A DNA stretch of 41,645 nt from a virus: positions 1 to 41,645 of the IMG/VR virus record IMGVR_UViG_3300020156_000052. The stretch is one strand, 5' to 3'. Made by a program: the position numbers and the translations under genes. Positions within the stretch are counted from its first letter, which is position 1. Each line of letters begins with the position of its first letter. Of this stretch, positions 1 through 41,645 are shown piece after piece. Under the pieces are notes generated by a model. The model saw nothing but the letters and a program-made list of their open reading frames with translations, made no database searches and was not told the DNA's origin.

Positions 1-68
1 GTCGCGCGATTTCCCCCCGGAGGGTCACCCGTACGGCACACAGAGCGAGCACGGATCGTGAGGACGGG

Positions 69-356
69 ATGAGCAAAGTCAAGATCCACCACAAGGGCCT
101 GGGCGATGCCACCATCCACGTGGATGGCAAGGACATCGCCCGGCACGTCCGCGGCTACGCGGTGTACGTGGAGAATCCCAACGACAAGCCGACGGTGGTG
201 CTCTCCCTCGGCGGTGCCCTCGCGCCGGACACCGAGCTGGACGACGCGGTGGTGATGATCCACGAGGAGCAGGCCGCCCTCCTGGAGAGGCTGGGCTGGA
301 CGCGCCCCGACGTGGAGGACCCCACCGAGAACAGGCCGGACGATGACAGCGACTGA
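69..356 (+). CDS. Small hypothetical protein at the left end of the late operon (95 aa)
   Basis: I do not recognise this family. The ATG follows a purine-rich GAGGACGGG ribosome site. The protein is soluble, with a beta-rich first half (alternating V/I/H residues, residues 1-50) and an acidic Asp/Glu-rich tail. There is no signal peptide or membrane segment. It is the first gene of the rightward late region, ahead of the terminases, and its end overlaps the next start by 14 nt, so the two are probably co-translated. The position is where actinophages often carry small packaging or early-late genes, but no function can be assigned. Confidence 0.75.
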   Translation: MSKVKIHHKGLGDATIHVDGKDIARHVRGYAVYVENPNDKPTVVLSLGGALAPDTELDDAVVMIHEEQAALLERLGWTRPDVEDPTENRPDDDSD

Positions 357-549
357 GTGGCGCCAGGTCCCGCCACCGCCGTGGGCGCGCGAGCACCCCG
401 CCCCGGTGGCCGAGTTCCGGCACCCGCTGGAGGTGCGCCGGGAGCTGAGCGGCCCGCCGGCCGACGGCGACCCGCTCGGCCTCACCGAGCACCAGAGGGA
501 GATGGCCACGTTCTGGCGGGTGCTGCGCGGGATCGGACTGGTGCGCTGA
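343..549 (+). CDS. Small hypothetical protein (68 aa)
   Basis: Family not recognised. The ATG lies inside the end of the preceding gene in another frame, and the stop TGA shares bases with the next ATG (TGATG), so the gene sits in a translationally coupled chain. The protein is Pro/Arg/Glu-rich in its first half. Its last third is predicted helical (LTEHQREMATFWRVLRGIGL). No membrane segment, cysteine pair or catalytic motif is visible. Coding status rests on tight packing and consistent frame use with its neighbours. Confidence 0.65.
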   Translation: MTATEWRQVPPPPWAREHPAPVAEFRHPLEVRRELSGPPADGDPLGLTEHQREMATFWRVLRGIGLVR

Positions 550-734
550 TGGGCTTCCGGTTCCGCCCCCGCATCGGCCCGTTCGTGTACGTGCCGGACG
601 ACAAGCCCGCCAAGCCCATGAGCCCGGAGGCTCGCCTGCTCGGCTGGGCAGTCCTGGCCGCGGTGCTCGCGGTGGTGGCCACCTGCTTCATCGGCGGCCT
701 GATCGTCGGTCCGCAACCTCCGGTGCTGCCATGA
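549..734 (+). CDS. Small single-pass membrane protein (61 aa)
   Basis: The start overlaps the preceding stop (TGATG) and the stop overlaps the next ATG (ATGA). The N-terminus MGFRFRPRIGPFVYV is basic and beta-like, faintly reminiscent of the start of DUF4236 proteins. One clear transmembrane helix follows at about residues 30-52 (LGWAVLAAVLAVVATCFIGG), then a short Pro-rich tail. It probably sits in the host membrane with its basic N-terminus in the cytoplasm. Function unknown. A membrane protein this far upstream of the terminase is not part of the conserved head module. Confidence 0.65.
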   Translation: MGFRFRPRIGPFVYVPDDKPAKPMSPEARLLGWAVLAAVLAVVATCFIGGLIVGPQPPVLP

Positions 735-916
735 CCACCGGCACTGATCCGTTCCCCGAGCTGCACGCCAAGACGATCGCGGCTTGGATTCACGCCTCCG
801 AGTGGCGGGCGCGCCTGGTGCGCGCCCTGATCCCCGGCCTCGCCGTCACCCTGGACGTGACCGTTGCCGAGCTGAACCGCAGAGGGGGGCCGATCTGTGA
901 GCACGGGAAGCACTGA
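731..916 (+). CDS. Small hypothetical protein (61 aa)
   Basis: The ATG overlaps the preceding stop (ATGA) and the end overlaps the start of the putative small terminase gene. The product is a mostly helical soluble protein with an amphipathic central stretch (residues 11-48) and a Cys/His-containing tail (CEHGKH). Family not recognised. Its place immediately before the terminase genes and the tight overlaps suggest co-expression with packaging genes, but nothing in the sequence defines a role. Confidence 0.6.
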   Translation: MTTGTDPFPELHAKTIAAWIHASEWRARLVRALIPGLAVTLDVTVAELNRRGGPICEHGKH

Positions 917-1277
917 CCTCGCCGGAGCCCTCGGCCTCGCCGCGCTCACCGGTCCCCGCCGCGCCCTGGCCGAGGAGGCCGTGCGGATCAAGCGGCGCCT
1001 GGACGAGCTGGACGCCTTCCTGACCGGTGATCCCGCGGCCTGGCACGACATCGCTCTACAGCTCGGCGGCGAGGTGGCCGAGGTGACGGTGCGCGCGCCG
1101 ATGGTGGAGGCACGCCAGCACGCCCTGGCCCTGGCCACCGTGCTGGACAAGCTCGGGGTGCTGACCCGGGAGCAGGTCCCGGCCGCGCCCCCGGTCGACC
1201 CGGCGGACGAGCTGAAGGAGGCGCGCGAGCGCCGGCAGCGCGAGGCCGCGGCCCGCGCGGCGGGCACGGCCGACTGA
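897..1277 (+). CDS. Putative terminase small subunit (126 aa)
   Basis: GTG start, overlapping the previous gene by 20 nt. The protein is alpha-helical and charged. The central segment (about residues 25-95: KRRLDELDAFLTGDPAAWHD, then a section ending LDKLGVLTREQ) resembles small-terminase or terminase-associated proteins that precede the large subunit in actinophages. It ends in a Glu/Arg coiled-coil tail. A small terminase would bind the packaging start site and load the large subunit. The assignment rests mainly on position directly upstream of the large terminase and on length and charge pattern. No HTH is certain by eye. Confidence 0.5.
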   Translation: MSTGSTDLAGALGLAALTGPRRALAEEAVRIKRRLDELDAFLTGDPAAWHDIALQLGGEVAEVTVRAPMVEARQHALALATVLDKLGVLTREQVPAAPPVDPADELKEARERRQREAAARAAGTAD

Positions 1278-1372
1278 TGGACCGGGCGGGGTGGGTGGTG
1301 CTGGTGGTGGTGGTGCTGTTCTTCCTGGCCAGCATGACCATGGCCATCGTGTCGTGGGCCAGGGTGGGGTGA
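1277..1372 (+). CDS. Tiny single-pass membrane peptide between the terminase genes (31 aa)
   Basis: The ATG overlaps the preceding TGA (TGATG), and the stop lies 3 nt before the GTG of the large terminase, so it exactly fills the gap. The peptide is almost entirely one hydrophobic helix (VVLVVVVLFFLASMTMAIV) with a short polar N-terminus (MDRAG) and a basic C-terminus (WARVG). It could be a real micro-membrane protein or a coupling ORF that carries ribosomes to the terminase start. Length is below usual gene-calling limits, so confidence is moderate. Confidence 0.45.
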   Translation: MDRAGWVVLVVVVLFFLASMTMAIVSWARVG

Positions 1373-1375
1373 CCC

Positions 1376-2947
1376 GTGTTCGACCCGCGCAATCTTCCCG
1401 CTTCCATCGTCCTGCCCGCGGACGTGGACCGTTCGCTGATCGTCCCGCGGGTGTGCCGCTTCCCGGAGTACGCCTATTCCTCCGGCCTGGAGGCGGTGGA
1501 GGTGGCTGCCCAGGCCGGGCTGATCCTGGACCCGTGGCAGTCCTTGGCCCTCCAGCTCGGCCTCGGGGAGACCGCGCTCGGCCGCTGGGCGGCCTTCCAG
1601 GTGAACCTGATGGTGTCCAGGCAGAACGGGAAGGGCTCGGTGCTGGAGGCGCTGGGGCTGTTCTGGCTGTTCGTCACCGGGGAGCGCCTGATCGGCCACT
1701 CCGCCCACGAGTACAAGACGGCCATGGAGGCGTTCCGCCGGATCGTCGCTCTGATCGACGCCACCGATTGGATGCGCGCCAAGGTAAAGAAGATCATCAA
1801 CACCAACGGGGAGGAGGGCATCGAGCTGGTCAACGGCCAGCGGATGCGCTTCCTGGCCAGGAGCAAGGGCTCCGGTCGCGGGTTCTCCTTCGACAAGATC
1901 ATCTGGGATGAGGCGTACGCGCTCACCCCCGGCCAGGTGGACGCCCAGCTCCCCACCCTCTCCGCCCGCCCCAACCCGCAGGTGTGGCTCACCAGCTCCC
2001 CGCCGCTGGACAGCGTGAGCGGGGAACCAATGTTCGGCGCCCTGCGCCTCGCCCTGGCCGACGGCCCGGCCACCCAGGTGTTCATGGACTACGGGTGGGA
2101 CAGCACCCTGGACAAGATCAAGGGCTGCGCCAACCCGCGATGCACCCACCTCTACGGGCGCGAGACCGGGTGCGTCCTGGACGACCGGAAGGCGTGGGCG
2201 CGCACCAACCCCGCCCACCCGCACCGCATCACGCTGGAGGCCATCGAGCGCGAGCGCCGCACCATGGCGCCGCTCGGCTTCGCTCGCGAGCGCATGGGGA
2301 TCTGGCCGCCGGATCTCCAGAGCGGGTTCGGCGTGATCTCCAAGGTGCAGTGGCACCGGATGCGCACCGAGGCGCCGGCCGACGCCGGCCGCACCGCCCT
2401 GGCCATCGACGTGAGCCCGCGCATCGGCGGGCAGGTGAACGCCTCCATCGGCGCAGCCGTGCTCACCCCCGAGGGGATGCGCCAGCTCGAGCTGGTGGTG
2501 TCCGGCTCCGGCACGTCGTGGATCGTCGCGCACGTCGTGAAGGTGGTGGCGGCCAACCCCGATATCGTGGCGGTGGCCGTTGACCCCGGCGGCCCCGCGG
2601 GCTCACTGCTCCCGGACCTCCAGAACGCCATCGGCGCCGACGGCAAACCCGCCAAGCTCCCCCTGGTCACCATGGGGACGCGGGACGTAGCCCAGGCGTT
2701 CGGCATGATCTATGATGCGGCCACGGCCGAGGATGTGGAGGACCGCAACGTGACGCACCTCGGCCAGCAGGAGATGGCCCTGGCGGTGGCCGGGGCCGGG
2801 AAGCGGCCCGTGGGCGACGGCCACGCATGGGACCGACGCAACCCCGCCACTGACATCACCCCCCTGGTGGCGTGCACCCACGCCCTGTGGGCCCTGGCCA
2901 GCTACCAGGAGCCCGCCACGGTGGAGCCGTGGGCGGTGTACGCATGA
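1376..2947 (+). CDS. terL: Terminase large subunit
   Basis: ATP-driven DNA-packaging motor with a nuclease domain that cuts concatemers. At 523 aa it is full length for the family. In the N-terminal ATPase, the Walker A variant SRQNGKGS is at about residues 81-88 and Walker B DKIIWDEA at about 173-180 with the catalytic Glu. The C-terminal RNase H-like nuclease begins near ALAIDVSPR (Asp at about 345) with a second acidic strand VAVAVDPGG. SRQNGKG-type Walker A is usual in actinophage HK97-like terminases. GTG start 3 nt after the micro-ORF. Its stop overlaps the portal ATG (ATGA). It acts at the portal vertex of the prohead. Confidence 0.95.
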   Translation: MFDPRNLPASIVLPADVDRSLIVPRVCRFPEYAYSSGLEAVEVAAQAGLILDPWQSLALQLGLGETALGRWAAFQVNLMVSRQNGKGSVLEALGLFWLFVTGERLIGHSAHEYKTAMEAFRRIVALIDATDWMRAKVKKIINTNGEEGIELVNGQRMRFLARSKGSGRGFSFDKIIWDEAYALTPGQVDAQLPTLSARPNPQVWLTSSPPLDSVSGEPMFGALRLALADGPATQVFMDYGWDSTLDKIKGCANPRCTHLYGRETGCVLDDRKAWARTNPAHPHRITLEAIERERRTMAPLGFARERMGIWPPDLQSGFGVISKVQWHRMRTEAPADAGRTALAIDVSPRIGGQVNASIGAAVLTPEGMRQLELVVSGSGTSWIVAHVVKVVAANPDIVAVAVDPGGPAGSLLPDLQNAIGADGKPAKLPLVTMGTRDVAQAFGMIYDAATAEDVEDRNVTHLGQQEMALAVAGAGKRPVGDGHAWDRRNPATDITPLVACTHALWALASYQEPATVEPWAVYA

Positions 2948-4377
2948 GCTTCATCAAGGAGCTGGTCCGCTGGACCCCGCCGACCGCCGAGGTGCAGCGG
3001 TGGTCCCCCTCCTTCCAGGCGTGGGTGGACTCCTTCCTGAAGTTCCAGGGCCAGGTCTATCGCCCCATCTCGTACAGCTACACCGGCGAGAAGCAGGAGC
3101 CGGTTGCCGACACGTTCGCCGGGTACGTGCAGGGCGCCTACAAGACCAACGGGATCGTGTTCGCGGTGAGCATGGCCCGCGCCCGCCCGTTCTCGGAGAT
3201 CCGGTTCAAGTGGCGCCGCAACCGGCAGAGCGGTGGCGGATCCGACCTGTTCGGCAATCAGGACCTCGCCGCGCTGGAGCGCCCCTGGCCGGGCGGGACC
3301 ACCCAGCAACTGCTCATGCGCGCCGAGCAGGACGTGACCGCTGGGGGCACCGCCTTCTGGGTGCAGGAGGACTACCCGCGGTTCGGGCCAGGGCTGCGCC
3401 GCCTGCGCCCCGACTGGTGCGAGTTCATCCTGTCGGCCCCGCCGGCCACCGCGGTGGCCGCGGACATCATCGGCCTGAAGTACACCGTGGGCGGGCCGAT
3501 GTCCGGCGGACAGGTGTCGCTCTACACCCTGGACCAGTTCGCGTTCTGGGCGCCGATCCCCGACCCGGAGGCGCAGTACCGCGGCATGAGCTGGCTCACC
3601 CCGGTGATCGAGGAGATGCAGGCGGACAAGGCCGCCACCGCCCACAAGCTGAAGTTCTTCGAGAACGCGGCCACCCCGAACCTCGCCATCTCCCTGGCCG
3701 AGACCGTGACCCCGGAGCAGTTCCGCAAGTTCCGGGAGGCCATGGACGACTCCTCCACGGGGATCGAGAACGCCTACAAGAACCTGTACCTCGGCGGCGG
3801 GGCGGACGTGAAGGTGGTGGGGGCCGACCTCACCCAGCTCGACTTCAAGGGGACGCAGGGCCACGGCGAGACGCGGGTGGCCGCCGCGGGCGGGGTGCCG
3901 CCGATCATCGTCGGCCTGTCCGAGGGGCTGGCCGCCGCCACCTACAGCAACTATGGGCAGGCCAAGCGCGCGTACGGGGACCTGTTCCTGCGTTCGCAGT
4001 GGCGTTCCCTGTGCGGCGCCCTCGGCCCGCTGGTGAACGAGCCGGACGACGCGCACCTGTGGTACGACGCGGCGGACGTGGCCTTCCTACGCGAGGACAC
4101 CAAGGACCTCGCCGAGGTGCAGTCCACGCAGGCGGGCACGATCTCCGTGCTCATCACCGCCGGGTTCACTCCGGATACCGCGGTGCAGGCGGTGCTGGCC
4201 GAGGACTTCACCCTGCTGGAGCACAGTGGCCTCATCTCGGTGCAGCTCCAGCCCATCCCCGACCCGGATGCCGAGGTGGACCCCGCCACCGGGGAGCCGA
4301 TCCCGCCGGCCGAGGACGATCCCCTGGCCGAGGATCCCGCCCTGGCCGCCGCCGATGAACAGGAGCAGCCCGGATGA
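2944..4377 (+). CDS. Portal protein (HK97-type)
   Basis: Dodecameric ring at the unique head vertex, forming the DNA channel and docking site for the terminase. The 477 aa length is typical of the HK97 portal family (PF04860). The N-terminal half carries the wing and crown segments with a conserved-looking stretch YRGMSWLTPVIEEM at about residues 215-228. The central long helix region holds KLKFFENAATPN, and GTQGHGETRVAAAGGVPP matches the family's conserved clip/stem zone. The C-terminus is acidic and Pro-rich and is likely disordered. ATG chosen because it overlaps the terminase stop as ATGA. The end overlaps the next ATG in the same way. Confidence 0.93.
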   Translation: MSFIKELVRWTPPTAEVQRWSPSFQAWVDSFLKFQGQVYRPISYSYTGEKQEPVADTFAGYVQGAYKTNGIVFAVSMARARPFSEIRFKWRRNRQSGGGSDLFGNQDLAALERPWPGGTTQQLLMRAEQDVTAGGTAFWVQEDYPRFGPGLRRLRPDWCEFILSAPPATAVAADIIGLKYTVGGPMSGGQVSLYTLDQFAFWAPIPDPEAQYRGMSWLTPVIEEMQADKAATAHKLKFFENAATPNLAISLAETVTPEQFRKFREAMDDSSTGIENAYKNLYLGGGADVKVVGADLTQLDFKGTQGHGETRVAAAGGVPPIIVGLSEGLAAATYSNYGQAKRAYGDLFLRSQWRSLCGALGPLVNEPDDAHLWYDAADVAFLREDTKDLAEVQSTQAGTISVLITAGFTPDTAVQAVLAEDFTLLEHSGLISVQLQPIPDPDAEVDPATGEPIPPAEDDPLAEDPALAAADEQEQPG

Positions 4378-4880
4378 CGGAGATCACCCGCCAGTGGGAT
4401 GACGCGCTGCACCCTCGAGGCACCGGTGCGCAGGGCGGCCAGTTCGTGGCCAAGGGCTCTGGCGCGTCCAGCTCGAGCGGTGGCCGCGGCCGGGCCCCGG
4501 CGCGCAAGCGGAAGGCCGCGGCCCCCACCGGCCCGATGCGGTTCGACGGCAAGCGCGGATCGGGGTACGGAATGAAGGGCGGCGACCCCCGGGTGGCCAA
4601 GCTCCAGGCCGCCCTCAACCGGCTCGGCGTCACGGACCTGCGCGGCAACAAGCTGGGGACGGATGGGAAGTTCGGCCCGCTGACCTCGTCGGCGGTCAAG
4701 AAGGCGCAGCGCCTGCTGGGGCTGAAGCCGGACGGGATCGTCACCCCCACCCTTCTGCGCCGCTTGATGTCCCGCAAGAGCATCGGCCCGCAGGCCCGGA
4801 AGGCGCCCCCGCCGCCGCCGGACAGCACCAGCACCGGGCAGCGCCGCAAGGCCGCCCCCGTTCGCGTGAGCGTGTCGTGA
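4374..4880 (+). CDS. Head-module protein with a peptidoglycan-binding (PG_binding_1) domain (168 aa)
   Basis: Residues 1-30 carry a short motif (WDDALHPRGTGAQGGQFVAK) like the 'HPRG..GGQF' tags seen in phage head-associated proteins. Residues 30-55 are a basic Ser/Ala/Lys linker. Residues about 70-133 form a PG_binding_1-like three-helix domain (PF01471): VAKLQAALNRLGVTD, then DGKFGPLTSSAVKKAQ, then LKPDGIVTPTLLRRL. The C-terminal tail is basic and Pro-rich. No lytic catalytic domain is present. It lies between portal and protease with ATGA coupling to the portal. It may be a minor capsid or internal protein that is packaged and contacts the cell wall. That role is inference. Confidence 0.72.
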   Translation: MTEITRQWDDALHPRGTGAQGGQFVAKGSGASSSSGGRGRAPARKRKAAAPTGPMRFDGKRGSGYGMKGGDPRVAKLQAALNRLGVTDLRGNKLGTDGKFGPLTSSAVKKAQRLLGLKPDGIVTPTLLRRLMSRKSIGPQARKAPPPPPDSTSTGQRRKAAPVRVSVS

Positions 4881-4890
4881 GGAGTCACCG

Positions 4891-5658
4891 ATGATCGAGA
4901 CCTACGAGCGTTCCTACGCGGTCACCGAGTTCGAGATCGAGCGCGGCGGGGACGGACGCACCGTCACCGCCTACGCCGCGGTGTTCGACGCGCCGGCCGA
5001 GATCCGGGACGTGCACGGGCACTACATGGAGGAGATCGACCGGGCCGCATTCAACCGCACCCTGGACCACATCCGCCGGTCCGGCGGGTTCGACCGGGTG
5101 GGGGTGTTCTACAACCACGGGATGGACCTCACCGGGCGGCCCAACATGCTGGGCGCGGTGCCGCTGGGCGACGCCAAGCACATCGAGGTGGACTCGCGCG
5201 GCCTGCTCACGGTCACCCGGTACAACCACACCCCCCTGGCGGAGAGCACCCTCTGCGCCATCCGGGACAAGAGCCTGCGCGGGCAGTCGTTCCGGGGGCG
5301 GATCTTCCGCTCCAGCGAGCGCCCCGGCCAGCCCCTGAAGACCGTGGTCCGCCACGAGCTGGGGCTGAAGGAGTACGGGCCCACCCCCTTCCCCGCGTAC
5401 GCGGAAGCGGGGATCATGGCTGTACGTTCCACCGAGGTGGCGGCAGCCCTGGCCGCCCTCACCGACGAGGAGCGCGCGGAGCTGATCCGCACCCTGTCCG
5501 AGAGCACGCAAGCCGCCTCGCTCGCGGACCCCGCCACCTCCACCTCGGAGCCCGGCATCTCGGCCACCCGCACCCCGCGGTCCGGTCGCACCGTGTTGAC
5601 CCGTAACCGCCTGCTGGCGGAACACCTCGGGTTGATCGAGATGCCGAAGGAGGCATAG
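4891..5658 (+). CDS. Prohead maturation protease (HK97 U35/S78 family)
   Basis: Serine protease that cleaves the capsid scaffold domain during head maturation. At 255 aa the protein has the family layout: strand-rich core at residues 10-45 (VTAYAAVFD), catalytic His in FYNHG (His76), catalytic Ser in GQSFRG (Ser133), and the downstream LKEYGPTPFPAYAEA loop at about 157-171. The last 80 residues are helical and charged and probably serve as scaffold and self-cleavage region. The ATG has a good upstream GGAG. It sits directly before the capsid gene, as expected for a HK97-type shell-assembly pair. Confidence 0.93.
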   Translation: MIETYERSYAVTEFEIERGGDGRTVTAYAAVFDAPAEIRDVHGHYMEEIDRAAFNRTLDHIRRSGGFDRVGVFYNHGMDLTGRPNMLGAVPLGDAKHIEVDSRGLLTVTRYNHTPLAESTLCAIRDKSLRGQSFRGRIFRSSERPGQPLKTVVRHELGLKEYGPTPFPAYAEAGIMAVRSTEVAAALAALTDEERAELIRTLSESTQAASLADPATSTSEPGISATRTPRSGRTVLTRNRLLAEHLGLIEMPKEA

Positions 5659-5660
5659 CA

Positions 5661-7115
5661 ATGCCGAAGATCCGCAAGGTCTCGGAGATCGAGACCGAGC
5701 TGGAGGCGCTGCGCTCCGAGTTCCTGGAGCTGGACGCCCTGGACGAGCCGGACGACGCGCAGGTGGCCCGCTCGACCGAGATCGTCCGCAACCTGTTCCC
5801 GGCGCTCCAGACGGAGCTGGCCACCGCCACCGAGCACGAGGACGCCGCGGAGGCCGTCCGGTCGTTCGCCGCGGCCGGGTACACCGAGGGCACCGACGTG
5901 GAGGTGCAGCGGGCCCGGCCCGCCGGCCGCTCGACGGAGTACATGCGCCAGGTGGAGCCGTTCGAGATCCTGCGCTCCGGCCGTCAGAACATGGACGACC
6001 GGGAGTACGCGGAGGCGCTGCGCTCGTCCAACCTGAAGGCCATCGAGGAGCACCACCTCCCGGCCGAGGGCGCGGACAGTTTCGACCGGGTGATCACCCG
6101 CCACCGCCGCGACACCGAGTGGCAGAAGCAGATCCTGGCCCGGTCCCGCCCGGAGTACATGGACGGCTTCCAGAAGTACATCGTGGGCCAGCAGTTCTTG
6201 ATGACCGACGTGGAGCGGGCGGCCATGGCCGTCGGCACCAACACGGCTGGTGGCTTCCTGGTGCCGACGCACCTGGACCCGACCCTGATCCTGACGAACA
6301 CCGGGGCCAAGGACGTCGTGCGCACCCTCTCGCGGGTGGTCACTCTGTCCGGTGGCGCCAACACCTGGAACGGTGTGAGCACGGCGGGCTCCACGGCTTC
6401 GTGGGACGGCGAGCTCACCGAGGTTTCGGACGACACCCCGCCGATCGCCCGGGTGTCGGTGCCGACCTACAAGGCGCAGAGCCTGATCCAGGCGTCCATC
6501 GAATCGTTCGAGGACATCCCCGGCCTGGCCGAGGACGTGCGGATGCTGCTGGCGGACAGCCGCACCCGCCTGGAGGCCGCCGCGCACATGACCGGCTCGG
6601 GTTCCGGCCAGCCCACCGGTATCTTCACCGCGCTGGACGCCAACACCAACGTGGAGGTGTCCCTGGCCACCGGCTCGACGTTCACCCGGGCGGACCTGGC
6701 GGGGATCGCCAACAGCCTCGGTGACCGCTGGACCGACGGTTCCCGGTGGCTGATGCACCCGACCATGCTGGAGCGCATCGCGGCGCTCGGCTCGGCGCTG
6801 GGCGCGAACTACTCCACCGACATGACGCAGCGTCCCACGCAGCAGCTCCTGGGCTTCCCGGTGGAAACGTCCTTCCAGGCGCCCAGCACCTTCCAGACGA
6901 CCACCGTCGACAACCTGATGGTGTTCGGCCTGTTCAGCAACTACCTGATCGTGGACAAGCCGGGGTCGCTCGCCATCGAGTTCATCCCGCACCTGTTCAA
7001 CACCAGCAACAACCTCCCGGACGGCCGTCGCGGGTGGTACATGCACTGGCGCAACGGCGCGGACAGCATCAACGACCTCGCGTTCCGCCTGCTCCAGGAC
7101 AAGACCACCGCCTAG
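5661..7115 (+). CDS. Major capsid protein, HK97 fold with N-terminal scaffold domain
   Basis: Main shell protein, 484 aa. Residues 1-60 are a charged coiled coil (scaffold/delta domain, e.g. SEIETELEALRSEFLELDAL). A variable helical linker reaches about residue 185. The HK97 core begins near AMAVGTNTAGGFLVP (about 190-204) and runs through A- and P-domain features such as QASIESFEDIPGLAEDVRML and AAAHMTGSGSGQPTGI. The N-terminal domain is presumably removed by the adjacent protease at an unknown site. The start follows an AAGGAGG site. A 13-bp hairpin follows at 7121-7164, which may tune expression relative to downstream connector genes. Confidence 0.95.
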   Translation: MPKIRKVSEIETELEALRSEFLELDALDEPDDAQVARSTEIVRNLFPALQTELATATEHEDAAEAVRSFAAAGYTEGTDVEVQRARPAGRSTEYMRQVEPFEILRSGRQNMDDREYAEALRSSNLKAIEEHHLPAEGADSFDRVITRHRRDTEWQKQILARSRPEYMDGFQKYIVGQQFLMTDVERAAMAVGTNTAGGFLVPTHLDPTLILTNTGAKDVVRTLSRVVTLSGGANTWNGVSTAGSTASWDGELTEVSDDTPPIARVSVPTYKAQSLIQASIESFEDIPGLAEDVRMLLADSRTRLEAAAHMTGSGSGQPTGIFTALDANTNVEVSLATGSTFTRADLAGIANSLGDRWTDGSRWLMHPTMLERIAALGSALGANYSTDMTQRPTQQLLGFPVETSFQAPSTFQTTTVDNLMVFGLFSNYLIVDKPGSLAIEFIPHLFNTSNNLPDGRRGWYMHWRNGADSINDLAFRLLQDKTTA

Positions 7116-7120
7116 CAGCT

Positions 7121-7164
7121 CCCGGCTCGGGGTAATCCACGGGAGCGGACAACCCCGAGCCGGG
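7121..7164. terminator. Hairpin after the capsid gene (possible partial terminator or mRNA-stability element)
   Basis: A perfect 13-bp inverted repeat (CCCGGCTCGGGGT at 7121-7133 and its complement at 7152-7164) with an 18-nt loop lies 6 nt past the capsid stop. There is no U-tract. It could act as an attenuator that raises capsid over connector expression, or protect the 3' end of the capsid mRNA. The genes downstream continue in the same direction. Confidence 0.6.
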
Positions 7165-7201
7165 CTCGCCGGCCGAGCACACCGAAGGGAAGAAACGGAC
7201 A

Positions 7202-7570
7202 ATGGTTCACGAGAAGAAGAAGTCGGGCGATCCGGACTACGACGACAAGGTGCCGATGCGCCAGCAGGTCGGCGAGGTGGTGAAGGCCGGGGACGGGGAG
7301 ACCGTGGTCATCACCGAGACCACCGGCCCCACCAAGCTGGACGGCAGCCACGCCAACCTGGACGGCCCCACCGCCGAGGATCTGGACAACCGGCCCGCGC
7401 CGGGTGGCCAGGCCACCGAGGCGTCCGAGGTGCAGGTGGCCACGCCGATCGAGGAGGTGGCCCCCGAGGCCACCAAGCCCGCGCCGGCCAAGAAGGCCGC
7501 GGCCAAGCCCGCCAGCTCCAGCGGCGACGTGGCCAACGCCAAGACCGCGGCCAAGGCCGAGGGCAAGTGA
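7202..7570 (+). CDS. Hypothetical protein with Ala/Lys/Pro-rich tail (122 aa)
   Basis: Family not recognised. The ATG is preceded by GAAGGGAAGAAACGG. The N-terminal half is charged and acidic. The last 40 residues are low-complexity Ala/Lys/Pro (KPAPAKKAAAKPASSS), like lysine-rich DNA-binding tails. It lies between capsid and glycosyltransferase, where actinophages place small head-decoration or connector proteins. A role binding DNA or the head surface is possible but unproven. No membrane segment, no cysteines. Confidence 0.7.
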   Translation: MVHEKKKSGDPDYDDKVPMRQQVGEVVKAGDGETVVITETTGPTKLDGSHANLDGPTAEDLDNRPAPGGQATEASEVQVATPIEEVAPEATKPAPAKKAAAKPASSSGDVANAKTAAKAEGK

Positions 7571-7644
7571 AGCAGGGGGCGCGCGGGGTTGCAGGCCCTC
7601 GCGCGCCCCTTCACGCCTGCGCGCCTGCGAGGACGGGAACCGCA

Positions 7645-8400
7645 ATGAAGATCCACAAGGGCGGGGTGGTGCCGGGTTTCCTGGACTGCCACGAATGGGC
7701 GGCCTGTTTCGGCCTGTCCCTCGCCCACCTCCTGCTCCACGACCAGGCCACCAGCGCCCGCATCCTGCGCCCCAACGGCATGTACCTGCGCAAGGTGGCC
7801 GGGACCATGGGAGTGGCCGAGGGCCGCAACGAGATCGCCCGCGCCTTCCTGGCCACCGACGCGGAGTGGCTGTGGATGGTGGACACGGACATGGGGTTTG
7901 GCCCGGACACGGTGGACAGGCTGGTGGCCAGCGCCGAGGCCAACCACGTGAAGGTCCTCGGCGGCCTGGCCTTCGCCCTGAAGGCGGACACCAGCGCGGT
8001 GGCCACCCACTACGGCGTTGTCCACCGCATCGTCCCCACCCTGTACTCCATGGACGAGGTGGTGGACACGGGAGAGGTGGGGTTCCGGCCGATGGCCGAC
8101 TACAAGCCGGACGCCTTCCAGGAGGTGGCCGGGACCGGGGCCGCCTGCCTGCTCATCCACCGCCGCGTGCTCGAGACCCTGGGGCCCGACCCGTTCCGCC
8201 CGCTGGTCATCCGCGGCGCAGGAGGCAACGGCACCGACCGCCCGTTCTCCGAGGACCTGTCCTTCTGCCTGCGCGTCACCGCCGCCGGCATCCGCATCGG
8301 GGTGGACACCAGCATCAAGACCACCCACTACAAGGGCGCCCAGTTCCTGGACGAGGACCTTTACCTGCGCCAGCGAGCCCTCCAGGAGGTACCGGCGTGA
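7645..8400 (+). CDS. GT-A type glycosyltransferase in the head module
   Basis: The 251 aa product looks like a GT2-like, GT-A fold nucleotide-sugar transferase. An early stretch VAEGRNEIARAF (about residues 57-68) precedes the metal-binding DxD motif in LWMVDTDMGF (Asp80-Thr-Asp82). It has a GTGAACLLIHRRVL acceptor-site strand near 162-175, a catalytic-type SED at 202-204, and a C-terminal His in TTHYKG (His228). ATG 7645 is chosen for its GAGGACGGG ribosome site; an upstream GTG at 7567 overlaps the previous stop and is less likely. Lying between capsid and connector genes, it probably glycosylates a virion protein. Confidence 0.8.
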   Translation: MKIHKGGVVPGFLDCHEWAACFGLSLAHLLLHDQATSARILRPNGMYLRKVAGTMGVAEGRNEIARAFLATDAEWLWMVDTDMGFGPDTVDRLVASAEANHVKVLGGLAFALKADTSAVATHYGVVHRIVPTLYSMDEVVDTGEVGFRPMADYKPDAFQEVAGTGAACLLIHRRVLETLGPDPFRPLVIRGAGGNGTDRPFSEDLSFCLRVTAAGIRIGVDTSIKTTHYKGAQFLDEDLYLRQRALQEVPA

Positions 8401-9020
8401 CCGACATCGGCGGCCCGTACGCGGACCTGGAAGCGCTGAAGCACCGCCTGGACATCCCGGACGACAACACCGACCACGACACCGACCTGGAGTCCTCGCT
8501 GATCGCGGCCTCCGGCACGGTCAATCACTTCTGCGGTCGGCAGTTCGGCAAGACGGAATCGGCCACCGAGCGCCGATTCCGGGCGGGCCGCCGCGGCGTG
8601 GACGTGGACGACTTCTGGACCGCGGACGGCCTGATCGTCACCCCCTGGGCGAACGGGGCGGCCGGGACCTCCTGGACCGCCGACTACGAGTTCGAGCTGG
8701 AGCCCCCGGACGGGGTGGTGGACGGGGTGCCCGGCTGGCCGTTCAACCGGCTCACCTACTCCACGTTCGGCACGTGGACGTTCTACGGGGTGGCCCACGT
8801 GCGGGTGACCGCGAAATGGGGGTGGGCCGATGTGCCCGGCCCAGTCCGCTCGGCCACCCTGATGCTGGCCGCCATGGACTGGAAGAGCGCGGACGCCCCG
8901 TTCGGCTACGCCGCGTTCGGTGACTACGCGGCCCGCATCCGCGGCAACCCGATGGCGCAGGCCCTGCTGGCCCCCTACCAGACGTACGACGCGCGCCTAC
9001 AGGCCGCGGTGGGTTCCTGA
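8397..9020 (+). CDS. Head-tail connector protein (gp6-like adaptor, 207 aa)
   Basis: GTG start overlapping the preceding stop (GTGA) with a GGAGGT site 5' of it. The N-terminus YADLEALKHRLDIPDDNTDH followed by LIAASGTVNHFCGRQF matches the helical start of HK97 gp6-like / DNA-packaging connector proteins, which form a ring under the portal. The middle part (about 60-140) is beta-rich and larger than in minimal gp6 proteins. The C-terminus holds another helix pair (VRSATLMLAAMDWKSADAPF). Order portal-protease-capsid-connector supports the call. Confidence 0.75.
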   Translation: MTDIGGPYADLEALKHRLDIPDDNTDHDTDLESSLIAASGTVNHFCGRQFGKTESATERRFRAGRRGVDVDDFWTADGLIVTPWANGAAGTSWTADYEFELEPPDGVVDGVPGWPFNRLTYSTFGTWTFYGVAHVRVTAKWGWADVPGPVRSATLMLAAMDWKSADAPFGYAAFGDYAARIRGNPMAQALLAPYQTYDARLQAAVGS

Positions 9021-9469
9021 TGGCCGCCAGCTACGACCTGAACGCGATCGCGGACGCGCTCGCCGCGGTGTGGCGCGGCCTGCCCACCGGCGTGACCATC
9101 CGCGGGGTGGCGCAGAAGCTGAGCGCGCAGAGCGAGGTGACCGGCACCATCACCGCCCCCGGGGTGGTGGTGGAGTTCGATTCGCTCGACTGGGACAACA
9201 CGATGGGCCGGGGGTCGGACAACGCCACCTTCCTGGTGACCCTGCTCATCAAGGGCGCGGACAGCGAGGGCGCCCAGCGGGCGCTGCGGTCCGCCCTGTC
9301 CACCGGGGGCACCGCCGGCCGGATGAAGGACGCCCTGGAGGCGGACGACACCCTCGGCGGCCTGGTGTCCTACGCGCACCTGTCGAACGTCCGCCGGACG
9401 GGAACGATCGAGTACGGTGAGACCGGCTACATCGGGGCCGAGCTGGTGGTGGAGGTGGGGCTGGAATGA
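9020..9469 (+). CDS. Neck / tail-terminator-like protein (149 aa)
   Basis: Starts on the last base of the connector gene. It has an alpha/beta layout: N-terminal helix (YDLNAIADALAAVWRGL), strand pair around VVVEFDSLDW, a strand FLVTLLIK, a helix GAQRALRSAL, then a C-terminal strand region ending GAELVVEVGLE. This is typical of tail-terminator or tail-completion proteins that cap the tail tube and join it to the neck. The sequence alone does not distinguish terminator from neck protein. Its end overlaps the first tail-tube-like gene by 4 nt (ATGA). Confidence 0.6.
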   Translation: MAASYDLNAIADALAAVWRGLPTGVTIRGVAQKLSAQSEVTGTITAPGVVVEFDSLDWDNTMGRGSDNATFLVTLLIKGADSEGAQRALRSALSTGGTAGRMKDALEADDTLGGLVSYAHLSNVRRTGTIEYGETGYIGAELVVEVGLE

Positions 9470-10188
9470 GTTTCAAGCACGGCACGGCCACCCGTGTCCT
9501 GGCCAACGAGCATCACGTGTCCGCGGTGGTGGCCGGGTGGAGCGTGTCCAGCACCCGTGGCATGGGCGAGGTGACCGCCCTGCTGGACGGCGGGGCCAAG
9601 TTCGTGCCCGGCCTGATCTCCGGCTCCCTGGCCCTGCGCGGCCCGCAGGATCACGAGCAGGCGCTGCACGATGAGATCGTGGCCGCGGTGGACGTGGACA
9701 ACGGCCTGATCGTCACGTGCTGCCCGGCCGGGTACGCCATCGGCAAGCCCGCCATGTTCGGCCAGTTCGACCCTACCGAGTTCGCCATCGACGCCAGCAG
9801 CACCGACGCCGTCGGCTACTCGCTCACCGCCACCGGTGATGACGGGGTGGATCTCGGGTACGTGCTGCACGCCCTGGGCGCGGAGACCGGAGACGGCAAC
9901 GGCACGGCCGTGGACCGCGGCACGGTCGGCACCCCGAGCACCGGTGGCGCCGCGCTGGTGCTGCACGCCACCGCCTACTCCGGATTCACGTCGGTGGGGA
10001 TCAAGGTCCAGCACTCCGCGAACGGCACCGACTGGACGGACCTGGCCAGCTTCGCCAGCATCACGGCGGTGGGCGCCCAGCGCGCGCTGGTGGCCGACGG
10101 CACCACCGTCAACCGATACCTCCGGGTGGTCACCGACGTGACCGGCACCGGATCGGTCACCTACCTGGTGGCCGTGGCACCTCGCTAG
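9466..10188 (+). CDS. Tail-tube-like protein with C-terminal accessory domain (240 aa)
   Basis: Begins MSFKHGTATRVLANEHH, a start shared with the next gene (MSFRHG...). The first about 140 residues have the beta-sandwich rhythm of major tail proteins: GMGEVTALLDGGAKFVPGL, then FDPTEFAIDAS. Residues about 145-240 form an added domain with Gly/Thr-rich linker and a jelly-roll/Ig-like pattern (KVQHSANGTDWTDL, then TVNRYLRVVTDV) as found at the C-terminus of some actinophage tail-tube subunits. It probably forms or decorates the tube. Coexistence with a shorter paralogue next door is unusual. Confidence 0.72.
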   Translation: MSFKHGTATRVLANEHHVSAVVAGWSVSSTRGMGEVTALLDGGAKFVPGLISGSLALRGPQDHEQALHDEIVAAVDVDNGLIVTCCPAGYAIGKPAMFGQFDPTEFAIDASSTDAVGYSLTATGDDGVDLGYVLHALGAETGDGNGTAVDRGTVGTPSTGGAALVLHATAYSGFTSVGIKVQHSANGTDWTDLASFASITAVGAQRALVADGTTVNRYLRVVTDVTGTGSVTYLVAVAPR

Positions 10189-10202
10189 AGCAGGAGAGCG
10201 GC

Positions 10203-10631
10203 ATGAGTTTTCGCCACGGCAAGAATGCCGTCTTTACGCTGGACGACAGCGGGGGCACGGCCAGGGCGCTGCGCGCCTTCTTGAACAGCGTGACCGGTCT
10301 CCCCGGCGCCCGCGGCCTCTCCGAGGTTACGGCGTTCGGGGATGATGGCACCAAGAGCATCCCGTCCCTGGCCAACGTGACGTTCTCCATCGCCGGCCAC
10401 TTCGATGACACCGCCACCACCGGCATCTGGGTGGTGCTCAACAGCATCCGCCTGGCGGATGCGGCCTCCGATTTCGAGTACGGCCCGGCGGGCTCCACCG
10501 CCGGATACCCGAAGATCACCGGGCAGTGCTGGCTCACCGAGTTCACGGTGGACGCCAGCGTGTCCGAGCGGGTGCCGATCGCGGCCACTTTCCAGGTGGA
10601 GGGCATCCCCACGGTGGGCGAGTTCTCCTGA
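10203..10631 (+). CDS. Major tail (tube) protein, short paralogue (142 aa)
   Basis: MSFRHGKNAVFTLDDSGGTA followed by RGLSEVTAFGDDGTKSIPSL mirrors the N-terminal domain of the preceding gene but lacks its C-terminal extension. Compact beta-rich protein; TFSIAGHFDDTATT and ITGQCWLTEFTVDAS are typical tube-subunit strands. A GGAGAG ribosome site precedes the ATG. The next gene starts on its last base. One of the two paralogues should be the main tube protein. This short one fits the minimal tail-tube fold best. Confidence 0.75.
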   Translation: MSFRHGKNAVFTLDDSGGTARALRAFLNSVTGLPGARGLSEVTAFGDDGTKSIPSLANVTFSIAGHFDDTATTGIWVVLNSIRLADAASDFEYGPAGSTAGYPKITGQCWLTEFTVDASVSERVPIAATFQVEGIPTVGEFS

Positions 10632-11140
10632 TGCTGGAGGCGCGGATCGACGGGTCCGCCGCCCTGAAGGCGGTGGCCTCCAAGATCCGCGCCGAGGGCA
10701 ACAAGGGCCTGGGGCGGGAGATGTCCACCGCCCTGCTCCAGGCCGCCCGGCCTGTGCAGGCCAGCATCCGCACCGAGGCGGACAAGGTGATGCCGAGCCG
10801 GGGCGGGTACCGGGCCATCCTGTCCCGCTCCCTGAAGTTCCGGACCAGCACCCGCGGCGCCGGCCGGGTGGCCAGCTTCCGACTGCTCACCTACGCGGAG
10901 GGCACCAAGGAGCGCCGGGACATCCGCCGCCTGAACCTCGGGGAGCTGCGCCACCCGGTGTACGGTCGCTCCCGCCGGATCCGCCGCGGGGCGCGCGCCG
11001 GGACCATCCTCCGCAACCCCTGGTCCGTGACCCGCATAACCCCCGGCTTCCATGACCGGGGAACGGCGGACGCCGCGGACGCGGCGGAGGAGGAGATGCT
11101 GGACGTTCTGGCCGACTTCGCGGCCAGGCTGATCGAGTGA
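10631..11140 (+). CDS. HK97 gp10-like minor tail/neck protein (169 aa)
   Basis: The start shares a base with the preceding stop (TGATG). Residues 1-50 are helical (AALKAVASKIRAEGNKGLGR) and resemble HK97 gp10-like proteins, with the AARPVQASIRTEADKVMPSR stretch that follows in that family. The middle is very basic (RRIRRGARAG). The C-terminus is an acidic helix. Usually this protein completes the neck; here it comes after the tail-tube genes, so it may instead be a tail-completion factor. Confidence 0.6.
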   Translation: MLEARIDGSAALKAVASKIRAEGNKGLGREMSTALLQAARPVQASIRTEADKVMPSRGGYRAILSRSLKFRTSTRGAGRVASFRLLTYAEGTKERRDIRRLNLGELRHPVYGRSRRIRRGARAGTILRNPWSVTRITPGFHDRGTADAADAAEEEMLDVLADFAARLIE

Positions 11141-11153
11141 GAGCGAGCACGAC

Positions 11154-11579
11154 GTGAAGCGCGAAGACCTGCTGGTGCCCATCCGGTTCCGGTTCACCGA
11201 CCCGGACGACGTGAAGACCTACACCGACGAGTGGATCACCTACTCGGAGGCCGACCTGGTGCACCTCCCGGTGGACAAGCTGGTGGAGCTGGAGAGCGTG
11301 CTGGGGCTGACCATCCCCCGGCTGATGAACCTCTGGCGCGGGGACAGCGTGCTGGGCACCCTCGCCGGGTGCTGGGTCGCGCTGCACCTGGCCAACCCCG
11401 AGATGGCCGGGCCGTGGGAGGAGTTCAAGCCGATGATCATGCTCCTGGAGTGGAGTAAGGTCCCGGCCGAGCCGAGCACCGGGGACGCCGAGGTGGACCT
11501 GGGAAAAGAGCAGTCCGCGGACGGGTCACCCGAGCCGACGCCGGATCGGACCTCCATCGTTTCGCTGGACTTGGGGTAG
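11154..11579 (+). CDS. Tail assembly chaperone, zero-frame product (gpG-like, 141 aa)
   Basis: GTG start; lies immediately before the tape-measure gene, the fixed place of tail chaperones. The protein is helical with a WITYSEADLVHLPVDKLVEL segment, a hydrophobic core (LGTLAGCWVALHLA), then an acidic Pro-rich tail. Near the end a canonical slippery heptamer GGGAAAA at 11501-11507 is positioned as G-GGA-AAA in this frame, so some ribosomes would shift to -1. The chaperone coats the tape measure during tail assembly and is absent from the mature virion. Confidence 0.85.
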   Translation: MKREDLLVPIRFRFTDPDDVKTYTDEWITYSEADLVHLPVDKLVELESVLGLTIPRLMNLWRGDSVLGTLAGCWVALHLANPEMAGPWEEFKPMIMLLEWSKVPAEPSTGDAEVDLGKEQSADGSPEPTPDRTSIVSLDLG

Positions 11580-11728
11580 GGGTCTTCATACAGACCTGGG
11601 GCCCGTGGCTGGTGTTCGAGGCGGGGATACCCCCGGCGCAGCACGGGGCCCTATCCTTTCTCCAGGTAGCCGACTTGATCAGGTACGTGGAGCAGCAGGC
11701 CGAGGAGGAGGGGGAGGGCGATGGCTGA
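11154..11728 (+). CDS. Tail assembly chaperone, -1 frameshift fusion product (gpGT-like)
   Basis: Slippage at GGGAAAA (11501-11507) moves the ribosome to the -1 frame, which stays open from the slip site to a TGA at 11726-11728. The fusion keeps about 117 residues of the zero-frame protein and adds about 75. The added part includes VFIQTWGPWLVFEAGIPP and a helical acidic tail with LSFLQVADLIRYVEQQ. It ends 8 nt inside the tape-measure gene. Such G/GT pairs are conserved in siphovirus tails. No stop codon interrupts the -1 frame, and the slip site is in exact phase. Confidence 0.85.
11501..11507 (+). promoter_or_regulatory. Programmed -1 ribosomal frameshift site
   Basis: The heptamer GGGAAAA fits X-XXY-YYZ in the chaperone frame (codons GGA AAA). 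After slipping, the ribosome reads GGG AAA and then AGA GCA in the -1 frame, which is open to 11728. This is the same class of site as used in lambda-like G-T genes. Confidence 0.88.
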
Positions 11729-13754
11729 CAAGCGCGAGCTGATCCTGGACCTCCTGGCCAGGGACAAGACCGGCCAGGGCACCGGCTCGGCGGCCCGCAA
11801 CCTGGACAAGGTGGGGAAGGCCGCCGACCAGGCGGGCGACCAGGCTCAGCAGTTCGGCAAGGCCACCGTCCTTGCCAGCCGCGGAGCGGACGAGCTGGGG
11901 GACGCCTCGTCCCGCGCGCAGCGCAAGGTGGACAGCCTCTCCGACGAGATCCGGAAGGTGGAGCAGGACCTCGCCCTGCTGGCCGGGCAGTTCGCGGACA
12001 CCTCGGACGCGGCGCAGCGCCTGGACATCTCCAAGGCCATCCGCCGCTCCGAGAACGATCTGCGCCGCCTCAGCAAGAGCCGCGGGATCCTGTCCGCCCT
12101 CATCCCGGACACCATCCCGCCCGCGGTCACACAGGGGCTGGTGCGCTCGCTGGGCACCAGCATCGCCTCCAGCGCCCGCGGCGCCCCCGGCCTCGGCCTG
12201 GCGGGTGCCGGGCTGGCCGCCGGGCTCGCGCCCTCGCTGGGCGCCGGGGTGTCCGCCGCGGTGATCGGCGGGGTCGGCCTCGGCGGCATCATCGGCGGTG
12301 CCGCCCTGGTGGCCAAGGATCCGCAGGTGATGGGTCACGCCAAGGCCATCGGCAAGACGTTCACCGCGGGGATCAAGAGCGAGGCCAGGCAGAGCTTCCT
12401 GGGCCCGGTCACCGATTCCCTGCGCGACGTGGAGGCCCTGGCCGCCCGCTCCGTCCCGAAGATCGGCAAGATTTTCGACGCCACCGCCCCCTCGCTGAAG
12501 GGGTTCACCGGCAACGTGGCCAGGGCCGGGGACGCCCTGCTGGACTCCTTCGTGGTGACCGCCGGCAAGAGTCGACCGGTGATGGACGCCCTGGGCCGCC
12601 TGGTGGCGAACACCGGGGTGCAGGTGGGCAAATTCATCGAGACGGTGGGGGACAACAGCGACGCGGCGGCCTCGGCGGTGGACGATTTCAACACCGCCAT
12701 GGAGCACACGATCACCGTGGCGGGGGCGGTGGTCGACGCGCTCGGCCAGATCAAGCGGGCCACTGACTCGGTTGACGGCGTGATCGATAGCTTCCGCTCC
12801 TGGGTGGAGGACAATAGCCCGTTCGACCTCACCGCCGACGGGTACGCCAAGGGCAGCGAGGCCGCCGAGCTGTACCGGCAAGGCGTGATCGGAGCAGCAG
12901 GGGCGGTCAACGACTATGCGGCCTACCAGAAGACGGCCACCGGACAGACGACAGCCGCCGCCACCGCCCACGATGCGGCGGCCCGCGCGCTGCGCGGCGA
13001 GCGTGAGGCGCTGACGGAGCTGGGCAACGGGATCAAGGCCCAGACGGATCCGCTGTTCGGACTGATCGACGCCTCGTTCACGCTGCGCCAGCGGCAGGAC
13101 GCGGCAGCCGAGGCTGCCCGGAAATTCGGCACCCGCAGTGACGAGGCCAGGAAGGCCAACATCGAGCTGGCCAAGGCCGCTTTCGATCTCAACACCAAGG
13201 TGGGGGCGCTGGGCTCCACGTTCGACGGCAAGCTCACCCCGTCCATGCGCGGCACGTTGCAGGCCGCCGGGCTGACGAAGCAGCAGATCGACGCCATCGA
13301 GCGCGAGTTCCGTAACGCCAAGAAGGCCGGGGACGCCTACGCCAAGACGTACGCGGCCAAGGTAGTGATCAACACGCAGATTTACCGGCGCATCTCCACC
13401 ATTGTCACCAGCGCCGCGCAGAAGGCGTACGAGGAGGAGAAGCGCCGGATCGCGCAGCGCGCATCCGGCGGCCCCGTCACCCGCGGCACCCCGTACGTGG
13501 TGGGCGAGCACGGCCCCGAGGTGGTCATCCCGGACGCCAACGGCCGGGTGCTGTCCGCCGCCGCTTCTCGAGGGCTCACCCGGCAGGGCACCCGCGGCAA
13601 CCCCGTCCCGGTCGGCGGCGGGGCCGCGGCGCCGGCCACCCTCGGCGCGCCGGTCTCCCGGCGCACCCGGGTGGAGCTGGAGCTGGTGGGGGCCGCCGAG
13701 TTCCGCACCGCTTTCAAGTACATGATCCGCACCATGAACCTGATCGAGGAGTGA
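11721..13754 (+). CDS. Tape measure protein
   Basis: Sets tail length and is ejected with DNA. 677 aa; at about 1.5 angstrom per residue this predicts a tail near 100 nm. Residues 1-115 are charged coiled coil (SLSDEIRKVEQDLALLAGQF). Residues about 130-200 are a strongly hydrophobic Gly/Ala stretch (LGLAGAGLAAGLAPSLGAGV) likely to cross the membrane. The rest is helical. Near the C-terminus is a motif common in tape measures (ASGGPVTRGTPYVVGEHGPE, about 588-607). Starts within the frameshifted chaperone gene, as usual. Confidence 0.93.
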   Translation: MADKRELILDLLARDKTGQGTGSAARNLDKVGKAADQAGDQAQQFGKATVLASRGADELGDASSRAQRKVDSLSDEIRKVEQDLALLAGQFADTSDAAQRLDISKAIRRSENDLRRLSKSRGILSALIPDTIPPAVTQGLVRSLGTSIASSARGAPGLGLAGAGLAAGLAPSLGAGVSAAVIGGVGLGGIIGGAALVAKDPQVMGHAKAIGKTFTAGIKSEARQSFLGPVTDSLRDVEALAARSVPKIGKIFDATAPSLKGFTGNVARAGDALLDSFVVTAGKSRPVMDALGRLVANTGVQVGKFIETVGDNSDAAASAVDDFNTAMEHTITVAGAVVDALGQIKRATDSVDGVIDSFRSWVEDNSPFDLTADGYAKGSEAAELYRQGVIGAAGAVNDYAAYQKTATGQTTAAATAHDAAARALRGEREALTELGNGIKAQTDPLFGLIDASFTLRQRQDAAAEAARKFGTRSDEARKANIELAKAAFDLNTKVGALGSTFDGKLTPSMRGTLQAAGLTKQQIDAIEREFRNAKKAGDAYAKTYAAKVVINTQIYRRISTIVTSAAQKAYEEEKRRIAQRASGGPVTRGTPYVVGEHGPEVVIPDANGRVLSAAASRGLTRQGTRGNPVPVGGGAAAPATLGAPVSRRTRVELELVGAAEFRTAFKYMIRTMNLIEE

Positions 13755-13757
13755 GCC

Positions 13758-16478
13758 GTGGCGCACCGTTTCCGCCCGCGGCTCTGGCTGTACCCGTCCG
13801 GCGGGCCTGGCCAGGGGATGGCCGACTGGGGCCTTGCCGAGGACATCTCGGCTTACATCCGCCATCCCGGCCAGGACGGTGGGGCGCCGATCGAGTACAG
13901 CGCAGGCCGCGGTGACGAGAGCACCCGCGTCGACCCTGCCCGCATGACCCTCACCCTGGACAACCGGGACGGCAGGTTCTCCACCCACAACCCGAACGGC
14001 ACCTATTTCGGCCAGCTCACCCGCAACACCCCGGTGGCCATGGGGGTGGAGGTGGTCACCGACACGTTCGGCCGGGCCGACAACGCCAGCTCCTGGGGTG
14101 ACGCGGAGTGGGGTGGCACCTGGACCAACGTCTCCGGCAACTGGACGGTGTCCGGCAACAAGGGCCGCACCACCCTGGCCACCGCCAACCTCACGTCCTG
14201 GCAGGTGGCGGACCTGTCGGCGGTAGGCGCCCACGACGCGGACATCCTGTTCTCGGCCACCATGCCCGTGCTCACCCTCACCGCCCCGATGATCGTGGCC
14301 CCGGTGTTCCGCTACGAGGACACCAACAACGCCTATCGGATCTACACCGAGTTCAAGCCGGGCGGGGTGATCACCCAGAAGATCATGAAGCGGGTGGACG
14401 GTGGCAACACCGACCTGGTGGAGGAGCTGTCCACCGGGGTCACCTACACCGCCGGCCAGAAGATATGGGTCCGCGGGCAGTGCGTCGGGTCGCAACTGCG
14501 CGGCAAGCTGTGGGCCGACGGGGACGACGAGCCCGCGGAGTGGACGGTGACCACCGAGGACAGCGAGCTGACCACCGGCCGCGGCCTCGGGTTCATGACC
14601 TTCCGGTTCTCCGGCAACAGCAACCCCGGCGCCCTCTACGTGGAGTACGACGACATCACGATCACCGCCCTCGAGTTCGTGGGGGCGGTGAGCCAGTGGC
14701 CGCTGCGGTGGAACAAGCGCGGCACCAATGCCTGGGCACCGATCCAGGCCAACGGCATCCTCCGCCGTCTGAGCCAGGGATCGGTGCCCAGCAAGAGCCC
14801 GCTGACGCGCAACCTGCCCACGCACGGGCCCAGCGGGTACTGGCCGTTGGAGGACGGGACGGACTCGGCCTCCTTCGCCTCCGAGATCACCGGGGGGCGG
14901 GAGGCCGTCTACTCCGGCGTGTCGCCAGGCGTGGACACCTCCCTGGCCGGGGCCATCCGCACACCGACGTTGTCGTCCGCCACCGGGTGGATCCGCGGCC
15001 AGGTGGTGCGCACCAGCACCGCCGGGACCGGGTTCTCCGCCATGTTCTTCTGCAAGTTCGCCTCCCTCCCCGGCGGGGAGACCACCCTGGCCACCGTCAG
15101 CACCACCGGCCGGGTGGTGCAGTGGAACATCCGGGCGGACAACACCGGCTTCATCCTGCGCGCGTACGACGCGGACGGCACCAAGGTGGTGGACGACGTG
15201 TCGCTGTCCGCCATCGACATCACCCAGTGGTTCGCTATTCAGGTAGAGACCTCCACCTCCGGCTCCACCACCACCTGGGGGATGACGTGGCACCAGGTGG
15301 GCCGGGACAGCACGTTCTGGGGGATGGGCAGCACGTTCTCGTCCTCGCTCATCCACCGCGCCACCGGTGCCACCCTCGGCGCCGGCACGCTGCTCTCCGG
15401 GGTGTCGTTCGCCCACCTGTGGCTGGGCCCGGACACGCTCCCCTTCGTCACCGAGGACTCGTTCCGCGCCATCGCCTCCGGCTACGAGGGGGAGCTGGCC
15501 GCCGACCGCATCGCCCGGGTGTGCGAGGAGGAGGGCATCCCGGTGCTGATCGAGGACGGGGACACCATGCCGCTGGGCGCCCAGCGGGAGGGCACCCCGC
15601 TGGAGGCCATCTACTCCGCGGCGGACGCGGACTTCGGGATCCTGTACGAGACCGGTGTGGGGCTGGGGTTCCGGCCGCGGGCGGCCCGCTACCAGCAAGC
15701 CGTGGACTTCGAGCTGGTGGTGTCGTCCGGCCACCTCGGTGACGCGCCGGAACCGACGTTCGACGACCAGCGGGTGCGCAACAGCATCACCGTGTCCCGC
15801 ACCGGTGGATCGTCGGCCACGCTGACGGACGACGCGCACATCCTGCGCGAGGGCTTGTACCCGGACAGCGTGACGATCAACGTCGAGACGGACGACCTCC
15901 TGCTGTCCCATGCCGGGTGGCGCCTCTACCTCGGCACCCGCCCGGATCTCCGCTGGCCCGGCATCGCCCTGAACCTGGCCAGGAGTCCGGCGCTCATCCC
16001 GTACTGGCTGGGCCGCCGGCCGTTCCCCCGCATCACGATCGAGACCGGTCTCCCGCAGGTGGCGGGCGCCGAGCCGGACGTGATCGTGGAGGGCTACCAG
16101 GCCACCCTCTGGCCGGACGGGTGGGAGATCCGGCTGTCCGCCTCCGCCGCGGCCCCGTGGGACATCGGCACGCTGGACGATTCGCTGCTTCGCCTGCCCT
16201 CCGGTGGGTCCGTGCTCTTTGAGGACCTGGACACCACCGAGACGGTGATCACCGTGTTCTCGGCCGAGGGTGAGGCTCGCCCGTGGTGGCCGAGCACGGA
16301 GCCGGGGTGGACCGGTTTCGACATCATCATCGGCGGCGAGGTGATGACCGTGTCCGGGGTGAGCATCGCGGCGGAGGCGCAGAACCTCACGGTGACGCGG
16401 TCGGTCAACGGTGTGGTCAAGGAACATGCGACCGGCACTCCTGTCGAACTACTCCACCCGATGATCTTGAGGCTGTGA
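13758..16478 (+). CDS. Large tail-tip / minor tail protein with inserted lectin-like domains (906 aa)
   Basis: GTG start 3 nt after the tape measure. Residues 1-95 resemble a distal-tail N-terminus (MTLTLDNRDGRFSTHNPN is a hallmark of actinophage tail-tip proteins). Residues about 98-305 form a beta-rich, concanavalin/LamG-like insertion starting at DTFGRADNASSWGDA. A second LamG-like domain spans about 350-560 (ending VSFAHLWLGPDTLPF). The C-terminal 330 residues return to a baseplate-hub type fold. It probably joins tube to tip and binds host surface sugar through the insertions. That binding is inference from domain type. Confidence 0.8.
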   Translation: MAHRFRPRLWLYPSGGPGQGMADWGLAEDISAYIRHPGQDGGAPIEYSAGRGDESTRVDPARMTLTLDNRDGRFSTHNPNGTYFGQLTRNTPVAMGVEVVTDTFGRADNASSWGDAEWGGTWTNVSGNWTVSGNKGRTTLATANLTSWQVADLSAVGAHDADILFSATMPVLTLTAPMIVAPVFRYEDTNNAYRIYTEFKPGGVITQKIMKRVDGGNTDLVEELSTGVTYTAGQKIWVRGQCVGSQLRGKLWADGDDEPAEWTVTTEDSELTTGRGLGFMTFRFSGNSNPGALYVEYDDITITALEFVGAVSQWPLRWNKRGTNAWAPIQANGILRRLSQGSVPSKSPLTRNLPTHGPSGYWPLEDGTDSASFASEITGGREAVYSGVSPGVDTSLAGAIRTPTLSSATGWIRGQVVRTSTAGTGFSAMFFCKFASLPGGETTLATVSTTGRVVQWNIRADNTGFILRAYDADGTKVVDDVSLSAIDITQWFAIQVETSTSGSTTTWGMTWHQVGRDSTFWGMGSTFSSSLIHRATGATLGAGTLLSGVSFAHLWLGPDTLPFVTEDSFRAIASGYEGELAADRIARVCEEEGIPVLIEDGDTMPLGAQREGTPLEAIYSAADADFGILYETGVGLGFRPRAARYQQAVDFELVVSSGHLGDAPEPTFDDQRVRNSITVSRTGGSSATLTDDAHILREGLYPDSVTINVETDDLLLSHAGWRLYLGTRPDLRWPGIALNLARSPALIPYWLGRRPFPRITIETGLPQVAGAEPDVIVEGYQATLWPDGWEIRLSASAAAPWDIGTLDDSLLRLPSGGSVLFEDLDTTETVITVFSAEGEARPWWPSTEPGWTGFDIIIGGEVMTVSGVSIAAEAQNLTVTRSVNGVVKEHATGTPVELLHPMILRL

Positions 16479-16482
16479 GCGT

Positions 16483-16992
16483 ATGAGCCAGTACCCCGTC
16501 CTGTTCTCCGGCCAGCCGTTCACCGCCCTGCTGGCCCAGAGCATGGTGCCGACCATGATCGTCAAGCAGTCGGACACCGCCCGCACCTCCACCACCACCC
16601 TGGCCGCCGACCCCGAGCTGGTCCTCCCGGTGGTCCCCGGCGAGTGGTACGTGGAGATGGAGCTGGCGGTGAGCGCCAACACCTCCGGCGATTTCAAGAC
16701 CGACTGGACCTCCCCCTCCGGCACCGTCGGCAACCGTCGGTGCTGCGGTCCCGGCTCCGGCTCCGCCGACGGCGGGGACGACACGCTGTCCCGCTGGGGC
16801 GTGCACGGCCACGGCACCGCGGTGGCGTACGGCGCCCGCTCCGGCACCTTCCAGTTCTTCGTCCGCGAGGCCGCCGAGGTGACCATCACCACCGCCGGCA
16901 ACATCACCCTGCGGTGGGCGCAGAACACCAGCAACGCCAACGCCACCACCGTGTTCAACCGGTCCCTCATCCGGGCGTGGAGGATCTCCTGA
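16483..16992 (+). CDS. Minor tail / tail fibre tip protein (169 aa)
   Basis: Starts 4 nt after the tail-tip gene. Beta-rich with repeated Thr/Ser/Asn strands (TTAGNITLRWAQNTSNANAT) and a Cys-Cys pair (RRCCGPGSG). MSQYPVLFSGQPFTALLAQS is typical of small actinophage minor tail proteins that follow the tip gene, probably forming a trimeric or beta-sandwich receptor-binding module. No enzymatic motif is seen. Its last base overlaps the next ATG. Confidence 0.65.
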   Translation: MSQYPVLFSGQPFTALLAQSMVPTMIVKQSDTARTSTTTLAADPELVLPVVPGEWYVEMELAVSANTSGDFKTDWTSPSGTVGNRRCCGPGSGSADGGDDTLSRWGVHGHGTAVAYGARSGTFQFFVREAAEVTITTAGNITLRWAQNTSNANATTVFNRSLIRAWRIS

Positions 16993-17351
16993 TGGCCATT
17001 CCCGAGCTGGACCGCCCCTGTGCCACCTGCCAGACCGGCCAGGCGCAGGCCGAGCGCAAGAAGGCGTACCGGGACTGGCGCAAGGAGGCCGCCGACGCCT
17101 ACGAGGCCGCCGCGCAGGCCAGCGGGATCACCCGCGAGGATTGGATGGAGAGCGCCGAGGGCAAGGCGCTGGCGGCCCGCCGGCCGGATCCGCCGGAGGG
17201 CGGGTGCGTGGATTGCGGCTGGTCCACCCGGCAGCTCACCGCCGACGGCCGGGAGCTGCTGAAGTTCGTGAGATTCTGGGCGCAGGTGAAGGGGGTGCGC
17301 CTGGCCGACTCGTCCGACCCCGACGCAGAGACCTCCCCCGGAAAGAAGTGA
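16992..17351 (+). CDS. Hypothetical protein with two CxxC pairs (119 aa)
   Basis: Residues C10-x-x-C13 and C72-x-x-C75 bracket a helical charged region (QAQAERKKAYRDWRKEAADA), so the four cysteines could bind one zinc ion. The ATG overlaps the preceding stop. It lies between tail and lysis genes. Not recognised as a named family. It may be a small tail-associated or late regulatory protein. Confidence 0.65.
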   Translation: MAIPELDRPCATCQTGQAQAERKKAYRDWRKEAADAYEAAAQASGITREDWMESAEGKALAARRPDPPEGGCVDCGWSTRQLTADGRELLKFVRFWAQVKGVRLADSSDPDAETSPGKK

Positions 17352-17354
17352 CCG

Positions 17355-18326
17355 ATGGCCAAGAGCAGCGAGTACCCGGACCTGGAGTTCGTGAAGCCCC
17401 GCGCGTGGGGGTCCGGCCGCGACGGCAAGGCCGTGCGCTACATCGTAGTGCACTACACCGCGGGCGCCGAGCGCAGCACCTCGGCCGAGGACGGGGCCGC
17501 CTATGATGCGCGGCGCACGGACGGCACCTCCACCCACTATTTCGTGGACAGCAACTCGGTGGTGCAGTGCGTGCTCACCAAGGATCGGGCCAACGCGGCC
17601 CGCACCAAGGGCAACCGGCTCGGCATCCAATACGAGCTGTGCGGCACCGTGCAGACCCGCGCGCAGTGGCTGGACGCGGCCAGCCTGGCCACCCTCCGCA
17701 ACGCGGCCAGGCAGATCGCACGGGACTGCCGGAAGTACGGGATCCCGGTGCGGCGCCTCTCGGTGGCCGAGACCCGGGCCGCCTGGTACGACTACCCGAA
17801 CGGGCCGAAGGGCATCGTGGGTCACGTCGACTGCACGTACGCCTACCCCGAGGACGGGGGAGACCACACCGACCCGGGGGCGCAGTTCCCGTGGGACGTG
17901 CTCCTGGAGCTGGTCCAGGAGGAGATGGAAGGGGACGACATGACACCCGCAGAGATGACCGCCTGGGCCAAGAGCGCGGAGGGCCGCCTGGCCCTCGCCA
18001 ACGCCATCGGCCGGACGGACGGGGTTTTCGCCACCCCGGCGGGCACCACCAACGCGGACGGCACCCCGAACGAGTTCTGGGGCCTGGACACGTACGTGCG
18101 CAACATCTACACCGCCACCATCTCCGCCCGGCAGTACGCGGCCGACGCCCTCGCGGTGGCCAAGGCCCTGGCGGAGCGGGACGACGTGGACGAGGTGGCC
18201 CTGGCGGGCGCCCTCGCGACCCCGCTGGCCGCCGCCCTGGCGCCGCTCCTGCCGGAGGACCGGGAGGTGGACGCGGACACCCTCGCGGAGGCGTTCCGGG
18301 ATCTCCTCAGCGGAGGACAGGCGTAG
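17355..18326 (+). CDS. Endolysin: N-acetylmuramoyl-L-alanine amidase (Amidase_2)
   Basis: Cuts the amide bond between MurNAc and the peptide stem at lysis. The 323 aa protein has an N-terminal Amidase_2 domain (about residues 25-190). The first zinc ligand is in YIVVHYTAG (His33), the second in IVGHVDC (His157), and the third is in DHTDPG (His171 or Asp173). The C-terminal 130 residues are helical and Ala-rich with WGLDTYVRNIYTATISARQY, resembling the non-catalytic tail of actinophage lysins, possibly a binding or oligomerisation part. There is no signal peptide, so export should depend on the holin-like genes downstream. Confidence 0.9.
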   Translation: MAKSSEYPDLEFVKPRAWGSGRDGKAVRYIVVHYTAGAERSTSAEDGAAYDARRTDGTSTHYFVDSNSVVQCVLTKDRANAARTKGNRLGIQYELCGTVQTRAQWLDAASLATLRNAARQIARDCRKYGIPVRRLSVAETRAAWYDYPNGPKGIVGHVDCTYAYPEDGGDHTDPGAQFPWDVLLELVQEEMEGDDMTPAEMTAWAKSAEGRLALANAIGRTDGVFATPAGTTNADGTPNEFWGLDTYVRNIYTATISARQYAADALAVAKALAERDDVDEVALAGALATPLAAALAPLLPEDREVDADTLAEAFRDLLSGGQA

Positions 18327-18647
18327 GTGGACTGGCTCCCGAGCCAGGTGACGCAGGGCGGCCCGTGGGCCGCCCTGCTCGCTGTGGTGCTCGCGGTGTC
18401 ATTCCTGATCTGGCGCGGAGCGTTGGTCCCCGGAAGCCACGTAGACCGTACGATCGCGGGGTATCGAGACACCATCGCCGCGCGTGACAAGACGATCGAA
18501 CACCTTCAGGCCGCCAACGATCGCAAGGACGTGACCATTGAAAAGCAGGCCGGGCAGATCGAGCGCCTGATGAAGGGCGCCGACCTCTCGACGCACCTGG
18601 CCGTCGGCATCGTTGAGGAGGCGAAACGGCGTGAGCTGGGTGGGTAG
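18327..18647 (+). CDS. Membrane protein with coiled coil in the lysis block (106 aa)
   Basis: GTG start directly after the endolysin stop. One transmembrane helix at about residues 14-33 (WAALLAVVLAVSFLIWRGAL) is followed by a coiled coil (RDTIAARDKTIEHLQAANDR) and a basic C-terminus. This layout (short N-tail, helix, long cytoplasmic or wall-side coil) is common in lysis-associated proteins of actinophages and could be a holin partner or spanin-like factor. No lipobox is visible. Assignment to lysis rests on position. Confidence 0.7.
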   Translation: MDWLPSQVTQGGPWAALLAVVLAVSFLIWRGALVPGSHVDRTIAGYRDTIAARDKTIEHLQAANDRKDVTIEKQAGQIERLMKGADLSTHLAVGIVEEAKRRELGG

Positions 18648-18897
18648 GGTGCTGCTGGCCGGGCTGGGGCGCAGGTTCGGGCGGCGCCGGCCGATCGGCC
18701 TGGAGCCACCCCCTCCGCTTCCCCCGGGTACCGTCCGGCGGGCGGAGCAGGCCGCTGACCATGCGGCGGAAGTGCTGGACCGGGTGGAACGGCAGGATGA
18801 TCAGGTGCGCAAGGTCTCGGCCAGGGCTGATCGGATCTTGCGGGAGAACAACCTGGGCCCCCGATTCTGGGCCGCCCTCGGTGACCGGAGGCGCTGA
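18631..18897 (+). CDS. Small basic protein in the lysis block (88 aa)
   Basis: GTG start at 18631, inside the end of the previous gene, with GAGGAGG 9-10 nt upstream. The N-terminus is basic and mildly hydrophobic (VSWVGRVLLAGLGRRFGRRR), followed by a Pro-rich segment and a charged helix (AEVLDRVERQDDQVRKVSAR). Family not recognised. Overlap with the membrane protein before it and the near-contact with the next gene show it belongs to the same translational chain. Confidence 0.6.
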   Translation: MSWVGRVLLAGLGRRFGRRRPIGLEPPPPLPPGTVRRAEQAADHAAEVLDRVERQDDQVRKVSARADRILRENNLGPRFWAALGDRRR

Positions 18898-18899
18898 TC

Positions 18900-19241
18900 A
18901 TGCATGATGTTCTATATCACCAGCTCTGGGACTATCTGGTCCTGATCGCCTGTATCGCCGGGCTGGTGCTGGCCGCGTGGTTCGCCATCAGCTACCAGGC
19001 GCAGAGCCGTGGAGCGTGGCGGGACACGGCGGTGGGTAGATTCCTGATGACCCGCAAGATCCTGCTGGCCGTGCTGTTCGCCACCATCCTGTCCTACCGG
19101 CTGTTCGGTGACTGGCCGGGCCGCCGGCCGATCGTGGCCCTCATGCTGGTGGCGTTCGCCTTCCAGACGTACCTGCCACAGAAAATGCTGATGGAGGCCC
19201 AGCGAGCCCGCCGGGCCGAGAGACGGGAGACCGCGCAATGA
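18900..19241 (+). CDS. Multi-pass membrane protein, holin-like (113 aa)
   Basis: Three hydrophobic helices at about residues 12-31 (YLVLIACIAGLVLAAWFAIS), 52-68 (KILLAVLFATILSYRLF) and 77-92 (PIVALMLVAFAFQTYL), then a basic C-terminus (AQRARRAERRE). Length, helix number and location two genes after the endolysin fit a class-I type holin or holin-associated protein. Four bases overlap the next gene (ATGA), which is also membrane-bound, so the pair may act together. Confidence 0.65.
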   Translation: MHDVLYHQLWDYLVLIACIAGLVLAAWFAISYQAQSRGAWRDTAVGRFLMTRKILLAVLFATILSYRLFGDWPGRRPIVALMLVAFAFQTYLPQKMLMEAQRARRAERRETAQ

Positions 19242-19480
19242 CGATCAACAACCCCGCCGAGACCGCTGGACAGAACCGGGACGGCAGCAAGAGTCTCGCC
19301 AAGGAGAGCAAGGTGGGCCTGGCCACCACCTTCCTGCTCACCATCGCGGCCACGGCCGTCCTGGGCAAGCTGGAGGTGCTGGACCTCACCACCGTGCCGG
19401 GCTGGGCCGCGGGCGCCGCCACGTATGCGGTGACCACCCTGGCGGGCCTGGTGGCCGCGTACCTGAAGAAGAACCGGTGA
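19238..19480 (+). CDS. Putative holin (80 aa, two membrane segments)
   Basis: A charged N-terminus (about 25 residues) precedes two hydrophobic segments at about 27-43 (GLATTFLLTIAATAVLG) and 53-75 (VPGWAAGAATYAVTTLAGLV), with a basic end YLKKNR. This is the usual architecture of small actinophage holins that open the membrane for the endolysin. Overlaps the preceding gene and the next gene start by 4 nt each. Confidence 0.7.
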   Translation: MTINNPAETAGQNRDGSKSLAKESKVGLATTFLLTIAATAVLGKLEVLDLTTVPGWAAGAATYAVTTLAGLVAAYLKKNR

Positions 19481-19725
19481 CCACACCGCGCCCCACCGTG
19501 GGCCGGATCGTCCACTACGTCAGCCACGGCACGCCACCCCGGTCCGACGGGACGCAGGCGTACACCTCCCAGTGCCGCGCGGCCATCGTCACCGAGGTGG
19601 GCGAGAACCGCATCGTCGGCCTGTGCGTGCTCAACCCCGAGGGCCAGTTCTTCAACCGCGGCGTCCACCACCAGGAGGACGAGCACGCGGGCGGATCCTG
19701 GCACTGGCCGGAACGCGAGGACTGA
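19477..19725 (+). CDS. Conserved small actinophage protein of unknown function (82 aa)
   Basis: The pattern VGRIVHYVSHGTP, then CRAAIVTEVGE, then VGLCVLNPEGQFF and GGSWHWPERED is recognisable as a family widespread in actinobacteria and their phages. Its molecular role is unknown to me. The compact beta-rich layout and lone conserved Cys and Trp-His suggest a small-ligand or protein-binding module. It is the last gene of the rightward late region, closely followed by a strong terminator. Confidence 0.75.
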   Translation: MTTPRPTVGRIVHYVSHGTPPRSDGTQAYTSQCRAAIVTEVGENRIVGLCVLNPEGQFFNRGVHHQEDEHAGGSWHWPERED

Positions 19726-19739
19726 CCCACCACAGACAG

Positions 19740-19773
19740 GAGCCCGGCCCCTACTCGCTCAGGGGCCGGGCTC
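19740..19773. terminator. Bidirectional terminator between converging transcription units
   Basis: A perfect 13-bp stem (GAGCCCGGCCCCT and its complement) with an 8-nt loop lies between the last rightward late gene (stop at 19725) and the end of the leftward operon (stop at 19788). The symmetry and convergent context indicate termination from both sides. Confidence 0.85.
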
Positions 19774-19787
19774 CGCCACGTCCGGGG

Positions 19788-20018
19788 TCAGCAGGTGGTG
19801 TAGTTCGCCGCGATGACGATCCCCCAACTCACCGTCCACACCGACGCGCCCAGCGTCACCGACCCCGCGATCCCCGACACGATCCGCTCGGCGATGGTGT
19901 TGGTCCGCTCCAACGCCAGGGACACGAGGATGGAGCTGGCCCACACGAAACCGAGGCAGAGGCAGGCGGCCAGGATGATGGGCATGGCGCCCACCCCCGC
20001 CGGCAGGGTGATGGTCAC
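19788..20018 (-). CDS. Small two-helix membrane protein (76 aa)
   Basis: GTG start inside the end of the upstream gene (GTGA-type coupling). Two hydrophobic helices: about residues 10-33 (AMPIILAACLCLGFVWASSI) and 47-70 (VSGIAGSVTLGASVWTVSWG), with a short polar loop and a C-terminal Cys. Family not recognised. It is the last gene of the seven-gene leftward operon from 21701, which is rich in membrane proteins, and lies just before the shared terminator. Confidence 0.6.
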   Translation of the reverse strand: MTITLPAGVGAMPIILAACLCLGFVWASSILVSLALERTNTIAERIVSGIAGSVTLGASVWTVSWGIVIAANYTTC

Positions 20019-20440
20019 CGGATCGTCACCTTCTGGACGATGGTGATGGTGCGCCTGCCGAGCAGCAGCGCGAGCACCGCGAGGCCGCCGAGCACCATCG
20101 GCCAGGAGACCGCGGCCAGCAGCGCGGCGGCAGCGGCGAACGCCTGGACCAACAGGGCGGCCACCATCCCGAGCACGGCCAGGGAGGCGCACCCCCACAG
20201 CAGCGGGGCCCGCCACCGCGGCGGCCTGGCCCGCACCCGCTCCACGTGCGCCTCCCACTCCCCGGTGCGTGCGTTCAGCGTGAGCGCCCCGGCCCGCCGG
20301 TATTCCTGGCGTCGGTGGCCGCGGCGCAGCTCCTTCAGCACGTCCGCCCGGGTGCCGACGATCAGCTCCCGGGCGAGGACGGGAGCCTCGGTGCGGGCCA
20401 CCTGGGCGGGCCGCCGGACGGCGACGTCGCGGGGGATCAT
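20015..20440 (-). CDS. Membrane protein with basic cytoplasmic domain (141 aa)
   Basis: The ATG at 20440 is chosen because GGAGGT lies 5 nt upstream, overlapping the stop region of the GIY-YIG gene; an upstream in-frame ATG (20452) lies inside that gene. Residues 1-78 are soluble and Arg-rich (LARELIVGTRADVLKELRRG). Two membrane helices occur at about 80-108 and 111-128, and the C-terminus is a basic strand-like tail RRTITIVQKVTIR. Family not recognised. Probably works in the membrane with the neighbouring small proteins. Confidence 0.65.
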   Translation of the reverse strand: MIPRDVAVRRPAQVARTEAPVLARELIVGTRADVLKELRRGHRRQEYRRAGALTLNARTGEWEAHVERVRARPPRWRAPLLWGCASLAVLGMVAALLVQAFAAAAALLAAVSWPMVLGGLAVLALLLGRRTITIVQKVTIR

Positions 20441-20442
20441 CT

Positions 20443-20961
20443 CTACCTCCATGGTTCGGTGAGGGCCAGGGCGGCGACCGCCACCACCGCCACGGCGGAG
20501 CCGATGGCGACCCGCCTGGCGGTGTGTGCCGCGCGGTGCAGGGCGGTGGTGGTGCGGATCCACAGCCCGGGGTCGGACAGCAACCGGTCCCGGTTGCGGC
20601 GCTGGAGCGCCTGTACGTGCCGGGGGATGCGCCGCGGGTTCCACCGGTTCTTGGCATCGTTGTACCGCGGCCAGGTGAGCAGGATGGCCAGGGTCTCCAG
20701 GGGGCGGAGCACCCACTTCCAGCCGAGCCACCAGGGGAGCCGGAGCACGTGCCAGCGGGGGCGCAGGTCCGCCCAGTCCTTGGCCGCGTGCCCGTACCGG
20801 CCCCGGCCGAGGTGGTCCAGGCCGCGCATCTCGACGTGCACGCTCTCGCCCACGTAGCCGTTCTCCCGGCGTCCGGGCTTGAGGTGCCGGTCCGTGCGCA
20901 CCAGGTAGATGCCGGGGCGGCGCCGCTTGCACTTACGCCACCAGGCCGCCGGGGTGTTCAT
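20443..20961 (-). CDS. GIY-YIG nuclease-fold protein with C-terminal membrane anchor (172 aa)
   Basis: Residues about 16-103 match the GIY-YIG endonuclease fold: PGIYLVRT (G17-I18-Y19), NGYVGES (Y36-V37-G38), Arg46 ten residues after Tyr36, His50 four residues later (MRGLDHL), an E in RPLETLAILL (Glu89) and Asn101 in WPRYNDAKN. The Y-to-R and R-to-H spacings equal those of I-TevI (Y17, R27, H31), so it is probably active, cutting DNA with a metal ion. A basic linker follows, then a hydrophobic helix at about 151-168 (AIGSAVAVVAVAALAL). This would tether the nuclease to the membrane, unusual for this family. ATG overlaps the upstream stop (ATGA). Confidence 0.75.
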   Translation of the reverse strand: MNTPAAWWRKCKRRRPGIYLVRTDRHLKPGRRENGYVGESVHVEMRGLDHLGRGRYGHAAKDWADLRPRWHVLRLPWWLGWKWVLRPLETLAILLTWPRYNDAKNRWNPRRIPRHVQALQRRNRDRLLSDPGLWIRTTTALHRAAHTARRVAIGSAVAVVAVAALALTEPWR

Positions 20962-21131
20962 CGGCCCGCCGCCCATCGCAGGAAGATTCCGGCCACCCGG
21001 CCGCGGGCGATGATCCGTCCGCACGTGGCGCACCGCCACAGACCAGCGGGGTGGGCGGGGTGATAGGCCACGTCCGTGCGGCCCGGCCGCATCCGGACCG
21101 CGTGGTGGTGCCTGCCGGACAGGATGGTCAC
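20958..21131 (-). CDS. Small basic His/Cys protein (57 aa)
   Basis: GTG start overlapping the upstream stop (GTGA), preceded by GGAGGTGCTGCT; its own TGA overlaps the next ATG. It has a His-rich start (GRHHHAVRMRPG), a WRCATCGRII pair and further His residues, so a small zinc-binding fold is possible. It ends with an amphipathic helix (GIFLRWAAGR). Found from exact overlaps on both sides rather than length. Function unknown. Confidence 0.55.
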   Translation of the reverse strand: MTILSGRHHHAVRMRPGRTDVAYHPAHPAGLWRCATCGRIIARGRVAGIFLRWAAGR

Positions 21132-21298
21132 AGCAGCACCTCCCAGCAGCCGAGCCCCGTCACGAACCGGGCCGCGCCCCGGGCTGTGAGGCGCCGGAGC
21201 GCGCGGCGCTCCAGGTAGTTGGCGGGCATCACCCGGCGCCAGCGCGAGAGGTGGGCGCGCTCCACCAGCAGGGCCTGGCGCCGGCCGAGGGGCCTCAC
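21128..21298 (-). CDS. Small Arg-rich protein (56 aa)
   Basis: GTG start overlapping the upstream TGA (GTGA); its own stop overlaps the next GTG. It is very basic (LLVERAHLSRWRRVMPANYL, then ERRALRRLTARG) with a hydrophobic C-terminus ending GCWEVLL. A nucleic-acid or membrane-surface role is possible. The chain of four-base overlaps in this operon is the best evidence that it is translated. Confidence 0.55.
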   Translation of the reverse strand: MRPLGRRQALLVERAHLSRWRRVMPANYLERRALRRLTARGAARFVTGLGCWEVLL

Positions 21299-21462
21299 GG
21301 ACGCATCCTGGCTACGTCGATGGCGACGCGCACGCCCGTGGCGAGCACCACCGAGCCAGCGACCACCAGCGGGCGCTCGGCGTAGGTGACCCCGAACGAG
21401 ACGCACAGGACGCCGAGCAGGACGACGAAGGAGGCCAGCCACTCCAGGGCGCGCACTTTCAT
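21295..21462 (-). CDS. Small two-helix membrane protein (55 aa)
   Basis: The ATG is preceded by AGGAGG and overlaps the upstream stop (ATGA). Two hydrophobic stretches, about residues 8-27 (WLASFVVLLGVLCVSFGVTY) and 31-48 (PLVVAGSVVLATGVRVAI), are separated by a short polar turn. It ends with a basic tail. This size and layout recall the tiny Spd-type membrane proteins in Streptomyces plasmid spread operons, but no specific family is proven. Confidence 0.6.
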   Translation of the reverse strand: MKVRALEWLASFVVLLGVLCVSFGVTYAERPLVVAGSVVLATGVRVAIDVARMRP

Positions 21463-21701
21463 CGCCGGGCCTCCTGGGCGTGCAGGATGGCGGGGTAGGC
21501 CAGGGCCATCAGCAGGCCGAGGGCTTGTGCCGCGTCCAGCTCCATCAGCTTCGTCAGCGACTCGGTGGCCAGCAGCATGGCCGCGTGGTCCACGTCTCCG
21601 TCGGTGGCGGCCAGGGCGTTCTGGCCCAGCTCGGTGACGCTCTCCATGATCTGGGCCCGGCCCTGATCAAGGGACGCTCTCATGCCGGGGTGCATCTCCA
21701 C
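21459..21701 (-). CDS. Small helical protein, first gene of the leftward operon (80 aa)
   Basis: GTG start with AGGAGG 5 nt upstream. Soluble, helical; LDQGRAQIMESVTELGQNAL, then DHAAMLLATESLTKLMEL and a final hydrophobic helix. Family not recognised. It is first in the operon driven by the extended -10 promoter at 21781-21789, with about 70 nt of leader that can form a GC-rich hairpin. Confidence 0.6.
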   Translation of the reverse strand: MEMHPGMRASLDQGRAQIMESVTELGQNALAATDGDVDHAAMLLATESLTKLMELDAAQALGLLMALAYPAILHAQEARR

Positions 21702-21769
21702 GTTCTCCTCCTGAAACGTTGAGGCCCCGGCAGTGCGGCGGGATTCATCTCCTGCGCCGCCCCGCCGGG

Positions 21770-21792
21770 GAGCTACCTCCACTATAGCAGAG
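21770..21792 (-). promoter_or_regulatory. Extended -10 promoter (TCTGCTATAGT box) for the leftward seven-gene operon
   Basis: On the minus strand CCTCTGCTATAGTGGAGGTA contains TG-C-TATAGT (21781-21789) flanked by matching arms (CCTC/GAGG). The predicted start lies about 7 nt past TATAGT, near 21774, giving a leader of roughly 70 nt before the first GTG. The downstream leader has the inverted pair CCCCGG/CCGGGG. A 14-bp palindrome (GGTCAGTTCTGACC, 21795-21808) lies just upstream and is a candidate operator. Confidence 0.7.
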
Positions 21793-21797
21793 GATGG

Positions 21798-22013
21798 TCA
21801 GTTCTGACCAGAAGCCATCCACTTCAGGATGAGCACCAGGCAGCGCAGGCGGCAGGACTTCCCGGCCGTGACCCTGGTCACCGTGGAGGTGGATACTCCG
21901 ATGGCCGCCGCCGCTTGAATCACCGTCAGGCCCCGCCGCTTGCGCTCCGCCGGCAGGGAGGTGCGCAGGTCCTCCACGATCTCGGCCGCTCGCTTGTAGT
22001 CAGTTCTCGTCAC
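21798..22013 (-). CDS. Small HTH transcriptional regulator, Kor-like by position (71 aa)
   Basis: The helix-turn-helix is at about residues 29-54: LTVIQAAAAIGVSTSTVTRV follows a basic helix (PAERKRRGL). The GTG at 22013 is chosen because a TACCCT -10 (22020-22025, minus) lies exactly 6 nt upstream, predicting a leaderless mRNA; an upstream GTG at 22049 is possible. It diverges from the FtsK/Tra-like gene across a region of repeated GTGAC half-sites. In Streptomyces plasmids, divergent Kor regulators repress tra genes in this geometry. That function is inference from context. Confidence 0.68.
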   Translation of the reverse strand: MTRTDYKRAAEIVEDLRTSLPAERKRRGLTVIQAAAAIGVSTSTVTRVTAGKSCRLRCLVLILKWMASGQN

Positions 22014-22072
22014 GCGGCCAGGGTAGCGCAAAGGTGACCTGATGGTCACATGTGACGTAAGCTGGAGAGATG
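22011..22072. promoter_or_regulatory. Divergent promoter-operator between the HTH gene and the Tra-like gene
   Basis: It contains a perfect 12-bp palindrome GTCACATGTGAC (22045-22056) plus a third GTGAC half-site (22034-22038). Facing each way is a GTGACC -35-like hexamer with an 18-nt spacer to a TANNNT -10: TAAGCT (22058-22063, plus) and TACCCT (22020-22025, minus). Each -10 is followed after 6 nt by a start codon. A regulator on the palindrome would cover both -35 regions. Confidence 0.65.
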
Positions 22073-23935
22073 CCTGCCAACATGATCAGTACCCACCGTC
22101 AGCGGGTGCGCGTCCCCTGGGTGGTGCGCGCGCCCTGGCGCTACCTGGTGACCGGGGGATACGTCCTCAGCGAGGGGGACAACGCCAGCTTCCTTCATGA
22201 CGCCACCGAGGACTTCCGCGGCAAGCCGGTCCTCAAGCTCACCCGCGCCCGCTGGCGCCGGGTGGCCCGCCGCAACGCGGCCACCACCGTGCCGCTGGCC
22301 CTCGCCCTGTTCGCGCCGAGCTGGGCCGTGCTCGCGTGGGGGTTCCTGGTGGCCGCTGGCGCGCTGGCGTGGATCGGCCGGGAGCTGTGGCTGGCCGTGC
22401 GGGACGTGCTGCTCCGGCGCCGGATCAACCGGGAGTTCGTGTACCCGGCGGGCGAGGTGGCCTGCTCCATCCTCAACATCCGGTTCAGCAAGAGCCGGGC
22501 CCGGACCATGCTCCAGCTCCCCCGCTCCTGGGGAGCCATGGTCGCCGAGGAGGGCGAGACCCCGGCGGCCACCCTGATGATCCCCTCCGGCAAGGTGCTG
22601 GACACCGGGACCAAGAAGCGGATCACCGAGCAGGTGGGCGCGCGCCTCGGGATCAAGAGCCCGGCCGCGGAGTGGCACGAGACCGGCAGCCGGGTGCTCG
22701 CCGTGCTGAAGCCCAACCCCGCCCCGCCCCGCGAGGTGCCGATCGTCCCGTTCCTGAAGGCGGCCATGGCCCTGCCGGACACCGAGGTGGCGGTGGGGCG
22801 CGACCCCGCCGGCCGACTGGCCACCATCTCCCTGGCCGAGGACTCCCCGCACGTGGCCATGTCCGGCGCGTCCGGCACCGGCAAGAGCGTGCTGGGAAAG
22901 CTGGCTATGGCGCAGCGCCTCCACAACGGAGACGGCCTGATCATCGCGGACCCGAAGAAGTTCAGCCACTGGCGGTGGGCGGGTGGCGGGAAGCTCCCGG
23001 CGGACCGGGTGGTGTACGCCTACCGCACCGAGGACATCCACCGCATGTGGCTGGCCGTGGCCGCCGAGGCCGAGCGGCGGATCGAGCTGGACGAGGAGGA
23101 GCTGGAGCAGCAGCGCCGGGTGTGGGTGATGGCCGAGGAGCTGAACACCCAGCGCCCCCGCCTGGCCCGCTACTGGAAGGGCGAGCGCAAGCGGATCATG
23201 AATGCGGCCAAGGCCAGGCTGGCCGACGCGGTGGACAGGTGCGAGGGCAGCCTGGCCGACGGCCTCGCCCTGGCCATCGCCGAAGGGCTGGACGAGGCGG
23301 ACCTGGACCCGCCCACCACCTCCCCGGCCATCACGGCCATGCAAGAGAGCGTGTTCATGGGCCGGGAGATCCGGATGCACGTGGTGGTCATGGCGCAGCG
23401 CCTGTCCGCCAGCGTGTTCGGCCCGAACGGCGGGGACGTGCGGGAGAGCTTCCAGGGCGGGCGCCTCATGGCCAAGTGGGACCGGAAGCTGTGGCGGATG
23501 CTGGTGGACGGCCTGGACTACGTGGCCTGTCCGTCCGGCCCCCGCGGCATCTGGGGGATGGCCAAGGGGGACGACTTCACGGTGTTCCGTGTCCCCTTCC
23601 TGTCCGATGTCCAGGCCATCGAGCTGGCCACGTCCGGGGCGCCGGCCACTGGCCCTGTCCTCGGCCCGCAGGTTGGCCACCCGGTGCTGGACATGGACAG
23701 CGAGCTGGCCACCGAGCGCGCGGCCATCACCCGGGGTGTCCCGTTGTCCGTGGCCGTTGGCCAGCTCCCGGCCAAGCCGGACGGGAGCGAGTGGACACTG
23801 GAGGCGCTGCGGTCGGCCAGCAAGCGGCCGGGGTTCCCGGTGGCCATCGGCCGGGACGGGGATGGCCAGTCCGCCCCGAGGTTGTGGGACATGGCCGACC
23901 TGATGGCCTGGGCCGGAGCCGAGCTGGACGAGTAG
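22070..23935 (+). CDS. FtsK/SpoIIIE/Tra-like membrane DNA translocase (621 aa)
   Basis: N-terminal domain with a membrane region at about residues 72-104 (ATTVPLALALFAPSWAVLAW and following), then a helical section, then a RecA-type ATPase: Walker A GASGTGKS (266-273), the FtsK-like strand GDGLIIADPKK, and the VVMAQRLSAS motif that follows the catalytic core in FtsK/TraB proteins. A clear Walker B Asp-Glu is hard to place. A long helical insert (ELDEEELEQQRRVWVMAEEL) interrupts the core. Such proteins pump double-stranded DNA; in Streptomyces plasmids a single one suffices for conjugation. It stands alone, right of a divergent regulator, and ends at a strong terminator. Confidence 0.85.
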   Translation: MPANMISTHRQRVRVPWVVRAPWRYLVTGGYVLSEGDNASFLHDATEDFRGKPVLKLTRARWRRVARRNAATTVPLALALFAPSWAVLAWGFLVAAGALAWIGRELWLAVRDVLLRRRINREFVYPAGEVACSILNIRFSKSRARTMLQLPRSWGAMVAEEGETPAATLMIPSGKVLDTGTKKRITEQVGARLGIKSPAAEWHETGSRVLAVLKPNPAPPREVPIVPFLKAAMALPDTEVAVGRDPAGRLATISLAEDSPHVAMSGASGTGKSVLGKLAMAQRLHNGDGLIIADPKKFSHWRWAGGGKLPADRVVYAYRTEDIHRMWLAVAAEAERRIELDEEELEQQRRVWVMAEELNTQRPRLARYWKGERKRIMNAAKARLADAVDRCEGSLADGLALAIAEGLDEADLDPPTTSPAITAMQESVFMGREIRMHVVVMAQRLSASVFGPNGGDVRESFQGGRLMAKWDRKLWRMLVDGLDYVACPSGPRGIWGMAKGDDFTVFRVPFLSDVQAIELATSGAPATGPVLGPQVGHPVLDMDSELATERAAITRGVPLSVAVGQLPAKPDGSEWTLEALRSASKRPGFPVAIGRDGDGQSAPRLWDMADLMAWAGAELDE

Positions 23936-23949
23936 CGCCCTGGACGTGC

Positions 23950-23985
23950 GAGGGCCCCGCTCCGGGGAAGTGGAGCGGGGCCCTC
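23950..23985. terminator. Bidirectional terminator
   Basis: Perfect 14-bp stem (GAGGGCCCCGCTCC with complement at 23972-23985) and 8-nt loop, between the convergent FtsK/Tra-like gene (stop 23935) and the DUF6011 gene (stop 23993). Confidence 0.85.
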
Positions 23986-23992
23986 GCTGGCT

Positions 23993-24379
23993 CTACAGCT
24001 TGCCCGCGCAGACCGGCCCGATGCCGCGGGCGATGCTGGCCTCGTCGGTGAGCGGGGCCAGGCAGCGCACGCACTGGCCGTACAGGTGGCCGTACTGGGC
24101 GGCCTGCTCCAGCGTCATGCGGTCGGCGGGGCGCAGGTGGTTGACCATGCCGGGCTCCAGCACCCACTCCCCCTCGCGCAGGGCCAGGGCGTACGGACGG
24201 CCGGACCCGTGCAGGGCCAGCTTCACCTTGTACGGGGTGCCGTTGACCAGGTACATCCCCTCGGCCGCGGGCTCCCGGCGCCGCGCCGACCGGGCTAGAG
24301 CGGGGGCAGGGGAGGCGCAGGAGCGCACCTCGGCGACGGTGGAGTGGGTGCCCTTGCAGTGGCCGCATCGGATCGTCAT
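23993..24379 (-). CDS. DUF6011 zinc-binding protein, leaderless gene (128 aa)
   Basis: The C-terminal about 35 residues (YGQCVRCLAPLTDEASIARG followed by IGPVCAGKL) match DUF6011, a small Cys-rich module common in actinophages. The N-terminus has another pair MTIRCGHCKGTHS and a later Cys, so two zinc sites are possible. The start ATG lies exactly 6 nt after TATAGT with no ribosome site, predicting a leaderless mRNA. An upstream in-frame ATG (24421) would overlap the promoter and is rejected. Function of the family is unknown. Confidence 0.75.
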   Translation of the reverse strand: MTIRCGHCKGTHSTVAEVRSCASPAPALARSARRREPAAEGMYLVNGTPYKVKLALHGSGRPYALALREGEWVLEPGMVNHLRPADRMTLEQAAQYGHLYGQCVRCLAPLTDEASIARGIGPVCAGKL

Positions 24380-24402
24380 ACCCCGACTATAGCAGACGTA
24401 CG
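24380..24402 (-). promoter_or_regulatory. Extended -10 promoter for a leaderless transcript (TCTGCTATAGT box)
   Basis: Minus strand reads GTACGTCTGCTATAGTCGGG; TGCTATAGT occupies 24386-24394. The ATG of the DUF6011 gene follows TATAGT after 6 nt, where transcription should begin. The -35 is weak, as expected for an extended -10. Confidence 0.75.
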
Positions 24403-24413
24403 GGCAAGGGGAA

Positions 24414-24443
24414 AGCCCCACCGGGAGGTGACCCAGCGGGGCT
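24414..24443. terminator. Weak terminator-like hairpin
   Basis: AGCCCC (24414-24419) pairs with GGGGCT (24438-24443), with an inner GGG/CCC pairing. It lies between the end of the DUF2637 gene (stop 24485) and the next minus-strand promoter, so it may end that transcript. There is no U-run. Confidence 0.45.
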
Positions 24444-24484
24444 GACCCATGCTGCCTGACCTGGGGTTTGCACCCCCTGTTGGC

Positions 24485-25291
24485 CTAGGCCATGTCGTCC
24501 GCGTCGGCGGTGGGGAACAGGGCCGCCCTGGCCCGCCGGACGGTGCGGTCGCTGACCTCGTACACCGTGGCGATCGCGGTGTCCACGGCCTTCACGCTGA
24601 TCCCGAGGTTCACCAGCTCCACGATCAGGTCCATGGCCTCCTCGTCCAGCTTCCCGCGCGGCCCCCGCTGGGGGCCGGGGCTCACCGGCACCGCGGCCAC
24701 CGGCACCGCCGGGGTGGTGGTGCTGTCCGCCTCGCTGGCCAGCCTGTCCCACACCGACGTGGCCAGCCACTGCTCCGCCTCGCTGGCCAGCTTCACGCCG
24801 TCGGCGGCCACCATGTCCTGGACGGCCGGGCGGGTGGCCATCACGTCCGTGGCCATGGCCGACGCCCGGCTGGCCATCCCCCTGGCCTCCGAGATGCGGG
24901 TGAGGGCCACGGTGGCCATGGCCATCATGCCGTCGATGGCCAGCGGGCCCAGGTAGGTGGACAGCTTGTCGTACCCGTAGCTGGACAGGACGTGGGCCAG
25001 GTGCCAGTAGGACACCCAGGCAGCGATGAAGGCCACCAGGCCGAGCCCGGCCCAGCGGGCCAGCCTGTCCTTGGCCCGGTTAGCCCACGGGGTGTGGAGC
25101 ATGATTTCGATCAGGATGAACAGGGCCGCCGGCCAGAACACGGCGGACAGGTGGGCACCGATCCCGGGGGTGGCGTTGTCCAGGTGGATGGCCTGGACAT
25201 TCCCGCCGATGGAGGTGCCGATGCCGATGGTGAGGGCCAGGCGGCCCCACACCAGGGCCTTGCGGTACGGGCGGACGGTGGTCTCGCTCAT
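24485..25291 (-). CDS. DUF2637 membrane protein, Spd-like (268 aa)
   Basis: Four membrane helices at about residues 13-30, 47-65, 79-98 and 112-130, with hallmarks of DUF2637: ISGN-like SIGGNVQAIH, WVSYWHLAHVL and LGPLAIDGMM. The C-terminal half is cytoplasmic, Ala-rich, and ends in an HTH-like segment (ISVKAVDTAIATVYEVSDRT, about 236-255). DUF2637 proteins occur in Streptomyces conjugative elements as spread proteins (Spd/SpdB-type) that move the plasmid between mycelial compartments. The ATG has GCGAGGAG upstream; the transcript should start near 25347. Here it sits near the Tra-like ATPase. Confidence 0.82.
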   Translation of the reverse strand: MSETTVRPYRKALVWGRLALTIGIGTSIGGNVQAIHLDNATPGIGAHLSAVFWPAALFILIEIMLHTPWANRAKDRLARWAGLGLVAFIAAWVSYWHLAHVLSSYGYDKLSTYLGPLAIDGMMAMATVALTRISEARGMASRASAMATDVMATRPAVQDMVAADGVKLASEAEQWLATSVWDRLASEADSTTTPAVPVAAVPVSPGPQRGPRGKLDEEAMDLIVELVNLGISVKAVDTAIATVYEVSDRTVRRARAALFPTADADDMA

Positions 25292-25341
25292 CAGGTTCTC
25301 CTCGCTCTCGGGACGCGCCTCACGTTCTCGGCCCTCGCCCT

Positions 25342-25366
25342 GCTGATACGTCGACTATAGCAGACG
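25342..25366 (-). promoter_or_regulatory. Extended -10 promoter within a perfect palindrome
   Basis: TACGTC and GACGTA arms (25347-25352 and 25363-25368) flank the TATAGT core (25354-25359 on the minus strand), forming a 6-10-6 inverted repeat. TTGCGC lies 18 nt upstream as a -35. The predicted start is near 25347, giving about a 55-nt leader with a ribosome site before the DUF2637 gene. Confidence 0.72.
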
Positions 25367-25393
25367 TACGGACGCCTGCGCAACGGGCACGCT

Positions 25394-25428
25394 ACGGGGC
25401 ACCAGGATTAGGTATCCCGGTGCCCCGT
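25394..25428. terminator. Terminator after the methyltransferase gene
   Basis: Perfect 10-bp stem ACGGGGCACC/GGTGCCCCGT with a 15-nt loop, located about 55 nt beyond the methyltransferase stop and before the next promoter on the same strand. Confidence 0.7.
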
Positions 25429-25481
25429 GCGCTGGGCCGCCCTGGTGTTGTCCCGGCAGCGAATCCGTGGCCGGTCCCGCC

Positions 25482-26423
25482 TCAAGCCACCAGCGTGGCC
25501 AGGATGGCCTTGGCCATCGGGGGCGGGACCGCGTTGCCCACCTGGAGCGTGCGCTGGCCGATGCGGCCTTGCACCGGGTAGTCCGCCGGGAAGCCCTGGA
25601 GGCGGAGCACGTCCGCGGTGGACACGCGCAGGCTCTTGCCTCCCGCCGACCACATCTCGCCGCCCCCGGCCCAGGCCGCCGGTCCAGCCTCGTATGCCTC
25701 GCGCATCGCGCGCCTGGCCCCGTTGCCGAATAGCTCCACTCCGCCGCCGGAGCCCGTACCGCCCGCGGTGACAGACATGCTGGCGCGGTCCGTGAAACCC
25801 CATTCCAGCGCCTCGGCCATCGTGATCTCGCGCTCCACCGTGGGCCCGGGGAGCTGGGCCACCTTGCCGTCCGAGCGGGCCATCAGCACCGCGCGCTTAC
25901 GCCGCTGGGGCACCCCATAGCGCTGGGCGTGCAGCACCCCCGTGGCCACGCTGTATCCGCGTTCGCGGAGCACAGCCGCGCACGCCTTCCAGACCGGGAG
26001 CACCGTGGGGACCTGCTCCCAGGCCAGGTAAGGCGCCCCGCCGGCAAGGGCCAGGCGCAGAGGCTCCAGCACCAGAGCTGTTCGGGGGTCCGAGGTGGCC
26101 TGGCTCATGCGGCTGCGGACCTCGGACGGGGCCACCCCCTGGCCGTACATGGCCACCCCGTCCAGCACGTGCTGGAGATCCTGGCGGCCCTTGCCGTACC
26201 CCGCGATGGAGAAGGTCTGGCACGGCGGGGAGCTGATCTCCACGTCGTACATGCCCGGGAGCGCCGGGCATTCCAGCACGTCCTTGCCCAGCGTTCCCAG
26301 GCCAGCCTCCCGGCGCGTCTCGCGCGCAACGGGCAGGATCTCCCAGGCGTCCACGGTCCAGCCCAGTTCCAGGGCGGCCAAGTCCCACCCACCGATCCCT
26401 GCGAATGTGTCTCTCGCTCTCAT
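25482..26423 (-). CDS. DNA (cytosine-5) methyltransferase, orphan
   Basis: Methylates cytosine in duplex DNA using S-adenosylmethionine. At 313 aa it has the ordered C5-MTase motifs: I DTFAGIGGWD (residues 5-14), IV SSPPCQTFS with catalytic Cys68, VI AWEQVP (Glu136, EQV in place of ENV), VIII QRRKRAVL (173-180) and X LQVGNAVPP. No restriction endonuclease is adjacent, so it probably protects phage DNA or marks it. The ATG lies exactly 6 nt after TATAGT with no ribosome site, so the mRNA should be leaderless. It stands alone between its own promoter and terminator. Confidence 0.93.
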   Translation of the reverse strand: MRARDTFAGIGGWDLAALELGWTVDAWEILPVARETRREAGLGTLGKDVLECPALPGMYDVEISSPPCQTFSIAGYGKGRQDLQHVLDGVAMYGQGVAPSEVRSRMSQATSDPRTALVLEPLRLALAGGAPYLAWEQVPTVLPVWKACAAVLRERGYSVATGVLHAQRYGVPQRRKRAVLMARSDGKVAQLPGPTVEREITMAEALEWGFTDRASMSVTAGGTGSGGGVELFGNGARRAMREAYEAGPAAWAGGGEMWSAGGKSLRVSTADVLRLQGFPADYPVQGRIGQRTLQVGNAVPPPMAKAILATLVA

Positions 26424-26446
26424 CCGTCCACTATAGCAGAGGTACG
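26424..26446 (-). promoter_or_regulatory. Extended -10 promoter for the leaderless methyltransferase gene
   Basis: Minus strand: CCTCTGCTATAGTGGACGG then ATG. TGCTATAGT is at 26430-26438; 6 nt separate TATAGT from the ATG at 26423. A TTGTCC hexamer lies 16 nt upstream. Arms TCCGT/ACGGA flank the core. Confidence 0.78.
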
Positions 26447-26457
26447 GACATGGACAA

Positions 26458-26485
26458 GCCCCCGGCGTTCGCGCTCGCCAGGGGC
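26458..26485. terminator. Terminator-like hairpin
   Basis: GCCCC-c-GGCG pairs with CGCC-a-GGGGC around an 8-nt loop, about 20 nt past the stop of the 126-aa gene (26508). It closes the three-gene cassette starting at 27276. Confidence 0.6.
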
Positions 26486-26507
26486 CTGCGGCCGGTAGGG
26501 TACCCGG

Positions 26508-26888
26508 CTACTCCTCGCGCCAGTCCGGGCGGAGGGACCTTTTGATCTTGTCCGCCGAGATCCGGCGGGGGTCGATGCGGGCGGTGCGCTCCCGGGCGTC
26601 CTCCAGCGAGTGCCGGGCGAGGCGGGTGCTGGTGTCCTCCAGCTCGGCGCGCATCGGCACCGGCCGCGGCCCCGGGGTGGAGAACAGCCGGGACGCCCCG
26701 TCCGGGTCACCGGTGATGCGCGGGATCTCCCCGGTGGCGTACCACTGCGGTGGCGGAGCCGGGCTGTCCCTGGTCTCCCGGTGCGCGCCGGGGTCCGGGC
26801 GGGCGGGGGCGGTGGCCCACGCCATCAGCCCGAACGTCATGGCGGAGAGCACCCCCGCGGTTCCGCCGGCCAGCACCCACTCCGGCAT
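26508..26888 (-). CDS. Membrane-anchored hypothetical protein (126 aa)
   Basis: An N-terminal hydrophobic helix at about residues 4-26 (WVLAGGTAGVLSAMTFGLMA) is followed by a Pro-rich linker and a charged helical C-terminal domain (LEDTSTRLARHSLEDARERT). No lipobox or classic signal-cleavage site is clear, so it is likely an N-anchored protein. The ATG overlaps the upstream stop (TGATG). Family not recognised. Third gene of the cassette from promoter 27283. Confidence 0.65.
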   Translation of the reverse strand: MPEWVLAGGTAGVLSAMTFGLMAWATAPARPDPGAHRETRDSPAPPPQWYATGEIPRITGDPDGASRLFSTPGPRPVPMRAELEDTSTRLARHSLEDARERTARIDPRRISADKIKRSLRPDWREE

Positions 26889-27094
26889 CACTCGCCCGCC
26901 CCGCGGCAGTGGTCCGCGTGCGCGTAGGCGTACTCCACGGCCTCGGCCAGCTCCATCGTGCGCTCGGTGACCCCGTCCGGGCTGTAGACGTGCCCGCACG
27001 TGGCAGCAACGGAGTACGTGCCCTCGGCGGGGTCCTGCTCGTACAGCACGGCCGTGCAGCGCTGGCCGGTTGCGGAGACGGTGGGGTTGGCCAT
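26888..27094 (-). CDS. Small Cys/His protein (68 aa)
   Basis: The ATG is preceded by GAGGAG. Residues CTAVLYEQDPAEGTYSVAAT lead to CGHVYSPDG and end in a helical segment with HADHCRGAGE; Cys13, Cys33, His35 and a C-terminal His/Cys could form a zinc site. Compact beta-hairpin plus helix predicted. Family not recognised. Middle gene of a cassette whose other two members are membrane proteins. Confidence 0.62.
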   Translation of the reverse strand: MANPTVSATGQRCTAVLYEQDPAEGTYSVAATCGHVYSPDGVTERTMELAEAVEYAYAHADHCRGAGE

Positions 27095-27096
27095 GA

Positions 27097-27276
27097 TCAG
27101 TTCTCCTCGTCCTCGGGGTTCGGGGTCTTCCAGCACTCCAGCAGGTACGCGACGAAGGCCAGCGACATGCCCACCGCGTACCCGAACCGGGGCTCGGTGA
27201 CGATGCACAGCACCAGGGCCACCACCATGGCCGCGGCCCAGAGGAGGTTCAGCCCGATGCGCGTCTGCCTGTTCAT
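27097..27276 (-). CDS. Small two-helix membrane protein, leaderless gene (59 aa)
   Basis: Encodes a basic N-terminus (MNRQTRIG) and two membrane helices, about residues 9-27 (LNLLWAAAMVVALVLCIVT) and 31-47 (FGYAVGMSLAFVAYLLE), then an acidic tail PNPEDEEN. The ATG lies exactly 6 nt after TATAGT with no ribosome site. Codon use and the location between a promoter and a closely spaced downstream gene support translation. Function unknown; it matches the small membrane proteins elsewhere in this half of the genome. Confidence 0.65.
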   Translation of the reverse strand: MNRQTRIGLNLLWAAAMVVALVLCIVTEPRFGYAVGMSLAFVAYLLECWKTPNPEDEEN

Positions 27277-27297
27277 ACGTCGACTATAGCAGACGTA
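27274..27297 (-). promoter_or_regulatory. Extended -10 promoter in a palindrome, leaderless start
   Basis: ATACGTC (27275-27281) and GACGTAT (27292-27298) are 7-bp inverted arms around TATAGT (27283-27288, minus). The start codon of the 59-aa gene overlaps the downstream arm, so a protein bound to the palindrome would block both transcription start and initiation codon. Confidence 0.75.
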
Positions 27298-27303
27298 TGG
27301 CGG

Positions 27304-27828
27304 TCACGTCGAGAGGGTGCCGGACTTCTGCCCCCGGGTGACGATCAGCTCCGCCACCGCGTACAGCGCCAGAATCGCCGCGGTCACCACCGCCAGCAGG
27401 AGCACCGGCACCACCGCGAGCACCGACACGCCGAGCACCGGCCAGAAGGTGGACCACCACCCCGGCCTGCGCCGCGGACTGAACACGGCAGCCCAGCGGA
27501 CCCCCGTCCACATCAGCCACCGCTTGACCCCCGGCACGCCCCGCTCCCGCATCGACCGCCGGAACAGGCCATCCGCGTCCACCGACGACACCAGGCCCAG
27601 CTCCAGGCCATCCGTCAGCAGCCAATCGTGGAGGATGGCCGACCGGGTGTACCGGCCGAATGACGGAATGAGCGCCACCACCACCCGGGGAACGGAGGCG
27701 AAATCGGTGACGTACCCCGCCGGCACCCTGAAGCGCTGCGTTTCCCCGACGTAGTCCAGGGGGGTGTGCAGCGTCCACCGCTTGTCCCCGCACGGCTCCA
27801 CGAGCAATGGATCATCGTTGAACGGCAC
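27304..27828 (-). CDS. DUF1353 protein with membrane helix (about 174 aa)
   Basis: The conserved DUF1353 signature is present: PAGYVTDFASVPR (about residues 45-57), then AILHDWLL and a Asp-rich turn before MRERGVPGVKRWLMWTGVRW. The usual phage form is about 110-130 aa; this one has a C-terminal hydrophobic extension (LGVSVLAVVPVLLLAVVTAA), so it is membrane-attached. Start GTG 27828 is supported by an AAGGAGG 11 nt upstream; an upstream GTG at 27885 would overlap the I36 gene. The family's role is unknown. Confidence 0.78.
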   Translation of the reverse strand: MPFNDDPLLVEPCGDKRWTLHTPLDYVGETQRFRVPAGYVTDFASVPRVVVALIPSFGRYTRSAILHDWLLTDGLELGLVSSVDADGLFRRSMRERGVPGVKRWLMWTGVRWAAVFSPRRRPGWWSTFWPVLGVSVLAVVPVLLLAVVTAAILALYAVAELIVTRGQKSGTLST

Positions 27829-27857
27829 GCCGCACACCCCCTCCTTGGTCAAGCCTG

Positions 27858-28232
27858 CTAGGGACGGATCCGGACGGATTCCCACTGGTCATTCGTGCAG
27901 CACAGCGACCAGTTGAAATTGTCCTCATACTCACCGGTGTGGATGATGTCCCCGGAGCCGGAGCAGTTCCGGCCGTAATACACGTTGATCGTCGGGCTAC
28001 CCGCGTACCGCATCGACGAAGCCTGATTCGGAAACGTCAGGTTCTTACACGAGGTGGTCGGGTAGATGATCTCGGAGCTTCCCGAGTAATTGCTGTTGGT
28101 CCAGTAGCACAGAGCGCCCGACGGGCAGTACGAGGCGTGCGCCGGGGACGACGTGGCCACCGCGGTCCCGGTGGCCAGCAGGAGCAGAGCGGCCAGGGCG
28201 CCGAGGCGCCGGCCGAAACGGGAGATCGTCAT
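27858..28232 (-). CDS. Secreted peptidase inhibitor family I36-like protein (124 aa)
   Basis: A strong signal peptide (basic MTISRFGRRL, hydrophobic GALAALLLLATGTAVA, likely cleavage after PAHA before SYC) precedes a small Cys-rich beta domain: YCPSGALCYWTNSNYSGSS, then SCKNLTF, SSMRY, then NVYYGRNCSGSGD. This is the repeated pattern of Streptomyces metalloproteinase inhibitor-like I36 proteins (beta/gamma-crystallin fold). It would be exported and may inhibit proteases or protect virions outside the cell. ATG 28232 puts five residues before the Arg pair; an in-frame ATG four codons upstream is possible. Confidence 0.83.
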   Translation of the reverse strand: MTISRFGRRLGALAALLLLATGTAVATSSPAHASYCPSGALCYWTNSNYSGSSEIIYPTTSCKNLTFPNQASSMRYAGSPTINVYYGRNCSGSGDIIHTGEYEDNFNWSLCCTNDQWESVRIRP

Positions 28233-28248
28233 GGCTGGCACCATACCG

Positions 28249-28527
28249 TCACTCCACGTCCTTCCAGGTCTTCCTGGTCACCACGAAAGAGATGGCGCTC
28301 TGGCTCACCCCGTACCGGTGGGCCAGCACGGTCTGGCTCTCCCGGCTGGCCCGGATCTCGCGCACGTCCTGCTCGGTGAGCCGGACCGGGCTGGTGGCCG
28401 GGCGGGCGCCGGGGCGCCAGTGCTCGCACGCCTGCTTGCGCCCGGCCGGGACGTACGCGCGGCACCCGCCGCACGGCTGCATCCCGGACGTGTCCAGGCC
28501 GCGCAGGTGCAGGGGAAGGGCGATCAT
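28249..28527 (-). CDS. Small HTH protein next to HNH endonuclease (92 aa)
   Basis: Residues about 49-88 (RLTEQDVREIRASRESQTVL followed by AHRYGVSQSAISFVVTRKTW) form a helix-turn-helix of the type found as a separate DNA-binding module in HNH-linked homing endonucleases. The N-terminus has a CGGC pair and a third Cys, possibly zinc-binding. Strong ribosome site GGGAGG. The start codon overlaps the end of the HNH gene (ATGA), so the two may act together on DNA. Confidence 0.72.
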   Translation of the reverse strand: MIALPLHLRGLDTSGMQPCGGCRAYVPAGRKQACEHWRPGARPATSPVRLTEQDVREIRASRESQTVLAHRYGVSQSAISFVVTRKTWKDVE

Positions 28528-28880
28528 CGTCCAGCCTCCCCGTTCCCGCGCAGGCTGTTGCAGTTCCGGTGCGCCGGGCGCAGGTTCTCCAGGGCGTCGG
28601 TCCCGCCCTTGCTGCGCGGCAGGACGTGGTCCCGCGTGAAGCACCGTGGGTCCGGCCATGCCAGGGTCAGGTCTATGCCCTTCCCGCAGAGCCAGCACAC
28701 CGGTCCCCACCTGGCCAGGATGGCCCGGCGCTGGCGCTGGCGCGTGGCCTGGCCGGTCTTGTCGACCGTTCCCCGCCCCCGGCCGGGGTGCCGGGGAGGT
28801 GCTGGAAAGGGCGCGGGCTCGGTGCGGTGATACTGCCGGATCTCCGGCGGCAGGTTGCATGGGGCGTTCCAACGCTGCAC
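28524..28880 (-). CDS. HNH endonuclease (118 aa)
   Basis: The HNH motif is at about residues 62-108: CWLCGKG (zinc pair Cys62, Cys65), RDHVLPRSKGG with the catalytic Asp84-His85, Asn99, then RPAHRNCNSLRG with His104 and Cys107. The basic N-terminus (RQRQRRAILARWG) likely binds DNA. GTG start with GGAGAGAGGAG upstream. It is the first gene of a four-gene leftward unit after a terminator. Such enzymes nick or cut DNA and may be free-standing homing endonucleases. Confidence 0.88.
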   Translation of the reverse strand: MQRWNAPCNLPPEIRQYHRTEPAPFPAPPRHPGRGRGTVDKTGQATRQRQRRAILARWGPVCWLCGKGIDLTLAWPDPRCFTRDHVLPRSKGGTDALENLRPAHRNCNSLRGNGEAGR

Positions 28881-28903
28881 GGGGTCTCCTCTCTCCGGAG
28901 AGC

Positions 28904-28940
28904 GAGAGACCCCCGCACCTGGGCCGGGCGGGGGTCTCTC
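28904..28940. terminator. Terminator between the acidic-protein and HNH transcription units
   Basis: Perfect 13-bp stem (GAGAGACCCCCGC and complement at 28928-28940) with an 11-nt loop, 17 nt past the stop at 28957. A 12-bp palindrome CTCTCCGGAGAG (28891-28902) abuts it, next to the HNH ribosome site. Confidence 0.78.
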
Positions 28941-28956
28941 TGGTGGGTGATGCCGA

Positions 28957-29496
28957 TCAGTCGAAAGCCTCGACGTCCTCGGCCTTGGCGTCCTTGGCCT
29001 TCAGCTCGGCCGACACGGTACGCAGGTACTCGCGGAACGAGCCCGCGATCTCCTTGTCCCGGTCGGTGGGCTCGGCGATGGAGTACGCCAGCACCTTCTT
29101 GTTCCGCTGGCTCGGCTGGCTGTTGATCCGGCCGAGCATCGGGCGGATACGCAGCGCGGTGCCCGCGGCGCTCTTGCCCTCCACCCGGTGGCGGAGCCGG
29201 GCCACCAGCCCGGTGGTGCTGTGCTGGAAGTCGTCCAGCCGGATCGGCTCACCCTCCACGGCGGGCACCGTCTCGGTGAAGGCGTTGCCGTCCAGGCCGT
29301 TGTCCAGGACCACCGTTACCGTTTCGATGAACGGGTAGAGCTTGCCCTCGGGGTTCTTGCGCTCCCCGGCCTTCCGGGCGTAGATGGCCACCAGCCGGTT
29401 GTCCAGGTCCTCCATGCCGGGGAATGCGCTCTTGGCGTCGTCCCACTCGTCCTCGTCCCCGCCGGCCACCTGATTGGTCTGCGTCTGCTCCGTCAC
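28957..29496 (-). CDS. Acidic protein of unknown function, possible DNA-metabolism factor (179 aa)
   Basis: GTG start preceded by AAGGAGA. N-terminal 20 residues are acidic and disordered. The core has beta-strands (RLVAIYARKAG, then LYPFIETVTVVLDNG and FQHSTTGLVARLRHRV) that recall OB-fold single-strand DNA-binding proteins by strand rhythm only. The C-terminus is a charged helix ending DAKAEDVEAFD, like the acidic tip of SSB proteins. Next to a nuclease and helicase operon, a role in replication or recombination is plausible. Not matched to a named family. Confidence 0.6.
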   Translation of the reverse strand: MTEQTQTNQVAGGDEDEWDDAKSAFPGMEDLDNRLVAIYARKAGERKNPEGKLYPFIETVTVVLDNGLDGNAFTETVPAVEGEPIRLDDFQHSTTGLVARLRHRVEGKSAAGTALRIRPMLGRINSQPSQRNKKVLAYSIAEPTDRDKEIAGSFREYLRTVSAELKAKDAKAEDVEAFD

Positions 29497-29545
29497 TGCG
29501 TCTCCTTCTGCGGCTGTTCTTCTGCTTGGTGGTGCGCGCCCCGGG

Positions 29546-29560
29546 ACCGATTCGATCGGT
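29546..29560. repeat. 15-nt palindrome ACCGAT-TCG-ATCGGT
   Basis: A perfect 6-bp arm inverted repeat with a 3-nt centre lies in the about 95-nt gap between the 51-aa and 179-aa genes. It could fold as a small hairpin in the mRNA or be an operator. No other signal is seen in this gap. Confidence 0.5.
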
Positions 29561-29592
29561 CGCCCTCGCGGCTGCACGCCGGGGCCCCCTGC

Positions 29593-29748
29593 TCAGTTCT
29601 TGCTGTAGCCGCCCTGCCGCTTCCAGACGCCGGTCTGAGCGATCGCCTTGGCCTCGCTCTTGCTCGGCCTCGGAAGCTTCGCCGCGGCTGATGCCTTTTG
29701 TGCCCGGGTGGCGTCGCGCAGATCGTGCTTGTTAGTGCTCCAGGCCAT
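29593..29748 (-). CDS. Small basic protein (51 aa)
   Basis: ATG with GGGAGA upstream. Sequence is Lys/Arg/Ala-rich and helical (KHDLRDATRAQKASAAAKLP, then SEAKAIAQTGVWKRQGG) without cysteines or membrane helices. Not recognised. Likely a nucleic-acid-binding or regulatory peptide. First gene downstream of the promoter region at 29912-29945, with about 160 nt of untranslated leader. Confidence 0.55.
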   Translation of the reverse strand: MAWSTNKHDLRDATRAQKASAAAKLPRPSKSEAKAIAQTGVWKRQGGYSKN

Positions 29749-29910
29749 GCTGTGGGTCTCCCGTCCCTGGTGGATGTGGTGCGGGGCGCGGTAAGGATTC
29801 CGCCAGTGGTGGCATCGTCCGGTCCGCCGCGCCCCGCCAGCAGGGCAGTCACCGCCGACACTGGCCCCTGTTACGGGGCGCCGGGCCTGCCGATCAACTG
29901 CAACCTGCTG

Positions 29911-29947
29911 AGGTAACTCTACCTCAGCTATAACAGAGGTGTCAACC
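29911..29947 (-). promoter_or_regulatory. Promoter-operator region with variant box and 20-nt palindrome
   Basis: The minus strand carries TTGACA (29941-29946), then a CCTCTGTTATAGCTGAGGTA variant of the repeated box, then TAGAGT 18 nt after the -35. A perfect CTGAGGTA-actc-TACCTCAG inverted repeat (29909-29928) overlaps. Either TATAGC or TAGAGT may be the -10. The box may act here as an operator between -35 and -10. Confidence 0.55.
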
Positions 29948-30883
29948 CACCGGGCGGAGTGCTCCGCAGCGGCGGCCCACCGCCTGGCTCTTGCCCAGGG
30001 ACCGCAGCTCCACGTTGCGGGCCGCGGTCTCGAGCACCGCCTTGCCGTAGTCCAGCGGGACCTCCAGGATCTCCACCGGCAGCAGGGGCTGGTCCGGTCC
30101 CGGGGTGTGCGGCATGTGCGCCACCAGCGCCACCGGGCGGCCCGCGTACTCCCCACCCGGGTGGCCCATCAGCGTGCCCACCTCGTTGGGCACCCATCCG
30201 CCCGTGGTGTCCAGCGGGCCCTCCCACCGCCAGGGGGCACTGTCGTATCCGTAGAGCTGGCCTGCGATCTCCTGGAAGGTCCAGAACGTGCGCTGGGTCT
30301 TCCAGTCCAGCGTGCCCACCTGGCCCGTGCGACGGCACAGCACCTTGGCGTCCGAGGTGCCCACCACCCCGCCGGCCAGCGGGTGCCAGACGCGGTACTC
30401 CGTGCGGATGATGTCCAGGTCGGCCCGGTCCAGCGCCTCCAGCGCGCTGTCCAGTTGCATCCGCATCCCGCGGGTGCCCACCCTGGCCCCGGTGGTGAGG
30501 TAGGTGTCCATCATCAGGTGCCGCGCAGTGCCGCGGCGCGCCCCGGCGCCCGCGCCGGCCGTTTCCCTGGCCAGCTCGGCGTGCGCCAGCGCGGTGGCCC
30601 GCTGGTCCTCGTCCGCCATGCTGTCCACGTTGGCGGCCAGCCACTCGTCCACCAGCAGGCCATCGTGGGCGCGCAGCCCCATCATGGTCTTCCAGATCAG
30701 CCAATCCTGGAGGCGCTTCTGGTCGGAGAATGCGCTGGCCAGGTTGGTCATCCGCATATACCCGCGCTGGCCCTTGGCCAGGGCGGTGCCGGGTGGGGGC
30801 GGGAAGTTGTACCGCCCCCACCCCTCGTTCAGCCCGTACAGGGTGGGGGCGGGCGCCTCGTCCCACAGGTCCTCGTCCGTCAC
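29942..30883 (-). CDS. PD-(D/E)XK nuclease, RecB/Cas4-like (313 aa)
   Basis: The nuclease motifs occur in order: a motif-I His in GTARHLMMD (His122), the catalytic Asp in VVGTSDAKVL (Asp178), the D-x-K core in GTLDWKTQR (Asp193, Lys195) and the downstream QEIAGQLYGY helix typical of RecB/Cas4-type exonucleases. It likely degrades DNA ends for recombination or replication. GTG start overlaps the upstream stop (GTGA). It is the last gene of a nine-gene leftward operon starting at 34480, beside an SF2 helicase, with which it could form a resection pair. Confidence 0.83.
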   Translation of the reverse strand: MTDEDLWDEAPAPTLYGLNEGWGRYNFPPPPGTALAKGQRGYMRMTNLASAFSDQKRLQDWLIWKTMMGLRAHDGLLVDEWLAANVDSMADEDQRATALAHAELARETAGAGAGARRGTARHLMMDTYLTTGARVGTRGMRMQLDSALEALDRADLDIIRTEYRVWHPLAGGVVGTSDAKVLCRRTGQVGTLDWKTQRTFWTFQEIAGQLYGYDSAPWRWEGPLDTTGGWVPNEVGTLMGHPGGEYAGRPVALVAHMPHTPGPDQPLLPVEILEVPLDYGKAVLETAARNVELRSLGKSQAVGRRCGALRPVG

Positions 30884-31059
30884 TCCGACCCCACCCGACG
30901 AGCAGTGGCCCACGCCTCCACGATCCAATCCGGGGTCTCGTTCAGCACGGCCTCCAGGCCACGCTTGATGTCCTCGTCCGCCAGCGGATTCCAGCAGTCC
31001 GCCCCCTCGCGGAACGTGCGCACTTCGCCCTCGGACACCGCGATCCGGTCCTCGCTCAC
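30880..31059 (-). CDS. Small acidic protein between helicase and nuclease (59 aa)
   Basis: GTG start overlaps the helicase stop, and its own TGA overlaps the nuclease start (both GTGA), so it is fully coupled. Soluble, acidic, helical: VSEDRIAVSEGEVRTFREGA, then LADEDIKRGLEAVLNETPDW. It has a ribosome site GGGAG. Family not recognised; an adaptor between helicase and nuclease is possible but only inferred from position. Confidence 0.6.
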   Translation of the reverse strand: MSEDRIAVSEGEVRTFREGADCWNPLADEDIKRGLEAVLNETPDWIVEAWATARRVGSE

Positions 31060-32813
31060 GCTGCTCCCGTCCTCTCCTTGATCCGGCCCACGGCGGGGTC
31101 CACCCGCCGCGACGCCAGCACCCTATCCATGCGGTCCGACAGTTTCCCGGCCTTGCCTCCGGCCTTGCTGGCCAGGATGTCCCCGTACTGCACGCCGAGC
31201 CGGTCGGCCATCGCGCGCATGTCCTCGCCCGGCACGGCTTTGCGCCACGCCCGGCCCTTGTCCGCCAGCAGGCGGCCCACGTCCCCGCCCAGCTCCAGCG
31301 CCAGGTCCTCGGCGGTGGCCATGGCCAGCTCGAGATCGGGGATGTCTCGAGCGTGGCGCCGCACCTTGCTGTGCAGGATGGAGAACGCCGACCACCCGTC
31401 ACCCTCGCGCAGCAGGAACACGTAGTCCTGCCGCTTGCCGATCGGCAGGAACGGGTGGCCGCCGCTGGTGTACTGCCACACCTTGCTGGAGCGCTCGGTG
31501 AGGGGGTCGAACCGCACCAGCTCGGCCGGGCCGCGGTACTGCGCAGCCTCGGTGTCCAGCTCGGCGCCCAGGTCCCACTCGTCCTCCATGCGGGTGAGCG
31601 AGGTGCCGTCCTCGTCCGCCGGCAGGGGCCGGTCCGACAGGTCGGCCACCGAGCACAGGCTGGTGACGCCGTCGGACACGGTGATCAGCACGGCGTGCTG
31701 CTCGGCCCGCGGCGGGGCGTCCGGGCCGATCCACGGCCGGAGCCCGCGGCCCGCCATCTGTATGAACAGCGGGGCGCTGCGCGTCGGCCTGGCCACCACC
31801 ACCGCCTTCACGCGAGGGCAGTCCCATCCCTCGGTGAGCACCATGCAGTTGGCCACCACCTGGGTGGTGCCGTTGGCCAGCCTGTCCAGCACCGCGTCCC
31901 GCTCGGTCTGCGGCATGGCCCCGGTGACCACCTCCGTCTTGATCCCGGCTGCGTTGAACGCCTCGGCGAACCGGTGGGAGCTGGCCACGTCCGGGCAGAA
32001 GATCACCCCGGACAGGTCGCTGGCCACCTCGTTGTACCGCTCGGCCACCAGCTCGGGGGCCAGGGTGGACGCGGCTAGGGCGGTGGCCACGGCCCGGTCG
32101 GAGTAGTCCCCATCGGCGCCCGGCGCGGTGTTCTGCCTTCCCAGGGAGAAGTCCGGGATGGTCACCCGGAAGGCGGCCACGTCCACGAGGTGGCCGCGCC
32201 GGATGGCCCAGGAGATCCCCCGGGAGAACACCAGGTCCTGCCACACGTGGCCGAGCGCCTGGCCGTCCCCACGGGCTGCGGTAGCTGTCACGCCGAGCAC
32301 GGGGGTGGTTTCTGGGCAGGACCGATTCCAGTACATGACCCCGTCAGCGTGCCGCGCCCCTGTCCTGCACGGGAGGCAGCCAAAGGCACCGTAGTGCTCC
32401 AGGATCTCGCGGTACGTGGGGGCCACCGCGTGGTGCGCCTCGTCCACGATGACCAGGGTCACCCCGGTGATGCGGGCGCGGCGCTCCCGCCTGGCCAGCG
32501 TCTGCACGCTGGCTACGACGATGTCCGCGTCCACCTCGTCCTCGGCGGCCTTCACCACCCCCACCGTCCAGCGGCCGGGCACCACCGCGCGGATGGTGCG
32601 CACGGCCTGGCGCACCAGCTCATCGGTGTGCACCAGCGCCAGGACGCGGCCCAGGTCCCCCTCCAGGTGCCGGGCCGCCCGGGCGGCGAACGTCACCGTC
32701 TTGCCGAGCCCGGTAGCCATCTCGACCAGCAGGCGGGTGGCCGTGGGGTCGGCCGTACGGGCCTCGGCCTCGGCGGCCAGGGCCTGCTCCTGGTAGTCGC
32801 GCAGGATGGTCAC
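31056..32813 (-). CDS. SF2 DEAH-box helicase with zinc insertion (585 aa)
   Basis: ATP-dependent DNA unwinding or translocation. The motifs are in order: I MATGLGKT (about residues 32-39), Ia VHTDELVRQ, II VDEAHH (124-128), III GVTATA, V region TEGWDCP and VI QMAGRGLRP. Between II and III is a Cys/His insert (CLPCRTGARH...C, residues 146-166) likely to bind zinc. The C-terminal 200 residues are helical. GTG 32813 is chosen for its GGAGGACC site and overlap with the micro-ORF stop. Resembles phage DNA-repair/replication helicases (UvsW/RecQ-like in layout). Confidence 0.9.
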   Translation of the reverse strand: MTILRDYQEQALAAEAEARTADPTATRLLVEMATGLGKTVTFAARAARHLEGDLGRVLALVHTDELVRQAVRTIRAVVPGRWTVGVVKAAEDEVDADIVVASVQTLARRERRARITGVTLVIVDEAHHAVAPTYREILEHYGAFGCLPCRTGARHADGVMYWNRSCPETTPVLGVTATAARGDGQALGHVWQDLVFSRGISWAIRRGHLVDVAAFRVTIPDFSLGRQNTAPGADGDYSDRAVATALAASTLAPELVAERYNEVASDLSGVIFCPDVASSHRFAEAFNAAGIKTEVVTGAMPQTERDAVLDRLANGTTQVVANCMVLTEGWDCPRVKAVVVARPTRSAPLFIQMAGRGLRPWIGPDAPPRAEQHAVLITVSDGVTSLCSVADLSDRPLPADEDGTSLTRMEDEWDLGAELDTEAAQYRGPAELVRFDPLTERSSKVWQYTSGGHPFLPIGKRQDYVFLLREGDGWSAFSILHSKVRRHARDIPDLELAMATAEDLALELGGDVGRLLADKGRAWRKAVPGEDMRAMADRLGVQYGDILASKAGGKAGKLSDRMDRVLASRRVDPAVGRIKERTGAA

Positions 32814-32914
32814 GGCAGGTCCTCCAGTACGCCGATGATCAGCAGGGAGATCCCCACTGAGATGAGGAGCAGGGCGACGAACGTGCTCCACCAGGTGCTC
32901 CACCAGTCACGCAA
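32810..32914 (-). CDS. Micro-membrane peptide with TTG start (34 aa)
   Basis: The TTG lies just inside the end of the 128-aa gene and the TGA overlaps the helicase GTG, exactly filling the gap. The peptide has a repeated Trp start (LRDWWSTWWSTF) and one hydrophobic helix (VALLLISVGISLLIIGVL) with an acidic end. TTG and small size lower confidence, but the frame-perfect overlaps argue for coupling or a real peptide. Confidence 0.45.
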   Translation of the reverse strand: MRDWWSTWWSTFVALLLISVGISLLIIGVLEDLP

Positions 32915-33293
32915 GGCGCACCCCCAGGCCCTGCTCGCAGCACGTCCGGCACGCCGTACGCCACGGCGGCACCTCGGCGGAATAGCAGAAGGTGCAGGCG
33001 TCCGTGGCCGACCCGTGCATCAAGTAGAGGGCGCCGGGCAGGACCTGGCCCGCCGGCAGGATCGGCTGGCCGCCGACCCACAGTCCCTGTTCCACCATCA
33101 GCACCAGCGGAATGCGCCATCCGGGCACCATCCACGTGGCGGGCACGTACTCCCGGATCTCGGTGGGGTACGGGATCAGGGAGCTGGGCTCCACCCAGGC
33201 CACGCGAGCGGGCTCTGGGGCGTACTTGTACGGGCGGGCGGGCGCGTCCCGCCACAGGCCGTCCATCGGCCCGCCGACAAACAGGCGTCTCAC
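32907..33293 (-). CDS. Small phage protein with GGPMDG motif and Cys pairs (128 aa)
   Basis: Begins VRRLFVGGPMDGLWRDAP; the G-G-P-M-D-G start recurs in the gene at 38860. The middle is beta-rich and the C-terminus has CTFCYSAEV and CRTCC pairs suited to zinc binding. GTG start with GAGGAGG upstream, overlapping the preceding stop. GGP-x-DG proteins are common small actinophage proteins of unknown function. Confidence 0.68.
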   Translation of the reverse strand: MRRLFVGGPMDGLWRDAPARPYKYAPEPARVAWVEPSSLIPYPTEIREYVPATWMVPGWRIPLVLMVEQGLWVGGQPILPAGQVLPGALYLMHGSATDACTFCYSAEVPPWRTACRTCCEQGLGVRLA

Positions 33294-33502
33294 CGCAGCC
33301 TCCTCATGGTGGGTGTGCCGACGTGCCAGCCCTTGCAGGCCGGGCACGGGTAGACGTTCAGGGACTCGGGGGCGGCCCCGAGCGCGATGCGGCGCTCCAT
33401 GGCCTCCTGCGCGTAGGGGCGCTGGGTGTATCTGATCTTGCCCACGCACCCGCGCCGGGGGTTGAACCTCCCGCGGCCATAGCCGTTGGCGCCGCTGGCC
33501 AT
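33290..33502 (-). CDS. Small zinc-ribbon-like protein (70 aa)
   Basis: Residues YPCPACKGWHVG near the C-terminus match a common phage pattern (Y-x-C-P-x-C-x-x-W-H). The rest is basic (RGRFNPRRGCVGKIRYTQRP) and helical. ATG with GGGAGCGGG upstream; the start and end overlap neighbouring genes by 1-4 nt. Probably binds nucleic acid; function unknown. Confidence 0.72.
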   Translation of the reverse strand: MASGANGYGRGRFNPRRGCVGKIRYTQRPYAQEAMERRIALGAAPESLNVYPCPACKGWHVGTPTMRRLR

Positions 33503-33744
33503 CACCCGCTCCCGAGGATGGTGATGATGGTGTCCACGGCCTGCCCGGTGACCCCGCGGCGCACCAGCACGGTCTCGTGGGCGGGCATGTTCTTCACTCC
33601 CACCCCCACGATGGTCACGGCCACCAGGCCGCCCTGGTGCGGGCGGGTGGCCCGCACCACGTACCACTTCCCGGTCTTGGCGGAGTGGATCTCGTCGGAC
33701 TCCACCACCTGGTCCCACCGCAAGGGCGCCTCCTTCAGTTCCAC
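33502..33744 (-). CDS. Small beta-rich hypothetical protein (73-80 aa)
   Basis: Encodes WDQVVESDEIHSAKTGKWYV, then TRPHQGGLVAVTIVGVGVKN, then a helix AVDTIITILGSG; a small OB- or SH3-like beta barrel is likely. The GTG at 33744 lies inside the upstream gene. A TTG at 33723 has a better placed AAGGAGG site (5 nt spacing) and may be the true start. Overlaps the next ATG by one base. Family not recognised. Confidence 0.6.
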   Translation of the reverse strand: MELKEAPLRWDQVVESDEIHSAKTGKWYVVRATRPHQGGLVAVTIVGVGVKNMPAHETVLVRRGVTGQAVDTIITILGSG

Positions 33745-34232
33745 GACACGACCCCGCGGCTGGGCCGGGTGATGCGGTGCTCCCCGGGGTGACCCGGGGC
33801 GCGGCCGCACAGGATCGTGGGGTCGGCCGGGTACGGCGCGCGGCAGAGGGCGGGAGCCTGGAGCACCGCGGTGTCCGGCTCGGTGCTGCTGTCCTGCCAG
33901 CGCAGGTAGCCACGGCCGTGCTCGGTGGCGTGATCGGCGGGCAGGGCGCAGCGCACGGTGGGCACCGCGCTCGGGTGGGTGCTGGTGCAGGTGCTGGCCG
34001 CGGATACCCGGATGATCTCGGTCTGCGCGTCCGCCGGCCGGGGGGTCTCCAGCTCGGCTTCCAGGCGCGCCCCGGTCTCGACCAGGAGCACGCCGAGCGC
34101 GCGAGCGTCGTTGCGGTTCATCCGCACCGTCACAGGGTCGACGTCCTGGACGTACCCCTGGGCGGAGGCTTGGATCATCCGGACGCCGATCACGCGGGCG
34201 GTGCCCGCGAGCTGGTGCTGGTCCATGGTCAT
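33735..34232 (-). CDS. Hypothetical protein, possible small-molecule or host-interaction factor (165 aa)
   Basis: ATG overlaps the upstream stop (ATGA). The N-terminal half is alpha/beta (ARVIGVRMIQASAQGYVQDV, then MNRNDARALGVLLVETGARL). The C-terminal half has Cys residues (TVRCALPADHATEHGRG, CRAPYPADPTILCGRAPGHPGEH) resembling repeated Cys-x-H-x-Gly-H patterns used as zinc knuckles in actinobacterial proteins. Not assigned to a family. Second gene of the leftward replication operon. Confidence 0.65.
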   Translation of the reverse strand: MTMDQHQLAGTARVIGVRMIQASAQGYVQDVDPVTVRMNRNDARALGVLLVETGARLEAELETPRPADAQTEIIRVSAASTCTSTHPSAVPTVRCALPADHATEHGRGYLRWQDSSTEPDTAVLQAPALCRAPYPADPTILCGRAPGHPGEHRITRPSRGVVSWN

Positions 34233-34480
34233 GCCTTTCGGGGGGCAGGGTTGAGGATGTCGGCCGGGACCTCCACAAGGCCGTGGGTGGCGCCCACGTA
34301 CAGGTCGGCGGCCCGCTCGTAGCACGGGAGGCACTGCACGCGGTACCGGTCCGCCTGGAAGCTGGTGGCCGCGGCGAGCATGTCCAGCGGGTACTCCCGC
34401 CGCACGCCCGTGCCCTCGCACAGGAAGGACAGGCGCGTCTCGCAGGGTCCCTCGGTAACGTGCAGGATCTCATCGGTCAT
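34229..34480 (-). CDS. Small Cys-rich protein, first gene of the leftward operon, leaderless (83 aa)
   Basis: ATG exactly 6 nt after TATAGT. The sequence has Cys13, Cys21 and a YRVQCLPCYERA pair, suggesting a zinc fold, then a strand-helix end GLVEVPADIL. Family not recognised. As first gene behind the regulated promoter, it may be an early regulatory or takeover protein. Confidence 0.68.
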   Translation of the reverse strand: MTDEILHVTEGPCETRLSFLCEGTGVRREYPLDMLAAATSFQADRYRVQCLPCYERAADLYVGATHGLVEVPADILNPAPRKA

Positions 34481-34543
34481 ACCCACACTATAGCAGACGA
34501 GCAGAGTTGACCGCAACGGCCGTACCTCTGCTATAGTAGACGC
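34481..34543. promoter_or_regulatory. Back-to-back extended -10 promoters for two leaderless genes
   Basis: TATAGT occurs at 34487-34492 (minus) and 34532-34537 (plus), each preceded by TCTGC and each followed after 6 nt by an ATG (34480 minus, 34544 plus). TTGCGG lies 18 nt behind the minus core and TTGACC 19 nt behind the plus core. This is the hub that launches both replication operons. Confidence 0.82.
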
Positions 34544-35782
34544 ATGACGATCGAGCTGTTCCCCGAGCAGGAGGCCGCCCTTGGGCGGATCGCCGCCTGG
34601 CACGCCTCCGACCCCTTCGACCCGTTCCGCCTGTTCGGCCCCGCCGGTACCGGCAAGACCACCCTGGCCCGCGAGGTGGCCGCCCGGCTCGGAGGCTCCG
34701 TGTTGTTCGGCGCCTACACCGGCAAGGCCGCCAGCGTGCTGCGCTCCAAGGGCTGCCACCCTGCCAGCACGCTGCACTCCCTGATCTACCGCCCCACGGC
34801 CAACGACGAGGCCAAGGAGGCCCTGCGCCTCGCCCAGCAGGAGCTGGCCAACGAGATCGACCCCGAGCAGATCAAGCTCCTGGAGGAGCAGATCGGCAAG
34901 CTCGAGCAGCAGGCGCGCACCATCGGCTGGCAGATCAACCCCGAGAGCGAGCTGGCCTACGCCAGCCTGCTCATCCTGGACGAGGTGTCCATGGTCAATG
35001 CCAAGCTGGCCGCCGACCTCGAGAGCTTCGGCGTGCCGATCCTGGTGCTCGGCGACCCCGAGCAGCTCGAGCCCGTGGAGGGCGGCGGGTACTACACCGA
35101 CGCGGAGCCGGACGTGCTGCTCACCGAGATCCACCGCCAGGCGCTGGACTCCCCCGTGCTCGAGCTGGCCACCCGGGTGCGCACCAGCACCAGCCGGGAT
35201 TTCGGCCTCACCGCGGCCGACATGGAGCCCGCCAGCCTGGCCGCCGCCATGGAGGCGGACCAGGTGCTGGTGTGGTCGAACCGGAGGCGCTGGTCCCTGA
35301 TCAACGCCATGCGGGCCCGGCTCGGCTTCCCCGCCGGCCAGGTGGTGCCCGGGGACCGGATCATGTGCCTCACCAACAACAAGGACCTGGCCGTGTTCAA
35401 CGGCCAGCAGTTCATCGTGCACGGAGTCACCCCGGCCGCGCTCGGCCCCACCCTGGCCGTGGAGGACGAGGACGGGCGCCACCGCACCATCCCCGTGTTC
35501 GGCGACGGGTTCGCCGGGCAGGCCGAGCAGGACCTGGCCAAGCGGTCCGGCGCCGGGGTGAAGGGTGGCAGGATGCTGGCCACGTTCGCCAACGCCATCA
35601 CGGTGCATAAGGCTCAGGGCTCCGAGTGGCAGCACGTGTACGTCGTGAACGAGGCGCCCGGGGTGGCGGCCATGACGGCCAAGCGCGAGGGCGCCGTGGC
35701 CGGGGTGACCGCCGGAAGGCGGTGGCTCTACACCGCCGCCACGAGGGCGTCCGAGAGGGTTACGATCACCCTCCCGCGGTAG
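34544..35782 (+). CDS. SF1 helicase, RecD/Pif1/Dda-like (412 aa)
   Basis: 5'-3' type DNA helicase by motif set: I FGPAGTGKTT (about residues 31-40), II LLILDEVSM (142-150), the III-like LGDPEQLEP, an HRQ segment, ITVHKAQGSEW near 355 and YTAATRA (VI) near the end. A charged coiled coil at 86-126 is inserted between I and II. Leaderless: ATG 6 nt after TATAGT. Likely works at the replication fork or in recombination with the leftward nuclease and helicase. Confidence 0.9.
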   Translation: MTIELFPEQEAALGRIAAWHASDPFDPFRLFGPAGTGKTTLAREVAARLGGSVLFGAYTGKAASVLRSKGCHPASTLHSLIYRPTANDEAKEALRLAQQELANEIDPEQIKLLEEQIGKLEQQARTIGWQINPESELAYASLLILDEVSMVNAKLAADLESFGVPILVLGDPEQLEPVEGGGYYTDAEPDVLLTEIHRQALDSPVLELATRVRTSTSRDFGLTAADMEPASLAAAMEADQVLVWSNRRRWSLINAMRARLGFPAGQVVPGDRIMCLTNNKDLAVFNGQQFIVHGVTPAALGPTLAVEDEDGRHRTIPVFGDGFAGQAEQDLAKRSGAGVKGGRMLATFANAITVHKAQGSEWQHVYVVNEAPGVAAMTAKREGAVAGVTAGRRWLYTAATRASERVTITLPR

Positions 35783-35811
35783 GGAAGGGCCGCGGAAGAT
35801 CCCTGAAAAGG

Positions 35812-35841
35812 CAGGAGCCCCGGCGTCCACCGGGGCTCCTG
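35812..35841. terminator. Terminator after the SF1 helicase gene
   Basis: 12-bp perfect stem (CAGGAGCCCCGG/CCGGGGCTCCTG) with a 6-nt loop, between the helicase stop and the primase ATG on the same strand. No U-run, so partial read-through is possible. Confidence 0.72.
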
Positions 35842-35876
35842 TGAGCTATCACTTACGACGATCGGAGGATACCCCA

Positions 35877-38525
35877 ATGGGGGATTCCATGCACAGCCCG
35901 GACATTGCCCGCGCCCTGGAGATCGCGCACCACCTGGTGGATCTCGGGGTGCCTGTGTTCCCGGCCCCGCCCAACAGCAGCAAGCCCGGCGAGTTCCTGT
36001 ATCCGGGCATGTGGCCGGAGTACCGCCCCAACCACAGTGCGGTGGACCGCTGGCAGCCCGGGTGGGCGCTGGCCATGGTCACCGGGGTGGTGTTCGACGT
36101 GCTCGACATCGACCCCCGCAACGGCGGGATGGACGGGCTGTCCGAGCTGCACCGGGCGCTCGGTGACCTCCCGGAGCTGTACGGGGAGGCGGAGACCCCG
36201 TCCGCCGGCCGACACCTGCTGATCGCCCGCACCCGTCTGGCCAAGGGCAAGCCCGCCCAGGGGATCGATCTCCAGGCTGGCGACGATCGCGGCCAGGGGA
36301 GGGGGTTCGTGTTCATCGCGCCCACCGTGCGGGTGAGCCGGTACGGGCCCCGTAAGGGTGAGCCGGTCATGTACCGGTGGACGCAGGAGCCCATCGGCGC
36401 GCCCGGCTCGGCGCCGGACCCCACCCTGGCCTCACTGGTGGACCTGATCGGCGCCGCGCGGCCTCTCCGGCGCGCCCCGGCCGCGGCCCGCCCGGTGGAC
36501 GAGGAGGAGGACCCGTTCGACTCGGCGGGTTCGGTGTGGACCCCGGCGGAGGCGGCCAGGGTGATGGACCAGCAGGTGCTGGCCGTGGAGCAGGCCAGGG
36601 AGGGCGAGATCAACAGCACGCTCGGCGGGGCGGCCAGGGTGCTCGGCAGGTTCGTGGCCGGGGGCCACCTGTCCGAGGAGTCCGCCACCGAGCTGTTGCT
36701 GGGCGCCCTGGAGCGCGGCGGGGTCCACGACGACCGGTGGAACGTCGCCAACGGCAAGAGCTGGACGGCGGCCACGGTGATCGGGGCCGGGCTCGCCCGC
36801 GGCGCCGAGGAACCGTGGACTGTCATGCAGGAGGCCCCGGCCCGGCAGACGTACACCACACCCGCGGACTGCCCGGACTGCACGCATGAGCAGGCGTGCC
36901 AGCGGCACTACGCGGGCGCGCCCGTGAGCGCCCCGCCGGCCGCCACGGTGCCGGGGGTGTTCCCGCCGCTGGCCATCGGGTCGGCCGCGGAGATGGCCTA
37001 CTGGTGCCAGAGCAACCTCGGGTCCGGCACCACCTCGGGATTCTTCCGCCGCGGCGGGACGATCGTGCACACCGCCAGGGTGGGGGAGATCGGCTACGTC
37101 CCGCCCGCGGACGACCGGGACGACAACGGCCCGGCGCAGGTGCTCCCGGTGACCGCGGGCACGCTGGCGGCCAAGGTGCAGTACGGGCACCGGTGCTACA
37201 AGATCGTCAAGGACAAGGAGAGCAAGGAGGAGCGGGAGGTGCCCGCCCTGTTCCCGCGGCAGGCCGCCGAGGTGGCCGTGAACGCCCCGGAGGCCCTGCC
37301 CATGCTCCGGCCGCTGCGCGGGATCACCCTCACCCCGATGGTGCGCGCGGACGGCACCATCCTCACCGCGCCGGGGTACGACGAGGCCAGCGGGTTCCTG
37401 TACCTGCCGGACCGTGGCGTGCGCGCCCTGGCCGTCCCGGAGGACCCCACCGCCGGGGACGTGCAGGCGGCCCTCGGCCTGCTGGACGAGATGCTGGCGG
37501 GCTTCCCGTGGGTGGACAAGCAGGACCGGGCCAACTACCTCGGCCTGTTGCTGACCCCGCTCCTGCGCGAGGTGGCGCCGCCCACCTACAAGCTGTTCGG
37601 GATCACCGCTCACCAGCCCGGCTCCGGCAAGACCCTGCTGGCGGACATCGTGCGGCTGGTGCACGGCGGGGTGCTGCGCTCCGAGATGCCGGACGAGGAG
37701 GCCGAGGTGCGCAAGATGACCACCACCACTCTGGCCACCACCAGCGCCCCGGTGATCCACGTGGACAACGTGACGGGGATCCTGCGCTCCAGCGCCCTGG
37801 CCGGTCTGCTGACGGCCAGGGGCGAGGTGTCGGAGCGGGAGCTGGGCACCAGCCGCAACCTGACGTTCACCAACGACCGGACGTGGGTGGTGACCGGCAA
37901 CAACATGGCGCTGGGCGGAGACCTGGTGCGCCGGACCATCACCATCATGATCGACCCGAACGTGGCCACCCCGGAGGCCAGGGAGTTCGCCATCCGCGAC
38001 CTTCCCGCGTGGGTGGAGGCGCACCGCAGCGAGATCCTGCGGGCGCTGCTGGTGCTCATCCGCTCCTGGTGGACCGCGGGGGCCGCGCCGGCCGACCGCG
38101 CGCAGAGCGACTCGTTCGCCCGCTGGGAGGCCGTGGTGGACGGCATCCTGCGCGCGGCCGGGGTGGAGGGGTTCGACCAGGCGAGCGGCGCCCGGGCTGC
38201 GCGGGGCGGGGACGACGACGGGCTGCTGGCCGTGCTGGAGCACGCCTTCAGGGTGATGGGCGAGAACACGTGGACCGCGGCGGAGCTGATCGACCACGTG
38301 CCCGCGGGCGAGTTCGTGGGCGAGTCACGGGAGTGGCTGCCCGCCTCCGTCCTGGACAAGCTGGCCCGCTCGGAGGCCGGGGGGCGCAAGTCGTTCGGGC
38401 GGTGGCTGCTGAACCGGATCGGCCGCTGGGTGCGCTCCGAGGACGGGGGCGCTTACGTGCTCCGGGAGGCGGGCAAGCACAAGCACTCCAAGGTGGCCCT
38501 GTGGAGGGTGGAGCGCAAGAGCTGA
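35877..38525 (+). CDS. Primase-polymerase (AEP) fused to an ATPase: replication initiator (882 aa)
   Basis: N-terminal archaeo-eukaryotic primase domain: FPAPPNSSKPGEF, acidic VLDIDPRNGG (Asp77, Asp79) and TPSAGRHLL (His113). A helical middle region with a Cys/His cluster (CPDCTHEQACQRH, near residue 335) follows. The C-terminal P-loop ATPase has HQPGSGKTLL (Walker A near residue 582), HVDNV as Walker B strand and a TNDRTWVVTGNN sensor, then a helical DNA-binding end. This resembles plasmid-type primase/helicase initiators more than a phage DnaB system. ATG with CGGAGGAT upstream. The inverted repeat after it is a candidate origin. Confidence 0.85.
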   Translation: MGDSMHSPDIARALEIAHHLVDLGVPVFPAPPNSSKPGEFLYPGMWPEYRPNHSAVDRWQPGWALAMVTGVVFDVLDIDPRNGGMDGLSELHRALGDLPELYGEAETPSAGRHLLIARTRLAKGKPAQGIDLQAGDDRGQGRGFVFIAPTVRVSRYGPRKGEPVMYRWTQEPIGAPGSAPDPTLASLVDLIGAARPLRRAPAAARPVDEEEDPFDSAGSVWTPAEAARVMDQQVLAVEQAREGEINSTLGGAARVLGRFVAGGHLSEESATELLLGALERGGVHDDRWNVANGKSWTAATVIGAGLARGAEEPWTVMQEAPARQTYTTPADCPDCTHEQACQRHYAGAPVSAPPAATVPGVFPPLAIGSAAEMAYWCQSNLGSGTTSGFFRRGGTIVHTARVGEIGYVPPADDRDDNGPAQVLPVTAGTLAAKVQYGHRCYKIVKDKESKEEREVPALFPRQAAEVAVNAPEALPMLRPLRGITLTPMVRADGTILTAPGYDEASGFLYLPDRGVRALAVPEDPTAGDVQAALGLLDEMLAGFPWVDKQDRANYLGLLLTPLLREVAPPTYKLFGITAHQPGSGKTLLADIVRLVHGGVLRSEMPDEEAEVRKMTTTTLATTSAPVIHVDNVTGILRSSALAGLLTARGEVSERELGTSRNLTFTNDRTWVVTGNNMALGGDLVRRTITIMIDPNVATPEAREFAIRDLPAWVEAHRSEILRALLVLIRSWWTAGAAPADRAQSDSFARWEAVVDGILRAAGVEGFDQASGARAARGGDDDGLLAVLEHAFRVMGENTWTAAELIDHVPAGEFVGESREWLPASVLDKLARSEAGGRKSFGRWLLNRIGRWVRSEDGGAYVLREAGKHKHSKVALWRVERKS

Positions 38526-38553
38526 TCTAGATCACCACCGGATCACCACCATG
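38523..38553. repeat. Palindrome and short direct repeats at the primase stop
   Basis: TGATCTAGATCA (38523-38534) is a perfect 12-bp palindrome overlapping the stop codon. GATCACCACC occurs twice in tandem (38531-38540 and 38542-38551). They resemble small iterons beside the inverted repeat. Confidence 0.5.
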
Positions 38554-38554
38554 A

Positions 38555-38585
38555 CGCCTGCGGGGTATACCCCGCAGGCGTTTCT
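38555..38585 (+). terminator. Terminator after the primase gene
   Basis: CGCCTGCGGGG-TATA-CCCCGCAGGCG is a perfect 11-bp stem with a 4-nt loop, followed by TTTCT, so it is a good intrinsic terminator. It shares the GCGGGG element with the flanking repeats. Confidence 0.8.
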
Positions 38586-38777
38586 AAACCCCGCAAGTGT
38601 TTGCCCAGGTCAGAGGCCACATTGCGGGGTTTGCGGGGTTTGGGGTCACACCTCCGCGCGGGCGACCATTTCCTATTAAATAGGTGGGGTATATACACTC
38701 CTGTGTCGGTCTCTACAGCTAAACCCCGCAAACCCCGCAGTATGGCCCCTGACCTGGGAGAACGCTTGCGGGGTTTA
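38585..38777. repeat. Large imperfect inverted repeat around an AT-rich core: candidate replication origin
   Basis: The left arm at 38585-38641 and right arm at 38721-38777 (57 nt each) are inverted copies matching at 51 of 57 positions. Each arm contains three copies of GCGGGGTTT or its complement. The 79-nt centre is the most AT-rich stretch nearby and holds CCTATTAAATAGG (a 13-nt palindrome) and TATATA. It fills the 334-nt gene-free gap between the primase gene and 38860. No gene is supported here. Confidence 0.65.
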
Positions 38778-38844
38778 GGAATGGGCTACCGCCGCCCTGC
38801 ACCTGGCCGGAGGAGAAAGAGCGGTGGTATCCGGGATTGGGGGG

Positions 38845-38859
38845 TGGTATCGTGGTGGC
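38845..38859 (+). promoter_or_regulatory. Extended -10 promoter variant for a leaderless gene
   Basis: TG-G-TATCGT (38845-38853) lies exactly 6 nt before the ATG at 38860, copying the spacing of the TATAGT boxes. A -35 is not obvious. Confidence 0.6.
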
Positions 38860-39114
38860 ATGACTCCACGATCCGCTCCCGCCCCCTTCATCGGTGGCCC
38901 GATGGACGGGAAGACCTACCATCCCGTGTCGAAATGGCCCATGTATCTGACGGACGCCGGGCAGACCATGCCCACCGCGGCCGGGGATCGGCTGTTTACA
39001 ACGCTCTCGTTCGCCCGCCCCTTGAGGGCGGATGCCAAGTTCCGTACGGGGTACGTCCGGCGCTGGCGTTCCGGCGTCCGCGTGTACGTGCACAGCTCGG
39101 TGGACCAGGCATGA
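38860..39114 (+). CDS. Small protein with GGPMDG motif, leaderless gene (84 aa)
   Basis: MTPRSAPAPFIGGPMDGKTY shares F-x-GGPMDG with the gene at 32907-33293. The remainder is beta-rich and basic (RRWRSGVRVYVHSS). Leaderless: ATG 6 nt after TATCGT, no ribosome site. Function unknown. Stop overlaps the next ATG (ATGA). Confidence 0.68.
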   Translation: MTPRSAPAPFIGGPMDGKTYHPVSKWPMYLTDAGQTMPTAAGDRLFTTLSFARPLRADAKFRTGYVRRWRSGVRVYVHSSVDQA

Positions 39115-39557
39115 CCATCACCGATGACTGCATGATCATGCGCGCCGGCAGCCACGCCCGCGCCCAGGCGGCCCTGCGCCCCTCGCAGCGCCTCCAGCAC
39201 GGCGTGACGGAGCTGGCCGTGGCCCGGCTGCTCCACGGGCTCGAGAGCGGCCACCGGGTGGTCCGCACGGCCACCGGGCAGTACCGGGCTCACACCGGCC
39301 CCCTGCGCGGTCTGGCGAACCTCACCACCGTGGTGCAGGAGGCCATCCGTACCGGCTTGGTGCACTACTCCGGCCCCGTGGGCGGCCCCGGCACGCTCAC
39401 GGCAGCCCGGGTGCACCTGCGCGCTCTGCGGTACCCGGACGGGGCCACGTGCGGTGAGGTGGCCGTTGCCGGACCGTTCCGGCTGCGCCTGGTGGACGAT
39501 CCGCTGTACGTGGACTGCCTCTCCTGCCTCCGCACGGAGCGTGACACCCACCTATAG
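39111..39557 (+). CDS. Hypothetical protein (148 aa)
   Basis: Helical N-terminal part (ARAQAALRPSQRLQHGVTEL, then ARLLHGLESGHRV) and beta-rich C-terminus ending in a Cys pair (VDCLSCLRTE). Not recognised. ATGA coupling to the preceding gene. The stop is 18 nt before the next start, with the promoter of that gene overlapping the end of this one. Confidence 0.68.
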   Translation: MTITDDCMIMRAGSHARAQAALRPSQRLQHGVTELAVARLLHGLESGHRVVRTATGQYRAHTGPLRGLANLTTVVQEAIRTGLVHYSGPVGGPGTLTAARVHLRALRYPDGATCGEVAVAGPFRLRLVDDPLYVDCLSCLRTERDTHL

Positions 39558-39575
39558 CACTGCTATAGTAGAGGT
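39541..39575 (+). promoter_or_regulatory. Promoter with -35 and extended -10 for a leaderless gene
   Basis: GTGACA (39541-39546), 17-nt spacer, TGCTATAGT (39561-39569), then 6 nt to ATG 39576. This is the most complete promoter of the family. A second TATAGC copy lies at 39553-39558. Confidence 0.8.
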
Positions 39576-39869
39576 ATGATGACCGACACCGCCCCGGACC
39601 TCACTCCGGGCTACCCGAGCAAGGGACCGCGGCTCGGCCCCGCCTGGCAGAAGGCGTGGGCCGTGCTCCGGTCGAACACCGACACCGACACCTGGACGGA
39701 CGGCCGGGAGCTGGCCGAGACCGTTGCACGCGAGACCGGCCTGTCCGTGAACACGCTGGTGGCCCTGCTCACTCGCATGGCCTCCGCCGGCAAGCTGGAC
39801 CGGACGCACCGCACTGTGAAGGGCTCGCGCGGCACGCGGAGGCGCACCCACTACATGATCAAGGGTTGA
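39576..39869 (+). CDS. Winged-helix DNA-binding protein, leaderless gene (97 aa)
   Basis: Residues about 40-97 form a winged helix: DGRELAETVARETGLSVNTL, VALLTRMASAGKLDRTHRT, then a basic wing KGSRGTRRRTHYMIKG. It begins with two Met codons (39576, 39579); the first is at the expected transcription start. It may control phage genes, including the TATAGT promoters. Four bases separate it from the endonuclease VII gene. Confidence 0.72.
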   Translation: MMTDTAPDLTPGYPSKGPRLGPAWQKAWAVLRSNTDTDTWTDGRELAETVARETGLSVNTLVALLTRMASAGKLDRTHRTVKGSRGTRRRTHYMIKG

Positions 39870-39872
39870 GCG

Positions 39873-40331
39873 ATGTCGGATGCCACCGCTCGGCCATGGA
39901 CTCCTCCGGAGGGGATGACCAAGGAGGCGGCCCAGGACTGGCGTGCGTTCTACGCCAAGATCCGCCGCCTCTACGGCATCACCCCGGAGCAGTACCGCGC
40001 CCTCTACCTCGCCCAGCTCGGACGGTGCTTCGTGTGCCGCACGGCCAAGGGCATTCACCCGGACGACCCCAAGAGCCGCGGCGGGCGCCGCCTCGGCGTA
40101 GACCACAACCACCTGATCGGCAGCGGCCGCCCGGACGCGGTGCGCGCCCTGCTCTGCACGGGCGGGGACCGCACCTGTAACCGGATCATCGGCTGGCTGG
40201 ACGCAGCCGCCCTCGGCCGTGCCCGCCAGGTGCTCACTCTCGGCCCGGCCCAGGAGGTGCTGGCCCGCCCCGGCCTCACCGATGCCGAGCTGACCGGTTT
40301 CCTGGTGCCGGACTGGACGGTGCAGCCATGA
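39873..40331 (+). CDS. Recombination endonuclease VII family protein (152 aa)
   Basis: Resolves branched DNA such as Holliday junctions before packaging. The signature is YGITPEQYRALYLAQLGRCF followed by VC (zinc pair Cys52, Cys55), GVDHNH (Asp77-His80), VRALLC and CNRIIGWLD. N-terminal helical and C-terminal dimerisation segments fit the family (PF02945). Overlaps the next gene by 4 nt. Confidence 0.92.
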   Translation: MSDATARPWTPPEGMTKEAAQDWRAFYAKIRRLYGITPEQYRALYLAQLGRCFVCRTAKGIHPDDPKSRGGRRLGVDHNHLIGSGRPDAVRALLCTGGDRTCNRIIGWLDAAALGRARQVLTLGPAQEVLARPGLTDAELTGFLVPDWTVQP

Positions 40332-40756
40332 GGTACCCCACCGTTTCCGGGAGCGAGGAGTCCCACCTCGCCCAGGTGGAGGCCATCCGCAACCCGCCGG
40401 CCACCGCCGAGGAGTACCCGGCGCCCACCGTCACCAGCCGGGACGGCCAGCCGATCCCCGAGCTGGGCCCGGTCACCCGCGTGCTGAAGACCGCCACCGA
40501 GCACGGCTGGCTGGCCGAGACCCAGTACGCGGAGGGCCGGTACCCGCACGCCACTACCGGACGGCCGTCCACCACGGTGAAGCGGTCCGTGGCCGTGAAG
40601 CTGCGCCGCGGGGACCGGTACGCCGTGGGGGTGATCGCCTCCCCGGTGGCCAAGGCCGACTGGTCATGGATCTCGGTATGGGCGCTCACCCCGGAGGGCA
40701 TGAAGAAGCTCGGCGGCATCACCGAGCTGGAGGCGTTCCTGAAGGAGGGGCCGTGA
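40328..40756 (+). CDS. Hypothetical protein (142 aa)
   Basis: Soluble alpha/beta protein: PVTRVLKTATEHGWLAETQY, then SVAVKLRRGDRYAVGVIASP and a C-terminal helix. The WSWISVWALTPEG strand and Gly-rich turns suggest a small ligand- or nucleic-acid-binding fold. Not recognised. ATGA overlap upstream and GTGA overlap downstream place it in the endonuclease VII operon. Confidence 0.7.
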   Translation: MRYPTVSGSEESHLAQVEAIRNPPATAEEYPAPTVTSRDGQPIPELGPVTRVLKTATEHGWLAETQYAEGRYPHATTGRPSTTVKRSVAVKLRRGDRYAVGVIASPVAKADWSWISVWALTPEGMKKLGGITELEAFLKEGP

Positions 40757-41007
40757 GCTGCTGGCGGTGCGGCGGGGAGGACATGGTGGACATCACCACC
40801 CTCGGGGACCTTCCCGGCTCCCGGTACATCTGCCAGTCCTGCGGTGCCAGTCAGGCGCGGATGGCTGCGCGCTCGGCCCCGTTCATGGCGCCCTGGCCGT
40901 ACGGTCCGGCCCTGCCCACCCCGGAGGAGCTGCTGGCCGCCGGCCAGGCGGTGATGGACCGCATCGCCCGCATCATGACCGATGCGGGCGCAACCCAGGA
41001 GAGGTGA
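40753..41007 (+). CDS. Small zinc-ribbon protein (84 aa)
   Basis: GTG overlaps the preceding stop. The N-terminal ribbon CWRCGGEDMVD...YICQSCGASQ gives four Cys for one zinc. The remainder is a Pro-rich linker and a helix (LLAAGQAVMDRIARIMTDAG). Such small ribbons are common phage accessory proteins, often nucleic-acid-binding; role unknown. Confidence 0.72.
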   Translation: MSCWRCGGEDMVDITTLGDLPGSRYICQSCGASQARMAARSAPFMAPWPYGPALPTPEELLAAGQAVMDRIARIMTDAGATQER

Positions 41008-41009
41008 CC

Positions 41010-41186
41010 ATGCCGGGCAAGAGAATGCGGTCCATCGCCAAGGGCCGCCGGGACGTGTACGAGGCGCTGCGCCGCGGAGGGCACACCAAGAAGTCCGCGG
41101 CCAAGATCGCCAACGCTGGGAAGACCAAGAGCGGGCGCAGCAAGATGGCCAAGAAGGCGGCCCGCACGCGTAAGCGGAAGCGCTGA
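41010..41186 (+). CDS. Small, very basic DUF7218-like protein (58 aa)
   Basis: The ATG follows an AGGAGAGG site. Sequence RDVYEALRRGGHTKKSAAKI, then ANAGKTKSGRSKMAKKAART resembles DUF7218-type proteins of actinobacteria (Y-E-x-L-R...K-x-x-A-A-x-I-A-N-A). It is Lys/Arg-rich and likely binds DNA or RNA. Last gene before a terminator hairpin. Confidence 0.72.
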   Translation: MPGKRMRSIAKGRRDVYEALRRGGHTKKSAAKIANAGKTKSGRSKMAKKAARTRKRKR

Positions 41187-41224
41187 TAGCCTGGCCGCAA
41201 GGTGGCATCCGACCCCGCCCCACA

Positions 41225-41269
41225 GCACAGCCCCGGTAGAGACCTTCCCGTCCCCTCCCGGGGCTGTGC
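41225..41269. terminator. Terminator-like hairpin before the terminal HNH gene
   Basis: Perfect 12-bp stem GCACAGCCCCGG/CCGGGGCTGTGC with a 21-nt loop, between the DUF7218-like stop and the HNH gene. Confidence 0.65.
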
Positions 41270-41282
41270 CATGCTCAGGGGC

Positions 41283-41579
41283 ATGGTGGCGCAGGGGGGT
41301 AGACCCGATCTCCATTCCGACTGGGCGGAGCGCGGGATCCGCGCCCGGTTTGTGGCCCGCCACCGGGAGGAGGTGGGTGACTGGTGCCCAGGGTGGCAGA
41401 CGGCACCCCATCCCAGTACCGACCTCACTGCCGATCACCCACTCGCAGTGGGTGCGGGTGGGGCAGCAACAGGGCAGCCCTATCAGGTGCTGTGCAGGGG
41501 ATGCAATGCGCGCAAGGGCAGAGGGAACAGGGCTACGTCTGTGCAGGTTCCTAGTATTCGATCAAGACAGTGGTCATGA
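41283..41579 (+). CDS. Terminal HNH endonuclease, cos-proximal (98 aa)
   Basis: HNH motif: Cys35 in DWCPGW, LTADHPLAVGAGG (Asp51-His52) and VLCRGCNARKG (Cys71, Cys74, Asn75). The first zinc pair has one Cys replaced by Trp, which is seen in actinophage versions. ATG 41283 is used; ATG 41271 is also possible since no clear ribosome site exists. Near the genome end, next to the terminases if circularised, such HNH proteins in HK97-type phages assist terminase cutting. Confidence 0.8.
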   Translation: MVAQGGRPDLHSDWAERGIRARFVARHREEVGDWCPGWQTAPHPSTDLTADHPLAVGAGGAATGQPYQVLCRGCNARKGRGNRATSVQVPSIRSRQWS

Positions 41580-41595
41580 TGAGGATGTGCTGGCG

Positions 41596-41615
41596 CCCCA
41601 CCCCGGGGGGTGGGG
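41596..41615. repeat. GC-rich hairpin at the right end
   Basis: CCCCACCCC-GG-GGGGTGGGG is a perfect 9-bp inverted repeat just after the HNH stop and 30 nt from the window end. It could be a terminator or part of a packaging (cos) region. Confidence 0.55.
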
Positions 41616-41645
41616 TCCGGATCGTGGATCATGGGCCATCTCGAC

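Follow-up and report, generated by a model that had tools for sequence, protein, structure and literature searches.

A plasmid-like module of predicted membrane translocase, DUF2637 protein and membrane-anchored nuclease in soil phages, with a hexamer array inside two of its genes

The window analysed here is a 41,645-nucleotide stretch of viral DNA (IMG/VR record IMGVR_UViG_3300020156_000052). Its central part carries a gene for a membrane ATPase, a small regulator gene divergent from it, a gene for a DUF2637-family membrane protein and a leftward operon that includes a GIY-YIG nuclease gene (Table 1). An earlier note made from the letters alone had read this region as a plasmid-like module for DNA transfer or spread.

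Table 1. Features of the module, in positions of the window
Feature	Position	Strand	Remarks
75-aa membrane protein	19788..20015	-	last gene of the leftward operon
Two-helix membrane protein	20015..20440	-	adjoins the nuclease gene; most relatives have a homologue
GIY-YIG nuclease	20443..20961	-	one C-terminal membrane helix predicted (tail anchored)
57-aa Cys/His protein	20958..21131	-	no predicted membrane helix
56-aa protein	21128..21298	-	no predicted membrane helix
55-aa protein	21295..21462	-	two predicted membrane helices
First operon gene	21459..21701	-	80 aa from GTG 21701 (78 aa from ATG 21695); no predicted membrane helix
Putative operon promoter	21781..21809	-	GGTCAGAACTGACC palindrome and CTGCTATAGT -10 element
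Small HTH regulator gene	21798..22013	-	start at 22013 or 22049; divergent from the ATPase gene
Operator-like inverted repeats	22033..22056		in the divergent gap
FtsK/TcpA-type membrane ATPase (predicted)	22070..23935	+	621 aa; N-terminal helices, motor domain, C-terminal helix-turn-helix-like domain
TGGCCA sites, 3' part of the ATPase gene	23469..23868		8 of the gene's 11 sites (others at 22818, 22854 and 23271)
DUF2637-family membrane protein	24485..25291	-	linker and C-terminal HTH; putative array reader
TGGCCA sites, linker of the DUF2637 gene	24736..24942		nine sites; top hexamer cluster of the window

Judging by predicted fold and homology, the ATPase is an FtsK/TcpA-type DNA translocase. 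Its motor domain contains conserved Walker A (GASGTGKS) and EE motifs, and the gene has a GC3 of 0.96. The best fold match of the AlphaFold model over residues 122–526 was the coupling protein TcpA (Z 23.4 over 314 residues), followed by the FtsK motor (Z 21.2), in agreement with the initial description of an FtsK/Tra-like membrane ATPase. The closest named sequence relatives are the pRL2-11/DUF87 proteins of Streptomyces linear plasmids, at 25–29% (E 2e-23 with 81% of the query covered for the pRL2-11 proteins). The FtsK_SpoIIIE profile matches 19 of the 24 members of the ATPase family, and a profile that includes the plasmid members reached pIJ101 Tra at 26.6 bits. By structure and by sequence, the ATPase groups with plasmid and conjugation translocases and not with packaging ATPases, as the transfer reading had anticipated.

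The assignment of the neighbouring membrane protein to DUF2637 holds at the family level: Pfam DUF2637 (PF10935) matches 13 of the 17 family members (best 1.2e-11), with the window's own copy falling short of the 0.1 limit used. On the Streptomyces plasmids pRL2, pFRL3 and pFRL6 the motor gene is immediately preceded by a DUF2637 gene, which supports the plasmid character proposed for the pair. As a published precedent, SpdB2 is a DNA-binding membrane protein that interacts with TraB (PMC4170104).

For the nuclease, the model (pLDDT 90) matched the GIY-YIG domain of UvrC (Z 8.3 over 81 residues) and I-TevI (Z 7.6); the Foldseek E-values were weak, and a Pfam search left the protein undetected. 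The fold, together with the single predicted C-terminal membrane helix, bears out the membrane-anchored GIY-YIG nuclease suggested before, and the site residues G17, Y19, Y36, G38, R46, E89 and N101 are invariant in all 20 members. We found no plasmid homologue, and in other phages a MUG113/T5orf172 GIY-YIG gene adjoins a related motor gene. The description of the leftward operon (21701–19788) as seven tiny membrane proteins is partly right: there are seven genes, and a membrane helix is predicted in only four of the products.

The product of the divergent small gene matches HTH_3 at 1.5e-5, which upholds its reading as an HTH regulator. The 56-bp divergent gap contains the palindromes GGTGACC-TGAT-GGTCAC (22033–22049) and GTCACATGTGAC (22045–22056), and a further palindrome, GGTCAGAACTGACC, lies at 21796–21809 ahead of the putative operon promoter; a shared operator, as the earlier note proposed, is therefore plausible. 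No homologue of this gene was found in the relatives, so a Kor-type divergent control conserved together with tra is not supported.

Dense arrays of a single hexamer lie inside the motor and DUF2637 genes, a feature that the first reading did not see. They were detected by an unbiased k-mer scan. The hexamer is TGGCCA in most phages and CGGACA or TGGACA in others. In a 44-kb contig, 43 of the 56 copies of TGGCCA fall within 3 kb, and the corresponding counts in others were 38 of 58 and 49 of 94; in the window the enrichment is modest (20 copies against 6 expected). In each complete contig tested, window included, the array is nevertheless the strongest hexamer cluster genome-wide. The counts mostly exceed the maximum of 300 codon-preserving (synonymous) shuffles, with all three reading frames used, and the nuclease gene shows no enrichment by the same comparison. 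Many copies fall in linkers of low complexity in which Ala, Gly and Gln abound.

The motif in the motor gene tracks the HTH of the DUF2637 protein (RWR with TGGCCA, RWL with CGGACA) and not the C-terminus of the motor; one phage, L021, is an exception, having RWR with TGGACA. No array was found in L068, L069 and L071, although the three genes are present, and the distant phages L023, L026, L027 and L028 have no strong array at the locus. Clear arrays of their own occur at the same locus in two of the plasmids examined, and most of the plasmids examined show none. A KOPS-like role was considered for CGGACA, for which no strand polarity was seen.

The module is shared by a family of soil phages and combines a predicted membrane DNA pump, a putative membrane DNA-binding protein, a membrane-anchored nuclease and a hexamer array. 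The ATPase, DUF2637 and GIY-YIG genes are all present in every related IMG/VR contig spanning the region (about 20), mostly in a fixed order. The terminases differ, however: that of the window is matched in only 7 of 19 records. A Megablast search of 50,697 phage records returned zero matches, and no relatives were found in 84,980 genomes. Searches of the phages found no integrase or ParA (PF00589, PF00239 and PF13614 were absent in G000–G017), and hence no sign of long-term maintenance; a TrwC-type relaxase was found in none of 15 phage records, and no further conjugation components were recognised within the window.

These results suggest that the viruses could handle or pass on their own DNA in a plasmid-like manner. 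We consider it about evenly balanced whether the module serves to translocate double-stranded DNA, specifically the phage's own genome, as a site-specific and membrane-bound system of plasmid type. The affinity of the motor, the plasmid gene pair, the conservation of the three genes and published precedents count for this reading, as does the array, since a cis-acting set of sites raises the likelihood that the phage translocates DNA of its own. Against it count the modest array of the window, the failure to find an array in L068, L069 and L071 or a clear one in most plasmids examined, the L021 exception, the nuclease without a plasmid homologue, the lack of relatives in the 84,980 genomes and the missing strand polarity of CGGACA. 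In such a system, the DUF2637 protein would bind the array and so hold the phage genome at the membrane. The motor would load at the tethered array and pump DNA through a channel in the membrane, where the nuclease may trim or cut DNA such as replicating concatemers. The most likely outcome would be passage of phage DNA across septa or into neighbouring hyphae before lysis, in the manner of Streptomyces plasmids that use Tra, Spd and clt.

The nuclease could instead point to superinfection exclusion or defence, in which the tail-anchored enzyme would cut incoming DNA at the membrane while the motor pulls DNA through and the array serves to mark or protect the DNA of the phage itself. A membrane-anchored GIY-YIG nuclease, SNIPE, is known to cut phage DNA as it is injected (PMC13190303), and both the full retention of the G/Y, Y/G, R, E and N site positions and the pairing of GIY-YIG and motor genes in other phages fit such a role. 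However, exclusion needs neither a site array nor the plasmid DUF2637–motor pair, and the DUF4041 domain of SNIPE was not detected in the phage module. Exclusion genes usually vary, whereas every related contig spanning the locus retains this module, and we regard exclusion as rather improbable.

An unlikely reading, too, is that the module tethers or segregates the phage genome within one cell for replication or distribution, with the array as a centromere or membrane attachment site. It would agree with a motif that varies with the HTH of the membrane protein and not with the motor, and that, as CGGACA, lacks strand polarity. The pIJ101 protein SpdA2, moreover, has an effect on stability and binds a palindrome that lies within the spdA2 gene itself (PMC4170104). 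A tether would nevertheless need neither a dedicated translocase nor a nuclease, and the phages give no sign of long-term maintenance. That the array merely reflects protein composition, or is a packaging site, beside an otherwise unrelated accessory set, is very improbable. The low-complexity linkers could favour an artefact, but the counts rise above synonymous shuffles in most genes, and the copies occupy all three reading frames. The hexamers of P1 pac likewise lie inside a gene; a packaging site should track the terminase, however, and among phages with the same motif some match the terminase of the window and others do not.

Returning to plasmid-type translocation, a stronger form of it is possible, although we hold it only tentatively: phages in which no integrase or partition gene can be recognised may transfer their genomes from one hyphal compartment or cell to another, virion-free, by a plasmid-derived machine whose membrane protein reads a self-carried intragenic array and whose recognition code has switched repeatedly between relatives. 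If so, phages of filamentous actinomycetes would spread both as virions and by direct passage of DNA, and the boundary that separates phages from conjugative plasmids would blur. The intragenic arrays also offer a testable role for the plasmid-borne DUF2637 family as membrane-anchored, site-specific DNA binders, and the natural motif switches a way to decode their recognition.

Among known systems, the closest solved fold to the phage motor (residues 122–526) is TcpA, the coupling protein of Clostridium perfringens plasmid pCW3, but the remainder of the window showed no recognisable component of a conjugation system. The Streptomyces plasmid-phage pZL12 is cited in two papers as a phage genome with conjugal transfer genes (PMC3583192, PMC7157519); it is an extrachromosomal prophage with ParAB (PMC4487206, PMC7157519), whereas neither ParA nor an integrase was found in the phages here. 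SNIPE resembles the putative phage nuclease as a membrane-anchored GIY-YIG enzyme at the site of DNA passage, but it is a bacterial defence protein that carries DUF4041 and is anchored by its N-terminus, in contrast to the C-terminally anchored, phage-encoded and motor-linked enzyme described here.

The Tra/Spd/clt systems of pIJ101, pSVH1 and pWTY27 share with the phage one FtsK-like membrane translocase and a membrane DNA-binding helper, a putative one in the phage (PMC3583192, PMC4170104). Their FtsK-like Tra proteins bind short clt repeats beside tra (PMC3583192), and both systems have short repeated sites beside or overlapping the translocase gene, those of the phage being candidate recognition sites. 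The phage system differs in its weak sequence similarity to pIJ101 Tra, in the lack of a conserved Kor regulator and in its far more numerous sites, which lie inside coding sequence. The Streptomyces linear plasmids pRL2, pFRL3 and pFRL6 carry, like the phage, a homologous translocase and a neighbouring DUF2637 membrane protein, and some plasmids with this DUF2637/pRL2-11 pair also have a dense hexamer array at the locus. The phage differs in that its two genes are convergent and have further genes close by, in its additional GIY-YIG nuclease and in an array located within both genes of the pair.

The window, an entire IMG/VR virus record (41,645 bases, GC about 71%), encodes both terminase subunits (small and large), the portal, the major head protein, tail proteins and an amidase in its left part, and a Prim-Pol and helicases on the right side. 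The large subunit shares about 35% identity with the large terminases of Gordonia, Mycobacterium and Arthrobacter phages. The earlier note had proposed a transfer and spread module like that of Streptomyces plasmids, and the genes it named are all in place; the leftward operon does contain seven genes, but only four of them have a predicted membrane helix. A strong inverted repeat, likely a bidirectional terminator, separates this operon from the convergent lysis operon. Operator-like palindromes accompany the small HTH gene, both in the divergent gap and upstream of the operon promoter; as no homologue of this gene was found in the related loci, it falls outside the conserved module. A C5 cytosine methylase gene adjoins the DUF2637 gene, and the search of related loci found no homologue of it.

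Positions of the module genes, neighbouring features and promoter-like repeats in the window
Feature	Position	Strand
Inverted repeat	19722-19791	
Leftward operon	21701-19788	
GIY-YIG nuclease	20443-20961	
Motor (ATPase)	22070-23935	
DUF2637 protein	24485-25291	
C5 cytosine methylase	25482-26423	minus
CTGCTATAGT	21781-21790	
CTGCTATAGT	24386-24395	
CTGCTATAGT	25354-25363	
CTGCTATAGT	26430-26439	
CTGCTATAGT	27283-27292	
CTGCTATAGT	34487-34496	
CTGCTATAGT	34528-34537	
CTGCTATAGT	39560-39569	

The three module genes recur at the same location in about 20 related contigs (up to 46 kb), flanked by lysis genes and a leftward replication/recombination block; where a module gene is missing, the contig ends at that point. 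Identity to the window proteins falls to 25–30% for the motor and is 45–54% for the nuclease. Only 7 of 19 records, window counted, contain a detectable relative of the window terminase, so the packaging genes are less constant than the module. In three contigs (L068, L069 and L071) the genes are co-directional, in the order DUF2637, motor, nuclease, and no array was recognised. A search of the phage family for tyrosine integrase, resolvase-type recombinase and ParA found none, with working controls. The module is absent from every cultured phage of the searched collection, where a short ATPase of Streptomyces phage Dagobah is the sole relative. Phages of a different kind (L023, L026 and L027) have a related motor with a GIY-YIG gene nearby downstream, both upstream of terminase-like and portal-like genes; Pfam assigns this gene to MUG113/T5orf172 in L026 and L027. 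A 38-kb virus record (L028) contains a tyrosine integrase and a motor relative.

The motor has membrane helices at its N-terminus and an HTH-like domain at its C-terminus, with the motor domain between them. It shares the C-terminal domain with its plasmid sequence relatives, which are pRL2-11/DUF87 proteins, from Streptomyces in nearly all cases. The best fold match of its AlphaFold model (mean pLDDT 72.6, built with 12 sequences) is TcpA (Z 23.4, 314 residues), followed by FtsK (Z 21.2). A profile from phage motors and a few plasmid motors matches pIJ101 Tra weakly (26.6 bits), and the motor tree splits phage from plasmid motors with support 97/94. To the extent that sequence and fold can tell, the ATPase stands apart from packaging ATPases; grouping with them was what the earlier note had named as evidence against its proposal.

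The membrane protein encoded beside the motor belongs to the DUF2637 family (Pfam match in 13 of 17 family members), with a C-terminal HTH added to the DUF2637 part. In the Streptomyces linear plasmids pRL2, pFRL3 and pFRL6, a DUF2637 gene lies immediately upstream of the pRL2-11-type motor gene, and in a plasmid (L009) and the L028 phage a membrane protein that has several helices and an HTH-like C-terminus, without a Pfam match, is encoded upstream of the motor; the L028 protein has four helices. The nuclease has a GIY-YIG fold, catalytic positions invariant in 20 phages and one predicted C-terminal membrane helix; no homologues were found on plasmids.

Beyond the earlier note, a new feature is a hexamer array in the motor and DUF2637 genes. 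An unbiased k-mer comparison of the motor–DUF2637 region with the remainder of each locus gave a single dominant hexamer in most phages, which is TGGCCA in most, CGGACA in L005, L045, L046, L047 and L064, and TGGACA in L021. One 44-kb contig has 43 of its 56 TGGCCA copies within about 3 kb, and other complete contigs are similar (38/58 in one; 49/94 in another, where the motor gene holds 26, the DUF2637 gene 23 and the stretch between them none). The copies lie mainly within variable linkers preceding the C-terminal domains. For most of the motor and DUF2637 genes tested, counts exceeded all 300 synonymous-codon shuffles, and the copies occupy all three reading frames, therefore selection acts on the DNA. 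The same test shows no enrichment in the nuclease gene. The window is a weak member: its motor gene has 11 TGGCCA copies (5.0 in shuffles) and its DUF2637 gene 9 (5.5). Both counts narrowly exceed the highest shuffle value, and this is still the strongest hexamer cluster of the window.

The array motif correlates with the residues that end the recognition helix in the DUF2637 HTH: ten phages combine RWR with TGGCCA (one of them, L067, weakly) and five combine RWL with CGGACA (four as RRWL, L047 as SRWL), counts that overstate independence because the phages are related. L021 is an exception, with RWR and TGGACA, and L011, L014, L035 and the window have mixed motifs or other residues at the helix. 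Two swaps make the DUF2637 HTH and the motor separable as candidate readers: the L049 motor C-terminus resembles those of L045 and L047, yet its motif is TGGCCA and its HTH RWR, while the L005 motor is of the TGGCCA clade, yet its motif is CGGACA and its HTH RWL. Array copies within the motor gene switch motif as well. These comparisons are suggestive of a motif that follows the DUF2637 HTH.

A separate repeat, CTGCTATAGT, has eight exact copies in the window, each -10-like (0.2 expected with one mismatch allowed). At several an ATG lies within about six bases downstream, which suggests that their transcripts may be leaderless, and a TACGTC...GACGTA inverted repeat is present at some. The structural region of the window contains no copy, nor does the ATPase gene.

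Our data establish which components are present, that their association is conserved, and that an array at the DNA level is tied to them. The DUF2637 protein would bind the array, and the motor would load and pump phage DNA. As the motor and DUF2637 relatives are plasmid-borne, the most likely use would be for phage DNA to cross septa or enter other hyphae, the least supported step of this scheme. Its main rivals are a tether acting inside the cell and an exclusion function like that of SNIPE, a bacterial defence protein, which showed that a GIY-YIG nuclease anchored in the membrane is able to cut phage DNA in injection (PMC13190303); exclusion is also favoured by other phages in which a MUG113/T5orf172 GIY-YIG gene neighbours a related motor.

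Arrays also occur on some plasmids. On the S. goshikiensis plasmid, CGGAAC is found 34 times, in the linker of the gene for its HTH membrane protein and in the gap immediately upstream of the motor gene. In pFRL3, dense CTGCAC and CTGCTC repeats lie in the 1-kb gap from the DUF2637 gene to the motor gene, and in pRL2 CGGACA forms a smaller cluster; no array is seen at the locus in most of the other plasmids examined. Known clt loci contain a few short repeats adjoining tra, to which the Tra protein binds (PMC3583192), and SpdB2 is a DNA-binding integral membrane protein that interacts with TraB (PMC4170104).

Follow-up and report, generated by a model that had tools for sequence, protein, structure and literature searches.

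An iteron-bearing inverted repeat behind a fused primase-helicase gene is a probable replication origin of a tailed phage

The window analysed here is the whole of IMG/VR virus record IMGVR_UViG_3300020156_000052, a stretch of 41,645 nucleotides. It belongs to a tailed phage, with genes for terminase, portal, head protease, major head protein, tail protein and endolysin; methyltransferase, helicase, exonuclease and endonuclease VII genes are present as well. Since the record carries structural genes of its own, it is not a PICI. Neither an integrase nor a separate DNA polymerase was found among the PHROG matches of the open reading frames scanned, and because no separate polymerase was recognised, the Prim-Pol described below or a host polymerase may copy the genome. 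Minus-strand genes (31056-33449 and 25482-26423), including those for an SF2-type helicase and a DNA methyltransferase, lie between the structural and the replication genes. Scattered over the right half of the record, apparently near gene boundaries, are also at least eight copies of a partly palindromic element some 22 nt long with the consensus TACGTCGACTATAGCAGACGTA (21782, 24387, 25355, 26431, 27284, 34488, and on the minus strand 34536 and 39568; a weaker copy at 29928). This series may represent phage promoters or operators, stoperator-like in kind.

The gene of interest encodes an initiator in which an AEP Prim-Pol, an AAA+ helicase and a winged-helix-like C-terminal domain are fused (Table 1). 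The mechanical reading frame opens at a GTG at 35841, and the ATG at 35877 is preceded by GGAGGA. Residues 29-193 match PF09250 (E 4.8e-11). The helicase half is not recognised by Pfam, and a sequence-profile comparison with the PDB returned weak P-loop matches only, with no match to SaPI Rep. An AlphaFold2 model of residues 420-894 (pLDDT 90.8) was more informative: over model residues 15-371 it matches vaccinia D5 (8apl, Z 13.2) and the SaPI5 primase-helicase (7ola, Z 12.9), and it also matches ASFV PrimPol and NrS-1. On the strength of these matches, the modelled helicase is a D5-type hexameric helicase. The last 100 residues show the order of elements of a winged helix in the prediction, with weak matches to Zur/FurB, MarR, PadR and TFE (Z 4-5); a Foldseek search with this domain alone gave no significant match. 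By analogy with Cch2 and SaPI Rep (PMC7581432), the domain likely binds DNA and reads the iterons described next.

Table 1. Features of the initiator gene and of the non-coding region that follows it
Feature	Position	Strand	Basis
Initiator gene: AEP Prim-Pol, D5-type AAA+ helicase (by model), C-terminal winged-helix-like domain	35877..38525	+	PF09250, AF2, fold matches, pWTY27 RepA homology
C-terminal domain of initiator, likely iteron reader	38211..38522	+	AF2 pLDDT 88.6, element order H-H-H-H-E-E-E
Perfect 28-bp palindrome ACGCCTGCGGGGTATACCCCGCAGGCGT	38554..38581	.	RNA hairpin z -5.1
Left arm of inverted repeat	38581..38641	.	Arm alignment, shuffle test
Left outer iteron AAACCCCGC	38586..38594	-	
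Left second conserved element CAGGTCAG	38606..38613	+	AGG(T/C)CAG inverted pairs across loci
Left inner tandem iterons GCGGGGTTTGCGGGGTTT	38624..38641	+	Identical doubles in L073, L076, L078, L085, L101, L103, L104
79-nt core, proposed melting region	38642..38720	.	AT-richest part of record
Right inner tandem iterons AAACCCCGCAAACCCCGC	38721..38738	-	
Right second conserved element CTGACCTG	38749..38756	-	AGG(T/C)CAG inverted pairs across loci
Right outer iteron GCGGGGTTT	38768..38776	+	
Right arm of inverted repeat	38721..38781	.	Arm alignment, shuffle test

Directly after this gene lie two inverted arms. The original prediction placed them at 38585-38641 and 38721-38777 with 51 of 57 positions pairing, which our alignment reproduces and extends to 54 of 61 (38581-38641 and 38721-38781). 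The repeat scores 113 bits. When the whole window was Markov-shuffled 20 times, the best repeat never exceeded 50 bits, and every other inverted repeat in the window itself stays at or below 46 bits; no second copy of the arms was found elsewhere in the record. Three iteron units per arm had also been proposed, and these could be mapped exactly: GCGGGGTTT occurs six times in the record, always inside the arms, on the plus strand at 38624, 38633 and 38768 and on the minus strand at 38586, 38721 and 38730. Read from the outside inwards, each arm consists of one iteron, the element CAGGTCAG, and two tandem iterons of opposite direction to the outer one, with a 9-nt period. The tandem GATCACCACC repeats noted ahead of the arms are present as well, at 38530-38539 and 38541-38550; the two copies, 11 nt apart, fill 38530-38550 between the initiator stop and the palindrome, and their conservation was not seen in the relatives read.

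The core between the arms is as AT-rich as first described, with 46% A+T as opposed to 29% for the whole record, and the AT-richest 40-mer of the record begins inside it, at 38668. The CCTATTAAATAGG dyad reported for the core exists as sequence, but a stem of this size is expected by chance (p about 0.28), and we discarded it as a meaningful feature; across loci, core stems are only modestly above shuffles. GC skew, named beforehand as a check, has no turning point at the locus and neither supports nor refutes an origin.

The palindrome ahead of the left arm was first described as 12 bp long. It proves to be perfect over 28 bp (38554-38581), longer than any other perfect palindrome in the record, and its stem includes the iteron-like TGCGGGGTA/TACCCCGCA. 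L006 and L011 also have a hairpin right behind the stop codon of the initiator. As hairpins occupy this place in pWTY27 and L011 too, the palindrome probably serves to terminate transcription of the initiator gene; given the iteron-like TGCGGGGTA in its stem, it may alternatively be an extra head-to-head iteron pair, that is, a further binding site. Could the whole locus then act in RNA, as a bidirectional terminator or processing signal between the initiator and the downstream genes? The strength of the predicted hairpin (z -5.1) and its counterparts in L006 and L011 speak for this, yet such a role would account for the palindrome and not for the 9-nt iterons, the long arms with their AT-rich core, or the genetics of plasmid pWTY27, and no T run accompanies the palindrome in the terminator scan. 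We regard it as very unlikely. Consensus scans for promoters, limited to sigma-70-type sites, and for terminators found nothing at the locus.

Is this arrangement peculiar to one phage, or does it accompany the initiator wherever the latter is found? A blastn search of phage records with the 338-nt region gave no match, as would be expected if iterons turn over. Patterns drawn from one protein found no relative in a scan of viral contigs; an alignment of six initiators was needed, and used as query it yielded 48 viral and 42 genome loci. For the 350 nt behind the initiator stop, the median score of the best inverted repeat is 20 (98 loci), compared with 10 in 803 control tiles from the same loci, and 71 of the 98 exceed the control 95th percentile, although the tiles are mostly coding and terminators in non-coding DNA could explain part of this general enrichment. 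The iteron-specific tests are free of that weakness and are the stronger ones. Among 82 non-redundant loci, which share ancestry and so contribute non-independent events, 7-mers repeated at spacings of 8, 9, 10, 11 and 12 nt were found in 51, 49, 45, 36 and 38, where control tiles predict 1.8, 9.9, 1.8, 3.0 and 9.4. Inverted pairs of 7-mers from GCGGGGTTTGC, none of which are expected, occur for CCCGCAA in 32, CCCCGCA in 31, CAAACCC in 19 and AACCCCG in 16 of the 82; an inverted pair of AGG(T/C)CAG is present in 13, pWTY27 included. In all 29 cases where it could be measured, the core was AT-richer than its own locus. In the relative L017, numerous GGTAGACTT iterons, in both orientations, are spread over about 400 nt behind the initiator stop (5347-5760); none of the other relatives read has so long an array. 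Some relatives lack the layout, for example L005, L014, L015, L054 and L059.

Whatever gene comes next, the layout sits on the 3' and not the 5' side of the initiator gene, and it does so in many phages, plasmids and genome contigs. This bears on a regulatory alternative, in which the repeats would be operators for the initiator or a phage repressor, controlling the initiator or the genes from 38860, while replication starts elsewhere. The locus is intergenic and lies ahead of an open reading frame at 38860, and iteron-bound initiators are often transcription regulators too. Against it stand the 3' position and the indifference to the next gene; the sigma-70-type promoter scan was empty, and the equivalent region of pWTY27 is required for replication (PMC3583192). 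Replication elsewhere, with operators here, is a very unlikely alternative to an origin.

To approach the association from the opposite side, we used DNA only. The pattern GCGGGGTTTGCGGGGTTT-N60-90-AAACCCCGC, run without any protein information on 2.9 million viral contigs, matched five (L101-L105); variants with a core of 30-60 or 91-121 nt matched none. Three of these, L101, L102 and L103, encode an initiator homologue (HMM E 5e-91, 2e-106 and 8e-98) that is only 27-29% identical to the window protein and whose stop precedes the match by about 105, 8 and 8 nt. L104 and L105 have no recognisable initiator homologue on their records. Their double-iteron inverted pairs (L104:2967-3060 and L105:4378-4470) have a common core motif, GCGAG...GGGGTTTTAGGGAAA, and the L105 pair has AbiE-like genes and a gene for a TOTE-type primase/helicase nearby.

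Inverted arms around a short core also resemble a MITE, and the arms could in principle mark the ends of a small mobile element, as terminal inverted repeats, or be the remnant of an inverted duplication. We dropped this reading, which we consider exceedingly improbable: the record holds a single copy, relatives have the iteron and AGGTCAG in the corresponding position beside the initiator without sharing the surrounding DNA, and in L011-L013 arms of different sequence occupy the same syntenic place.

These last three, the nearest phages, have initiators 58-61% identical to that of the window and syntenic helicase and endonuclease VII genes. Their architecture is the same and their iterons are others (GTGACAAGT and GGGGGGAGT among them). 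Conversely, L073, L076 and L085 (contigs of Saccharopolyspora, Amycolatopsis and Longimycelium) carry the exact double iteron of the window beside far more distant initiators. Across relatives, iterons resemble variations on GCGGGGTTT. The sequences do not support an exchange of C-terminal domains between the window and other GCGGGGTTT users: the domain is 47-50% identical to those of L011-L013, which have other iterons, and 22-27% to those of L073, L076 and L080. Loci with GCAGGGA iterons all carry N or Q in the last predicted helix, where K is found in most GCGGGG users; given the exceptions (L036, L044, L048 and L088) and shared ancestry, this is only a lead.

How do these observations relate to an origin that has been tested experimentally? 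The theta plasmid pWTY27 of Streptomyces, whose replication has been inferred to be bidirectional, carries its iterons in a non-coding sequence at 321-620 (PMC3583192), directly 3' of repA. Deletion of repA, repB or this 300-bp sequence abolished replication in S. lividans, and replication was restored by adding back the 300-bp sequence but not a 149-bp part of it; in footprints RepA protected 405-509, the inverted repeat IR2, whose iterons run in both orientations (PMC3583192). The window initiator aligns with pWTY27 RepA at 35% over residues 492-863 by tblastn (E 2e-43) and at 33% in the initiator/RepA alignment, with the Walker A GSGK and other invariant residues common to both; it has no significant similarity to RepB (E 0.11). 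As in pWTY27, the window combines a RepA-homologous initiator and a Prim-Pol with adjacent non-coding iterons in both orientations, set in long inverted repeats around an AT-richer core. The order is also alike, namely outer iteron, AGGTCAG, two inner iterons, core and mirror image, with AGGTCAG flipped in pWTY27. Unlike the plasmid, in which Prim-Pol and helicase are two genes, the phage genome has them in one; the iteron is GTGGGAAC in pWTY27 and GCGGGGTTT in the window, and the core measures 38 nt in the former and 79 nt in the latter. Judged by initiator homology, the locus would belong with the pWTY27 type of origin.

Taken together, the homology to pWTY27 RepA, the recurrent layout and the DNA-only matches support the original prediction of a replication origin, possibly of plasmid type. 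We infer that 38554-38781, with an essential part at about 38581-38781, is very likely the replication origin of the phage. The product of the adjacent gene would serve as a self-loading initiator, uniting primase-polymerase, D5-type hexameric helicase and winged-helix-like C-terminus. Its C-terminal domains would bind the GCGGGGTTT iterons of the two opposed arms, and two helicase hexamers would assemble, face to face or back to back. Melting of the 79-nt AT-rich core would follow, and the helicases would travel apart while the Prim-Pol domain primes, giving bidirectional theta replication.

An origin layout of this kind has been stated to be absent from bacterial replicons other than PICIs (PMC6092414). 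Our survey contradicts that statement. Rather, we think it probable that the supposedly PICI-only layout represents a general class of origin, in which an AT-rich core flanked by opposed sets of 8-12-nt iterons lies immediately 3' of the gene for a D5-type primase-helicase initiator. Such origins would serve phages and plasmids as well as chromosomal elements, in Actinobacteria and others, and their iterons (GCGGGGTTT, GCGGGTTT, GCGGGGA, GCAGGGA, GTGGGAAC and more) would drift while the architecture is kept. New here are a phage member with a fused initiator, the AGGTCAG element and the iteron as common features, and the wide extent of the class, which links the experimentally tested Streptomyces plasmid to phage origins. 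If this holds, the origin can be placed from sequence in many phages and plasmids with uncharacterised replication, and dozens of natural initiator-iteron pairs would make the recognition code of the C-terminal domain readable and open iteron recognition, incompatibility and the evolution of origins to direct tests. Actinobacterial vectors could also use the module as a compact theta replicon.

Among other known systems, PICIs and SaPIs share the layout, with two iteron sets around an AT-rich region immediately 3' of the initiator (PMC6092414), as in the window, and the SaPI5 primase-helicase has the D5-type fold that our model predicts for the phage protein. Unlike the window, they are helper-dependent satellites that lack a full set of structural genes, and their iterons are unrelated to those described here. 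SaPI Rep and Cch2 bind iterons directly downstream of their own genes by means of the C-terminal domain, and for SaPI two hexamers have been described (PMC7581432). The putative SCCmec origin bound by Cch2 likewise consists of origin-like repeats directly downstream of a D5-type helicase (PMC7581432); it differs in its iterons, which are 5 nt long and present in three copies, and in its primase, a separate A-family polymerase/MP pair. Finally, the primase-polymerase of phage NrS-1 resembles the window protein in fusing Prim-Pol and AAA+ helicase within a phage and in a C-terminal fold match (6lrb, Z 11.9), whereas NrS-1 itself is a deep-sea phage, distant in sequence.
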